Of a DNA stretch of 64,000 nucleotides, positions 1 to 64,000 are shown one piece after another. A program made the translations under genes and the position numbers. The notes below the pieces were generated by a model. It saw nothing but the letters and a program-made list of their open reading frames with translations. It was not told the origin of the DNA and did no database searches. The stretch's first letter is position 1. Every line of letters starts with the position of its first letter. The DNA is from Sanderia malayensis (Eukaryota; Cnidaria; Scyphozoa; Semaeostomeae; Pelagiidae). The stretch is taken from NCBI GenBank assembly GCA_013076295.1, contig RQOL01000658.1, positions 3,794,353 through 3,858,352 on the forward strand. Reading direction: 5' to 3'.

Positions 1-1237
1 TGGTCACAATAGGTTTTCAGTTGTATTTATGTTGTACACATACTGTCCATTCCAGGAAATGGCAGAGGTTGTATACCAATCTGTTGCTCGATAAATGTTT
101 CTATATCAAACTTGATGTCTTTCACACTTGCTATTAAATCCTCCATTTTAATTCTTTTGAGCACTACTCTTTGCACGGCCTGCAGATCGATTACCTATAT
201 AGTATTACAGGCAGAAACAACTTGATAACTCGGTGGAAAGTAAACAATTGTTGAGGCACAAGCAATTCACAAAACAGCACAAGAAGAGAAGAGAATGGTA
301 TGGTATTGAAAGTGCGAGTTTTGCTTGTGTTTGTGAAAACGAGAACGAGGCTGTGAAGTAATGTAATGCAATGCTTCGCCTTGCTTTGACTTTCGACTTT
401 CAAGTAAAAGAACAAAGAGCTATACCGAGACATTTCCCAACAACAGTATTTCATGTTGGAAATTGTTGCGAGAAAAGGTCAGCTTAGTTGTGTTTTATCA
501 CTATAACCGTGTGCTAGATATTCGCATCCAATTTTCTTGTATCTTATTGTATTGTATCGTGCATTTATTTGTATCTTAGGCCTACGCGAATCCGAGGCTG
601 CAGAGTTGACAATCCTTCCGAACGTGGTCGCAACTACTGCTGCAATTTGCAAATTGAACAGGTTTGCTAATTTTCATAATTTTTTTATTACTTTTGATGT
701 GTTACTTTATCTTTATTTATTACATTGCATTATGCAGTTTGGAGTAATGTTTCGTGGGTGGGTGGGGGGGGGGGGGCACTGGCTAAATTTGGGTAGGGAC
801 GTGCCGCCCACCCAAGCTCACAAAATACAACAATACTTGAATCCCTTTTTATGACTTTGTTTTGACTATAATAACTATGCGAAGCGTTGAATTTTTGTCC
901 GAGCTTGGTACTGAACAATAATGAACTAAATTTCATGCGTTCCTCTATGTTGTTGCGGCAGATTGATAATTTCACATATTTTCTTCTAATCATTTTCAAA
1001 CACTTTTCTTATACTTTATCTGAATCAATTCCTTTTTTCTCTTAGTCTATGCATATTGCACGAAGTCATTCTCAAAAGTTTTACTCTAGCATGTTCTACC
1101 TATGTGTGGTAGCTCTATAGCCAAGTAAAAACAACAGTCGTGGCTTTATATTAATAGTTTTAAAATGTTCTAGAAGCGACCGGGGTGTTTTAGATCAGTT
1201 GCAAATGTTCCAGAAAGTAAGTGGTTGTCCGCGACAC

Positions 1238-2704
1238 AGGCGCGGATACAGACTGAGGCTCAGGAGGCTTGAGCAGCAGTCAGATTTGTGAACTCTCAGT
1301 GTTTTGAATACCGAGGCTGAATCTGCTCGGGGAGCGTTGCTTCGAGTCTATTTAATCGCGGCTAGAGCCGCTAGGAAAGATTCAGATCTTGCTGAGCGCA
1401 GCCACCATCTCTAAGACCGCAACGTTGTTTTTTTGGGCGGATTGTCAATTTATTTGCTGTAATGGGGGGTTGATGCTTTGTGAGCCTCATATCTCGCGTC
1501 ATCAGGCATCAGCCTCAGGAAAATGCTTTTAGCCAATCACATCATCAGAAGTTGGAGGCTCAACTGGGGGAGTGACTTCAATTTTTGACGTGAGCCAATG
1601 AAAAAATTAGTTGACTGCTGCCTTTTATCTTGTATCAGCCAATGGGACTTCAGATTTTGATGGCTAGGATGGGGGAATGACTAATGCTTAATGCTCAGTT
1701 TTCATGAAAAATGGGGGGATGACTTATGCAGTGAAGCTGATTGCTGCCTGAAAATTAGGCAAGAATGGGGGGTTGTCTAAACAGAAAAAGGAGAATAACA
1801 ATAACAGACCCACAAAGATGACATTCCTTTCCTGACCGTGGTTTTTGCGTGCGTGGCCACTGCAAGACCCGAGTAAAATTATTCAGTCTACTGCCAATGA
1901 AGCAAAAAAGAAGGAGAATCTTTTGAGGAAAATTACTTAAATTTGAAGCAAAATAATTTTACCAAGAGACTTGAGACCAAAGCTCTCCTTAAAGAGCAGA
2001 AGGCAGCGTTGTTTGTTGTTGCAATTTCCACGAAGCCAAAACTTTAGATAGAAAATATATCAAATATGATTCTATATGAAATGGAAGACGTCCTGTTCGT
2101 TAATTGTTTATTTGTGTCGAAAGAATTTATAATATAGCTATACGCCAAAACAGACAACAAGATTCTCTTTCCTTTTGGATAACTTTATTAGTCTGTTCTT
2201 GTGCATTGCTGTTCATTATTCAACAACAGACCCAACCGAAATACATAGGCTAGGCCACGCACGTGTTTGTTTCACAGTACATGGGGTTTTGAAAATTGAC
2301 GAATGAAACCAACAGATATTTTCAATGATCTCTTAGATAAACTCAAACTCAAACTCAAACTCAAAATTAGATACTGAACCCGATGTCGATGAATTATAGA
2401 TTTGAGAATCTATTGCTAATGACTGACTATTATTTTTGTTATTTCATAGACTCCTGGACTGGTTTTGTTCTGTCTTCTTTAGTTTTGTTGTTTTCTCGAT
2501 GCCCAGTTTAACCATGTATGAATTGCTAGTTCTTTCTAGTAATACATACTCAATGGTTCCACATGTTGAACAATTTTCTTTTCAAAGGGGGCGTTCCCAA
2601 ACTAAAAAGGGCGTGGTCACAAATAATTATCTTGGGCCACACCCTTTCAGCTTCAGTCAGGTTTACGTCTGGATCCGATGTGAGGATTGGGCCGATGTGA
2701 TGTG
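1238..2704. mobile_element. 1.47-kb insertion in unit copy 1, possibly hAT-related
   Basis: Unit copies 3, 4 and 5 read continuously from GTCCGCGACACATAG into CATCACATCGGCC, but copy 1 is interrupted between these words by about 1.47 kb. The left edge reads CAGGCGCGGATACAGACTGA and near the right edge is GTCTGGATCCGATGTG, an imperfect inverted match. CAGG-GCGGATCCAG-type ends occur in hAT transposons, so this may be a non-autonomous hAT copy, but no clean target duplication was identified. It contains no credible gene. A short (CAAACT)n run lies at 2341-2368. Confidence 0.45.
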
Positions 2705-3237
2705 ATCATCACATCGGCCTCGGCCCAGTCCTCTTTGTGCTTGACCTTTTTCTTCAGTGCGCAGTTTTGGAGGCGGAAAAAAGATTGCGGCAGATACTTG
2801 TTTTTACGTCAAAAACTACCGAGATATGGAGTAAAAAGATGGGGCGAGAGTAGGCCTTTAATCTAGGCCTTATTTAGCAGAATAAAGGCACCACCTATAG
2901 TGAAATGCCAGCTGAATTCAATTGGTTGTCAATTGACAATGAAAATCTTGCTCACAACACTTGAATGAAAATAACAGATAAAATATTTGTTGTATTCTGT
3001 TAAATTCTGAATTTGGCAGTTGTGCTTTCGTCAGAACTTTTGTATGGGATTTGATTGTTTTATGTTTATCATTATCAGCCAGAATGTGTTCAGATACAGC
3101 AAGTTATTGAACGCATAAAGAACGAAAGTTATTAATGCTCATCTCGGGTTATATAATGAAAAAAAGAATGGTTATAACAACGCGCTAATGCTAAATGTTT
3201 GTTTTCAATCCTGTTTGCTTTACTTCAGCATTTTCGT

Positions 3238-4240
3238 TTACTCTGCTTTCCACTGCCAAGTGGCAAGCAGACTTTGTGGAGATTCTTCTCTGAACTCCAT
3301 TTCATCTCTCGGTTCATCTTGCATCAGATCATCTTCATCGTCAAATTCGTCTTCCTCCAAAGCGTGGCCATTATACTTGTTTGCCCTTTCCCTTTTATTG
3401 GCTGCGATAAATAAAGTTGGTGAACTTTTTTCTAGTGTCTATTACATAAATTCACGAGATATTTCTGCGTTGCATGGTTTTGTTAACGATATTTCTGTGC
3501 TGCAAGTCAATTGAAATATTCATACCTTTGGGTGTGTAATGTTTTTGTTAAGAAAACTGATAAAAGTGACAAACACAAGTAGATTCTTTTGCGATAGTGA
3601 ACACATGTTCATGGTTCGAAGTTGTCTACTGTTCAAGATAACAAAAGAGACTAGAATCTTAAATCCCCGAATATTGGATTTCATGTCACATTAACAAAAT
3701 GCTATGCATTCTATCCAGTTACTGTTAAAAGAAGTTAAAATATCTTCTACCTTCTATCCAGTTAAAATCATTTACGGTTGCCCGAAGTAAGGACAAACAC
3801 ATACGGAATAGAGAATATTCAGTACAGAGGCTGTCATTTATGGTCCTCATTACCAACCGAAATTAAAGACTCCAGCACACTCGCTGAATTCAAACGAAAA
3901 ATAAAATCATGGAAAGGAAATACTTGCATCTGCAGATTGTGCAAAGTCTTTATTAAAGATTTAGGGTTTTTGTAAATTTAATTAATTATTTATTTATTTA
4001 TTTATTTATTTGGAAATTGTAAATAGGTTTTAACTTATCTTGTTGCGTTAATTAGCTTATTAGCTATGTATATATATTTTTTTTCTTGCCAACGTAAAAT
4101 AAATTGTTAATAAAAAAAAAAAAAAATAAATTGTTAATAATAATAATGTTATACACTTATGTTTACTATATCTATACATACACGAGGGAACACAATCCCA
4201 AAAGGAGAATGGATGCGAACAGATAGGCTTTCATTTTCAT
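3238..4240 (-). pseudogene. Secreted acidic-propiece peptide gene, copy 1 (signal exon split)
   Basis: Member 1 of the five-copy family. The last exon (3238-3401) follows a good acceptor (TTTATCGCAG) and encodes an acidic propiece with the family motif DEFDDEDDLMQDE, then the C-terminus SPQSLLATWQWKAE and a TAA stop. The signal-peptide exon starts with ATG at 4240 (MKMKAYLFASILL) but is cut after LCSLV by about 645 bp of foreign DNA (3536-4180); its last bases ACACCCAAAG and donor survive at about 3523-3535. Without the insertion the exon lengths keep frame and would give about 79 residues. The non-coding first exon (from 4399) and the TATA box near 4460 remain. The gene is therefore very probably dead. 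The protein family is not recognised. Confidence 0.7.
3536..4180. mobile_element. Insertion in the signal exon: foldback-type repeat with nested LINE 3' end
   Basis: The outer sequence (3541-3730 and 4147-4180) matches 5150-5380 and 28590-28790, so a dispersed repeat inserted into the signal exon. Nested in it, 3778-3975 encodes the C-terminal tail of a non-LTR reverse transcriptase on the plus strand: the words GCHLWSSLP and EIKDSSTLAEFKRKIKSW are the classic L2/CR1/RTE-type ending. It is followed by a TTTA repeat, a poly-A run at about 4110-4126 and AATAAATTGTTAATAA tail copies. It is a 5'-truncated LINE copy. Confidence 0.7.
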
Positions 4241-5004
4241 GCAGCAAGGCTTGGGAATCTGCTAAAGAAGACATTATGAATTTGTTACAACATATTTTGT
4301 ATAGACATTTCTAATGACGATGGTGAAGAAAAGTTGCCTGAGAATTGAGGTTAACATATATACAAAAGCTGAAAAGCATCTTCGGAGCTTTCACTTACCT
4401 TGGAAATTACTTCACCACTGACACTTTGTGACTTTTGGGCTTGTTGTTCAAGCTCTTGTTTTATAGGGAATTTCAATGAGATTCCAAAACTTACCGCAAT
4501 ATTTTGTAATGATAAAGGATTTATTCCATTTTATTGCGTTAAAAGGAAAGAGTGCAGGATTATGCCCTGAAATTCATATCGTCCATTATGCCTTCGATAT
4601 ATTTTGTTACCCACCAATGGAGATTGCTGAACCGCAAGTGTATCTGTAACATAATAGAACAAACTGAATTAAATGATAAAATTTCCAAAAGCAGCAATCA
4701 GCCAGTAATCTGAATGGTTTGGTTATTATCAATATTGGCTATCTCCAAATGAAATCTGCTTTTCTACAGTTAGTTGTTCCCAGTAAAATTCCACCACCTT
4801 AAAGATTATACCTCATATTTCAAAGGAAGATTTTGTTCAAAGGGCTCTAGCCATGGGAAAATACTCTTGAATTCTCAATTCAAACAACAAACCATTAGGG
4901 CAGACCCAGTAATATTATGAAGCCTGTTTTGTCCCTGTACTACATCAGGATATCCAATCGTGTTTGCTTTTCTTGATTGCGTATCTAATATTTAATAAAA
5001 GTCC

Positions 5005-5420
5005 AGTTAAACTTTCGATTTTGCATTTAAGCAGTCGTGATAAATTCACATTGACAATATACGATTCAACATTTAGGATATACCTGTGCACATGTGTAGA
5101 TATAATAAACAGAGGTGTTTAACTTTCTTTATCTAGTACAACGCAAATGTTTTTGTTAAGAAAACTGATAAAAGTGACAAACACAAGTAGATTCTTTTGC
5201 GATAGTGAACACATGTTCATGGTTCGAAGTTGTCTACTGTTCAAGATAACAAAAGAGACTAGAATCTTAAATCCCTGAATATTGGATTTCATGTCACATT
5301 AACAAAATGCTATGCATTCTATCCAGTTACTGTTATACACTTATGTTTACTATATCTATACATATGCACAAATACATCCTACAATGTACTGCATGTCTAT
5401 GCATTGCATCCTCGCAGCAA
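5005..5420. repeat. Dispersed foldback-type repeat copy
   Basis: This stretch matches the insertion at 3541-4180 and the copy at 28360-28930. Shared words include AAAGTCCAGTTAAAC, AGATATAATAAACAGAGG and CAAACACAAGTAGATTC. It has no credible coding content. Confidence 0.6.
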
Positions 5421-5770
5421 CATCGTTCTTGTATGACATATGTGGCTCTAACAATGTTTCGAGACCCCTCAGGATATACATGACTTCAGCAATGTTTCTG
5501 GACCCTTAGCTCCTATAGGATATGTATGACTTCAACGCTTCGGGACCTTATAGGATCCATACATCGGGGGCTAACCCTCAGACTCCTTGTCGTTTTGCTA
5601 ACAATAAGCCTGCAACTGCATACATTGTGGCCCTTGTTTCAAGGTTGAAGAAAACGTCTGTCTTGTGTGTTTCTGTTGAGCTGCCCATATATGACAAAGT
5701 CTCTGATTGAAACATTCCAAACAGTGGTGATTTTTAAAAAAATTAACAAGGGGGGCTCCAAGAGGAACAC
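5421..5770. other. Non-coding stretch with short local duplications
   Basis: Three degenerate copies of a phrase of the type GACCCxTAGGATATxxATGACTTCA lie between 5460 and 5560. Nothing else recognisable before the truncated LTR at 5771. Confidence 0.4.
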
Positions 5771-5858
5771 CAGATTAAGTTTCCATATAAAAACATTGCC
5801 GAAGATACTAAATGTAAAGATTACGTAACGGGCTCGAGCTCACGAGTAAATCGTGACA
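5771..5858 (-). repeat. Truncated 3' LTR of the gypsy element
   Basis: Aligns with 9783-9870 (words TTAAGTTTCCATATAAAA and GATTACGTAACGGGCTCGA, and the TGTCACGATTTACTC edge on the minus strand). The rest of the LTR is absent, so the element has lost one end. Confidence 0.8.
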
Positions 5859-5954
5859 CATCTCCCCCCAAAGATAATTACTATTTACCAAATATTTATT
5901 AATCAAAAGAAATAACGATTTACGAGGGCAACAAGTTAAGAACAATTCGAACAG

Positions 5955-7110
5955 TTATTTAGTATTGAACTCTTGAGACAGTTCATCAGGAACGAACTTG
6001 GAGTCTATCCATTGTGTATGTCCATCATTAAACTCTACAAAATATTTTGTAACGAGCCTCTGTCCAGGAATTCTAGTACGCATTTTGTCCATTACTTTTG
6101 CAATATCACTTGGGCTTCCATCGATTTCATTAGCTTTCTTGATCTGTTCCAAATTAACTCTTTTCGTTTTCTCGCGCTTTGTTCCGCCAATGTTTATCTC
6201 GACATTGTTTTCTCCTATGATCTTCACAACTTCGTTGGGTCCTTTCCATGGCTGGTGAAACTTCTTGGAGGTTCCTTTCTTTATAATGATGTCACAAAGC
6301 CATACTTTTTCACCGACAGTAACCTTAACTTTTGGGACTTAGGTTTTTATTGTGATGCTTTTTCTGACGTGCTTGTTCTTTCGAAACCAAGTCTTTAACA
6401 ATTTCGTAAGCCAACTGGCGTTCGTTCTGCATATTCTTCACTGGATCATCAGTATATAGCATTGTAGGTGGTTTCATATCCAGTGGTGAGTTTAATTCTC
6501 TTCCAAACATAAGAAACTCTGGGGTATGTTGTGTCACTGAATGAGGCGTGGTTTTGTATGCGAATACTAACGCGTCTAGATACTGGTCCCATGTTGATGG
6601 CCTTTTCGAAGCGTACATCTTAACTCCTTGAAATAGCGTGCCATTCAAATGTTCATTTAGGCCATTGGTTGAAGGTCAAAATGCACACGTATATATCTTC
6701 TTTACCCTGGTTTGCTTTGTAAGTGCTTTTATCAGTTGGGCTGTAAAATGACTTCCTCTATCAGTCAACAGTTCTTCAGGGCAGCCATAGGTGTGAATGA
6801 AGTCTTGCAACTTTACAGCGACAGTTTCAGCTTCTATATTGTCCACTGAATACACGAGAGGCCAACGACTGAAATGATCCACCATTACCAGAGCATACGT
6901 ATTTCCTCTGTCAAACTTTGGCAAGGGACCGACACTAGCCACAATTTGCAATGGCCTTGATGTTACAATAGATTTCAGAGGTGTTTTTCCGGCCGGCTTT
7001 GGCGATTTGAACTTTGCACATTCTTCACAGTGCCGGATGTGTCTCTTGATGCCGCTCTTCATTTTCGGTCAGAAGTATTTCTGTTGTACTTTTCGATATG
7101 TTCTGAAGAA
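5955..7110 (-). pseudogene. Gypsy integrase, broken
   Basis: Three consecutive minus-strand frames give a complete but broken integrase. At about 7040-7140 is the zinc-binding H-H-C-C part (GHPGFFRTYRKVQQKYF, stop, PKMKSG, then HCEEC); the stop is a TGA where a tryptophan codon is usual. The core (6676-7062) has TDRGSHF, holding the second catalytic Asp; the first Asp position before GPLPKF appears changed to Ala (ASVGPLP). The frame is lost at KKIYTCAF. The C-terminal part (6325-6648: KTTPHSVTQHTPEFLMFGRE) and the tail with KGPNEVVKIIGENNVEIN and a chromodomain-like end (VEFNDGHTQWIDSKFVPDE) continue to 5955. Confidence 0.85.
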
Positions 7111-7148
7111 ACCTGGATGTCCGGATAACTGATGGTCGCGCATCCGCA

Positions 7149-8573
7149 TTAATATCTGTCCAATCTGCAGCTTTGGCACCGCAATCTGTCTTCTTGCATG
7201 GCCAGGCTTGGTTTTGCACTTTTGGTACAGCATTCTGTCATCTCCAAAGACAAAGCTTGGATGACGTCACTAGTCGCTACCGCCAAAAGATTTTCTTGAA
7301 CTGGACATCTGGAAATAGCGTCAGCGTTTCCATGGAGCTTTCCAGGCCGATGGATGACGTTAAAATCATACCCTTGGATTTCACTGATCCATCTCGCAAA
7401 GAGGTTGTTTGGAGCGTCCATAGTCTTCAGCCATTTCAGCGGGCGATAGTCGGTAACAATGGTGAAATGTCTGCCATACAAATAAGGATAAAAGTATTTC
7501 AATGCCCAGACAATACCAAGGGCTTCTTTCTGCAATACAGCATACTTGGCTTCAGATGGCTTCAATATTCGGCTTGCGTAAGCAATTACTGCTTCACCAT
7601 CATCTGTTTCTTGAGCGAGAACTGCTCCAAGGCCGTAGTCGCAAGCATCAGTGTAGAGCTTGAACTGTAGCGAGAAGTCTGGGCATTGCAGAACAGGTGC
7701 AGAAATCAGACAGTTTTTTAGCTCTTGAAATACATCGTCAGCGTCTTTCGTCCACTGAAAAAGACGTTTGTTCTTTGTTAAATCTACCAGCGGTTTGGAT
7801 CGGCTTGCACTATCGGCGATGAATCTTCTGTAATAACCTGTCAATCCAAGGAAACTTCTTACATCTGTCTTGTTCTGAGGAATCGGAAAATTCTTCACAG
7901 AGCTGACTTTGGCTGGGTCCACGGTCACTCCTTCTTCAGAGACAATGTGTCCAAGAAACTTCACCGATCGCCTAAGCCATTGACATTTCACTGGTTTTAG
8001 AGTGAGTCCGGCTTTTTCGATTCTGTCCAAACCTACGTCCAATCGTTTTAGATGTTCTTGCACAGTTGGAGCAAAGACGATGACGTCATTGAGGTACACG
8101 AGGCAACGGGTCCAAGTCCAATGAAGGTCAGATAGAACCAAATCCATAAGTCTCTGGAAAGTCGCAGGAGCATTGGCTAATCCAAAAGGCATCAAATTGA
8201 ACGAGTAATGGCCATTGTGTGTCACAAATGCTGTCTTCTCTCGGTCTTCTTGCTTCATGGGGATTTGCCAGAATCCAGACTGCAAGTCAATGGTCGTAAA
8301 GACTTTTGCGTTTCCGAGAGCGTCCAGAGTCTCATCAATCCTGGGTAGAGGGTATGCGTCTTTCTTGGTCACAGCATTTAGTCGTCAGTAGTCCACGCAG
8401 AAACGATACTCCCCGTTCGGTTTTTCGATCAGTACGACTGGACTACTCCACGGACTTGCGGATGGCTGGACGACTTCAGAAAGCAGCATCTTCTGAACTT
8501 CTTGAGCAATGTTCCTCTTCGCTTCCGGGACACGGTATGGCCTTTTGGCGAACAGGTTGAGCTCCCTGCACAT
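7149..8573 (-). pseudogene. Gypsy reverse transcriptase and RNase H
   Basis: The best-preserved part of the element. 8385-8573 holds the RT N-terminal fingers (SPWSSPVVLIEKPNGEYRFCVDY); a stop then interrupts the frame before MTKKDAYPLPRIDETLDAL. 7149-8372 holds the palm (FTTIDLQSGFWQIPM, LMPFGLANAPATFQRLMD) and RNase H (LYTDACDYGLGAVLAQ, VTDYRPLKWL, RPGKLHGNADAISR). The catalytic YxDD box reads YLND, so one of the paired catalytic aspartates is Asn. Together with the stop this suggests loss of activity. Confidence 0.92.
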
Positions 8574-9563
8574 CGATAGGATGCTGTACTAGGTGAGTCG
8601 TTCCCAACTTCTCCGATGTAGGCCAAACGTGATGTCGCTCGAAAACTCTGAGTAGTTCTGCTTGCTCGTCATCTGAAAGGTGCTCTAGCTTGAAATCTCC
8701 AATAGGCACTACAGCGGTGTTCTGCTGTCCTTCAACCATCGTCTGAACTGAGTCGTCCACGATTGCACCAAGCAGGTGCATCACTTTGGTACCAGGCTGC
8801 AACGAAACCTTGGTGCGAGTTGTGTTTACCAGCTCCAGTAAAACAGAATTGCCATCATCCGCTTTTGTCACGACAGGGGCAACCAAAACACGCTCGTCAG
8901 TCTTGACCAACTGGCGTTCCCCAAACAAAACCAATCCAGAATGATTACCAGACAAATCTGCTCTTACACGCAAGGGTGTCCCAAAAGGTAGCTCAACTAC
9001 AGAATTCAAAGTAGCCACACATTCTCAGAAGGCAAAGGCTCAAAACCAACCTCTATCCCATGTGCTCTCAATACTTTTTCACGATAGTCAATAACAAAAT
9101 TTTCTTCTCTCAAAAATTTATCTCCCAATAACAAATCAAACTTAAAATTATCTACAATAGCAACAAATAAGTCAAAATAAGCTCCTCCCATGCAAAGTGA
9201 AACGTTCCCTTCACCAATCACAGCCAAATTCTTCGGCGCAAAGTGATGCACCTACTTGGCACAACAGACAGTCGTACTTATCTCTTGTCGCAGTCCCTTG
9301 ATAAAGCATTCGTTGGCGATTCGGTCTTTTTGCGCTGCACTGTCCAAGCCATCATGCCCCTTCATAACGGGTTTGTCTACTCGTTCAGAAAACTCTATGA
9401 CAGACTCTTTGGATCCCTGTTTTATCTCGTGGAGTTTCTGTCTCGAATATTTTCTTGAACTGCAGGTATAGCTTCGTTTTCTTCGCATTCGCATCTTGCG
9501 ATGTTGACTTTGAGTTCGTCGAGTCTTGCTCTCGATACGTATCAATCCCACTCCTGTGACCAA
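8476..9563 (-). pseudogene. Gypsy gag remnant, protease part and linker
   Basis: 9252-9563 ends with a gag-like helix (ESVIEFSERVDKPV, KDRIANECFIKGLRQEI). 9006-9251 is the second half of a retropepsin-like domain (FDLFVAIVDNFKFDLLLGDKFLREENFVIDY); the catalytic DTG half is not seen, so gag-nucleocapsid and the first half of protease appear deleted. 8476-9018 is the protease-RT linker typical of Ty3/gypsy (LSDDEQAELLRVFERH), which breaks frame near the start of RT. Confidence 0.75.
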
Positions 9564-9570
9564 TTTAAAT

Positions 9571-9870
9571 TGTCAGAGACCCCAATAGCCGAGAAGAATA
9601 AGACAACTTATAGTTTGATCAGATTTTTCAGTTTGCTACTCGAACGTATCTAGATCTACTGACACAGTTACACTTATTTATATAAAATGGGGAACTAAAA
9701 ATAAACATTGCGTAGAAAGAATTACATAAACTATAAAAATAAATAACATAGCCACGTGTGCAAACAATTTCGTTAACGCAGCAGGTTAAGTTTCCATATA
9801 AAACCATTGCGGATGATACTAAATATAGAGATTACGTAACGGGCTCGATGCTCATGAGTAAATTGTAACA
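9571..9870 (-). repeat. 5' LTR of the gypsy element
   Basis: 300 bp with TGT...ACA ends. Immediately downstream on the minus strand comes ATTTAAATTGGTCACAGGAG, which may include the primer-binding site (TGGTCACAG...); the matching tRNA was not identified. Confidence 0.8.
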
Positions 9871-10350
9871 GCAGCAAACGTCTCATCAGCCCTACGCGGG
9901 GGGTCTTATATTCAATATCTGAGCCCCCTTTGTAAAGTGTAATTTGGTGAGTCTATGAAAAGTGAGAGCTAAGGATTGAGCGAGCACTTGCTGCTGGCCA
10001 CAGCGTAGAAATGAAACTTGTTTATGCTAAAACGGGTCTGAGTAGTTAGCATAGGTGAAACCATGAATAAAAACAAACTGCAAACAAATCTTGAAACGCA
10101 TGCCCCGCGCGCAGGGCAGTGCCCCGCTGCCGGGCGATGCATAGGTATCATAAGGCATAGCCTCCCGGACACCTTTTGAACTTGCATCCTATTTTCCTTC
10201 GTCGATAGTTTAAAAAGCATGCCTCGAGCACGGGGGAGTGCCCCGTAGCCAGGCAGCGTGGCTGTAAGTGAGCCAAAGTTTTTCTGATGCCGGAACCGAC
10301 TTAAAATGTGAGTGACGTATGTGGTTGATACTTGAAGGGATGCTGGAGAT
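9871..10350. other. Non-coding stretch with two GC-rich phrase copies
   Basis: Contains two related GC-rich phrases (about 10097-10145 and 10215-10262; GCATGCCCCG and AGTGCCCCG words). No gene was recognised. Confidence 0.4.
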
Positions 10351-10358
10351 CCCCAGTA

Positions 10359-10949
10359 TTATTCAACCATTTCAACAACAAAATCTGACCGGGCCGTATG
10401 AGTGAGGCTTGCCACCAGAGGAACCATTTCATATTTATTGATAATGCAAGATAGATATTTATAACATTTTGCAAAAAAATCGGATAAATTCTCTAAATTA
10501 AACATAATATTACTGATATACTGGATTGCGATAAGACATAACAAAGTTGAAACAGCAAAAGTCTGGCACGCTAGGTGTCCTGGCAAAGGTGATGTTTGGG
10601 CTGCGTTATTCATTGAAGTCTTGTCACTTTCAGTCAATTCAGATGGCTCTTCAAATTCCATTTCATCATTGGCTTCATTTTGGGCATCCTTATCTGCTGC
10701 CTCCTCCTTGTACTCTTTTACCTCTGGGCTTGCAAGCTCGTCATTTTGTTTAGCGACTATGATAAACAGATTGAATAAACTTCAGTTACCATTACAAAAA
10801 ATGAGGGTATAATAAATGATATGTTTTTGTTAACGATATGTTCTCTGTTGCAAGTCAATTGAAATATTCTTACCTTTGGGTGTCGCAAGCACGAGGGAAC
10901 ACAATCCAAAAAGGAGAATGGATGCGAACAGATAGGCTTTCATTTTCAT
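10359..10949 (-). CDS. Secreted acidic-propiece peptide gene, copy 2 (new C-terminus)
   Basis: Two coding exons join in frame: 10949-10874 (ATG, 25 codons plus one base, donor AAAG/GTAAGA) and 10756-10359 (acceptor TTTATCATAG). The result is 157 residues. Residues 1-22 are a signal peptide (MKMKAYLFASILLFGLC...LA). An acidic segment follows (EVKEYKEEAADKDAQNEAND, EMEFEEPSELTESD). After about residue 75 the sequence no longer resembles the other copies and includes a hydrophobic run (FAVSTLLCLIAIQYI) that could cross a membrane or be read-through of a lost boundary. A non-coding first exon (from 11105 upward; donor GTAAGT) and a TATA box lie upstream. Family unknown; secretion is a confident inference, function is not. 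Confidence 0.65.
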
Positions 10950-11163
10950 GCAGCAAGGCGTGGAATCTGCTAAAGAAGACATTACGAACTCGACACAATA
11001 TTTTGTATAAGCATTTCTAATGACGATGGTGAAGAAACGTTGCCTCAGAATTGAGGTTAACATATTTACAAAAGTTGAAAAACCTCTTCGGAGCTTTCAC
11101 TTACCTTGGAAATTACTTCACCACTGACACTTTGTGACTGTTGGGCTTGTTGTTCACGCTCAT

Positions 11164-11171
11164 GTTTTATA
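11164..11171 (-). promoter_or_regulatory. TATA box of peptide gene copy 2
   Basis: TATAAAAC on the minus strand, about 60 bases before the donor of the non-coding first exon. The same box, in the same context (TCTATAAAACATGAGC), occurs in copies 3 and 5, and in slightly changed form in copies 1 and 4. Confidence 0.65.
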
Positions 11172-11704
11172 GAGAATTTCAATGAGATTTCAAAACTTAC
11201 CGCAATATTCTGTAACAATATGGGTTTTTTTCCATTTTATTGCCTTATAAGGAAAGAGTGCAGGATTGTGCCTTAAAATTCATATCCTTCATTATGCGAT
11301 CAGCATATTTTGTTACCCACCAATGGAGATTGCTGACCTGCAAGTCTGTCTGTAACATAATGGAGCAAACTGATTTAAATGATAAAATTTCCAAAAACAG
11401 CAATCAGCCAATAATCTCAATGGTTTGGTTATTATCAAATTTGGCTATCACCAAATGAAATCTGCTTTTTCAAAAGTTAGTTGTTCCCAGTAAAATTCCA
11501 CCACCTTAAAGGTTACACCTCATATTTCAAAGGAAGATATTGTTAATATTCAAAGAACTCTAGCCTTGGGAAAATACTCTTGAATTCTCAATTCAAATAA
11601 CAAACTATTAGGGCAGACCCAGTAATATTATGAAGCCTGTTTTGTCCTTGTGCTACATCAGGATATCCAATCGTGTTTGCTTTTCTTAATTTCATATCTA
11701 ATAC

Positions 11705-14505
11705 CGTGTCTTTCACATCACACTTGCTATTAAATCCTCCATTTTAATTCTTTTGAGCACTACTCTTTGCACGGCCTGCAGATCGATTACCTATATAGTA
11801 TTACAGGCAGAAACAATTTGATAACTCGGTGGAAAGTAAACAATTGTTGAGGCACAAGCAATTCACAAAACAGCACAAGAAGAGAAGAGAATGGTATGGT
11901 ATTGAAAGTGCGAGTTTTGCTTGTGTTTGTGAAAACGAGAACGAGGCTGTGAAGTAATGTAATGCAATGCTTCGCCTTGCTTTGACTTTCGACTTTCGAG
12001 TCAAAGAGCAAAGAGCTATACCGAGACATTTCCCAACAACAGTATTTCATGTTGGAAATTGTTGCGAGAGAAGGTCAGCTTAGCTGTGTTTTATCACTAA
12101 AAACGTGTGCTAGATGTTCGCATCCAATATTCTTGTATCTTATTGTGTTGTATCGTGCATTTATTTGTATCTTAGGCCTACACGAATCCGAGGCTGGAGA
12201 GTTGATGATCCTTCCGCACGTGGCCGCAACTGCTGCTACAATTTGCAAATTGAACAGGTTTGCTAATTTTCATAATTTTGTTATTACTTTTGATGTGTTA
12301 CTTTATCTTTATTTTTTACATTGCATAATGCAGTTTGGAATAAAGTTGTGTGGGAGGCACTGGCTAAATTTGGGTAGGGACGTGCCGCCCACCCAAGTTC
12401 ACAAAATACAACAATACTTGAATCCCTTTTAATATGACTTTGTTTTGACTATAATAGCGAAGCGTTGAATTTTCGTCCGAGCTTGGTACTAAACACAATG
12501 AACTAAATTTCGTGCGTTCCTCTATGTTGTTGCGGCAGATCGATAATTTCACATCTTTTCTTCTAATCATTTTCGAACACTTTTCTTATACTCTATCTGA
12601 ATCAATTCCTTTTTTCTCCTAGTCTACACATATACATATTTGCACGAATTCATTCTCGAATACTCTAGTATGTTCTACTTATGTGTGGTAGCTCTATAGC
12701 CAAGTAAAAACAACAGTCGTGGCCTTATATTAATACTTTAAAAATGTTCTAGAAGCGATTGGGGTGTTTTAGATTGTTCCAGTTGCAAATGTTCCAGAAA
12801 GTTCGTGGTTGTCCGCGACACATAGTACATCACATCAGCCTCGGCCCAGTTCTCTTTGTGCTTGATATTTTTCTTCAGTGCGCAGTTTTGGAGGCGGAAA
12901 AAAGATTGCGGCAGATACTTGTTTTTACGTCAAAAACTACCGAGATATGGAGTAAAAAGATGGGGTGAGAGTAGGCCTTTAATCTGGGAGCAATTATTAA
13001 TAGGGGCGACTTATTTAGATACAATAAAGACACCACCTACAGTGAAATGCCAGCTGAATTCAATTGGTTGTCAATTGACAATGAATATCTTGCTCACAAC
13101 ACTTGAATGAAAATAACAGATAAAATACTTGTTGTATTCTGTTAAATTCTGAATTTTGCAGTTGTGCTTTCGTCAGAACTTGTGTATGCGATTTGATAAG
13201 TTTATGTTTATCATTATCATCAGCCAGAATGTGTTGAGATATAGCAAGTTATTGAACGCATAAAGAACGAAAGTTATTAATGCTCATCTCGGGTTATATA
13301 ATGAAAAAAACGTAGTTACAACAACGCACTAATGCTAAATGTTTGCTTTTAATCGTGTTTGCTTTACTTCAGCATTTTTGTTTACTCTGCATTTCACCAG
13401 TGATGGATTCGGATATCTGATCTGGGGCGTGGACTTAATTCAGATTGTTCTCTGAAGTCCATTTCATCACTCTCTTCATCTTGCATCAGATCATCTTCAT
13501 CGTCAAATTCAGCATTTTCGATATCGTGGTCATTATATTCGTTGGCCCTTTCCTGCTTAGCGGCTGTAAATAGAGTTAGTGAACTTTTTTTTAGTGTCCA
13601 TTACGAAAATTCACGAGATAATTTCTAAATTGTATGGTTTTGTTAATCAATTGCAGCAAGTCAATTGAAATATTCTTTCATTTGGGTGTCGCAAGCACGA
13701 GGCAACACAATCCAAAAAGGAGAATGGATGCGAACAGATAGGCTTTCATTTTCATGCAGCAAGGCGTCGAATCTGTTAAAGAAACCATTATGAAATTATC
13801 ACAACATAATTTGTGTAGACATTTTTTATGACGATGGTGAAGAAAAATTGCCTCAGAATTGAGGTTGAAATATTTACAAAAGTTGAAAAGCCTCTTCGGA
13901 GCTTTCACTTACCTTGAAAATTACTTCACCACTGACACTTTGTGACTGTTGGGTTTGTTGTTCAGGCTCATGTTTTATAGAGAATTTCAATGAGATTTCA
14001 AAACTTACCGCAAAATATGGGGTTTTTTCCAGTCTACTTCTTTACAAGAAAAGAGTGCAGGATTATGCCTTGAAATTCATATCGTTCATTATGCGATCAG
14101 CATATTTTGTTACCCATCAATGGAGATTGCTGACCCGCAAGTCTGTCTGTAACATAATGGAGCAAACTGATTTAAATGATAAAATTTCCAAAAACAGCAA
14201 TCAGCCAATAATCTCAATTGTTTTGTTATTATCAAATTTGGCTATCACCAAATGAAATCTGCTTTTTCAAAAGTTAGTTGTTCCCAGTAAAATTCCACCA
14301 CCGTAAAGGTTACACCTCATATTTCAAAGGAAGATATTGTTAATATTCAAAGAACTCTAGCCTTGGGAAAATACTCTTGAATTCTCAATTCAAATAACAA
14401 ACTATTAGGGCAGACCCAGTAATGTTATGAAGCCTGTTTTGTCCTTGTGCTACATCAGGATATCCAATCGTGTTTGCTTTTCTTGATTTCATATCTAATA
14501 CCGTA
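11705..14505 (-). repeat. Peptide-gene repeat unit, copy 3 (complete)
   Basis: The most complete uninterrupted unit, about 2.8 kb. It begins with the TTGCTATTAAATCCTCC landmark and ends with GGATATCCAATCGTGTTTGC. It holds gene copy 3 and the same downstream region as copy 1 but without the 1.47-kb insertion. Confidence 0.75.
13394..13755 (-). pseudogene. Secreted acidic-propiece peptide gene, copy 3 (splice donor lost)
   Basis: The signal exon starts at 13755 (MKMKAYLFASILLFGLCCLV). Its donor reads AAATGAAAGA where the other copies read AAAGGTAAGA, so the GT is gone, and reading through meets a TGA directly after ATPK. The last exon (13394-13563, acceptor TTTACAG) is intact: acidic propiece (NAEFDDEDDLMQDEESDEMD), then the C-terminus SPRPRSDIRIHHW and TGA. 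Exon lengths would give 81 residues if spliced. The TATA box is at 13972-13979. Probably non-functional, unless another donor is used. Confidence 0.7.
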
Positions 14506-15056
14506 AGTTCTCTTTTTAGCCCTCGGGGGCTTATTGCCATCAACCACTTTTGAGGGGGCTTATAAGAGAGGGAGGCTTAATTGAGAGGGGGGCTTAATAA
14601 TCTTTCAAAATAATAATAAGTAAATTAATAATTTCATTTACCAATTGAACTATCATTTTCATTGTGCAAGTTTCTATTCCAGAAAAGCTGCACTTAAGCT
14701 AAGGGCACCACGAGGAACATTTTTCATGCGCATGCAATGCAACATTGCTCCATTGCAAGCGCACGAAAAAACTCGCTCGTGGCCCATGGTAATTTCTCCC
14801 CTGCAATGCAACAAATAACACTGCATGGAGCAAAAATTTTTCCCCGAGGCAGGGGAGCATAATAGACAGGGAAATATTTATAAGAATCTAGCAATCAGGG
14901 TAACCGGAATTCTGTTTGTTAAGACATGATACTGGGGGGTTTGGGTTTCAAAATCCGCCAGGGGACAAAAAATTTTCGGCCCCGGGGTCATGTTATTTCT
15001 TCTTTTAGCAGATTCTGCTAAAATTTTTATTGTATCCCGAGTGTTATATCCTAAAC
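14506..15056. other. Non-coding stretch with GGGGGCTTA-rich repeat
   Basis: 14515-14605 repeats GGGGGCTTAT and GAGGGGGGCTTAAT words. No supported gene was found in this interval. Confidence 0.5.
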
Positions 15057-15210
15057 TACATTTCATTTTGCTCGATTGCCATTCATTTTTAACACTCACA
15101 CGCTAACTAAATTAACATACTAAATTTAATAATTTTGGAAGCTTTCACCTCACATCTGAGGTCTCCTCAGTCAACTAAAAATGAATGGCAATCGAGCAAA
15201 ATGAAATGTA
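15057..15210. repeat. Perfect 34-bp inverted repeat around an 86-bp loop
   Basis: 15057-15090 (TACATTTCATTTTGCTCGAT...) is the exact reverse complement of 15177-15210. The right arm abuts the end of the large inverted-repeat element at 15211. Confidence 0.8.
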
Positions 15211-15476
15211 GGTCATGTTATTGCTTACGTCATACCTTGGGGGTCAATCAAATTTTTCTTAATCAAACTTCAGCAAAATTAATATCAATCGAAAGAGCAT
15301 TTTAAACCAAGCAAAAAACGTATAAGAACTAGGGCCATAAAATCTATACAGAAAAAAATATGAGCTCTTGAAATTTTTGTAATGACGTCATCAGAATGGA
15401 CTAAAGTTCAAATGATGTATATTTTAAGTTATTTTGCATTGTAATGACATGTCAAATTAGGCCCATTCCCTGTCAT

Positions 15477-16150
15477 CGCTATCACTACTGCTTTCACCAT
15501 CGCTAGAATCGCCAAAAAAGATATAATTAAGTTCCGCGTTGTTTTCAAATGCCATTTCGTTGTTTCCATTGGCCTCCTTTCTTTTTCGCTTTCTAACATG
15601 TTTCCCAAACTGTGGTAGCTGATTACCCAAAAACATGTTTTGAAGCACTATTGGTTTTGCGAAGACTTGCTTTTAATTTTAATTGTAGACAAGGTGCAAT
15701 ATGCTTACCTTCATACCATACAGGCACAACAGATATCTCAGAGTCAGCGCGTAGCTACTGTCCATTATGTTTCTACCGAGCATTACTTTTTTACCGCACT
15801 GCAGCCTTTTCATTAGCCGAAAATTTGATCGTTTAATATGTTGCTGTAAGGATTTTGGGCCGGCCGCCAGGCTCATTGATCATTTAGTTTTCATTTTGGC
15901 TGTATAATCTTACCCTGGTTTTGATGTAGTTTTCATCTTTTAGTCCACTGTAGCAATTTAGTTGAACGAATCCTACAACATTTCTCTCCATATCTTCACT
16001 AATAACTTCACATTCTCCGAACCCTTTTAATAATTTAAGGATATCGTTATCGCCAAACGCCTTCTTTAGCACTTTTAGCACTTTTAACCTTCCAACTCTA
16101 AAAGGGTACGATGTCGTATCGCAGCCTGTTACACAATGTAAATACGGAAG
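15477..16150 (-). pseudogene. Left-arm gene: PIN/FEN1-like repeat protein fragment
   Basis: Three minus-strand exons can be read. The first (about 16150-15915) gives LPYLHCVTGCDTTSYPF, VGRLKVLKVLKK and DNDILKLLKGFGECEV, ending at a GTAAGA donor. The second (about 15805-15712) gives CGKKVMLGRNIMDSS and LRYLLCLYGM with donor GTAAGC. The third (about 15645-15457) gives LQNMFLGNQLP, a basic KRKRKE stretch and an acidic serine-rich tail SSDGESSSDSDDREWA. The (H)xxTGCDTxS...G-K motif recalls the helix-hairpin region of FEN1/PIN-type nucleases and recurs in repeat proteins of invertebrates. The upstream catalytic part is absent, so this is a fragment. Confidence 0.55.
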
Positions 16151-16254
16151 CTTCAGACAAAGATCCTCACCAACGTTATCTACTGCTTATTCTTCTTGTA
16201 TATTCTTACGCCAAAGCCATCTTTTCACGGGTTATGGAGATAGATGGTGATAAA

Positions 16255-17187
16255 TACGCATCCAAAAAGTAGTAGATGAGGTTGGCGAGGATCTTTGTCT
16301 GGGGCTTGAAGAGTTAAAAGTGATAAAAGTGTTAAAGAAGGTGCTTGGCGATAACGATATCCTTAAATTATTAGAAGGGTTTGGAGAATGTGAAGCTATT
16401 AGTGAGGATGTTGATTGAAATGTTGTAACATTCTTTGAACTAAATTGCTACAATGGATTAAAAGAAGAAAAATACATCAAAACCAGGGTAAGATTATACA
16501 ACTAAAATGAAAACTAAATCGGAGAAAGCGGGCTGGCCCACTAGGCAAGATCTCACTGGAGCACTACCGAGATCTCGGCAAGCGGGCTGGAAATTTCCCA
16601 TATGAACACTCCATCCCGCTTACAGGGCCATAAACGTGCCGACTGCGCATGCACAATCCTTGTTTTCATTGTCAATTTCTCAAGTGACAAATATCATGTT
16701 ACAGTTTCTATCCCGGCAAGCGGGACGGAATTTTCTCGTATGAACAGAATTTACATCTGTCTCGCTTGGTGAGCTGGCCCGGTAAGTGGGCTCATATGAA
16801 CAGGCCCTTAGACGAGCAAACTTTCAGCTAATAGGATGGCTGCAATGCAGTAAAAGAGTAATGCTCGGTAGAAACATAATGAACAGTGGCTACGCGCTGA
16901 CTCTGAGATATCTATTGTGCCTGTATGGTATGAAGGTAAGCATATTGCAACTTATCTACAATTAAAATTAAAAGCAAGTCTTCGCAAAACCAATAGTGCT
17001 TCAAAACATGTTTTTGGGTAATCAGCTACCACTGTTTGGGAAACATGTTAGAAAGCGAAGAAGAAAGGAGGCCAATGGAAACAACGAAATGGCATTTGAA
17101 AACAACGCGGAACTTAATTATATCTTTTTTAGCGATTCTAGCGATGGTGAAAGCAGTAGTGATAGCGATGACAGGGATTGGGCCTAA
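16255..17187 (+). pseudogene. Right-arm gene: mirrored PIN-like repeat protein fragment
   Basis: Mirror copy of the left-arm gene. It reads EDLCLGLEELKVIKVLKKVL and DNDILKLLEGFGECEAISED, then an in-frame TGA, then FELNCYNGLKEEKYIKTR and a GTAAGA donor. A second exon follows at about 16846-16936 (MLGRNIMNSGYALTLRYLLC). The third exon (16996-17187) is nearly identical to the left arm and ends SSDGESSSDSDDRDWA. The TGCDT motif is missing here. Substitutions and the stop show that neither arm encodes a complete protein. Confidence 0.55.
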
Positions 17188-17608
17188 CTTGACATGTCAG
17201 TACAATGCGAAATAACTTAAAGAGTACATCATTTGAACTTTAGTCCATTCTGATGACGTCATTACAAAAATTTCAAGAGCTCATATTTTTTTCTGTATAG
17301 ATTTTATGGCCCTAGTTCTTATACGTTTTTTGCTTGGTTTAAAATGCTCTTTCGATTGATATTAATTTTGCTAAAGCTTGATTAAGAAAAATTTGATTGA
17401 CCCGCAAGATATGACGTAAGCAATAACATGACCCCCGCGTTGCCCAAAATGCGGAAGAACGCCCAACCTGACAACCGGAAACGGCGTCAGGTTACAAAGT
17501 AAACATATTTAGCGTACACAGCGAACATTCCGGCCCCTTAAAGGCGAATATAGAGCTTTTAGAATGTCCTTGGTAGAAATAAAACAAACGTGATTAAATA
17601 CATAGTTA

Positions 17609-18510
17609 CCTTATCGGCCCTTTTTACGCCGGCCCTAAATGGCGTTAATTTTCGTCCTGCGGCGGAATAAGGGCCGGCGTAAAAAGGGCCGGCGTTAAAA
17701 GGGCCAAAATTTTACAAATTTTCTAAAAAAGCGGCGTTAATTTTTTATTATATTTTTTGCTAACATGCACCTTATTTTAGGCTATATTTGGATATAGTAA
17801 TGTATATTTAACCACAATTAGAAGAGAAACATCAACAAAACAGAAAGTAAACTACTATGGATTAGTAAAGTTAGTGTTCTTTAGTTTAAGAGTTACTAAA
17901 TCATATGTCTATGTCCTGAAATGGGTTTTCGCACAAATGGGATAGGTTTGAGGCTTGGGTAGCTGCCTCAGTAATGTGTGCCTTCCTAAAACCGGAAAGA
18001 ATGAGCTCTTTAGATTCCTTAAAGTGTCTATACATTTCAATGATCCACTTTGCGTGCAGAGGCTTTATTGCGCTTAATCGAACATCCACAATGCTGTGTT
18101 GAAAAAAATGGAAAACTTTGTAAAAAGACAGGTAGAAAAAATGTCTGAAAAATTTGATTTCGAACAGAAGCTGGATTTGAGAGATGAGACTAGGGAGGAG
18201 CAGTGTGAATATGAGGTGGAAGAAGACGCCATCGAAGTGCAGTCGGACGAAGAGGTAGATACAGAATGCATCGAGAAAGAGACGATCGTAATTGACTAAT
18301 TTTTTCATGATAGTAGCTACTTTCTTATCTTTTTCAAGGATAAAACACGTCTGTAAAACATAATTTCAAATTTTTTCTTTCCTTGGTCTTTGTCCGGCGT
18401 AAAACGCGGCCCTAAATGGCGTTAGAGCAGATTCTTGGGGTGGCGGAATTAGGGCCGGCGTAAAAAGGGCCGGCGTTAAATTAGGGCCGGCGTAAAAAGG
18501 GCCGACAAGG
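17609..18510 (-). mobile_element. 902-bp pogo/Tigger-like DNA transposon
   Basis: The left end is CCTTATCGGCCCTTTTTACG, the right end reads inward CCTTGTCGGCCCTTTTTACG, and both are flanked by TA (17607-17608 and 18511-18512), the target duplication of Tc1/mariner/pogo elements. The ends contain several copies of AGGGCCGGCGTAAAAAGGGC. The minus strand at about 17901-18090 encodes a pogo-type transposase C-terminus (RLSAIKPLHAKWIIEMYRHF, ILSGFRKAHI); the catalytic DDE/D core is absent. It is a deletion derivative. Confidence 0.8.
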
Positions 18511-18539
18511 TATTAAAGTTCACTTAGCTGTTATCCTTG

Positions 18540-18600
18540 AAGTTCTCGTCTTCGTCTTCTTCGTCTTCTTCTTCTTCTTCATCCAGTTCAGCACCTTCCT
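18540..18600. repeat. CTT/CTTCGT simple repeat
   Basis: A run of TCTTCGTCTTCTTCTTCTTC type, acidic if read on the minus strand. It lies at the downstream edge of the BEL/Pao remnant. Confidence 0.6.
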
Positions 18601-18610
18601 ATAGACGTTC

Positions 18611-20800
18611 CTATAGAACGAGCTTGTCGATTGGACGCTCAAGTAAGGATGATCTTGTTTCCACTTTAACTGATCTGACATGTCCATCGTGACCGCTCTT
18701 GTATGCTTCTATCGCACGGTTTAGTGGCCACGAACCACGAGGTGAATTGCCATCGACGACTAGCACAATGTCATTGACTCTGAGATTTATGGTACCCTTT
18801 CTCCAACGCTGGCGTTGTTGCAATGTCGGCAAATACTCCTTTAGCCATCGACGCCAGAATACGTTAGCGAGGTATTGCATCTGGCGCCACCTTCGACGAG
18901 CATAGCTAGCTATCATCTTTATCAAACATTCCAGGTGGAAATGTCGGTCCGGATCTGAGGAGAAGTAGATGATTCGGTGTAAGTGCTTCCCAATCGTTTG
19001 GATATTCTGAAACTTTGGTGATATGTCGGCCGTTTATGATTGCTTCTACCTTGCACATAAGCGTAAGTAGAGCTTCATCGTCTTTGCAATAGAATTCATT
19101 ACCTTCCTGATTGTACGAATACAACGTTCCCAAACGCCGCCGTGATGGGAGCCGACTGAAGGGTTGAACATCCACTTAATTGACTTCTGCAAAAGAAAGT
19201 CGTTAATCTGGCTTTCGTTCCATGCTGAGATGGCTTCCTTCAACTCTTTGTTGCCGCTAACAAAGTTAGTACCGTCGACGGATCGGATTTCTTCAGGGCA
19301 ACCTCTTCTCGCGATAAATCTTTTTAATGCACTTAGAAATGCTGATGTGTCTAGACTGTGTGCAATTTCGATGTGTATAGCTCTGATAGACAAACAAGTG
19401 AAGATTACTCTGTATCTCTTGACCATGCTTCTTGCACGACGTACTTGAAATGGACCGAAGCAATATATGCCAACAAACGAGAAGGGTGGTTTTGATGGAG
19501 AAACGCGATCTTTCGGAAGATGAGCCATTTTCTGCTCTACAACTGGCGCTTGTCTCCTTCTACAGCTGAAACAGGTGTTTAGAATTCGTCGCAAGCCTTG
19601 CGATCGATCATCTATTGTATCGATCATCAAGGCCAGATCAACCTTGCGACGCAAGGTTGATCTGGTCCAATAGCGTTGATCCAATAGCGTTGTCGAGTCA
19701 GCGACAGTACATACTCAAGTCCGGAATGGCTTGAAATTTCATGATAGTAGCTTACTATATGCCTCACAACAGGATGATTCTTTGGTAGAATAATTTGGTG
19801 TTTTGCTTCATCACTTATTGGAGCACGTCCAAGGTGACCTCCAACTCGTAAAAGACCATTATCAGACAGGAATGGATCTAATTTTTGCAATGAGCTGTTT
19901 CTTCCGACTAGCTTCTTTACTTTCTCGTTTTCCTTCTTAAGCGTTGACTTACTTGCTTTGATAGCAGATGCATCTCAGATGGAAAACTTTGTTGCTGTAC
20001 ATGCTTTAGAATTTCTCTTTCAGCGTTCTTTATTTCGTCGAATTGTATGCATTTCGGCTCTCCAAATACAGCAGGTTCTCCAAGCTTGCGTTTTTGAATA
20101 GCAGCCCTCAGGTTATTCCTATAGCGGATTAGTCAAGCCATAGTCTTTCTCAATTTATTTCAAGAAGAAAACCTTGCAATGATATAGTTGATTGTCGTAC
20201 ACCTTTCCTCTTTGGCATCAGTCACAAATAACTTTGTCGGTTTCTTGACTTCAGGATCATCGTTTTGAATCTCTTCTATGCTAGTAGGTCGTTCGGGCCT
20301 CTGGCACTTGATATTGAACTGGCAACTGATGATTTATTTGTTCCGACATTGCTAATTGAATCCAATGAGTCTACCGACGGGATTAAACCCTCATCTACCT
20401 TTTCCTGAAGCAGAAAGGCCTGCCTTTGCAAAAGCGCAAAAATTAGATTTTTTACCTTTATTTCTTCATAATTAAGGTAATCAATAGAATCTTGAATTTC
20501 TTCTGTTTCCGTCTCACTTATGGTCTTATGATACTGCGCATGCGCAATTTTCAGTTTTTCAAGTGCGACTTCGTGTTCCGATATTTTTTCAGATATTTCA
20601 TTGGGATTCTCAAATTTATCGAGAATACCTTCTATTTCATTTCGCATTCTGGTTACATTTCTTTTTGCAATGCTTCGGTTTTGTTTTAGGCCTGTTATAA
20701 ATGTTTTTGATACGGGATGAGATCTTTCTGATAGCACTTCCGTAATATCGTTGTCATTGATTAAGTCCTTATGTAGATTCGTCACTGGCAAATTAAGCAA
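18611..20800 (-). mobile_element. BEL/Pao retrotransposon remnant
   Basis: Minus-strand pieces occur in BEL/Pao order but with the centre deleted. 20276-20800 is a coiled gag N-terminal region (EIEGILDKFENPNEISEK...). 19627-19890 is the integrase zinc-binding side (GGHLGRAPISDEAKHQIILP, HSGLEYVLSLTRQRYW). 19046-19684 is the integrase core (RAIHIEIAHSLDTSAFLSAL, RRGCPEEIRSVDGTNFVSGN, NPSVGSHHGGVWERCIRT). 18611-19175 is the end of the polyprotein ([20 protein letters not shown]). The core keeps the DGTNF Asp and the GVWER Glu. Protease, RT and RNase H are missing, and there is an 18-bp local duplication near 19630-19690. No LTRs were identified. Confidence 0.85.
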
Positions 20801-21119
20801 ACGCAGAGAGATTGTAATCTGATAGTTTCTGATAATTTAAGTTTCCGATTCGTAATCTGGTTTCAATCTATTCCATTCTGATTTGTTCAGTTTATGAAGT
20901 TACTGAAGTTTCTGAAGTTACTGGTTTGACTAAAATTAAAATAACAAAAGAATTTCAATTAAATGAACCTATTACATTGAACAAACATCAACGATCGAGT
21001 GAAGTAAAAACTACCAAAATAAATCAAATAAAATAGGATAAAAACAATAAACTTACTTTGGTTTCCCAGTTATCAGTTTGTATCGGGTTTCCCAGTTATC
21101 AGGTTGTATCAGTATCGGG

Positions 21120-21460
21120 GTAGATACTTTAATCGGAGAAACTTTCGCGAGATAAACTTTCGCGAGGAGAAAAACTCGCGAAATTGTTTTGACAAACTTT
21201 CGCGAATTTACAAATTAAACAAATTTTGCGAGATAAACTTTCGCGAATAAAGAAATTATGTAAAATATTTTACATATTTCTGTACATTTTAACAGGTTTT
21301 ACAGATATAACTGGTTAAATTTTCGCGAATGTGAGCTGTAGAAAAATTTCGCGAGATAAACTATCGCGAATTGCAATTTTGAAAAAATTCGCGCGTCAAA
21401 CTTTCGCGAAAATCGCCAAAATTCGCGAAAATCGCGAAAGTTTATCTAAAATATAAGTAG
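21120..21460. repeat. CTTTCGCGA-rich MITE-like block
   Basis: About fifteen copies of TTCGCGA or its complement occur in 340 bp, often as AAACTTTCGCGA or GCGAGATAAAC, in both orientations. It ends in an inverted form (CGCGAAAGTTTATCT). It is non-coding and abuts unit copy 4. Confidence 0.6.
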
Positions 21461-21478
21461 ATAGTTTATATTTTATTT

Positions 21479-23580
21479 GAGAGAAGGTCAGCTTAGTTGT
21501 GTTTTATCACTAAAAACGTGTACTAGATGTTCGCATTCAATTTTCTTGTATCTTATTGTATTGTATCGTGCATTTATTTGTATCTTAGGCCTACATGAAT
21601 CCGAGGCTGCAGAGTTGACAATCCTTCCGCACGTGGTCGCAACTGCTGCTACAATTTGCAAATTGAACAGGTTTGCTAATTTTCATAATTTTTTTTATTA
21701 TTTTTGACGTGTTACTTTATCTTTATTTATTGCATTGCATAATGCAGTTTGGAATAAAGTTGTGTGGGAGGCACTGGCTAAATTTGGGTAGGGACGTGCC
21801 GCCCACCCAAGTTCACAAAATACAACAATACTTGAATCCGTTTTAATACGACTTTGTTTTAACTATAATAGCGAAGCGTTGAATTTTCGTCCGAGCTTGG
21901 TACTAAACACAATGAACTAAATTTCATGCGTTCCTCTATGTTGTTGTGGCAGATCGATAATTTCACATGTTTTCTTCTAATCATTTTCGAGCAATTTTCT
22001 TATACTCTATCTGAATCAATTCCTTTTTTTCTTAGTCTACGTATATATATATTTGCACGAATTTATTCTCGAATACTCTAGCATGTTCTACTTATGTGTG
22101 GTAGCTCTATAGCCAAGTAAAAACAACAGTCGTGGCCTTATATTAATAGTTTAAAAATGTTCTAGAAGCGACTGGGGTGTTTTAGATTGTTGCAAATGTT
22201 CCAAAAGTTCGTGGTTGTCCGCGACACGTAGTACATCACATCGGCCTCGGCCCAGTTCTCTTTCTGCTTGACTTTTTTCTTCAGTGAGCAGTTTTGGAGA
22301 TGGAAAAAAGATTGCGGCAAATACTTGTTTTTACGTCAAAAACTACCGAGATATGGAGTAAGAAGATGGGGTGAGAGTAGGCCTTTAATCTGGGAGCAAT
22401 TCTGAATTTCGAAACTCTGCTATCGTCAGAACGTTTGTATGCAATTTGATAAGTTTATGTTTATCGCTATCAGCGAGAATTTGTTCAGATACAGCAAGTT
22501 GTTGAACGCATAAAGAACGAAAATTATTAATGCTCATCTCTGGTTATATAATGAAAAAAAAAATGGTTATAACAACGCGCTAATGCTAAATGTTTGTTTT
22601 CAATCCTTTTTGCTTTACTTTAGCATTTTCGTTTACTCTACATTTCACCAGCTCGGTGTGACGTAATTGCTACGACGTCTAATTAATCTCTCGACGTCTT
22701 TTCTCGGTTTGGCTGCATTGTCGTTTCGACGTAATTTAGATTGTTCTCTGAAGCCCATTTCATCACTCTCTTCATCTTGCATCAGATCATCCTCATCGTC
22801 AAATTCAGCATTTTCGATAGCGTGGTCATTATATTCGTTTGCCCTTTCCTGCTTTTCGGTTGCGATAAATAGAGTTAGTGAACTTTTTTCTAGTGTCCAT
22901 TACGAAAATTCACGAGATAATTTCTAAATTGTATGGTTTTGTAAACGATATATCTCTGCTGCAAGAAAATTGAAATATTCTTACCTTTGGGTGTCGCAAG
23001 CACGAGGCAACACAACCCAAAAAGGAGAATGGATGCGAACAGATAGGCTTTCATTTTCATGCAGCAAGGCGTCGAATCTGTTGAAGAAGACATTATGAAT
23101 TTGTTACAACATATTTTGTATAGACATTTCTAATGACGATGGTGAAGAAAAGTTGCCTGAGAATTGAGGTTAACATATATACAAAAGCTGAAAAGCATCT
23201 TCGGAGCTTTCACTTACCTTGAAAAATACTTCACCACTGACACTTTGTGACTGTTGGGCTTGTCGTTTAGGCTCATGTTTTATAAAGAATTTCAATGAGA
23301 TTCCGAAACTTACCGCAGCATTTGTTGACAATAAAGGATTTCTTACAGCCAGCAAAGTAAAACAATTTCACAGGCAAAGAGTGGGGTACCATGCCCTTAA
23401 GGTCATGCCCTCCATTATTGGATTGATGGATTTTGTTGCGCACCAATGCTGATTATTGCTGAACCGCAAGTACATTTGTGACATTATCGAACAATGATGC
23501 ATTGATTTGCATTGTAAGATTTCAAAAGACAGCAATCCGGTTAGGAATTTGCATGGTTTTGTTATTACCAAATTTGGTTA
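21479..23580 (-). repeat. Peptide-gene repeat unit, copy 4
   Basis: Starts at GAGAAGGTCAGCTTAG, i.e. lacking the first ~370 bp of the unit. It runs through gene copy 4 and ends in a more divergent upstream region. It also lacks the part that in other copies lies between TCTGGGAGCAATT and TTCTGAATTT (near 22400). Confidence 0.7.
22645..23060 (-). pseudogene. Secreted acidic-propiece peptide gene, copy 4 (splice acceptor lost)
   Basis: The signal exon (22985-23060 coding; MKMKAYLFASILLFGLCCLV) has a good donor. The last exon should start at 22859, but the acceptor reads ATCGCAACC where the other copies read ATCGCAGCC, so AG is lost. The nearest AGs downstream shift frame and hit a stop at once. 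The exon itself (22645-22859) is open: acidic propiece NAEFDDEDDLMQDEESDEMG, then a clearly basic C-terminus of about 30 residues rich in Arg and Lys (KLRRNDNAAKPRKDVER, then LIRRRSNYVTPSW). Restored splicing would give 96 residues. The cationic tail is the strongest hint that the family encodes antimicrobial-type peptides. The TATA box is at 23277-23284. Confidence 0.65.
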
Positions 23581-24857
23581 TAAGTTAGTTAATACATGAA
23601 ATTTATTAACTTTAGTTAATTAGACACGGATTTTTCATATTGCGTGACTGTGCTTTGATGCTAATCAACAACCAACTTAACAGGACCGCACTAAGGGTGC
23701 CTTGATTACTTGACGCAGGCAAGGTATTTTAATCTGGCACCAATCGAAAAATATCACGCATAGCGATGCTGCCTGTATCTAATCTCAGCTTGATGAAAGT
23801 GACAAGCACAATAAACCAATGAGAGCTCCCAACACAGCACTAAAGTATTAGGCACGACGAGGCCTCGCGTACCTCGTTATTGTTTCGAATCGGGGCTTCA
23901 GTAACTTGTAACTCGGACTCTGAAACTTGAAACTCTGTAATGACTTTATTACATGCTTGACTTGATAGTGAGAACATATATAGTTTATGGTTGATTTTAT
24001 TATAAACTACTCACCAAGCTAAATTTAGGAAATTGTTGAACACGGAAATGGGTATGGGCTGGGCAGTCAAATTTTGGCGCAAAATCAACATTACAAATAT
24101 TTGAAACGGCAGGAATCGCAGCGGGAGCGAAGTGAAGCGTAAACTTGTGAAAAGTGAAAACGGCTATCTGGAATACATGGAGTGTGGAGTGTGGAGTGAT
24201 GGAGTGGTGGAGTGATATGGAAATCATGGAATGATTTTCAAAATTTTTAATGGGAAAATATATGATATATTGTAGCAAAATATACATGTTTATTTTCTTC
24301 TATATCGTTTAATCCCTATCTTAGCATGAGCTTTGATCTAATACGTATAAATTACGAATAAACTTAACCAAATGATTCACATGTCACACTTTATAAGAGC
24401 ATTTTATAAATGGGAAGGATGCTATTTGTGTTCATGTTTCTATGCAAAACAACCGGCATTTGTTAGAAAATGCAGGTATATGTATTGTCAGTGCTGTGGT
24501 GAGAACAAATAGCGGCGTGAGGCGTGAATAGTTTTTGTCGTGTTTTTCTGAATTTAAAAATTTTCTGTCTCGATTACGGGTTTGAAACTTGCAGTCGAAT
24601 AAATGACGCAATTGTCACCGGAGTTGATTGTCACCGGAGCCCTTTTATGTTAAACATGTTAGCAGCAAATGACACAAAGCTATGCATTCTGATATCTCTA
24701 CTTTGTTCGAGAATAAAAACAAGAGAAAAACATAAAAGTTCCTTGTCTACATTTGGCTTCCTGTGCGACAAACAAATTACAACCTCGACTCGATGTTGTA
24801 CATCGAATAGAAGACAAAATAATTCATCATGACAGGCAAGATTAGTGAAACAATAGA
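23581..24857. other. Non-coding stretch
   Basis: No supported gene. A short GGAGTGTGGAGTG repeat lies at 24179-24215. Other open frames here are short and unsupported. Confidence 0.5.
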
Positions 24858-25031
24858 AATAAGAACGTTGAGCACCTCAATGAGGTGCTCAACTTGGCCA
24901 AGCGGCTTCTTTCATATATCATCAAAATCATGGGCCCTTTGATCACTTTTTGTGAGCACGACTTTGATGACATATGAAAGAAGCCGCTTGGCCAAGTTGT
25001 GCACCTCACCGAGGTGCTGAACGTTCTTATT
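24858..25031. repeat. 174-bp palindromic MITE-like hairpin
   Basis: The outer arms AATAAGAACGTTGAGCACCT and their complement at 25012-25031 enclose the inner arms CTTGGCCAAGCGGCTTCTTT and AAAGAAGCCGCTTGGCCAAG. Each outer arm also contains a small hairpin of its own (AGCACCTCAATGAGGTGCT). The loop is about 50 bases. Confidence 0.75.
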
Positions 25032-26268
25032 GATTTGCCTTCTGGCACAGAAGGTAAATCTTTGAAATGGGCTTCAACCGGATGGTGCTCAGTGAACCAA
25101 TGCTTTATTACAGCTTCTTGATTGGCCCTTTAACAAACGTCTTTTGTGTAAGAAAATACAAATGACGTACAACTTATCGTTGCTGATTTGTTAAGACAAA
25201 ACAATAAGTCAGCACCGATTTGTTAAATGAAACAATATAACAATCAGAACAAATGATATTTGGCGTGTTCAATGCCTAACCCACCACACCACGCACGAAA
25301 GCGAAGCGAAAGTGCAATTGATTTTTAAAATCTTTGTTTGCATAAACTAACCGGCTAACCGGCGACAAGCCAATCAAATTAAGCGAATCACCACGCGAAA
25401 TACTCCCTTTAGAAGACAACAATGCAATGCCCTCAGGTGGCAACAATTCACAAACAAAGCAGCATATACATAGTTGCTATTAAGCAGATCAAGCAAGCAA
25501 ATTTACCCACCCACCTCCCTATCCACTGATAGAGGCATATCCAAGGTTGTACGAGTTACCTCTCACAAACCACATGATTAATTGAAAGTTGCAATGCATC
25601 TGAGACGCCAAACTTTGCAGGAACTGGCTAAAGAGAGAATGATATCGCTTCATATCACAAAAACTCGGAATAGCACATCAATAACCTATACTGATACAAA
25701 TCAGTTAAGTATTAGGCACGACGAGGCCCAGCATCTAGTATGGCACGTCATGTTGTTTGTTTTTTCAACAAGTTTACATTTTATCCAATGAAAAATTTGC
25801 AAAGTGACATCATACCTGGTAGCCTCATTCCAAATCAAAAGTGAACGTTTGAATCTGAGGCACATACCTTATATGGGAAAGTAAACAGAAACACACAACA
25901 CAGAACACTGACACAGAACACAACATTTTCCCCACTTACCGACATCTACTCGCTTGCGCATGCGCGTCGCGAGTCAAAAAGGGGTCGATCCAGGCCTGCA
26001 TAACTGGTCGCAATTATATATATTAATTTCCATATGTTATAGACTGTGGGTATCGTCAAATAGTGCTTACATATTCTTGCACCGAAAGTGCAGTTTCGCA
26101 TTTTGAAAATATTAAAACAGTGGGGAGAACGTTATTCCAGCAGGCAACAATTAACGGTGTGATGAATATTTCTTTAAATGGTAAGGGTACTGCATTTTGC
26201 GGCCCACGGCCAAGTTTATTACAATGCTCTTTCAAAAGCGAATGGCCCCTTTTTAGCACCCCTTATCT
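25032..26268. other. Non-coding stretch
   Basis: No supported gene was recognised. GCACGACGAGGCC at about 25718 repeats a phrase from 23852, suggesting a dispersed repeat fragment. Confidence 0.4.
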
Positions 26269-26396
26269 GGATGTTTATATGGTGTCTCAGGGAGCCCTGA
26301 ACACTGGATGTTTATATGGTGTCTCAGGAAGTCCTGAACACTGGATGTTGATATGGTGTCTCAGGGAGCCCTGAACACTGGATTTTTATAGGGTGT
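26269..26396 (+). repeat. 37-bp tandem repeat, about 3.4 copies
   Basis: The unit GGATGTTTATATGGTGTCTC... ends GAGCCCTGAACACT and is repeated three times with few changes, plus a partial fourth copy. It lies exactly at the left edge of unit copy 5. Confidence 0.85.
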
Positions 26397-27643
26397 CCAA
26401 TTTTCTTGTATCATATTGTATTGTATCGTGCATTTACTTGTATCTTAGGCCTACACGAATCCGAGGCTGCAGAGTTGACAATCCTTCCGCACGTGGTCGC
26501 AACTGCTGCTACAATTTGCAAATTGAACAGGTTTGCTAATTTTCATAATTTTTTATTACTTTTGATGTGTTACTTTATCTTTATTTATTACATTGCATAA
26601 TGCAGTTTGGAATAAAGTTTGGTGGGAGGCACTGGCTAAATTTGGGTAGGGACGTGCCGCCCACCCAAGTTCACAAAATACAACAATACTTGAATCCTTT
26701 TTAATACGACTTTGTTTTGACTATAACAACTATGCGAAGCGTTGAATTTTTGTCCGAGTATGGTACTGAACATAGTGAACTAAATTTCATGCGTTCCTTT
26801 ATGTTGTTGCGGCAGATTGATAATTTCACATATTTTCTTCTAATCATTTTCGAACACTTTTCTTATACTCTATCTGAATCAATTCCTTTTTTTCTTAGTC
26901 TACGCATATATGTATTTGCACGAATTCATTCTCGAATACTCTAGCATGTTCTACTTATGTGTGGTAGCTCTATAGCCAAGTAAAAACAACAGTCGTGGCC
27001 TTATGTTAATAGTTTAAAAATGTTCTAGAAGCGACTGGGGTGTTTTAGATTGTTCCAGTTGCAAATGTTCCAGAAAGTTCGTGGTTGTCCGCGACACATA
27101 GTACATCACATCGGCCTCGGCCCAGTTCTCTTTGTGCTTGACTTTTTTCTTCAGTACGCAGTTTTGGAGGCGGAAAAAAGATTGCGGCAGATACTTGTTT
27201 TTACATCAAAAACTACCGAGATATGGAGTGATAGTAGGCCTGGGTAATCTGGGAGCAATTATTAACAGGGGCGACTTATTTAGCACAATAAAGACACCAC
27301 CTATAGTGAAATGCCAGCTGAATTCAATTGGTTGTCAATTGACAATGAAAATCTTGCTCACAACACTTGAATGAAAATAATAGATAAAATATTTGTTGTA
27401 TTCTGTTAAATTCTGAATTTCGCAGTTGTGCTTTCGTCAGAACTTTTGTATGGGATTTGATAGTTTTATGTTTATCGTTATCAGCGAGAATGTGTTCAGA
27501 TACAGCAAGTTATTGAACGCATAAAGAACGAAAATTATTAATGCTCATCTCGGATTATGTAATGAAAAAAAACGTGGTTATAACAACGCACTAATGCTAA
27601 ATGTTTGTTTTCAACCTTGTTTGCTTTACTTTAGCATTTTCGT

Positions 27644-28022
27644 TTACTCTGCTTTCCACCGGCTTGGGAAGTACATATCTGAATTTTTGTTTGGACTTGA
27701 TTGATCTCTGAACTCCATTTCATCTCTCTCTTCATCTTGCATCAGATCATCTTCATCGTCAAATTCGTCATCCTCCAAAGCGTGGTCATTATACTTGTTT
27801 GCCCTTTCCCTTTTATCGGCTGCGATAAATAGAGTTAGTTAACTTTCTTTTAGTGTGCATTACGAAAATTCACGAGATAATTTCTACGTTGCACGGTTTT
27901 GTTAACGATATTTCTCTGTGCTGCAAGTCAATTGAAATATTCTTACCTCTGGGCCTCGCAAACACGAGGCAACACAATCCAAAAAGGAGAATGGATGCGA
28001 ACAGATAGGCTTTCATTTTCAT
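27644..28022 (-). CDS. Secreted acidic-propiece peptide gene, copy 5 (intact)
   Basis: Coding exons 28022-27947 (ATG, 25 codons plus one base, donor AGAG/GTAAGA) and 27819-27644 (acceptor TTTATCGCAG, stop TAA) join in frame to give 83 residues. A non-coding exon starts at 28180 (donor GTAAGT), with its intron ending TTTCTTTAACAG at 28040. Residues 1-22 form a signal peptide (MKMKAYLFASILLFGLCCLV, then FA). Next comes RPRA/DKRERANKYNDHALEDD, which includes a KR dibasic, an acidic tract (EFDDEDDLMQDEERDEMEF) and a 20-residue variable tail (SSPNKNSDMYFPSRWKAE). No cysteines occur outside the signal, so it is not a disulphide-stabilised toxin. Signal, acidic propiece and variable tail resemble arminin-type and amphibian-type peptide precursors; homology to any of these is not shown. 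Confidence 0.8.
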
Positions 28023-28238
28023 GCAGCAAGGCGTCAAATCTGTTAAAGAAATCATTATGAATTTGTCACAACATATTTGGTGTAGACATTTCTAATGACG
28101 ATGGTGAAGAAATGTTGCCTCAGAATTGAGCTTAACATGTTTACAAAAGTTGAAAAGCCTTTTCGGAGCTTTCACTTACCTTGGAAATTACTTCACCACT
28201 GAAACTTTGTGACTGTTGGGCTTGTTGTTCACGCTCAT

Positions 28239-28246
28239 GTTTTATA
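28239..28246 (-). promoter_or_regulatory. TATA box of peptide gene copy 5
   Basis: TATAAAAC on the minus strand, about 60 bases upstream of the first-exon donor at 28180; transcription would begin near 28212. Confidence 0.65.
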
Positions 28247-28345
28247 GAGAATTTCAATGAGATTCCAAAACTTACCGCAATATTTTGTAATTATAAGGTG
28301 TTTTTTCTAGTCTATCGCTTTACAAGAAAAGAGTGCAGGATTATG

Positions 28346-28930
28346 CCTTGAAATTGAATAAAAGTCCAGTTAAACCTTCGATTTTGCAATTAAGCAGTCA
28401 TGTTATATTCACGTTGACAATATACGATTCAACATTAAGATATACTTGTGCATACGTGTATAACAGTAGATAGAATGTATAAAGTGTATATAAGGATGGT
28501 AGAAGTACATTCTAGAATGTATTTGTGCATATGTGTAGATATAATAAACAGAGGTGTATAACTTTCTTTATCTAGTACAACGCAAATGTTTCTTTTAAGA
28601 AAACTGATAAAAATGACAAACACAAGAAGATTCTTTTGCGATAGTGAACACATTTTTATGGTTCGAAGTTGTCTACTGTTCAAGATAACAGAAGAGACTA
28701 GAATCTTAAATCCCCGAATATTGGATTTCATGACACATTACAGAAATGCTATGCATTCTATCCAGCTACTGTTATACACACACGTATGCACAAATTCATT
28801 CCAGAATGTACTTCTACCATCCTTATGTACACTTTATACATTCTATCTACTATTATACACCTCTGTTTACTATATCTACCTGGTATGCACAAACACATCC
28901 TACATCCTACTATGTTTCTGTTGAGGGAGG
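28346..28930. mobile_element. Foldback-type dispersed repeat
   Basis: Arms at about 28457-28561 and 28771-28878 are inverted copies (TAGATAGAATGTATAAAGTG against CACTTTATACATTCTATCTA, and AATAAACAGAGGTGTATAA against its complement). The centre matches 3541-3730 and 5150-5335. Non-coding. Confidence 0.65.
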
Positions 28931-29224
28931 TGAACATATCTGACAGAACTCCTTCATTCAAACATTCTCATAGAGATATGATAATATATACGCTAGAGGG
29001 TTGACTCCTATTGCATCTAAATTTTGCAATGTTTTTTTTGTTTCAAAATTGGTTAAACAAAATCAAATACTTGTCAATTTCAGTTTTATGTTTGAAAAGC
29101 TGATATGTTAAAAGTTTTCAATTGGACCCTCTATAATAACTAGATTTGTTTCTTCTGTCCAACAGTTAACAAATGTACTCCGCAATTTTTGCTTACATAA
29201 TTTGCCGATATAGTCTACTGATAA

Positions 29225-29370
29225 ATTGATGGATGTGGTCAACTCTGTCTAATTCGAACTCGTGCAATTCGAAATTTTACTAATTCGAACCGAATTCTGT
29301 GGTCCCTTGAAAAATCCCTAACAAACCCTTATAAAAAATCCTTTACAATTCGAGCCTCTGTAATTCGAAC
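29225..29370. repeat. AATTCGAA-rich repeat
   Basis: Repeats of CTAATTCGAACTCG, CAATTCGAAATT and TAATTCGAAC resemble the sub-terminal parts of pogo-type MITEs. The boundaries are not clear. Confidence 0.4.
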
Positions 29371-29999
29371 TTTGTAACTTTTCACGAAGCAGTATGGACT
29401 TGCTTCAAGTCTCACTTCATTTTTCCGTTAACGTAAATTCCAAATGCGGAGCGGAAGCGAGCGAAGGGAACGAGGGGAGAAGTGAGACTTGTTTCCTTTG
29501 TACTCCCCATGAATATTAATGAGGCGGCTTCTTTCTCTGAAAGTGTAAATTGGTCGGTTTTGAGACCAGTCGGCTTCTTTTTGAGAAGCTGAATAACCAA
29601 TCAAATTCCTCTATTAACCCAGCATTAATATTCATGAGGAGTTGATTTGGAACACTTGGTAAGATGAAACTCATGATTTATTTCTTGTTATCATTATCAT
29701 TTTTCTCTGTTTTATTCTTATTTTGGTGTCATGTAGTAGAGGTCAAATAGAGGAATAATTGTGACATTTAAAGTGCATAATTGGTACATTGACATACAAA
29801 GTTTTATTGTAATCAGTTTTATAGTAATCAGGCAAGCAACATGTAGAAAAAGGATTTCAGGAAGTATGTACCTAAAGTTTTACTTTGGTTGCACAGTTTT
29901 GATGGAGAACGGATTTGCTAACATTTTATCCTTGGCATCTTAAAGTTGAAAATTCTTGGGAATCTAAATTCTAATATGCAGTTCTATTTTGTATTACAG

Positions 30000-30247
30000 T
30001 TGGCAGCTCAGAGCAAACATTTACGAGAGAAGGATTTAAGCAATGGAAGAATGCCACTGGAGCCAATGGGAAACTTGCAAAGCATTCAAGCTCAAGGATG
30101 CATCTCCTCTCAATGGAACGCATGCGGAATTTTAAGAGCAGCAATGATCCAATTGATGTTCAACTGGTTGGCGCAGCTCAGGCCGCAATTTCTAGAAAAG
30201 AAAAAGAGAGAGAAGAAAATAGAGAAATCGTTCGCGTCATGTTGCTC

Positions 30248-30280
<33 letters not shown>

Positions 30281-32122
30281 TTTGATGTCATCCGACACTT
30301 AGCAAAGCAAAACAATGCTTTCAGAGGACACGACGAATCAGACACTGCAGAAAATCGCGGTAACTTTCTCGAGGAGCTGAACTTTCTCGCAAAGTACCAC
30401 CAGCCTCTTCAAAAATGGATACAGCAGCATCCCCAAAATGTGTCCTACTTTTCTCCAAATACCCAAAATGAAATGATAAGCGTTTTGAGTCAAGTAGTTA
30501 CAGAGAGAATTAAAGGTGAAGTCGCATACTCAAAGCACTTTTCGATTGAGTGCGATGAAGTTACATCTCATAAACGAGCATTCATGTCAGTCATTGTAAG
30601 ATATGTCTATGATTTCAGCATCTGGGAACGTTGCATCAAGTTGGAACGGGTTGATAGCATCAAAGGAAAAAATCTTGCAGAAATCATCATAGCCATACTA
30701 GAAGATATGAAATTCCCTATTGCAAATTTAGTGGGGAAGGGATTCGACGGTGCGAGTAACATGTCTGGGAAAGATGAGGGTGTCCAACAACATTTGACGG
30801 CTGCCGGTGCAACCAAATCAATCTACTTTCACTGTTTCGCCCACAGGCTCAATCTTATTTTGGAGAAAGGTGTGAGTACAGTTCCAGCAGTTCAAGATGT
30901 ATTCGATACCATAGGCTCCATATACCGCTATCTGGAAGGTTCTCCAAAGAGGCATGCGTTGTACGAAAGAAAACTGCGAGAAAAGGGAATAACAAAAGGG
31001 AAGATAGCCCTGCATTCACTTTCAGACACCAGATGGGCAGCTAAAAGTGATAACCTTGATACAGTAGTCAACACAATGCCAGCCATAATAGAGATGCTGA
31101 AAGAGATGTCAATTGAAGGTGAATCCGCAGCTGAGGGTTTGCTTGTGAGGATGCAGAAATTCAAGTTCATTTTAGCATGTTTTATCTTAAAGAAGTGCTT
31201 CGCTTTATGTAAATCTGTATCAGAATATTTACAGTTTAAAGAGATGGATCTTGTATCAGCTGTCTCTGGCATCCAGTCCTTGAAGCGAGCTCTACAAGAT
31301 CTCAGAAACGATGCAAAAATGGAGGAATTTGTTCAAGAAGCGGACAATTACTGCCAAGTGTCGCACCTGAAAGTGACGAATTTCGAAGAAGAAGGAATTT
31401 CAAAGAGGAAACGAACGATCCCAGCTCATTTTCGCGATGGCTCTGAAATCTTGTATGGCGAAAGCAGCGCTGTGCAAGAAGATCAACCAGATCCATCTGT
31501 GTACCAAAAGAATAGGTTCAGGAGAGATCTGTATTTTCCCTTCCTGGATCGACTCATCAGTGAGCTTGACAGAAGATTTTCTTCTCAGGCTTGCGAAATT
31601 TTGCTTCAAGCAAGCACATTCCACCCTACAAAGCTGATGGAAGACAACGTGGGGAAAGTCAAGCAGATTGCAGCTTTTTACGGCGTGGATAGTGAACGCG
31701 TTTGCAGTCAGTTTACGCTATTCTCAAAATCAACCGAAGTTGCACTCTGGAAAAAGGAATATGGCGATTATTTGAAGGAGAAGGAAAGAGCAGAGAAGGA
31801 TAAATCAATCCAAATGCCACAGACATGGTTGTGCCTTCCAACATTGCTGAAAATATTTGCCAAAAATGGATTAAGCAATCTCTTCCCGGATTTATTCGAA
31901 GTTGTTAAGATCATTGCTACATTGCCGGCAACAGTAGCATCTTGCGAAAGGGCACACAGTAAAGTGAAGATAATAAATACATACCTGCGTGCTTCAATGT
32001 CAGACCAACGCTTGGAGCATCTGATTAAGATTAGCATCGAAAGAGATATCGCCGAGAACATTGAACTGGACAGCCTTTTAGAGCTATTTAAAACCAGTGG
32101 GAATAGAAAACTTGCTTTGTAA
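30000..32122 (+). pseudogene. hAT transposase (zinc-finger TTF/ZMYM1 type), one nonsense codon
   Basis: An open reading frame follows an acceptor-like TTGTATTACAG. It starts with the end of a TTF-type zinc finger (GSSEQTFTREGFKQWKNATG) and reads REIVRVMLL, then a (ATGT)n-encoded stretch MYVCMYVCM and a TAA stop at 30275-30277, then continues in the same frame as IFDVIRHLAKQNNAFRGHDE up to 32122. The rest is a nearly complete hAT core: FSIECDEVT, VGKGFDGASNMSG (catalytic Asp), FHCFAHRLNL (the C-x2-H pair), SDTRWAAKSD, and the C-terminal dimerisation region SCERAHSKVKIINTYLR. Total about 700 residues. The N-terminal part of the zinc finger was not found. The single stop inside a microsatellite is the only clear lesion. 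Confidence 0.9.
30247..30277 (+). repeat. (ATGT)n microsatellite within the hAT coding frame
   Basis: About seven ATGT units between the codons for REIVRVMLL and IFDVIRHL. It inserts nine residues and a TAA. Confidence 0.85.
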
Positions 32123-33206
32123 ATGGAAGTGAATTATGAATCTTGTTTGGTAACTGATTTCGATTTCAATTCATATCTTTTCCTTCCTCTTAGATAGTTA
32201 CATGGGTTATATGGTGTTGTACTTCACTGTTCGATTTTCGTTCTTTCAAATGCTCACTGTTACGAAAAATGCTGCTTGACAAAACTACTTTTCAAAAATG
32301 CTAAAAAGGGCGCTTCCCACGTTTTCCGAGAGTCTGAAGGGCGTCATTGCGAAAAGTTATTACAGGCCCCAGGCCCCCTCGTTTTTGTCCACCCCGGTTT
32401 TTTCGGGCTGGCGACGCGCTCCCACCCCATTTTTGCTCAAGATCGTTTATCGCTGTTCAGCTCGGAGGCCAACTATAGGGAGGTGGCGCGCGAAGCCCGC
32501 CAGCCTTCCTAGTTGAAATATATTATATGACGTCGTAAAGTAAGGTAACTTATGCATCTTGCCTTTGTTCTTTGAGATATTTATTGCTCACACGTGTCTA
32601 ACCTCCATTTTTCAGTGATTCGTGGTCCGACCAAGCTATCTAAGTATTCGGGCTTAGTGGACCACCCATCCCATCCTTCGCCGCGACAAATAATACATCT
32701 TTGAGAAAAAAGAATATTATTCAGTGAGGATAAAACACCGAAGAAATAACAAAGGAAAAGTCAATTCTTGTGAGAATGAAAGTTGTTTCATGTACCAAAG
32801 AAGAATGCGAGGCGAATAAAAGAACCTTCATCCGTTTTCTTTTCGGAGGTCATGTGTTGCGTAAAATTTGGCATTTCCGGTACTGGGTCATTGCCTTCGC
32901 CAAATCTTGGGATATGCGCAGGTGCGCAGGTATAAATTCGCGTGCATGTGTTTGCTGAAGTCTTTTTGATCTTTCGGCTGTCGAGTCAAGACGAAACATG
33001 GAGAAGACTGCTAATTATGGCAAGATACGATTTGTGTTGGAAAGGAAAGGCAGGCGTAGGGCCTAAGGCCATGGTTTTTCAAACAGAAACCTAACTCTCT
33101 TGGAAGGATATTAGGTAAGGTTGTGTCTAATTTATGACATGAAGTTGGCTGTCTATCGAACTTTAGATTTCCGTTGCAGACTTTATAGTCGTCTTTTATT
33201 TTGCAG
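32123..33206 (+). other. Non-coding stretch with a possible promoter and 5' exon
   Basis: 32123-32900 shows nothing recognisable. A TATA-like TATAAATT lies at 32930-32937, and a donor-like ATATTAG/GTAAGG at about 33112. Together they could be the promoter and first exon of the transcript proposed at 33228-33538. Confidence 0.3.
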
Positions 33207-33227
33207 CTTGACGAAGTCTGGAGCAAA

Positions 33228-33538
33228 ATGGCCGAAGTCACAGGTATCTGTGTAGTTCTGTTAAAACCATGTATTTTGTTTGTTTTGTATGGAAAAATTG
33301 CCCCCAAATCAGAGGGGTAATGTAGAATAAGACGAATGATTTCTCCCTTTCTAATTAAATCTTCATCCTTGTTTTGTATAAATTATTCTTTCATTTTCTG
33401 AAGAAGAATCAAGCGGCGTGGTCACATGGAGGAGGATAAAATTATTATATTTCCATTAGAAACTAATATATGTGGAAATTTATTATTGCAGTGAAAGTTA
33501 ATACCTGGAGTGTATATGAAATTATATATAACAAAACG
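33228..33538 (+). CDS. Possible small spliced gene, unrecognised
   Basis: A candidate built only from splice signals. Acceptor TTTTATTTTGCAG, exon 33207-33243 with ATGGCCGAAGTCACAG and donor GTATCTG; then acceptor TTTATTATTGCAG and exon 33492-33538, which joins in frame (MAEVTVKVNTWSVYEIIYNK) and ends at a GTATGT donor. If the last donor is not used the frame continues about 18 codons to a stop. No known family is recognised. It could equally be the first coding exons of a larger gene or a chance arrangement. Confidence 0.25.
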
Positions 33539-34126
33539 GTATGTGGTGCAGCAAGGCGTGTTTTTATGTCGAAAATCCACACGACTCACGCGTAAAGAAG
33601 TAACTAGCCTGTGTTGGAAAAGTTCTAAGAACTGGAGGCGCGAGAGAATACCAAATTCGGGGAGGCGGATAGAGAAAAGTGCATATAAAAATTTATAAGT
33701 TTTATAAGGTGGGAGGAAGTGCCAGACGGCTGTGAGAGATGTTGATAACACAGAAACGTAACGTGATAATCTTGTGACTGTTATATCTCAATTATATCAA
33801 ACAAAAAACGTAAACATTGTACAAAATGATGTTATAGTTTCTAATCTTTCATTCCAAATCATCTATCTTCTTCTTTCATTTCTTCTCCAACATCTTCAAA
33901 TCTTCATCATCAAATGATAACTTTGCTTCGAGGTTGCATCATATTCTCTTCAACGCCAAGCCATTTTCAAATTTCTAGAATGATTCTCTGTCCAAAAGTA
34001 TCTTCTCACAAGTAATATCCTGAAAATATAATTAGAGTTACATTAATTATGGAATGTGAAATAAAAGTGATTTAACTTGGATTTTTGATAAATAGATAAC
34101 TCAATCACAAATTACATACCTGACAT

Positions 34127-34191
34127 TTGTTTGACGAAGCCTCGGACATTCCCCCAGAATAAGGTCATTCTTTTAGGCGTATCTGTAAATA
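34127..34191 (-). other. Possible 65-base internal exon on the minus strand
   Basis: Bounded by an acceptor (TATTTACAG) and a GTATGT donor. One frame reads TPKRMTLFWGNVRGFVKQMS. Neighbouring exons could not be joined convincingly; joining the next acceptor near 34021 gives a stop after four codons. It may belong to a small or non-coding transcript. Confidence 0.2.
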
Positions 34192-36300
34192 GCAATGATT
34201 AATTAATGTCTCATTGGCAACTTGAATAAATAAATTGAATAAATACAACCAGAAAGACGGAAAACCAAATTGAACATTGTAGCAACAAGAACATAAATAA
34301 ACTTACATGGCATAAAGCTATGATTCGGCCATTTTATTTCAACAATTTTCACAACCTATGGATTTAAGGCGGATGATGCTCTAATGAAACTGAAGTAGAT
34401 AACGCAACGAATAGCTAGAGAACAACACGATACTACATTAGTAACCAAATTTGACTTGGCCTAAAAAAAGGCCTACCTGAAGTTACGACGATGGAAATTT
34501 CAATATATCTTCTTCCTCGACCTTTTTCTTCCAGTTTTTCTTTACCATGCATACTTCTGCGATTATTTTTTATTGTGTAACTGGAGAGACTTTGTCAAGC
34601 TTCCATTCATTTCCTCGGTATTTCATGGCTTCAGTTTGGGCGAGTACATTTGTGCATGCTCTGTCAAGGTTTTTTCCCGTTTCTACTTTCGAAGACTGAA
34701 TTTGAAGGAAAGGTTGAATAACCCGCGTGCCAAAGGTTTTATATTCAGGAAAAAGACTGGACCCTAAACATGCCTTTCAAATACCATATTAGGCTTTTCA
34801 TTCACGGGAGAGCCGGAAATGCCAATTTTAGATACCGCTGGGAAGATAGGTTCGATGTTACAACGCGTAGAAAAAGGGTCAATGAACGCTTGCGCACAAT
34901 AAAGTCTCCCGTATGCATATGGATCCAGATTTTAATCTGAGTTGCTGCGGACTAAAAACAACACGACAGTTGTTGAAGACTTCTTCTTAGAAGGTTCTGC
35001 CCTTCAAGCTATTGGCCTTGTGGTCGAAGAGCTTTTGAAGAAGACAGTTGTCTTTAACAATTAACTTACAAAAGAGTGAAAATAAAAAGATATATTTGTT
35101 GTGAAATTTTTAGCAAAAAGTTTGCACATTACCCGGTTCCAATAAAATTTCGCCAAAAAACGGCGAAACCCTATCTTCCCCGGGGAAACGTATGCCAAGT
35201 GCTGAGCAGCCACTAAAGCTCACCCTTTTTTCAAATTTTGCCAGTGAAAATTTTAATCCCCAGATGCCTTAAGCAAAAATTTCTAGGTGAAAACTCTGAA
35301 CTAAACCAGTGGCATTCTACACAGGCAACGGTTTCCAAAACAACAAGCTCAGCATAAATGCAATCTAAAATCTCAAAAACAACACTGCACGAGGGAAATA
35401 CTAAACACGCATGCGTATATGAAGTAAAAAATTTCGCAACAGCTCCCTGTTCGTACATGCGCGTTTCCCTAATTCCCATCAAAGCTATGGCAATAGCTCT
35501 ATCAAAAGTAACAACAGGCTCAAAGCGGAATGCATGATAAGTGTGCGGCAGCCATTACAAGATTTACCCCTCATGATAGGTGTTGTGTATTGGCACGCGC
35601 CTTCACACTTTCAAGCGGGTGCACAAGCCAACCACGCTCATACTTAACAATACTGTAAACAAATACGTGTAAAATACAAGGTAACAATTGTAGTTAACAA
35701 CGATCCACACAACATAGGTCACTTTCAACTCCTTTTTTGTACAAAATACATTTCCATGGTTTACACAATGATATTACAAATTAGGCCTAGCTGCTGGGAC
35801 AACTTTTCCTCCATACGTACATTTCTCTTCTTTGTATTTAAACTGCTTATATTTACATACCTATATTATAATGTTATTAATTATAATTCCTGTTCTTATC
35901 TATCTGTTAAATTGTATAAATGTGGAAATTGAATTTAAAGGAACTGAACATCACTGCTTCAATCAATGCATTCTTTAATGGAGGATACTAACTATTGAAG
36001 GATATTAACAAAAACATAAGGACAAGGATCCATTTTCAGGCTAAACATTTGTGCTGAGACTACAGGCCAACTCACTTAGTGACAGCTTTCATAACAAAAT
36101 ATCCTTTGGTAAAAGTATAGCTCACAAATGGACATAATATCACGTTGTTCCATGACGGATAAGTAATAATGCTTGTGTAAATGTCACATTAAACCAATTA
36201 TTTATTGATAAAATAATCCAAAAAGCAACTTTTTTAGTTTAGATATGTTCATGGAAGCACATGATCCAATATCTAAATTTGGAAATTGATTACATTTTGG
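34192..36300. other. Non-coding stretch
   Basis: Read in both directions without finding a supportable gene or repeat family. AT-rich, no long open frame. Confidence 0.4.
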
Positions 36301-37442
36301 GTCAACAATAATTGAATTAGACTAATTCGAACCTTTTGATCACTTTAAGCCAAGTTTCAGCTTAGGACAGTTGATTCAAAAGTTGGTCCCGAGGGCTGGC
36401 TGCAACAAATGAATTACTTTTTGTATACTCAATGAACGTTCAAATTCCCAAAATGAAATTTTGAAATAGACCGAAATTTGGCAAACAAATAGTCGAAACC
36501 TACTAATTAAGGCCTTCTGGTCAGTTTGAGACAAGCTTCAGCTCCCTAGGACAGTTGGTTCAAAAGTTGGTCACGAGGGCTGGCTGCAAGAAGTAGCTAT
36601 ATTACTTTATGTATACTCCATGAACGTTTAAATTCCCAAAGTGATATTTTGAAATAGAACGAAATTTGGCAAACAAATAGTGGAAAACTACCAATTAGGG
36701 CCTTCTGATCATTTTGAGACAAGTTTCAGCTCTCTAGGACAGTTGGCTCAAACGTTGGTCCCGAGGGCTGGCTGCAACAAGAGTGAATTACTTTGTGTAT
36801 ACTCCATGAACGTTCAAATTCCCAAAATGACATTTTGAAATAGACCGAAACTTGGCAAACAAATAGTCGAAACCTACTAATTAATGTATAATAGGTAGTG
36901 TATTTCAGTTGGGGCAAGGCCTCACCAGGGGCCAACTTTTGAAATATGTATGCTAGAAGGCTGGGAATGGTCTCAAGCTGATCAGAAGGTCCAAATTAGT
37001 TGGATTCGACCCTTTGTGAGTGATATTTCGATCTGGTTCCAAATTTGATTTTCAATCCCTAGTTTAATGTATGATATATAGCTAATGTATTTCAGTTGGG
37101 GTAAGAGCTCGCCAGGTGTCAACTTTTGAAATATTTATGCTAGAAAGCTGGGCATGGTCTCAAACTGATCAGAAGGTGCTAATTATTAGGATTCGATTCC
37201 TTGTGAGTGACATTTCGATCTATTTCCAAATTTGATTTTTCTAACCCTAGCCTAAAGCCTAATGTATGATAGGTAATGTATTTCAGTTGGGGCAAGAGCT
37301 CGCCAGGTGTCAACTTTTGAAATATTTATGCTAGAAAGCTGGGCATGGTCTCAAACTGATCAGAAGGTGCTAATTATTAGGATTCGATCCCTTGTGAGTG
37401 ACATTTCGATGTATTTCCAAATTTGATTTTTCTAACCCTAGC
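36301..37442. repeat. ~180-bp satellite, left block, with an orientation switch
   Basis: Three copies in one orientation (words GGCCTTCTGATCATTTTGAG, GTTGGTCCCGAGGGCTGGCT, ACTCCATGAACGTTC) are followed from about 36880 by three copies of a diverged reverse complement (GCAAGAGCTCGCCAGGTG, TCAAACTGATCAGAAGG, GTGAGTGACATTTCGATC). The opposite-orientation pair recurs at 55165-56790 in the reverse order. Confidence 0.8.
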
Positions 37443-37445
37443 TTA

Positions 37446-39104
37446 CCCTTTCCGTCCCAGCGTCCCAGTAAGGTCCCAGATGAAAAAAATTTGCGAAAAA
37501 ATAAATTTGTTTAGAATTCGTTAAAAAATTGCACAAAGGACAATGTTTATGTGTAGAACTCGAAAATCAAGTTTGTTTTTGAAAATTCTGAAGGTAAGGG
37601 GGTCAAAATTCGAGGTAAAGAAACGCAATTTTATAGCTAAACAAAGAGATTTCAGGCTCGTGAAAGGCAAATTCAAGTTCGAAAATAGAATTGATTTAGA
37701 TTTCCGTATTCGATGAAGCCTGCGCGATGCAGGAGCAAAGCTGAGAATTAGTCATGAGTCATGCTACAATTGAAGGCTTGTCGGAGTATTTATGTAAGCT
37801 TTCTGCTATAATTAACATAACATGTTCCAAATCAATTATTAGGATTTTATGTAGAGTTTTAAGGCAGGATTTTAACAAAAACACGATAGGATTTTCACGC
37901 ATCAAAACTTTGATGGAGTTGTTTGAAGTAAAGAAGCCTGGGCAAAAATTGGCGTGAAAGTCAATTAGAATGGGCCAGTTAGCCAGTTAGAAAGGGCTGG
38001 ACGGTTTGTAAAGTAAGCGATAAAGGCAAATTTGGTGGGAATTTTGTTAGATAATGACATCAAGTCGGGGGAAGCATTTTGGCAACCCACTCAAGTCAAC
38101 CAAGGAGCAGAAAGGGTCGTTATAAACGTACCATTCGTTGCTCAGTTGTATAGAGAAATTTATGGATGGGTAGATAAAACTAATCAGCAGCTATCCTACT
38201 ATAACACAGGATTTAGAGGCGTAAGGAAGCAAAGTAGGGTTTGTGATAGTCTGTGTGAGATGTATGTTTTGGTAAATGGGCATACTCTTTGGCGCAATTC
38301 CACCTATCTCCTTCGTGGGTTGAGTAGAGACGACGAATTTCAGAGCTCTTGTCGGTTCAGCGTAATACGTGTATGGTACGCAAAATATCGCATGACCAAT
38401 GGCAAACATGCAGTGCTGCATTACCCTACCGGTAAACTATTAGCACAAAAAGCGTTCTCTGGAAGCAACACGTCACCAAGAAAGGGCCGTCACGATAGCA
38501 AGCGAATTACTTCTTCGGAGTCCAGCAGCAAAGAGTGCCGGATGAAATGCAGAATTTGACACAAGAAAACCTGTTTTATGTGTGGCAAATGCTCTAGCCC
38601 TTGCGAACCTCTTCCATTGTGTTCAGTAGAAACTGGACGATACTGCTGGAATGAATATCATGTAGCCCGTGAGTTTGATGTGGCCAGCAACAATTCGCAA
38701 GAAGATCCTAATAATTGATTTGGAACATGTTATGTTAATTATAGCAGAAAGCTTACATAAATACTCCGACAAGCCTTCAATTGTAGCATGACTCATGACT
38801 AATTCTCAGCTTTGCTCCTGCATCGCGCGGGCTTCATCGAATACGGAAATCTAAATCAATTCTATTTTCGAACTTGAATTTGCCTTTCACGAGCCTGAAA
38901 TCTCTTTGTTTAGCTATAAAATTGCGTTTCTTTATCTCGAATTTTGACCCCCTTACCTTCAGAATTTTCAAAAACAAACTTGATTTTCGAGTTCTACACA
39001 AAAACATTGTCCTTTGTGCAATTTTTTAACGAATTCTAAACAAATTTATTTTTTCGCAAATTTTTTTCATCTGGGACCTTACTGGGACGCTGGGACGGAA
39101 AGGG
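37446..39104 (+). mobile_element. piggyBac-type element with ~400-bp terminal inverted repeats
   Basis: 1,659 bp. The ends are CCCTTTCCGTCCCAGCGTCC and its complement. It is flanked by TTA on the left (37443-37445) and TTAA on the right (39105-39108), inside satellite sequence whose other copies read continuously; TTAA targets and CCC-starting ends are piggyBac hallmarks. The inverted arms are 37446-37850 and 38700-39104 with only a few differences, unusually long for piggyBac. One A of the left TTAA is lost. Confidence 0.8.
38032..38718 (+). pseudogene. piggyBac transposase C-terminal fragment
   Basis: The frame from 38032 gives VPFVAQLYREIYGWVDKTNQ, QLSYYNTGFRG and CEMYVLVNGHTLW, in the position of the conserved P..V..YN..MGGVD..DQ...Y block and the following helix of piggyBac transposases. 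After MKCRI comes one TGA (38557-38559), and the same frame then continues as a cysteine-rich zinc-binding end (TCFMCGKCSSPCEPLPLCS, GRYCWNEYH). The catalytic DDD core is absent, so the element is non-autonomous. The assignment rests on motif pattern and on the element's ends and target site. Confidence 0.6.
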
Positions 39105-39230
39105 TTAATGTATGATAGATAATGTATTTCAGTTGGGGTAAGAGCTCGCAAGGGGCCAACATTTAAAATATTAATGCTAGAAGGCTGGAGATAACTCAAC
39201 TTACCTTTAGGTGCTGTACTATAATTTCAG
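39105..39230. repeat. Satellite copy right of the piggyBac-type element
   Basis: Continues the satellite interrupted at 37443 (AATGTATGATAGATAATG, GTAAGAGCTCGCAAGG). Confidence 0.7.
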
Positions 39231-39688
39231 TAGATCTTGTTTACAAGTCGCTCGACTTGAGTTGATATTTGACTTGCTTTTCCTATTTTTCTGACAATTC
39301 CCAATGCAATATCATTCAGAATGCATCAAAAATCTGAAGAAAAGATGAATTGAATTATGATTCTGCGGTTGTACATTCCCAATGCACAATACACGATACA
39401 CGTGTGTTAAAATTGTCCAGAAAACGATACAGATATTTGATTGCATGCATACGAAAATACTACAGATAATTGCTTCTTTTTCGTTAACTATTGGCTATCA
39501 AATGCAGATGTCTCAAACGCTTCAAACGCTTACACATGCAAGCATGCAGATGAAAGATGTCTGCATGCTTGCATGTGTAAGCGTGATGGAAAAATATAAG
39601 CAAAATATTGTGCATTCTATTCTATTTACTGGGCGAACTAAAATAAAAGTATAAGAGAAACAGAGAAACAGGAATGAACTTGAACCTA
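39231..39688 (+). repeat. Copy of the upstream region of the four-exon gene
   Basis: Matches 51530-51880 with moderate divergence (TCTTGTTTACAAGTCGCTCG / TTTGACTTGC, ATTGTGCATTCTATTCTATT, ACTGGGCGAACTAAAAT). Here it is joined directly to exon 4, so exons 1-3 are missing in this gene copy. Confidence 0.7.
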
Positions 39689-40654
39689 ATGCAAGATTTG
39701 ACCAGGTGAACAGTTACCTTAAAGATGTGGCAACACAAACAGAGGAAGAGTACATGAATATGTCAACAGAAACAGGATCAAACGAAGCAATAAACCCACA
39801 GTGCATAGCAGCTGAGAGTTGCATGGAAATTGACAACAGCACACAGAGCCGTTACAATTTGATGTTCAACCCCAGTGAGATTCGATTGACAAGCGAACGC
39901 ATGAATGAAGTAGAATCAATGGAAATCAGTCTTAATGAAGATATGATGGTACCGTTCTATAGCCAGATGCAGATTGGTTCTTGGCTGGATGTTATACGCT
40001 CCAGATTGCCAACACCAGTGCCAATGGATATAGACGAACCCATTGAAGCATTCTCAAATGCATGTGGGATTGCCAATAGCTGTAAGCAATGGAGTTTTGC
40101 GCCAGAAAGCAAGCTGTTTGTGCCAATTTTACTGCCTGAAAAGTACAGTGTAGAGAATGTTGAAGAAGGACGCCCTGGGCAATGGTTCTTCGAAGCTGGT
40201 AATAAGAGCAAAGATGCTACAGCTAGTAATACTCTATCTGATCCTGCACAGTTGAAGAATGGAGAGTATTCTTCCAGTTTCAAGAATGGAGGGTGTCCTT
40301 CCAGTTTCAAGAATGAAGGGCATTCTTCCAGTTTCAAGAAAAGGAAACACACGGAAGAAGCCGATAATACCAGCCAAGAATCTCGTGAAATGGGGTCTGG
40401 AAAAGTTCTCGAGATGGAAGAAAATATCAAAAAAATTGCGACTACTCCATCAGGAGTTGTGAAATTGAAGAATGGTGGCTGCTCTTGGAGTCTGAAGAGA
40501 AGTATCATTAAAAGGAAAAGCAATGAGCGGAATAATAAAGCGAAGATCAGTGGAAAAGTTCAGGAAGAAAGCCCTGAAAAGATTCATAAAACTTTGAAGA
40601 TGAGCAAACAGGTTGCGGCTGATGGTGTATCGGCAAACAAAGAATTAGGAGGAT
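39689..40654 (+). pseudogene. Partial copy A of the four-exon gene (5' part), cut by the palindromic element
   Basis: Encodes the equivalent of most of exon 4 of the gene at 52295-54695 in an intact frame (words VATQTEEEYMNMSTETG, LPTPVPMDIDEPIEAFSNA, NGEYSSSFKNGGCPSSFKNE). The reading ends KELGG and TAG; that stop is formed by the last T of the target site (40654) and the first two bases, AG, of the inserted element. The remaining coding end lies at 49168-49279. No ATG or upstream exons are present, so the copy was already truncated before the insertion. Confidence 0.85.
40649..40654. repeat. Target-site duplication, left (GAGGAT)
   Basis: GAGGAT directly before the element. The same six bases follow the element at 49168-49173, while the intact paralogue at about 54590 has a single copy (TTAGGAGGATGTTCATGG). 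Confidence 0.9.
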
Positions 40655-41390
40655 AGTAGGAGATGAAGTAGGTGTCCGAGGACACGCATGCGCAGTAGAA
40701 TGTGCTAAGATTACGCATGCGCGAGAATCTTCGAGAGTTGAAAAGTTCATGAACAGTAAAAAAATAATCGAAAACGACAGGTTGTGGAAAGTTAGTTTGA
40801 AGTTGCAAAACATCGTCAAAGCTGATAAAAAACCCATAAAAAGCTTGGAATTAACTAAAAAACGGTTTTGTTTATGAAAAAGATTTTTACACCAATAAAA
40901 AGAAAATCTCTTGATTATGTTGAATGAATTATTTCATATTTTTCATGCACTTATAAGATGATAGAAATTTGTTAAATAAATCGCAAGAAAACACAAAAAT
41001 ATCAAGGAACTGGCAAATTCACGTTCTCGGCTCGAGATTGAATTCAAAAAACCAATCAGAAACTTTCGAATGCGACGTTCGAATGTACGCGTCAAATCTC
41101 TGTCATGAGAAATGAGAAAGCAGAAATTTCTAGAACTTTTCCGAGGGGAAATCCCCTGACGTCACATTGAAAGATTTTTCTAGAAACAGAAAATCTCTGT
41201 AATCGGATTGGCTGATAGCCAAGATTTCGGGTCACTTTAAAACAAAACTTGAAATGGACATTATTCAAAACAAAATGTGCAAGCTGTTGAAGAAACTATT
41301 TTAACACGTTTCAAGAAGAAAGACGCCATGAAAAAGAGACCATTTTCTGCATTAGCAAACAATAATATCTAAACCTTTTTATAAGCATTG

Positions 41391-41891
41391 TTATATCCTA
41401 CTATATGGAAATGCTGGAGTACTATTAAATTCAAGTTCATTCACAGCAGCATCCTCAGAATCACTAGCTTCCTCTTCTTCGTCATTCTTTGCTTGACGTA
41501 TGATGAGATATTTTCTTTTCTCAATAGCATAATCTAAGGCCTCTTGCATATCCATATCATCTTCCCTCTGTGCTTTTTGCATCGTTGCTATAACTGCAGT
41601 TACAACAGCGTCATTTTCAAAACTTCTATTATATAAAAATTTACGTTTGAAAACTTGCAATATGTTTTCATCTTCATCCACTTCCTTACGCATAGAAGGC
41701 CATACATTCCCTAAAGGAAGATCCTCATCAGTGTTGACAGTTTCATCATTATCATGATCACTTTCAACTTCTATCTCATCATCTGAGCCAGACTCTTCAC
41801 TGCTCTCCTCGTGCATCTCTTCTTCATGTCGTGTAACATTACTTTTATACTTGGAAGAAAATTCACATTGATCACATTTATACTGACTCAT
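41391..41891 (-). CDS. Zinc-finger-like acidic protein, left copy
   Basis: 166 residues from the ATG at 41891; an upstream in-frame TTG is not a credible start. Residues 6-27 fit a C2H2 finger (YKCDQCEFSSKYKSNVTRHE, then EEMH; C-x2-C-x12-H-x4-H). An acidic serine/glutamate/aspartate tract follows (ESSEESGSDDEIEVESDHDN), then a probably helical middle part (NILQVFKRKFLYNRSFEND, AVVTAVIATMQKAQREDDMD) and an acidic tail ending TPAFPYSRI. The protein is identical to the right copy. It could bind the element's own repeats or ends, but this is only inference. A TATA box lies at 41961-41968, about 70 bases upstream. No family was recognised beyond the finger. Confidence 0.75.
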   Translation of the reverse strand: MSQYKCDQCEFSSKYKSNVTRHEEEMHEESSEESGSDDEIEVESDHDNDETVNTDEDLPLGNVWPSMRKEVDEDENILQVFKRKFLYNRSFENDAVVTAVIATMQKAQREDDMDMQEALDYAIEKRKYLIIRQAKNDEEEEASDSEDAAVNELEFNSTPAFPYSRI

Positions 41892-41960
41892 GGCTAGCTG
41901 TTTACTTATAATTACCAACTAACTCTTAAATCCCTGAATTCTAGAGTCTCAACTCGCTTG

Positions 41961-41968
41961 ATTTTATA
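41961..41968 (-). promoter_or_regulatory. TATA box of the left zinc-finger-like gene
   Basis: TATAAAAT on the minus strand, 70 bases before the ATG at 41891. Confidence 0.55.
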
Positions 41969-41984
41969 GATAAGTTCCTCCATT

Positions 41985-43859
41985 CAATATGATACGGGAG
42001 AGGGACTAAATGATATTTCCGAATAAACAGAACTTAATCCTTGGATAATGCTAACTAATCCTTATTAATGACTACTCCATTCTAGCTAATCATTCCTAGT
42101 CATTACCTTCTCAATACTTGATCCTCAATACATCCTTGATTATCATTCCTAGTCATTACCTGATCATTAGTTGATCCTTCACTGATCCTTACTAATCCTT
42201 ACCAATCATACCTATTCATTACCTGATCATCAGTAGATCCTTAACTGATCTTTGATAATCCTTACAGTCATTACTGATCATCAGTTGATCCTTAACTGAT
42301 CCTTACTAATCCTAACCAATCATACTTAATCATTAGCAGATCATCAGCTGATCCTTAACTGATCCTCGCTAATCCTAACCAATCATACATAATCATTAGC
42401 AGATCATCAGCTGATCCTTAACTGATCCTCGCTAATCCTAACCAATCATACATAATCATTACCTTATCATTACTTGATCCTTAACTGATCCTTACTAATC
42501 CTAACCAATCATACTTAATCATTAGCAGATCATCAGCTGATCCTTAACTGATCCTCACTAATCCTAACCAATCATACATAATCATTACCTTATCATTACT
42601 TGATCCTTAACTGATCCTCGCTAATCCTAACCAATCATACATAATCATTACCTTATCATTACTTGATCCTTAACTGATCCTAACCAATCATACTTAATCA
42701 TTAGCAGATCATCAGCTGATCCTTAACTGATCCTCACTAATCCTAACCAATCATACATAATCATTACCTTATCATTACTTGATCCTTAACTGATCCTTAC
42801 TAATCCTAACCAATCATAATTAGTCATTCCTAATCATTACCTTATCATTACTTGATCCTTAACTGATCCTAACCAATCATAATTAATCATTCCTAATCAA
42901 TACCTTATCATTACTTGATCCTCACTAATCCTTACCAATCATAATTAATCATTCCTAATCATTACCTTATCATTACTTGATCCTTAACTGATCCTTGCCA
43001 ATCATACATAATCATTACCTTATCATTACTTGATCCTTAACTGATCCTTGCCAATCATACATAATCATTACCTTATCATTACTTGATCCTTAACTGATCC
43101 TTGCCAATCATACATAATCATTACCTTATCATTACATGATCCTTACTAATCCTTACCAATCATAATTAATCACTCCTAATCATTACCTTATCATTATTTG
43201 ATCCTTAACTGATCCTTACTAATCCTAACCAATCATAATTAATCATTCCTAATCATTACCTTATCATTACTTGATCCTCAACTGATCCTTGCCAATCCAA
43301 ACTATTCATTAATAATCATTCCTAATCATTACCAATCATTACTTGATCCTTAACTGATCCTCACTAATCCTAACCAATCATAATTAATCATTCCTAATCA
43401 TTACCTTATCATTACTTGATCCTTAACTGATCCTTACCAAACCAAACTATTCATTACTAATCATTCCTAATCATTACCAATCATTACTTGATCCTTAACT
43501 GATCCTCACTAATCCTAACTAAGCATTCCTAATCATTACCTTATCATTACTTGATCCTTAGCTGATCCTCACCAATCCTTACCAATCATACATAATCATT
43601 ACCTGATCATCAGTTGATCCTTAGCTGATCCTCACTAATCCTTACCAATCATACTTAATCATTAGCAGATCATCAGTTGATCCTTAACTGATCCTTGCTA
43701 GTCCTTATCAATCTTTCCTAATCATCATCTGATCATCAGTTGATCCTTATTAGTCTTGGCTTTATCCATTCAACATTTATCCTTACTAATCCTGACTAAT
43801 AAATTCTTATCATAACCCAATCCTTATTAATCCTTGCCTAGATTTTATTAATCTTCAGC
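41985..43859. repeat. Left tandem-repeat arm (ATC/GAT repeat, ~10.5-bp spacing)
   Basis: About 1.9 kb of the reverse-complement repeat: TGATCC, TAATCC, CAATCA, TAATCA words spaced 10 or 11 bases. Higher-order blocks of about 63 bp recur, for example ACTGATCCTCGCTAATCC. It has no open frame because stops fall in every unit. Confidence 0.9.
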
Positions 43860-43932
43860 AGTACTGTGGAGGGTGTGGAGGGTGTTCAGTACAGAACAGG
43901 GATCAACTGAAGATTAATAAAATCTAGGCAAG
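43834..43932. repeat. Centre of the palindrome
   Basis: CTTGCCTAGATTTTATTAAT... (43834-43859) and its perfect complement (43907-43932) flank a 47-base spacer, which contains GTGGAGGGTGTGGAGGGTG and a smaller AGTACTG / CAGTAC pair. Confidence 0.9.
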
Positions 43933-46900
43933 GATTAATAAGGATTGGGTTATGATAAGAATTTATTAGTCAGGATTAGTAAGGATAAATGTTGAATGGA
44001 TAAAGCCAAGACTAGTAAGGATCAACTGATGATCAGATGATGATTAGGAAAGATTGATAAGGACTAGCAAGGATCAGTTAAGGATCAACTGATGATCTGC
44101 TAATGATTAAGTATGATTGGTAAGGATTAGTGAGGATCAGTTAAGGATCAACTGATGATCATGTAATGATTATGTATGATTGGTAAGGATTGGTGAGGAT
44201 CAGCTAAGGATCAACTGATGATCAGGCAATGATTATGTATGATTGGTAAGGATTGGTGAGGATCAGCTAAGGATCAAGTAATGATTGGTAATGATTAGGA
44301 ATGATTAGTAATGAATAGTTTGGTTTGGTAAGGATCAGTTAAGGATCAAGTAATGATAAGGTAATGATTAGGAATGATTAATTATGATTGGTTAGGATTA
44401 GTGAGGATCAGTTAAGGATCAAGTAATGATTGGTAATGATTAGGAATGATTAGTAATGAATAGTTTGGATTGGCAAGGATCAGTTGAGGATCAAGTAATG
44501 ATAAGGTAATGATTAGGAATGATTAATTATGATTGGTTAGGATTAGTAAGGATCAGTTAAGGATCAAATAATGATAAGGTAATGATTAGGAGTGATTAAT
44601 TATGATTGGTAAGGATTAGTAAGGATCATGTAATGATAAGGTAATGATTATGTATGATTGGCAAGGATCAGTTAAGGATCAAGTAATGATAAGGTAATGA
44701 TTATGTATGATTGGCAAGGATCAGTTAAGGATCAAGTAATGATAAGGTAATGATTAGGAATGATTAATTATGATTGGTAAGGATTAGTGAGGATCAAGTA
44801 ATGATAAGGTATTGATTAGGAATGATTAATTATGATTGGTTAGGATCAGTTAAGGATCAAGTAATGATAAGGTAATGATTAGGAATGACTAATTATGATT
44901 GGTTAGGATTAGTAAGGATCAGTTAAGGATCAAGTAATGATAAGGTAATGATTATGTATGATTGGTTAGGATTAGTGAGGATCAGTTAAGGATCAGCTGA
45001 TGATCTGCTAATGATTAAGTATGATTGGTTAGGATCAGTTAAGGATCAAGTAATGATAAGGTAATGATTATGTATGATTGGTTAGGATTAGCGAGGATCA
45101 GTTAAGGATCAAGTAATGATAAGGTAATGATTATGTATGATTGGTTAGGATTAGTGAGGATCAGCTAAGGATCAACTGATGATCAGGCAATGATTATGTA
45201 TGATTGGTAAGGATTGGTGAGGATCAGCTAAGGATCAAGTAATGATTGGTAATGATTAGGAATGATTAGTAATGAATAGTTTGGTTTGGTAAGGATCAGT
45301 TAAGGATCAAGTAATGATAAGGTAATGATTAGGAATGATTAATTATGATTGGTTAGGATTAGTGAGGATCAGTTAAGGATCAAGTAATGATTGGTAATGA
45401 TTAGGAATGATTAGTAATGAATAGTTTGGATTGGCAAGGATCAGTTGAGGATCAAGTAATGATAAGGTAATGATTAGGAATGATTAATTATGATTGGTTA
45501 GGATTAGTAAGGATCAGTTAAGGATCAAATAATGATAAGGTAATGATTAGGAGTGATTAATTATGATTGGTAAGGATTAGTAAGGATCATGTAATGATAA
45601 GGTAATGATTATGTATGATTGGCAAGGATCAGTTAAGGATCAAGTAATGATAAGGTAATGATTATGTATGATTGGCAAGGATCAGTTAAGGATCAAGTAA
45701 TGATAAGGTAATGATTATGTATGATTGGTTAGGATTAGCGAGGATCAGTTAAGGATCAAGTAATGATTGGTAATGATTAGGAATGATTAGTAATGAATAG
45801 TTTGGATTGGCAAGGATCAGTTGAGGATCAAGTAATGATAAGGTAATGATTAGGAATGATTAATTATGATTGGTTAGGATTAGTAAGGATCAGTTAAGGA
45901 TCAAATAATGATAAGGTAATGATTAGGAGTGATTAATTATGATTGGTAAGGATTAGTAAGGATCATGTAATGATAAGGTAATGATTATGTATGATTGGCA
46001 AGGATCAGTTAAGGATCAAGTAATGATAAGGTAATGATTATGTATGATTGGCAAGGATCAGTTAAGGATCAAGTAATGATAAGGTAATGATTATGTATGA
46101 TTGGTTAGGATTAGTGAGGATCAGTTAAGGATCAGCTGATGATCTGCTAATGATTAAGTATGATTGGTTAGGATCAGTTAAGGATCAAGTAATGATAAGG
46201 TAATGATTATGTATGATTGGTTAGGATTAGCGAGGATCAGTTAAGGATCAAGTAATGATAAGGTAATGATTATGTATGATTGGTTAGGATTAGTGAGGAT
46301 CAGCTAAGGATCAACTGATGATCAGGCAATGATTATGTATGATTGGTAAGGATTGGTGAGGATCAGCTAAGGATCAAGTAATGATTGGTAATGATTAGGA
46401 ATGATTAGTAATGAATAGTTTGGTTTGGTAAGGATCAGTTAAGGATCAAGTAATGATAAGGTAATGATTAGGAATGATTAATTATGATTGGTTAGGATTA
46501 GCGAGGATCAGTTAAGGATCAAGTAATGATTGGTAATGATTAGGAATGATTAGTAATGAATAGTTTGGATTGGCAAGGATCAGTTGAGGATCAAGTAATG
46601 ATAAGGTAATGATTAGGAATGATTAATTATGATTGGTTAGGATTAGTAAGGATCAGTTAAGGATCAAATAATGATAAGGTAATGATTAGGAGTGATTAAT
46701 TATGATTGGTAAGGATTAGTAAGGATCATGTAATGATAAGGTAATGATTATGTATGATTGGCAAGGATCAGTTAAGGATCAAGTAATGATAAGGTAATGA
46801 TTAGGAATGATTAATTATGATTGGTAAGGATTAGTGAGGATCAAGTAATGATAAGGTATTGATTAGGAATGATTAATTATGATTGGTTAGGATCAGTTAA

Positions 46901-47780
46901 GGATCAAGTAATGATAAGGTAATGATTAGGAATGACTAATTATGATTGGTTAGGATTAGTAAGGATCAGTTAAGGATCAAGTAATGATAAGGTAATGATT
47001 ATGTATGATTGGTTAGGATTAGTGAGGATCAGTTAAGGATCAGCTGATGATCTGCTAATGATTAAGTATGATTGGTTAGGATCAGTTAAGGATCAAGTAA
47101 TGATAAGGTAATGATTATGTATGATTGGTTAGGATTAGCGAGGATCAGTTAAGGATCAAGTAATGATAAGGTAATGATTATGTATGATTGGTTAGGATTA
47201 GTGAGGATCAGTTAAGGATCAGCTGATGATCTGCTAATGATTAAGTATGATTGGTTAGGATTAGTAAGGATCAGTTAAGGATCAAGTAATGATAAGGTAA
47301 TGATTATGTATGATTGGTTAGGATTAGCGAGGATCAGTTAAGGATCAGCTGATGATCTGCTAATGATTATGTATGATTGGTTAGGATTAGCGAGGATCAG
47401 TTAAGGATCAGCTGATGATCTGCTAATGATTAAGTATGATTGGTTAGGATTAGTAAGGATCAGTTAAGGATCTACTGATGATCAGCTAATGGTTAGGTAT
47501 GATTGGCTAGGATTATCAAGGATTAGTTAAAGATCAACTGATGATCAGTAATGACTGTAAGGATTATCAAAGATCAGTTAAGGATCTACTGATGATCAGG
47601 TAATGAATAGGTATGATTGGTAAGGATTAGTAAGGATCAGTGAAGGATCAACTAATGATCAGGTAATGACTAGGAATGATAATCAAGGATGTATTGAGGA
47701 TCAAGTATTGAGAAGGTAATGACTAGGAATGATTAGCTAGAATGGAGTAGTCATTAATAAGGATTAGTTAGCATTATCCA
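43907..47780. repeat. Right tandem-repeat arm, about 2 kb longer than the left
   Basis: The same repeat in the opposite orientation: subunits such as GGATCAGTTAA, GGATCAAGTAA, TGATAAGGTAA (11 bp) and TGATTATGTA, TGATTGGTTA, GGATTAGCGA (10 bp) make a 63-bp higher-order unit. Landmarks that occur once in the left arm occur several times here: AGGAGTGATTAATTATG at about 44588, 45549, 45924 and 46687, and AATAGTTTGGATTGGC at about 44459, 45420, 45796 and 46559. This shows amplification of blocks of roughly 375, 760 and 960 bp. Confidence 0.9.
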
Positions 47781-47853
47781 AGGATTAAGTTCTGTTTATT
47801 CGGAAATATCATTTAGTCCCTCTCCCGTATCATATTGAATGGAGGAACTTATC

Positions 47854-47861
47854 TATAAAAT
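47854..47861 (+). promoter_or_regulatory. TATA box of the right zinc-finger-like gene
   Basis: TATAAAAT 70 bases before the ATG at 47931, in the mirror position of the left copy. Confidence 0.55.
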
Positions 47862-47930
47862 CAAGCGAGTTGAGACTCTAGAATTCAGGGATTTAAGAGT
47901 TAGTTGGTAATTATAAGTAAACAGCTAGCC

Positions 47931-48431
47931 ATGAGTCAGTATAAATGTGATCAATGTGAATTTTCTTCCAAGTATAAAAGTAATGTTACACGACATGAAG
48001 AAGAGATGCACGAGGAGAGCAGTGAAGAGTCTGGCTCAGATGATGAGATAGAAGTTGAAAGTGATCATGATAATGATGAAACTGTCAACACTGATGAGGA
48101 TCTTCCTTTAGGGAATGTATGGCCTTCTATGCGTAAGGAAGTGGATGAAGATGAAAACATATTGCAAGTTTTCAAACGTAAATTTTTATATAATAGAAGT
48201 TTTGAAAATGACGCTGTTGTAACTGCAGTTATAGCAACGATGCAAAAAGCACAGAGGGAAGATGATATGGATATGCAAGAGGCCTTAGATTATGCTATTG
48301 AGAAAAGAAAATATCTCATCATACGTCAAGCAAAGAATGACGAAGAAGAGGAAGCTAGTGATTCTGAGGATGCTGCTGTGAATGAACTTGAATTTAATAG
48401 TACTCCAGCATTTCCATATAGTAGGATATAA
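47931..48431 (+). CDS. Zinc-finger-like acidic protein, right copy
   Basis: Identical in protein sequence to the left copy (166 residues; C2H2-like finger at residues 6-27, acidic tract, helical middle, acidic tail). The two genes point away from the centre of the element, toward its ends. Perfect identity between the arms means either very recent insertion or continuing gene conversion between them. Confidence 0.75.
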   Translation: MSQYKCDQCEFSSKYKSNVTRHEEEMHEESSEESGSDDEIEVESDHDNDETVNTDEDLPLGNVWPSMRKEVDEDENILQVFKRKFLYNRSFENDAVVTAVIATMQKAQREDDMDMQEALDYAIEKRKYLIIRQAKNDEEEEASDSEDAAVNELEFNSTPAFPYSRI

Positions 48432-49167
48432 CAATGCTTATAAAAAGGTTTAGATATTATTGTTTGCTAATGCAGAAAATGGTCTCTTTTTCATGGCGTC
48501 TTTCTTCTTGAAACGTGTTAAAATAGTTTCTTCAACAGCTTGCACATTTTGTTTTGAATAATGTCCATTTCAAGTTTTGTTTTAAAGTGACCCGAAATCT
48601 TGGCTATCAGCCAATCCGATTACAGAGATTTTCTGTTTCTAGAAAAATCTTTCAATGTGACGTCAGGGGATTTCCCCTCGGAAAAGTTCTAGAAATTTCT
48701 GCTTTCTCATTTCTCATGACAGAGATTTGACGCGTACATTCGAACGTCGCATTCGAAAGTTTCTGATTGGTTTTTTGAATTCAATCTCGAGCCGAGAACG
48801 TGAATTTGCCAGTTCCTTGATATTTTTGTGTTTTCTTGCGATTTATTTAACAAATTTCTATCATCTTATAAGTGCATGAAAAATATGAAATAATTCATTC
48901 AACATAATCAAGAGATTTTCTTTTTATTGGTGTAAAAATCTTTTTCATAAACAAAACCGTTTTTTAGTTAATTCCAAGCTTTTTATGGGTTTTTTATCAG
49001 CTTTGACGATGTTTTGCAACTTCAAACTAACTTTCCACAACCTGTCGTTTTCGATTATTTTTTTACTGTTCATGAACTTTTCAATTCTCGAAGATTCTCG
49101 CGCATGCGTAATCTTAGCACATTCTACTGCGCATGCGTGTCCTCGGACACCTACTTCATCTCCTACT

Positions 49168-49279
49168 GAGGATGTTCATGGAGTTTGAAGCGAAATGGTT
49201 CCAAAAGAGATCTCGATGAACAGGATAATAATAATTATAGCTGTCTTCAAGAAAGTCGGAAGAAGAGAAAATTGATGTA
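49168..49279 (+). pseudogene. Partial copy A of the four-exon gene (3' end)
   Basis: Starts with the second GAGGAT and continues the coding end of the interrupted exon: CSWSLKRNGSKRDLDEQDNN, NYSCLQESRKKRKLM and TAA at 49277-49279. Identical to the end of the intact gene at about 54590-54695. Confidence 0.85.
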
Positions 49280-49690
49280 AAAAGACTTCTTTGGACATTT
49301 AGAAACATTTTAAAAGACATTAAATATAAAGACAAACCTGTTACAATAGCAGGCTTTAGTGTTATTGAAGAGAAAGCAACTCTAGAGAAATAGAAAGAGA
49401 GTATACTAGAATAAGCATACTAATAGAGACAGTTCTACGATTGCAGCCTTAACAAAGACAGTGTTGCGATGGACAAATCTAAAGCAGCCATGCTACGTTT
49501 ATAGACTTGAGAGAGACAATGCTGCATTGGTAGAAGAAACTCTTAATGTACGAAAAGCTTTTTGTTTATATTCTCTGTGGGGCTATAAATTCTCTCTAGA
49601 AGCTCAGCAGAAGAGAGCACAAATCTTTTTGCTGCGTGAGCTGGTTGAACTACTGTTTTGTTTTTCAAAACATTTCCATTTCCAAATTTG
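49280..49690 (+). repeat. Downstream flank shared with the intact gene
   Basis: Matches 54696-55165 (GCATACTAATAGAGACAG, TTTATATTCTCTGTGGGG, CTCAGCAGAAGAGAGCAC), apart from a ~60-base stretch at 54970-55035 present only in the intact copy. Confidence 0.8.
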
Positions 49691-50030
49691 ATTTTTCTAA
49701 CCCTAGCCTAATGTATGATAGGTAATGTATTTCAGTTGGGGCAAGAGCTCGCCAGGTGTTAACTTTTGAAATACTTATGCTAGAAGGCTGGGAATGGTCT
49801 CAAACTGATCGGAAGGTGCTAATTAGTAGGATTCGACCCATTGTGAGTGACATTTCGTTCTATTTCCAAATTTGGGAATTCTAACCTTAGCCTAATGTAT
49901 GATAGGTAATGTATTTCAGTTGGGGCAAGAGCTCGCCAGGTGTCAACTTTTGAAGTACTTATGCTAGAAGACTGGGAAAAGTCTCAAACTGATCAGAAGG
50001 GCCTAATTATTAAGCTTCGACCCTTTGTTT
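49690..50030. repeat. ~180-bp satellite, two copies
   Basis: Two tandem copies (GTATGATAGGTAATGTATTT, GGCAAGAGCTCGCCAGG). The block is cut at about 50028, where gene copy B begins. Confidence 0.8.
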
Positions 50031-50620
50031 TTTTGGGTATTATCTTCCATCTTGAAAACTTTCCCAGACCCCATTTCACGAGATTCTTGGCTGATATTAT
50101 CGGCTTCTTCCGTGTGTTTCCTTTTCTTGAAACTGGAAGAATGCCCTTCATTCTTGAAACTGGAAGAATACTCTACATTCTTGAAACTGGAAGAATACTC
50201 TCCATTCTTCAACTGTGCATGATCAGATAGAGAACTACTAGCTGTAGCGCCTTGGTCCTTATTTCCAGCTTCGAAGAACCATTTCCCGGGCGGTCCTGCT
50301 TCAACACTCTTTACACTGTACTTTTCAGGCAGTAAAATTGGCACAAACAGCTTACTTTCTGGCGCAAAACTCCATTGCTTACAGCTATTGTCAACCCCAA
50401 ATGCATTTGAGAATGCTTCAATGGGTTCGTCTATATCCATTGGCACTGGTGTTGGCAATCTGGAGCGCATAACATCCAGCCAAGAACCAACCTGCGTCTG
50501 GCTGTTGAACGGTAGCATCATTTCTTCATTAAGACTGATTTCCATTGATTCTTCCTCAGCCATGCGTTCGCTTGTTAATCGAATCTCACTGGAGTTGAAC
50601 ATCAAATTGCAACAGCTAAG
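50030..50620 (-). pseudogene. Partial copy B of the four-exon gene, inverted
   Basis: A minus-strand fragment equivalent to about 53785-54370 of the intact gene. It reads MMFNSSEIRLTSERMAEEES, LPTPVPMDIDEPIEAFSNAF, NGEYSSSFKNVEYSSSFKNE and stops near KVFKMEDNTQKN, where homology ends at the satellite. The frame is open across the fragment. It has no promoter or upstream exons. Confidence 0.8.
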
Positions 50621-50634
50621 TACATACCTGAATG

Positions 50635-51310
50635 AGCTGCAATTGGAAATATTTTGGAGGCAAAGCTACTTTACCATGCTCAAAGTCAAACGTGCCCTCC
50701 AGCTTTCACTCACTATCAAAACTGCTTTCCAGGCTAGCATTCTTTTGATGGCAACAAATTTTTCCTGCAATGACACAAATTATGGAAAATTACGGAATGG
50801 AAAAGAACATTTTTCAGTTGATTTCGGTTTGGAAATATCTTTGGACAAGATGCATATATACATTACGCTCACATATTGTTAAACGTCCCTATAATTTAAC
50901 AACATGTGATGTTGCTTTCCATGCTAAGATTCTTAGTATTGCGGCAACGTTAATTGGGAGTGACTTTAATTGTGCAAAATGTAGAAAGAAAAACGAACAC
51001 TTTTTATCAGAGCTCTGTTCGCAAGAATTCTTGGAGAATATACAACTTACTCAAACTCAAAGGTGCCCCACAATTTACACATGTGATGTTGCTTTAAGGG
51101 CCAGCGTTCTTATTATAGCAGCAAAAATAGCTTGCAATGACTCAAATTATGCACAATTTTTCAAGAAACATTGATATTTTTCAATTTAGCTGGGCTCTGA
51201 AATATTTTAGGAGAAAATGCCACTTATATCACGTTCACAGTCAAGTCAAAACTACCTTACCATTTTAAACATATGTTGTTGCTTTAATGGCTCCGTTTTT
51301 ATCATACGCG
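50635..51310. repeat. ~190-bp divergent tandem repeat
   Basis: At least three diverged copies marked by TGTGATGTTGCTTTCCATGC, GCATTCTTTTGATGGC / GCGTTCTTATTATAGC and CTTGCAATGACTCAAATTAT. The open frames here are by-products of the repeat. Confidence 0.65.
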
Positions 51311-52119
51311 AATTCAAGTTATAGAAAGACCAGCTTGTTTAATTTCTTCTACAATTTGTCTGCTAAAGACCTATTTGCTAATTGGCCTATCAAATTCATA
51401 ACTGTCTGTTTTTGTTAAGTCTCAGTTAATATGGACATACTTGATTATTGATCTCGTTAAATGCTCGTTAAACATTTAAACAAAAATCTCACTTAAAAGC
51501 TGTAAATAGAGAAATATAACTAAACGTACCTTTAGTTGTTGTACTATAAATTCAGCAGGTCTTGTTTTCAAGTGGCTCGAGTTCATATTTGACTTGCTAT
51601 TTCACATTTCTCTGACAATTTCCAATGCAATATTATTCAAAATGCATCAAAAATCTAAAGAAAAGATAATTTAAATTGTGATTATGTGTTTGTATATCCC
51701 GCAATGCACAATACGCGATACATGCGTGTTAAAATATTGTTATTGCCTATCAAATGTAGCGGAAAGTTGTCTGCATGCTTGCCTGCGTAAAAGTGATGGA
51801 AAATTATAAGCAAGTTATTGTGCATTCTATTTTATTTACTGGGCGAACTAAAATTAAAATATAACAGAAACAGGAATGGAAATTTAAGAGGAGTGGAAAG
51901 AATTCATTGATAAATAAATAAATTGAAATATAGCAATGTGAAACACGCAACAAAACGAGGAGATTGAATAGGTAAATTAAAATTAAATAAAAAGTCAAGC
52001 CCGAAACCTCGTACTAATTAATTGTGTAACTGTTTATTTAAAATTATTTTATTGCATCTACTATAATAGTTGTGCACACAACTAAAATATTTTAAATCAA
52101 AATTACGTCACAATCACAA

Positions 52120-52226
52120 AATCGTGATGACGTAACAATCAAATCGATCAACTGAGTACAAATGTCTAATGAATTCAGAAGTCAACTCAGATTTTCATGA
52201 TCTACCTGGCGATATAGTTATAAAAG
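52120..52226 (+). promoter_or_regulatory. Promoter of the four-exon gene
   Basis: TATAAAAG at 52219-52226, 69 bases before the ATG at 52295. About 110-120 bases further upstream lies an inverted pair TTACGTCAC ... GTGATGACGTAA (about 52102-52135), resembling two CRE-type sites. Confidence 0.5.
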
Positions 52227-52294
52227 TTTTTATTGCAGCAAACTTAGCAATTACAAGAAGAGAAGGAGAAATTTGTGTGGATTGAGATAGAAAA

Positions 52295-54695
52295 ATGCAT
52301 CCAAGTGAAAGCAGTAACGATTGCTCCGATTCCATGAGCGAATTATGGTTTGGATTATTGTTTACGTTCATTTATTAATCATTTGGTTAGGAATATTGTT
52401 TTTGTTACACGTTACTCATCGATTAATTTGATGTTTTGCAGTGAGCTCTTTGGAAAAATGACGCTTTCAAGAAAGGATGGATTAGAGAAAATATGCAGGA
52501 ATGCAGAAAAATGGAGCGATGAGCAAGTTGCAAGAGGGTTCTGCAGTCAACAGAATAATTCCAACAACGATTGTGGTATCATGGAAGAAATGCAGAAGTG
52601 CAAAACTGAAGCATCGCATGGCAATGGCATCATCAAAACTGATAAACTATTTGAAGAATGGAGTGAATATCAGTTTGATTTCAGCTCTGATTCTGAATCG
52701 GGATATGAAGCTGGATCAGAATCAGACTCAGATGATAAGTTCGAATATAAGTTACTTGACGAAGAATTGGAAGAAAACAATGGCAAAGAAAGGTAATATC
52801 AAAACACATGCACAAAATAATATATACTGAGGGGAGGAGGGGACAATAGTATGGCAACAATAATAAAAGTGACGTCTAGCAGGGGGCCTTTGAACATTGG
52901 CACACTTGACAAGTGAAAAAACTGCAAATTTCTTGAATTATAATATGAATTCCAACTTGTGCATTATTTTTCCAAAAAATAAAAAGGTATTATTTTGTTA
53001 CCAGGATGAATGAGGAGAAGGCTGTCCATGAAAACGAGGCTAATCAAAGCGTTGGTATCGAAATCGAGGCCGCAGATCAGCCAACAAAAGCAGCAGACCA
53101 ACTTGACGATTATTCAAGCGATGATATCGATAATGACGATGATTGCGATGATAATCATAATAATAATGCTGACAGAGACGTAAATGATTCTGAATCTGAT
53201 GACATTGATGTCCCAGAAGCAACTGCTCCATTGGATATGAGAAAAACAAGTTGCAATGCCCAATCTGTTAATGGTGAATATATTTTTGTTTGTTTGTAAA
53301 GTGGTTGAAACAATAAGAATAGTAGTTTATAAGAAATGTCATACGACTACACTTGTGTTTAACGTGTAGTTGTATTAATGTCACTGGTCCATTGGATATA
53401 TGTTCAAGTGGCACATGATCAAATCATCATTGAACTAATGACAATTTCAATCATATTTTCTTTCAGAATCAAATACGAACTTGGACAGTTCCGAATATTC
53501 ATCAGATGATTCTCGTAGTAACATCCTTCGCATCATCCGTGACATTCGAAACAGAACCAATAACAATGCAGCTCCAAGCAGAGATGTCACACGCGAGGCT
53601 GAAGCCAGTCAAATTGTGCTTGATGCAAGATTTGACCAGGTGAACAGTTACCTAAAAGACGTGGCAACACAAACAGAGGAGAAATACATGAATATATCAA
53701 CACAAACAGAATCAAACGAAGCAATAAACCCACAGTGCATTGCAGCTGAGAGTTGCATGGAAATTGAAAACAACACACAGAGCTGTTGTAATTTGATGTT
53801 CAACTCCCTGGAGCCTCAATTGACAAGCAAAAGCATAGCTGAGGAAGAATCGATGGAAATCAGTCTTAATGAAGAAATGCTGGTACCGTTCTATAGCCAG
53901 ATGCACACTTGTAATTGGCTGGATGTTATGCGCTTCAGATTGCCAACACCAGTGCCAATGGATATAGACGAACCCATTGAAGCATTCTCAAATGCATTTG
54001 GGGTTGACAATAGCTGTAAGCAATGGAGTTTTGCGCCAGAAAGCAAGCTGTTTGTGCCAATTTTACTGCCTGAAAAGTACAGTGTAGAGAATGTTGAAGA
54101 AGGACGCCCTGGGCAATGGTTCTTCGAAGCTGGTAATAAGAGCCAAGACGCTACAGCTAGTAATACTCTATCTGATCCTGCACAGTTGAAGAATGGAGAG
54201 TATTCTTCCAGTTTCAAGAATGGAGGGTATTCTTCCAGTTTCAAGAATGAAGGGCATTCTTCCAGTTTCAAGAAAAGGAAACACACGGAAGAAGCCGATA
54301 ATACCAGCCAAGAATCTCGTGAAATGGGGTCTGGAAAAGTTCTCGAGATGGAAGAAAATATCAAAAAAATTGCGACTACTCCATCAGGAGTTGTGAAATT
54401 GAAGAATGGTGGCTGCTCTTGGAGTCTGAAGAGAAGTATCATTAAAAGGAAAAGCAATGAGCGGAATAATAAAGCGAAGATCAGTGGAAAAGTTCAGGAA
54501 GAAAGCCCTGAAAAGATTCATAAAACTTTGGAGATGAGCAAACAGGTTGCGGCTGATGGTGTATCGGCAAACAAAGAATTAGGAGGATGTTCATGGAGTT
54601 TGAAGCGAAATGGTTCCAAAAGAGATCTCGATGAACAGGATAATAATAATTATAGCTGTCTTCAAGAAAGTCGGAAGAAGAGAAAATTGATGTAA
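52295..54695 (+). CDS. Unrecognised four-exon gene (633 aa), intact copy
   Basis: Exons 52295-52347, 52442-52792, 53005-53273 and 53467-54695 have GT-AG introns of 94, 212 and 193 bases. Phases match at every junction, giving 1,902 coding bases. The N-terminal third is acidic (SSDSESGYEAGSESDSDD; SSDDIDNDDDCDDN; LDSSEYSSDDS near residues 230-240). The C-terminal third is basic and ends KKRKLM. A short motif repeats three times near residues 465-495 (EYSSSFKN, GYSSSFKN, GHSSSFKK), and a related one (GGCSWSLKR) twice near 538 and 598. LPTPVPMDIDEPIEAF and QWSFAPESKLFVPILLPE lie in between. A nuclear protein is plausible (basic KKRK/KRK clusters). No known domain is recognised. Two partial copies lie at 39689-49279 and 50030-50620. 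Confidence 0.7.
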
Positions 54696-55165
54696 AAAGA
54701 CTTCTTTGGACATTTAGAAACATTTTAAAGGACATTAAATATAAAGACAAACCTGTTATATTAGCAGGCTTTGGTGATTGAAGAGAATGTAACTCTAGAG
54801 AAATAGAAAGAGAGTATACTAGAATAAGCATACTAATAGAGACAGTTCTACGATTGCAGCCTTAACAAAGTCAGTGTTGCGATGGCCAAACCTAGAGAAG
54901 CCATGCTACGTTTGTAGACTTGAGAGAAACAATGCTGCATTGGTAGAAGAAACTCTTAATGTACGAAAAATATTCTAATAGCTGTTCTATTTTATTTGAT
55001 TACTTTTTACATAACATTATACCTGGTAAATGATCTTCTAGCTTTTTGTTTATATTCTCTGTGGGGCTATAAATTCTCTCTAGAAGCTCAGCAGAAGAGA
55101 GCACAAATCTTTTTGCTGCGTGAGCTGGTTGAACTACTGTTTTGTTTCTCAAAACATTTTCATTT
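54696..55165 (+). other. 3' flank of the four-exon gene
   Basis: Non-coding; shared with 49280-49690. No strong AATAAA signal was noted close to the stop; ATTAAATATAAAG at about 54735 might serve. Confidence 0.4.
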
Positions 55166-56790
55166 CCAAATTTGATTTTTCTAACCCTAGCCTAATGTAT
55201 GATAGGTAGCTAATGTATTTCAGTTGGGGCAAGAGCTCGCCAGGTGTCAACTTTTGAAATACTTATGCTAGAAGGCTGGGAATGGTCTCAAACTGATCGG
55301 AAGGTGCTAATTAGTAGGGTTCGACCCATTGTGAGTGACTGACATTTCGATCTATTTCCAAATTTGATTTTTCTAACCCTAGCCTAATGTATGATAGGTA
55401 ATGTATTTCAGTTGGGGCAAGAGCTCGCCAGGTGTCAACTTTTGAAATAATTATGCTAGAAGGCTGGGAAAGGTCTCTAACTGATCAGAAGGTGCTATTT
55501 AGTAAGATTCGACCCATTGTGAGTGACATTTCGATCTATTTCCAAATTTGATTTATCTAACCCTAGTTTAACGTATGATAGGTAATGTAATTTACTTGGG
55601 GCAAGAGCTCGCCATTGGTCAACTTTTGAAATATTTATGGTAGATGGCTGGGAAAGGTCTCAAACTGATCAGAAGGTCCTAATTAATAGGATTTGACCCT
55701 TTGTGATTGACATTTCCATCTATTTCGAAACTTGATTTTTCTAATCCTAGCTTAAGGCCTTCTAGTCATTTTGAGACAATTTTGACCTCTTTAGGACAAT
55801 TGGTTCAAAAGTTGGTCCTGAGGGCTAGCTGCAAAAAGTGAATTACTTTATGTATACTCCATGGACGTTCAAGCTCCCAAAATGACATTTTGAAATAGAC
55901 CGAAATTTAGCGAACAAATAATCGATACCTACTAATTAGGGCCTTCCGATCACTTTGAGACAAGTTTCAGCTCTTTAGGACAATTGGTTCAAAAGTTGGT
56001 CCCGAGGGCTAGCTGCAAAAAGTGAATTACTTTATGTATACTCCATGGACGTTCAAGCTCCCAAAATGACATTTTGAAATAGACCGAAATTTAGCGAACA
56101 AATAATCGATACCTACTAATTAGGGCCTTCCGATCATTTTGAGACAAGTCTCAGCTCTTTAGGACAATTGGTTCAAAAGTTGGTCCTGAGGGCTAGCTGC
56201 AAAAAGTGAATTACTTTATGTATACTCCATGAACGTTCAAATTCCCAAAATGACATTTTGAAACAGAGCGAAATTTGCAAACAAATAGTCAAAATCTACT
56301 AATTACGGCCTGCTGATCATTTTGAGACAATTTTGACCTCTCTAGGACAATTGGTTCAAAAGTTAGTCCCCAGGGCAGACTGCAAGAAGTGAATTACTTT
56401 ATGTAGCTATACTCCATGAGCGTTCAAGCTCCCAAAATGACATTTTGAAATTGACCGAAATTTAGCGAACAAATAATCGATACCTACTAATTAGGGCCCT
56501 CCGATCATTTTGAGACAAGTTTCAGTTCTCTAGGACAATTGGTTCAAAAGTTGGTCCCGAGGGCTAGCTGCAAAACGTGAATTACTTTAGCTACGTAGCT
56601 ATACTCCATGAAAGTTCAAATTCCCAAAATGACATTTTGAAATAGACCAAAATTTGCCAAACAAACAGTCGAAGCTTACTAATTAGGGCCTTCTGATCAT
56701 TTTGAGACAAGTTTCGGCTCTCTAGGACAGCTGATTCAAAGGTTTTAGTGTCTGGGACTGGTCGCGACAAGTGAATTAGTTTATATCACA
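55165..56790. repeat. ~180-bp satellite, right block, with an orientation switch
   Basis: About three copies in the orientation seen at 49690 (GCAAGAGCTCGCCAGGTG) are followed, from about 55750, by five or six copies of the opposite orientation (GGCCTTCCGATCATTTTGAG, AAGTTGGTCCCGAGGGCTAG). This mirrors the order in the left block. Confidence 0.85.
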
Positions 56791-57590
56791 TATAATCGAC
56801 ATGAAAAGCCTTGTAGATATTGGGTACATCATGATATCTATCATGAATAGGCTGCAGCGAAATTCCAAAATTGAAACTTTGCATTGTTTCATTAAGTTCG
56901 CTTCTAAAATAAACACTGATGAGAAACTGGAAAGAGAGAGGAAAAGAAGAGAGTATATTTCACCTGCTGTTTTGAAGAAAAGTTCGCAAAGAGTATTTTC
57001 TTTGTTGATTTTACACATACCTTTATTCTCCACGAATATCAAATTCAGAGCTCTTTTGTTTGAGTTTGTAGCATATATGTCTTCACAATGTAAAATAACA
57101 AGTTAATAAATAAGTAACTTTAGGACGCTCAAACTGTTACTCTCTGTTTACTGTCTGAATGAATGAATGCAGTGCAGGTAAATAAATTTTTATCAAGTAA
57201 AGCTTTTGATGATTTGTTTTGGAGAAGTCCACTTACTTACTTTATATCACACTATGTCGTTTACAAATATCAGTCGATATTTATTTCAGTACGAAGCAAA
57301 GCAATGCAAGCTACAATTCTATCATCAGTATTCAAATATTATGTAGCATTAAACGAGCAAGATAAAAGTTGGTCATTTCAGACAAGCCTAAATTAATTGG
57401 GGTTGGGCTATGATGGCACAGAAACTTTAATTTGCAAAGTTATCACGCACGAGATCTTTTACTTTTCTACAAAAGTCGTCCTTTTCAGCCAATCAGATTA
57501 AGGTAAATTGTAAATTTTATATTCCGCTGAACAATTGATACCCGCCGGGCCATCCGATGCTCTCGAGAGACGCTTTTAAAAATACGGTTA
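56791..57590. other. Non-coding stretch
   Basis: Contains an unsupported 101-codon frame (56801-57106) overlapping an 88-codon frame on the other strand. Neither resembles a known protein. Confidence 0.35.
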
Positions 57591-57770
57591 TTTATACAAT
57601 ATACTTACAATAATAATAATAATTTTGGTAAACACCGTTCAATAGTGCTCAATACACATATGTGTAGAGCGGTATATAAAATAATATTCAGTAAAAAGAT
57701 GCATGATTCGCTGCAACTCTGAGTTTCGTGTTTACACACTCATCAGGCAGATATTCTAAAATATAATTAA
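57590..57770 (-). mobile_element. Short retroelement remnant with a hammerhead ribozyme and (TTA)n tail
   Basis: On the minus strand: the ribozyme (57705-57756), then ATATACCGCTCTACACATAT, GAGCACTATTGAACGGTG, and a (TTA)n tail at 57608-57622. This order is typical of non-autonomous hammerhead-bearing retroelements related to Penelope-like elements or retrozymes. Confidence 0.6.
57705..57756 (-). ncRNA. Type I hammerhead ribozyme
   Basis: On the minus strand the core CTGATGA (57746-57740) is followed by stem II GTGTGTAAACAC (57739-57728), then GAAA and a very short stem III (ACTCAGAGT), then U before the predicted cut (about 57715/57714) and GCAG. GCAG pairs with the CTGC immediately 5' of the core to start stem I. 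All conserved core bases are present. Minimal stem III is characteristic of Penelope-associated hammerheads. Found by pattern, not by a covariance model. Confidence 0.75.
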
Positions 57771-58067
57771 ATATAATTAAAGAATCCATGTCCGTCAGCT
57801 ATCTTCAATTGATGATGTATTATGCAAAACTGTGAATAAACTTCTAACTTAGTATCTTAATTTAGCACCTTTGTATTCACAAGGTGTCATTGTAAGCCAC
57901 ACAGACTTTCTTCAAGTCAGTTTTCTCGTCATTAGTAGGTTCTGGTTCTGGTGCATACTGTATAACCCAAACTCATCGTGCGTGGTGGCCTATTCTATTC
58001 TCTTTCACTGTTTTCGATATCTTCAATATTTTGATTTCTGTCCCTGCCTATTAACATCGCGGGCAAA

Positions 58068-60143
58068 ATGCCAAGAGGTAAGAATCAGCATGATTTTATG
58101 ACACATTTAGTAGATATACTGGGTCGCACTTTAATTTAGGCATTTATAAATTATTTTTGAAGCAATATATCGCGATGTCATTTGTTCCCTATTTGCCAGC
58201 TATGATATATTGTATTTTGTATGTAGTTGGAGTTTTTAAAATGAAATGAAACTTAAAAAAAAAAAAATTTCCAGCTATGATGATGGCTGTGTCTAAATTT
58301 TATTCAATTTTATCAGGACGAGCAAAGTCACATAAAGGAAAAACCAGGCATTTTACGTCAGCTGATGAGTTGGAAAGACAGGCCAAGGAAGTGAAAAACT
58401 GGAGGGTTAGTGCTCTTGTTAATTTATTATGTTACTATTATGTTCACTAACTGACATGACAGAACAGTTAATCACGAAACCACTGGTTGATGAAGTGATT
58501 GCTTGATGCCGTACATTGTGATTGTTTTGTTCTATTGTTTACAAATCATATTTGTTTGTGACCATGATCCGGTATGGAAAGTATGGCAGTTTTCGCCGAG
58601 ATCTCGGGTGTGCAGCCTAAAATCCCAAGTGTGCAAGTGTGCAATACAACAAATATGTACTTCAAGTGTGCAATATGAACTTTATATACTCATATTCTAG
58701 GTTGCCAAGTTTGTATTTGTTCGCAGTAACTCGCAAATTTAGGATGGAAACTTGCACTTGAAAGTAGGCCCACTCCACTCGCAGGTGTAAAAAATTTTTC
58801 GCGCTTCGCGCGATAGTGCAGATTTCCCTTCCCCTCATGGCAAATTACTGAAACGCTGGCCTCAGGAGGTGTTAAGTTACCAAGACCACGCCCTTATGTT
58901 TCGGACACACCCAATTTATCAAGTGTGCAATGACAATTTACAGAAAAAATCTCGAGTGTGAATCTGCCATACTTTCCATACTGGACCATGATTATGTTAT
59001 TTACTTTAACAGAGAAAAACTGATGACGATGATGATGATGATGATGAAAGGAAGGCAGGGGAAAATGAAGATGATGATGATGATGATGAAGTAACAGCCC
59101 TTCTTCTATTTGATATCTCAAAGTGTTTCATATAAAAATTGGCCTGCCTCAATGTGAAATTATTTTTCATAATGAATTATTAATTTGATGAAAAACAAAC
59201 CTTGTTTTAATTTTCAAGGAAGAAGGTAAATCCGGCGCAGTTTCAGGATTGATCGATATTGAAAATCCAAATCGTGTTGTTCAGAAATCTCACAAAGTTG
59301 ATGCACTTGATATTGATACCCCAAAACCAGAATTGACGAGGAGGGAAAGGTATTTACTTTTTCTTTGATGCATTCTTTCTTTGACTCTATTCTAATCTGT
59401 GTGCTTTTACTAAATGCAGAGCTGCTTTAGTTTTCTTTGAAGCCCAAAGCAGCTCTGCGTCAAATCAGCTCAGTGTTAAATGTTCAATTGAGATTTCGAT
59501 CTCTAACAAGACTAAACTTTTGAACTCTCTATTTTGCAGAGAAGCTATAGAAAAAGAACAGGCTCGGTTAAGATATCAAAAACTGCAGGCCGAAGGAAAA
59601 ACAGATGAAGCAAGAGCAGATCTGGCAAGACTGGCCATAGTTAAAAAACAAAGGGAGGAAGCTGCCAAAAAGAAAGAGGAAGAAAAGAAAGGTTTGGACA
59701 ACTTTTAAAGATAAAAGTTTTGTTATTATATTTATTATGTTGGAGGGGGCGGGGTTGGTGTTTCACAACCAGCTTTACACTAAAAGTTTCTTGTTTTGAC
59801 CATTCTGTTTTCTGTCATTGTCTAAGTTTGAGAGTGATAAGTACTGTAGTTTTTTTACTTTTCCCTCATCCAAGAGGTCCATTTCATACAGACGGGTAAA
59901 GAGAACACATTGAATTCATTCTGTGAGTCTGTGACTCTGTTGAAGGTGTCTTTCTAAAGACATGCTGTTTTCTTAGAGTGCATTTACGAATAAAGTGTAT
60001 CACGATGAATAAATAAGTGACTAAGTCATTTTTTTCTAGCAAAGGAAAAAGAGCAAGCCGAAGCAGCACAGGCTGCCAGGACAGCACAGGAGTCACGTGC
60101 AGTTGCAGGAAGTCAAAAAGCTGCAAGGAAGAAAAGAAAGTAG
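58068..60143 (+). CDS. PDAP1: 28-kDa heat- and acid-stable phosphoprotein (PDGFA-associated protein 1)
   Basis: Six exons: 58068-58077, 58317-58405, 59013-59090, 59219-59349, 59540-59691 and 60040-60143. All phases match; 564 coding bases, 187 residues (the human protein has 181). It begins [20 protein letters not shown], has an acidic poly-Asp region encoded by exon 3, the conserved [16 protein letters not shown], then the most conserved block [20 protein letters not shown]...[20 protein letters not shown], and ends in a Lys/Arg/Ala-rich coiled tail (KKRK). Known as a cytosolic RNA-associated casein-kinase substrate in animals; its exact function is little known. Exon 1 codes only three codons and one base. 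Intron 2 carries a MITE. DCTN5 follows 381 bases downstream on the same strand. Confidence 0.93.
58569..58984. mobile_element. 416-bp MITE with an 8-bp target duplication in PDAP1 intron 2
   Basis: Ends CCGGTATGGAAAGTATGGCA and its complement, differing by one base, flanked by ACCATGAT (58561-58568 and 58985-58992). An 8-bp duplication fits hAT-type (or P-type) elements. It lies 28 bases from the next exon, just upstream of the branch and acceptor region. Confidence 0.8.
59025..59090 (+). repeat. GAT trinucleotide repeat within PDAP1 exon 3
   Basis: Two (GAT)n runs encode two poly-Asp stretches in the acidic region. Confidence 0.7.
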
Positions 60144-60523
60144 ACAGCCCGATAGTATTATTATATAATAGAAATTATCTGTCAAGTTATTTTTAACAAT
60201 TAAATGCTCCATGCTTAATTGTTGTGATCTATACTTTGTAAATTAATAGCTTTGGGTATTCAGTGGTATAAGATCTCTTGTCAAGGTAGATTTTTGTTGA
60301 CTTAAGGTTGTTGTTTTAAATTGAGGCTTGCTCCAACTGTTTATTAAGACAAGAATTTAAACAGATGGCAAATGAGCGAAAATGTTTTTATGTTTTTCGC
60401 CCTGTTTTGTGACGTTTCGAGATGCAATTGCACAGCACACACACTTGCACAATGTGAAATAAACCTGGATCATGTTACTTTACAACATCAGCGTTCCCAC
60501 GAAGCCAAGTTCACGTAAAAATT

Positions 60524-62293
60524 ATGGAGCTCTCAGACGTTAATTACCAAAAATCAGAGTTCATTGAAACGGTTAGACACATAAAAATGTTTTTGCCTGT
60601 CACTTTGTTGCAATGAATGCCTAGAATGATAATTGGAATCAGCCTCTTGCTTTAACAGTTTGCATGTACAACTAGTAGGCCCATTAGGCCACATTGTTTT
60701 TGGAGCAGAGGGAGACGCCCTTTCTACCCGTTGATTGTAATTTCAATTTTTTCAAGGCATCTGGAAACAAAGTAAGCCGGCAGTCCGTTTTATGTGGAAG
60801 TCAAAATATTGTCTTAAATGGAAAGGTAAAAATATTATGTATTAAATTTTTGTCTTTTCAAATCAAGCATTCATCATTCAATTGTTCCAGGATAACAATT
60901 CAACAATAGAAAAGAACAATTGAAATATGTTTTTACACAAGCGAGATTCCGATGAAGATTTCTATATTTGGACGATGCTTTGCATTTGTAATGCTAGCTT
61001 TGCAATATGTATCATTCCTTCAGAGTTTTAGACTTTTCTTATTGAAGTACACATTTTCAAACTTTTAGACCATTATCATGGCCGAATGTATAATCCGTGG
61101 TGATCTAGCAAATGTCCGAATTGGTAGAAATTGTGTTATCAGCAAAAGGAGTGTCATACGGCCACCATTTAAGAAATTCAGCAAAGGGTATTGATTTTAT
61201 TTCTCAACATATTTTATTTCTAATTTGTAACTGGTGTGATTTTCTTTACACTCTTTGGCGTTGTTGATTATGCCCACGACTTTACTCCTTTAAGAAGGCC
61301 AATTGCTATTCTTATTTTCAGAGTTGCCTTTTTTCCTCTTCACATTGGTGATCATGTGTTCATTGAAGAAGATTGTGTCATTAATGCAGCCCAAGTTGGA
61401 TCACATGTGTACATTGGAAAAAATTGTATAATTGTGAGAGTTTTATACTTCCTTCTAAATTTGCTGCCATCTCCCTTGAATTATTGCTAAATATCTAGCA
61501 CAAAAGTTACTTCATACAGTGCATCCTCGATTATCGGAACCTCGATTATCCGAATGCCAAAATGTTTTACTACATCAGTTTTTTACAAACCAATTTTCGA
61601 TTACCAGATAAAATATGTGTTGTCTTTTTAAAATTTCGCCCTTTATTAAAGTCAAATCCAATGAAAACATCAAATTAACACATTAGTTTTCATATTCATG
61701 TTTACAATTACCGAAACCGCTAAAAGGAAATCGAACAGGAATTTCAAAATCCACAAGTTTTGACTAATTGTGATCGTCCCATCTTCCGTTTGAGCACCCT
61801 GTTACTGTTCTGGGTGATAACAATAAACGTCATAGCAAGACTAGTAGGTAAAATTTTTGTCCTCGATTATCCGAATTTTTGGCGTATCCGAACTGCCAAG
61901 GAAAAAATTGAGTTCAACTTGTTCGGAGGATGTACTGTAATTTCATAATGATCTGGATTGTTTCAGGGTCGTCGTTCTGTTCTGAAAGATTGCTGTGTGA
62001 TAGCAGACAATACTGTTCTACCGCCAGAAACTGTTGTGCCACCCTTCACTGTAATGTCCGGCTCTCCAGGTAAGGTTTCTTAAAATATTTCAATACAAAC
62101 CAGAGCCTCCTTAGTAAAATTCTCTGAGATATCCATGCCTGATTCCCTTACAGCCAAAGCTGTGGCCGAGTTGCCAGAATGCACCCAGGAGAACATGGTT
62201 GATTTGACTCGAAGCTTTTACCAACATTTCATTCCAATAATTGATGACAAAAGTTCCAAACATGACACAACTAGGAAGTCCTCCATTCGATGA
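60524..62293 (+). CDS. DCTN5: Dynactin subunit 5 (p25)
   Basis: Six exons: 60524-60571, 60757-60825, 61069-61187, 61322-61433, 61967-62069 and 62154-62293. Phases agree throughout; 591 coding bases, 196 residues (human 182). It starts [16 protein letters not shown] and continues [75 protein letters not shown] and [17 protein letters not shown]. These hexapeptide repeats form the left-handed beta-helix of p25, which caps the pointed end of the dynactin filament and helps dynein-dynactin bind membrane cargo. The C-terminus (after [19 protein letters not shown]) is somewhat longer than in mammals. The polyadenylation signal AATAAA is at 62298-62303. A pogo-type MITE lies in intron 4. Confidence 0.96.
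61517..61937. mobile_element. 421-bp pogo/Tigger-type MITE in a DCTN5 intron
   Basis: Left end CAGTGCATCCTCGATTATCG; right end, read inward, CAGTACATCCTCCGAAC. Flanked by TA (61515-61516 and 61938-61939). Inside are several CCTCGATTATCCGAA words, typical of pogo/Tigger elements. It has no transposase. Confidence 0.85.
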
Positions 62294-62297
62294 GAAC

Positions 62298-62303
62298 AAT
62301 AAA
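62298..62303 (+). terminator. Polyadenylation signal of DCTN5
   Basis: AATAAA five bases after the stop codon. Confidence 0.7.
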
Positions 62304-63285
62304 ATCTGTATATAAATTATCTCTTTTATTATTTATTTATTTTTTGAGGTAAATTTGATTATTTTGAGAAATTTTAGAATGAGCTACATAGTGAGGACAA
62401 GCCCTAATTTCAAATATGTTTGTCTTGGCATGTTGTGGTAGTCCAAACTTATTTTGGAGAAATTTCTATCTTGAAAAAGTAGACTTGGGACTTGAGTGCA
62501 AGAGAATCAAGTGTATACGAGGCTTTTACAAATCCACATCAACATAAGAAATTTACAAAGTATTACTTGAGCATGATAATTAAATACTAAGCCTGTAAAT
62601 ATGAATAAAGAAAAGACAGTGACATAAATATATAGGAAAATGAAATATCAACATCTTGGTACTTATATTTATGTCTATACTACAATATTAACTTATGAAG
62701 AAAAATGTTCACAACACATGATCTACGTTTCAGTAAAAAGACTAAATGCTGTAAAAAATCATCAACGGATTACGCAGTCCATAATTTAAGCCCTGTATAT
62801 ATTCATTTTACGAAGTGTCTTAAAATCTGGATTATAAACATGTTTGAGTTTCCCTGGAGAACTATTTTCCAATCAATAGATGATAGCAAATAAAATCATT
62901 TTTAAAATTCATTGTTGTAAAGCCAATCTTCACCTGTGCCAGCATTAGATAAGCTCCTTTATTTCGCTCCATATTTTATGAAACACTGTGTTATAAGTAT
63001 GTTCTGTGACTGCATTTGATGACTACGCTCTATGACTAGCATCATTCTATTAGTAGTGTGTAATGTATTGTCTAATATGATCATCTCCTCAACATCCCAA
63101 GTCATGCGTCAATTTTTCAGCAGGGGATTTGGCTCTTAATCATTGAACGCTCTTTCTCCCAATGTAGATATTGAACTTTCTTGCTCTGTGTGCATATACA
63201 GAAAGTCTATTTTCTTGTACCGCTTTTATCAAGGTATGAGAATACGAGTTCTGTTAGCAAGTCTGTACATAATTGAGTCAATGCT
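62304..63285. other. Intergenic stretch between convergent genes
   Basis: It should hold the 3' ends of DCTN5 (plus) and of the minus-strand gene at 63286. No gene or repeat was identified here. Confidence 0.45.
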
Positions 63286-64000
63286 TCAAAACTGAAACAT
63301 GGTATGGTATTGGTTGTTATCCTCTTCGACCGTCTCCAGCAATGATGACGGAGGCAATGGCGGAAATGACATAGAACCAATCGACGACATGGAATCAGTT
63401 CTACTGCTTCTTACGATCACATCCTCGCCCGAAGAAGAATGCTGCGGAGACGACGACAACAAGGAGGAGCTTCGTTCTGGCGTATCGCGGGGGGAATGTT
63501 CACTAGCAGCTGCATTAACAGTGTCTTCATCTTCCCTGAATAACAATGGCGGAGTTTTTGGTAACACTTTTACCATGAACATTGATTTTGGTAAGGCGTC
63601 CGTTTTCCCACTTGCTTTCGTTGTTTCTTGATCTCCACTGGAACTAACATCATCTCCAAAATGCTGTGTTTTGGTAGGCGATGTCGACGGGGGAGGGGGG
63701 ACGATCGGGAGTTTGTCCAGGCAAATAGAAGGCACATATGGCGGGCTTTGCACCTCGCTTTGATCGGCTGTTGCGTTATTGTCTAAAGCATCGAATTCAG
63801 CATCTATCTCAATTGCCATTGGTGGTTGAGATCGAGGTTTGGGTGGAAGGCGAGGCTTTTCTTCGGCGTTCGCCCTGAAATCCTTACCAGCTGAAATCGT
63901 TTTACGAAGAAGTGACGCAGAAGATGGCGGAGACATGCTGGATTTGTTAACTGGCGGAGCCACGACGGGTTGCTCAAATGTCGCCGATTTGATTATCGAA
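63286..64000 (-). CDS. 3' part of a proline-rich protein gene, partial
   Basis: The frame is open to the window edge, 238 residues; the GTG at 63963 is not a start, since SIIKSATFEQPV precedes it in frame. The sequence is low-complexity and rich in Pro and Ser, with SH3-ligand-like stretches (EKPRLPPKPRSQPP; LPIVPPPPSTSP; SFPPLPPSSLLE) and acidic patches (IDAEFDALDNN, LLFREDEDT). It ends DNNQYHTMFQF. No folded domain is visible in this part. It may be the disordered tail of a signalling or cytoskeletal adaptor, but the family cannot be named. Base composition is GC-richer than the surroundings, as expected for coding DNA. Confidence 0.7.
   Translation of the reverse strand, partial: SIIKSATFEQPVVAPPVNKSSMSPPSSASLLRKTISAGKDFRANAEEKPRLPPKPRSQPPMAIEIDAEFDALDNNATADQSEVQSPPYVPSICLDKLPIVPPPPSTSPTKTQHFGDDVSSSGDQETTKASGKTDALPKSMFMVKVLPKTPPLLFREDEDTVNAAASEHSPRDTPERSSSLLSSSPQHSSSGEDVIVRSSRTDSMSSIGSMSFPPLPPSSLLETVEEDNNQYHTMFQF

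What the first reader, a model, noticed from the sequence alone, without database searches (positions are those of the whole stretch)
40655..49167. An 8.5-kb palindromic transposable element with a proven empty site
Seen directly: exact inverted ends, a 6-bp duplication GAGGAT on both sides, and an intact paralogue at about 54590 that has the uninterrupted sequence. The element is one giant inverted repeat and encodes no transposase, polymerase or integrase. A 6-bp duplication and AG...CT ends occur in Polinton/Maverick elements; repeats inside long ends occur in foldback elements. The combination, with a gene in each end, does not match a class I know. Class membership is inference.
Basis: partly seen in the sequence, partly recalled or inferred. 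Interest (0 to 1): 0.92.

Follow-up and report, generated by a model that had tools for sequence, protein, structure and literature searches.

The report
Palindromic satellite of Polinton transposons
This 8.5-kb palindromic mobile element belongs to a family with at least 34 mirror-image copies in this genome; it has the same ends and 6-bp target duplications as complete virus-like Polinton transposons, which likely move it, and its two arms match each other far better than they match most other copies, likely because one arm renews the other when the element is copied.

Summary
Window 40655-49167 (8513 bp) is a near-palindrome flanked by GAGGAT; a paralogue near 54590 carries the uninterrupted sequence (492 of 501 positions identical). 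Its class is not unknown: its outer 465 bp are the terminal repeat of Polinton/Maverick elements of the same genome, which encode an rve integrase, a chromodomain, an A32-like ATPase, family-B polymerase ORFs and a weakly matching adenovirus-type protease. It is a non-autonomous Polinton derivative, and multicopy: 34 of 40 scored places match across both sides of the palindrome centre, and 17 of 20 non-autonomous copies with both ends readable have perfect 6-bp duplications. Each arm carries an outward zinc-finger gene (72 of 80 near-full-length copies lack a stop) and a minisatellite. The unexpected result is concerted evolution of arms: in 19 elements, 8255 informative site counts group the arms of one element and 8 group arms across elements, although the 14 centres aligned share one founder spacer. 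I infer that one arm templates or repairs the other in hairpin-forming, protein-primed replication. My searches of open-licence papers found no non-autonomous or palindromic Polinton.

The parts
40649..40654 (.). left copy of the 6-bp target-site duplication GAGGAT
   Evidence: sequence
40655..41119 (+). left outer 465 bp, shared with Polinton-gene-bearing copies (their terminal inverted repeat)
   Evidence: blastn 95.9% to C303a over 466 columns, 87-93% to C303b and C866b
41391..41891 (-). left copy of the zinc-finger gene (166 aa from its ATG: one C2H2 finger, acidic linker, conserved C-terminal domain predicted helical)
   Evidence: (PF13909, 1.3e-6)
41960..41969 (-). possible TATA box (CTATAAAATC) about 70 bp upstream of the left ATG; by eye, untested
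   Evidence: sequence
42087..43749 (.). left minisatellite (units near 63, 73 and 53 bp; 10-11 bp sub-repeats shown for the right array)
40655..43858 (+). left arm of the palindrome, 3204 bp
43859..43906 (.). asymmetric 48-bp centre spacer, shared with the other 13 centres aligned, in longer and shorter forms
43907..49167 (-). right arm of the palindrome, 5261 bp, longer through duplications inside the minisatellite
44016..47680 (.). right minisatellite
47853..47862 (+). possible TATA box upstream of the right ATG (mirror of 41960-41969); untested
   Evidence: mirror position; arms gapless over the first 1600 bp
47931..48431 (+). right copy of the zinc-finger gene, identical to the left copy over the 498 bp compared
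48703..49167 (-). right outer 465 bp (terminal inverted repeat)
49168..49173 (.). right copy of the 6-bp target-site duplication GAGGAT
   Evidence: sequence
39655..40656 (+). host repeat-family reading frame cut short by the insertion
53442..54695 (+). paralogous reading frame carrying the uninterrupted target sequence

Best explanation
This is a non-autonomous palindromic derivative of the Polinton/Maverick transposons of the same genome, likely copied and inserted by their enzymes acting on the shared ends, with one arm likely templating or repairing the other at each round. Shown: ends shared with Polinton-gene-bearing elements; 6-bp target duplications; at least 34 palindromic copies with a common centre; near-complete concerted evolution of the two arms of each element. 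Inferred: integration by a Polinton rve integrase; protein-primed copying from the ends by Polinton PolB; folding of the displaced strand into a full-length hairpin (an extreme form of the adenovirus panhandle) in which the arms pair, so that mismatch repair or snap-back copying makes both arms alike before integration. After insertion the arms drift apart. The zinc-finger protein is predicted to bind DNA and to act in trans, perhaps on the 10-11 bp phased minisatellite; its role is untested.
For: Same ends: of 40 scored end hits (296 candidates), 5 lie on the three Polinton-gene-bearing copies that I read (C866b two, C303a one, C303b two); the window's outer 465 bp are nearest to C303a (3.5% differences). 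Partner genes: C866b (15.3 kb, both ends, TSD TGCCTG) has rve (3.8e-11), Endonuclease_7 and Fic domains above cut-off and Peptidase_C5 below its cut-off; C303a has rve plus Chromo; C303b has a Pox_A32-like ATPase ORF above cut-off. In C866b the ORF with Endonuclease_7 has an exonuclease motif HNLKGYD and a neighbouring ORF has YMDTDS; of the 120 listed homologues of that ORF, 22 carry PF03175 by my hand count. TSDs: perfect 6 bp in 8 of 8 and 10 of 13, together 18 of 21. Centres: 34 of 40 scored places (71 candidates) match at least 210 of the 221 query bases and so span both sides of the spacer; the spacer is the same, sizes varying, in 14 centres aligned, one of them cut short (15 rows, window in twice). 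Arms: 8255 informative counts by element against 5 and 3 across, element grouping winning in 171 of 171 element pairs; within-element divergence median 0.24%, between 4.12%; 0 of 10000 random pairings reach the observed mean. Arms of the 3 elements with imperfect TSDs are more diverged than those of 16 with perfect ones (p 0.002 exact, 0.006 asymptotic), so divergence seems to follow insertion.
Against: No movement, hairpin or terminal protein was observed. Gene conversion between arms in the chromosome could also homogenise them soon after insertion. For 4 of 19 elements an arm is slightly closer to another element than to its partner. PF03175 itself did not score on the local polymerase ORFs and the capsid match is weak (Capsid_N, 0.062). 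In 6 of the 40 scored centre places only part of the centre matches. C303a was read from one end only, and the two end hits of C303b lie on the same strand, so only C866b is shown complete with both ends. The genome-wide PolB search did not complete.
Confidence: 0.72

Rival explanations
1. Same non-autonomous Polinton, but the arms are kept alike by gene conversion between the two arms in the chromosome, as in sex-chromosome palindromes, and not by the replication intermediate.
For: Long closely spaced inverted repeats are good conversion substrates (general knowledge). The partner arm is the nearest arm in 15 of 19 elements.
Against: Arms do diverge, up to 2.2%, and most in the elements with imperfect target duplications, as expected if homogenisation stops at insertion. 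The number of such elements is small (3).
Confidence: 0.25
2. A foldback element (Foldback, Galileo or Tetris kind) mobilised by a cut-and-paste transposase, with Polinton-like ends by coincidence.
For: Long inverted repeats holding tandem repeats, as described for Galileo and Tetris (PMC3573991 passages, PMC4079207 abstract).
Against: 465 bp of 87-96% identity to Polinton-gene-bearing copies of the same genome and 6-bp duplications.
Confidence: 0.02
3. Assembly artefact: a palindromic or chimeric read built into the contig.
For: Exact palindromes are a known artefact of some long-read libraries (general knowledge).
Against: The same centre spanned at 34 places, different 6-bp duplications outside, element-specific arm variants.
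Confidence: 0.01
4. The ends are repeatedly swapped with full Polintons, so that the satellite keeps up with its helper.
For: The outer 200 bp differ by 11.3% and 200-465 by 5.4% between elements, inner non-coding 560-730 by 1.9%; the window's end pairs with C303a (bootstrap 94, SH-aLRT 90; not a starred branch).
Against: The AU test does not reject one clade of the five Polinton end rows (p 0.18); the Polinton-gene-bearing copies also show faster ends (roughly 5-11% differences) than their main interior blocks over 1.4 kb (2.4-3.7%).
Confidence: 0.3

Closest known systems
Polinton/Maverick self-synthesising transposons (polintoviruses)
   Same: ends AG...CT with a 465-bp terminal repeat shared with local gene-bearing copies; 6-bp target duplication. 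PMC8097293 (passages seen) uses 6-bp TSDs and (AGT)2//(ACT)2 ends as criteria
   Different: 8.5 kb instead of the 15-20 kb given in PMC4028283 (passage seen); no Polinton core gene seen; nearly the whole element is inverted repeat
Foldback-like elements: Galileo (P superfamily) and Tetris of Drosophila
   Same: long inverted repeats with internal tandem repeats; non-autonomous copies sharing ends with another element (PMC3573991 passages, PMC4079207 abstract)
   Different: Polinton ends and 6-bp duplications; a gene inside each arm; arms of 3.2 and 5.3 kb against about 1.26 kb as the longest Galileo repeat in the passages seen
Adenovirus panhandle replication and symmetric defective genomes
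   Same: protein-primed linear DNA whose displaced strand can pair its own ends (recalled; I saw only the title of a 1988 panhandle paper in the reference list of PMC9863843)
   Different: here the pairing region would be the whole element; not observed, only inferred
Tlr elements of Tetrahymena
   Same: Polinton-related; once suggested to be a non-autonomous Polinton derivative (PMC4028283, passage seen)
   Different: Tlr carries its own integrase, ATPase and capsid genes (PMC4028283 passages)
MITEs and other deletion derivatives
   Same: ends of an autonomous element, no mobility gene
   Different: kilobases long, a gene in duplicate, one shared palindrome centre

Membership tests
Polinton/Maverick (as non-autonomous member) | 6-bp target-site duplication | tested here: met
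   18 of 21 elements with both ends readable, window included
Polinton/Maverick (as non-autonomous member) | AG...CT termini and terminal inverted repeat shared with local gene-bearing copies | tested here: met
   outer 465 bp 87-96% identical to the ends of C866b, C303a and C303b
Polinton/Maverick (as autonomous member) | own protein-primed PolB, rve integrase, ATPase, protease, capsid genes | tested here: not met
   none seen among the ORFs of the element by eye; such genes lie on other elements with the same ends
Polinton/Maverick (as autonomous member) | length 15-20 kb | tested here: not met
   8513 bp; gene-bearing copy C866b is about 15.3 kb
Polinton/Maverick | terminal protein linked to the 5' ends, protein-primed copying | not testable with these tools
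   needs extrachromosomal DNA
Foldback/Galileo/Tetris | long inverted repeats with internal tandem repeats | tested here: met
Foldback/Galileo/Tetris | ends of a P-superfamily or other cut-and-paste element | tested here: not met
   ends are those of Polintons
MITE | short, non-coding | tested here: not met
   8.5 kb with a gene; 72 of 80 near-full-length gene copies in the genome lack a stop

The most novel reading that the evidence does not exclude
A satellite of polintoviruses whose whole genome is one hairpin. Each arm is a complete gene-bearing half, a single arm would be enough to rebuild the element, and both are re-made from one at every round. It would be a self-correcting palindromic replicon that hijacks Polinton integrase and polymerase and encodes only a zinc-finger protein in duplicate, binding its own phased minisatellite to control copying, packaging or the helper.
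Probability: 0.35. Interest if true: 0.85.

Novelty: new variant of a known kind. Interest (0 to 1): 0.68.

Why it matters
Polinton replication has rarely been observed directly, and their satellites are hardly described (both recalled). A multicopy palindromic family with clear concerted evolution of its arms offers a natural record of the replication intermediate: arm divergence could date insertions as LTR divergence does, and the copies with no difference in the aligned arms (4 of 19) point to recent activity. It would also be a virus-satellite relationship inside a eukaryote genome, with a gene family of unknown role: 96 proteins at E 0.001 in public data, the window's near-identical ones included.

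Tried and rejected
Assembly artefact, foldback kinship and MITE: rejected as above. Cargo gene as a captured host gene: the own-genome protein search showed no separate host homologue; its listed hits (the list was cut) are copies or fragments at 75% identity or more. Cargo gene as a gene of the local Polintons: no convincing match in the ORFs of the Polinton pieces held (best E 0.15). Three large copies (C788, C859, C829) looked like autonomous relatives but carry the palindrome centre and nested insertions. Relatives in viral contigs: none for the zinc-finger protein or for the integrase. Structure of the zinc-finger protein: model mean pLDDT 71, C-terminal helices well predicted; no fold match at E 0.001 or better in PDB or viral libraries; among the 60 best of 85 solved-structure matches the best stretch lies in the N-terminal finger and its edge. 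Selection on the gene: pooled pN/pS 0.52 over 21 representative copies of 24 (C866a, C859d and C829e had no full gap-free gene and were left out); 28 non-synonymous to 12 synonymous distinct variants, binomial p 0.044: weak constraint at most. End swapping: suggestive only. Two elements list one stop in each arm's gene (C829 885733/890168; C303 5813945/5816698), which would suggest that the gene is not needed in cis, but I did not check that the stops sit at the same codon. A first reading, that matches in both orientations show each place to be palindromic, was wrong, because the query itself is palindromic; I now count only places that span both sides (34 of 40). Not obtained: more helper ends, divergent gene copies, a genome-wide PolB count, and the host's identity.
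Full report
What is there. The element spans 40655-49167 with ends AGTAGGAG...CTCCTACT and a 6-bp duplication GAGGAT. The arms are 3204 and 5261 bp around a 48-bp asymmetric spacer; they differ at 1 of the first 1600 positions, and the right arm is longer because its minisatellite holds internal duplications. The minisatellite has units near 63, 73 and 53 bp made of 10-11 bp sub-repeats (autocorrelation peaks at 63, 73, 11 and 10 in the right array). Each arm carries one 166-aa gene pointing outward, with a C2H2 finger (PF13909, 1.3e-6). The target was a repetitive host reading frame; a paralogue shows the uninterrupted sequence at 98%.

A family, not a single oddity. The end has 40 scored hits from 296 candidates. 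The centre query (221 bases, both sides of the spacer) was scored at 40 places from 71 candidates. At 34 of the 40 the match covers at least 210 bases and so spans both sides: these are palindromic around the centre. The other 6 match only part; of these, C817 and C913 have two gene-bearing arms by other calls. Matches in both orientations were listed too, but a palindromic query gives those even to a single arm, so I do not count them. The copy C622 is palindromic from end to end (6237 bp, 99.5%). In 14 centres aligned (15 rows, the window in twice, one row cut short) the spacer is the same asymmetric sequence in long and short forms: the palindrome most likely arose once. The gene has 80 hits covering at least 170 of its 175 query positions, 72 without a stop inside (counted by hand, whose list was cut at the bottom).

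Class. Elements with the same ends include Polinton-gene-bearing copies. C866b (about 15.3 kb, both ends seen, duplication TGCCTG) encodes an rve integrase, an ORF with a sub-threshold adenovirus-protease match, a Fic-domain ORF and polymerase ORFs; C303a (one end read) has rve plus chromodomain; C303b (two end hits on the same strand) has an A32-like ATPase ORF. The polymerase ORFs did not score against PF03175, but one has a HNLKGYD exonuclease motif and a neighbour has YMDTDS (motifs recalled). In the protein database 4887 of 7988 scored candidates reach E 1e-10 with the first of these ORFs, and 22 of the 120 listed carry PF03175 by my hand count. A capsid match is only hinted at (Capsid_N, 0.062). 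The window shares its first 465 bp with these copies at 87-96%. Target duplications are perfect in 18 of 21 elements with both ends readable: 8 of 8, one of them C866b, and 10 of 13; there 5 further elements of 18 lacked one readable end and are not counted. So this is a non-autonomous Polinton derivative.

Arms evolve together. I aligned 24 elements with two arms; 17 of 24 arm pairs are sisters in the tree. For the tests I dropped five elements (C807, C859c, C913, C829d, C453) because an arm is cut short or an end was not found. For the other 19, over 171 element pairs, 8255 informative site counts group the arms by element, and 5 and 3 support the two possible cross groupings. These counts are not independent, since elements share history. 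Within-element divergence has median 0.24% (range 0-2.20), between-element 4.12%; the own partner is nearest in 15 of 19, the exceptions being C323, C616, C815 and C859; 0 of 10000 random pairings reach the observed mean. If the palindrome was founded once, arms without homogenisation should group across elements, one side with one side. They do not, so one arm has overwritten the other in each lineage. Arms of the 3 elements with imperfect duplications are more diverged than those of the 16 with perfect ones (Mann-Whitney p 0.002 exact, 0.006 asymptotic, with ties), which fits homogenisation before or at insertion followed by drift.

How it likely works (inferred). Polinton integrase would recognise the shared ends and make the 6-bp duplication; protein-primed PolB would copy inward from either end. 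A displaced strand of this element could fold along its whole length, which a normal Polinton could do only over its terminal repeat. In that hairpin the arms pair; repair of mismatches, or snap-back copying at the centre, would make both arms alike. This extends the adenovirus panhandle idea (recalled) from the terminal repeat to the entire element. Chromosomal gene conversion is the main rival.

Ends against inner arm. Between elements the outer 200 bp differ by 11.3% on average, 200-465 by 5.4%, inner non-coding 560-730 by 1.9%, the gene by 2.2%. The window's end is nearest to C303a. This could mean that satellite ends are exchanged with helper ends. The AU test does not support it (p 0.18), and the Polinton-gene-bearing copies also have faster ends than main interior blocks, so I leave it open.

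The gene. The protein belongs to a wider family: 96 proteins at E 0.001 among 7980 scored candidates, with a C-terminal domain around MDFxEALDYAxDKRKFLIxR; the hits that name an organism are from the corals Oculina and Porites. Its C-terminal part is predicted helical and has no fold match. Selection inside the genome is weakly purifying at most. P0049 of this family and the Polinton polymerase P0216 both list a longest contig of 9124 bases, perhaps the same contig: a lead that the gene came from a full Polinton.

Literature. Searches for non-autonomous or mini Polinton/Maverick phrases gave 0 papers, and for palindromic or hairpin transposon phrases 1 paper, unrelated by its title and abstract start, in an open-licence library only; the rows listed held related but no matching titles. 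Passages were seen of PMC8097293, PMC6431247, PMC2871265, PMC3573991, PMC4028283 and PMC9863843 (one reference-list passage), and the abstract and outline of PMC4079207. Repbase is not searchable here and may hold non-autonomous Polintons.

Noticed in passing
L013:2207-2761: The Polinton C866b carries a Fic/DOC-domain ORF (PF02661, 7.7e-9), unusual as Polinton cargo as far as I recall.
   Followed up: no
G000 C432:108455-127174: Four zinc-finger gene copies in the same orientation at 4.88-kb steps, then one reversed: perhaps a tandem array of partial elements.
   Followed up: no
L009/L010, L011/L012, L015/L016: Three palindromic copies hold nested insertions with inverted ends; the one in C859 has a DDE transposase ORF, the one in C788 a SAM-domain ORF.
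   Followed up: partly
P0072, P0083 (Oculina patagonica): Two family members with near-identical C-terminal parts, two gene numbers apart in a coral genome, possibly another inverted pair.
   Followed up: no
P0049, P0216: A zinc-finger family member and a Polinton polymerase both list a longest contig of 9124 bp, perhaps the same contig.
   Followed up: no
window 49675-50158 and 55207-55834: 184-188-bp spaced repeats shared by host paralogue copies around the insertion; the region is a repeated cluster.
   Followed up: no
window 30278-32122: A 614-aa hAT-type transposase ORF (DUF4371 and hAT dimerisation domains).
   Followed up: no
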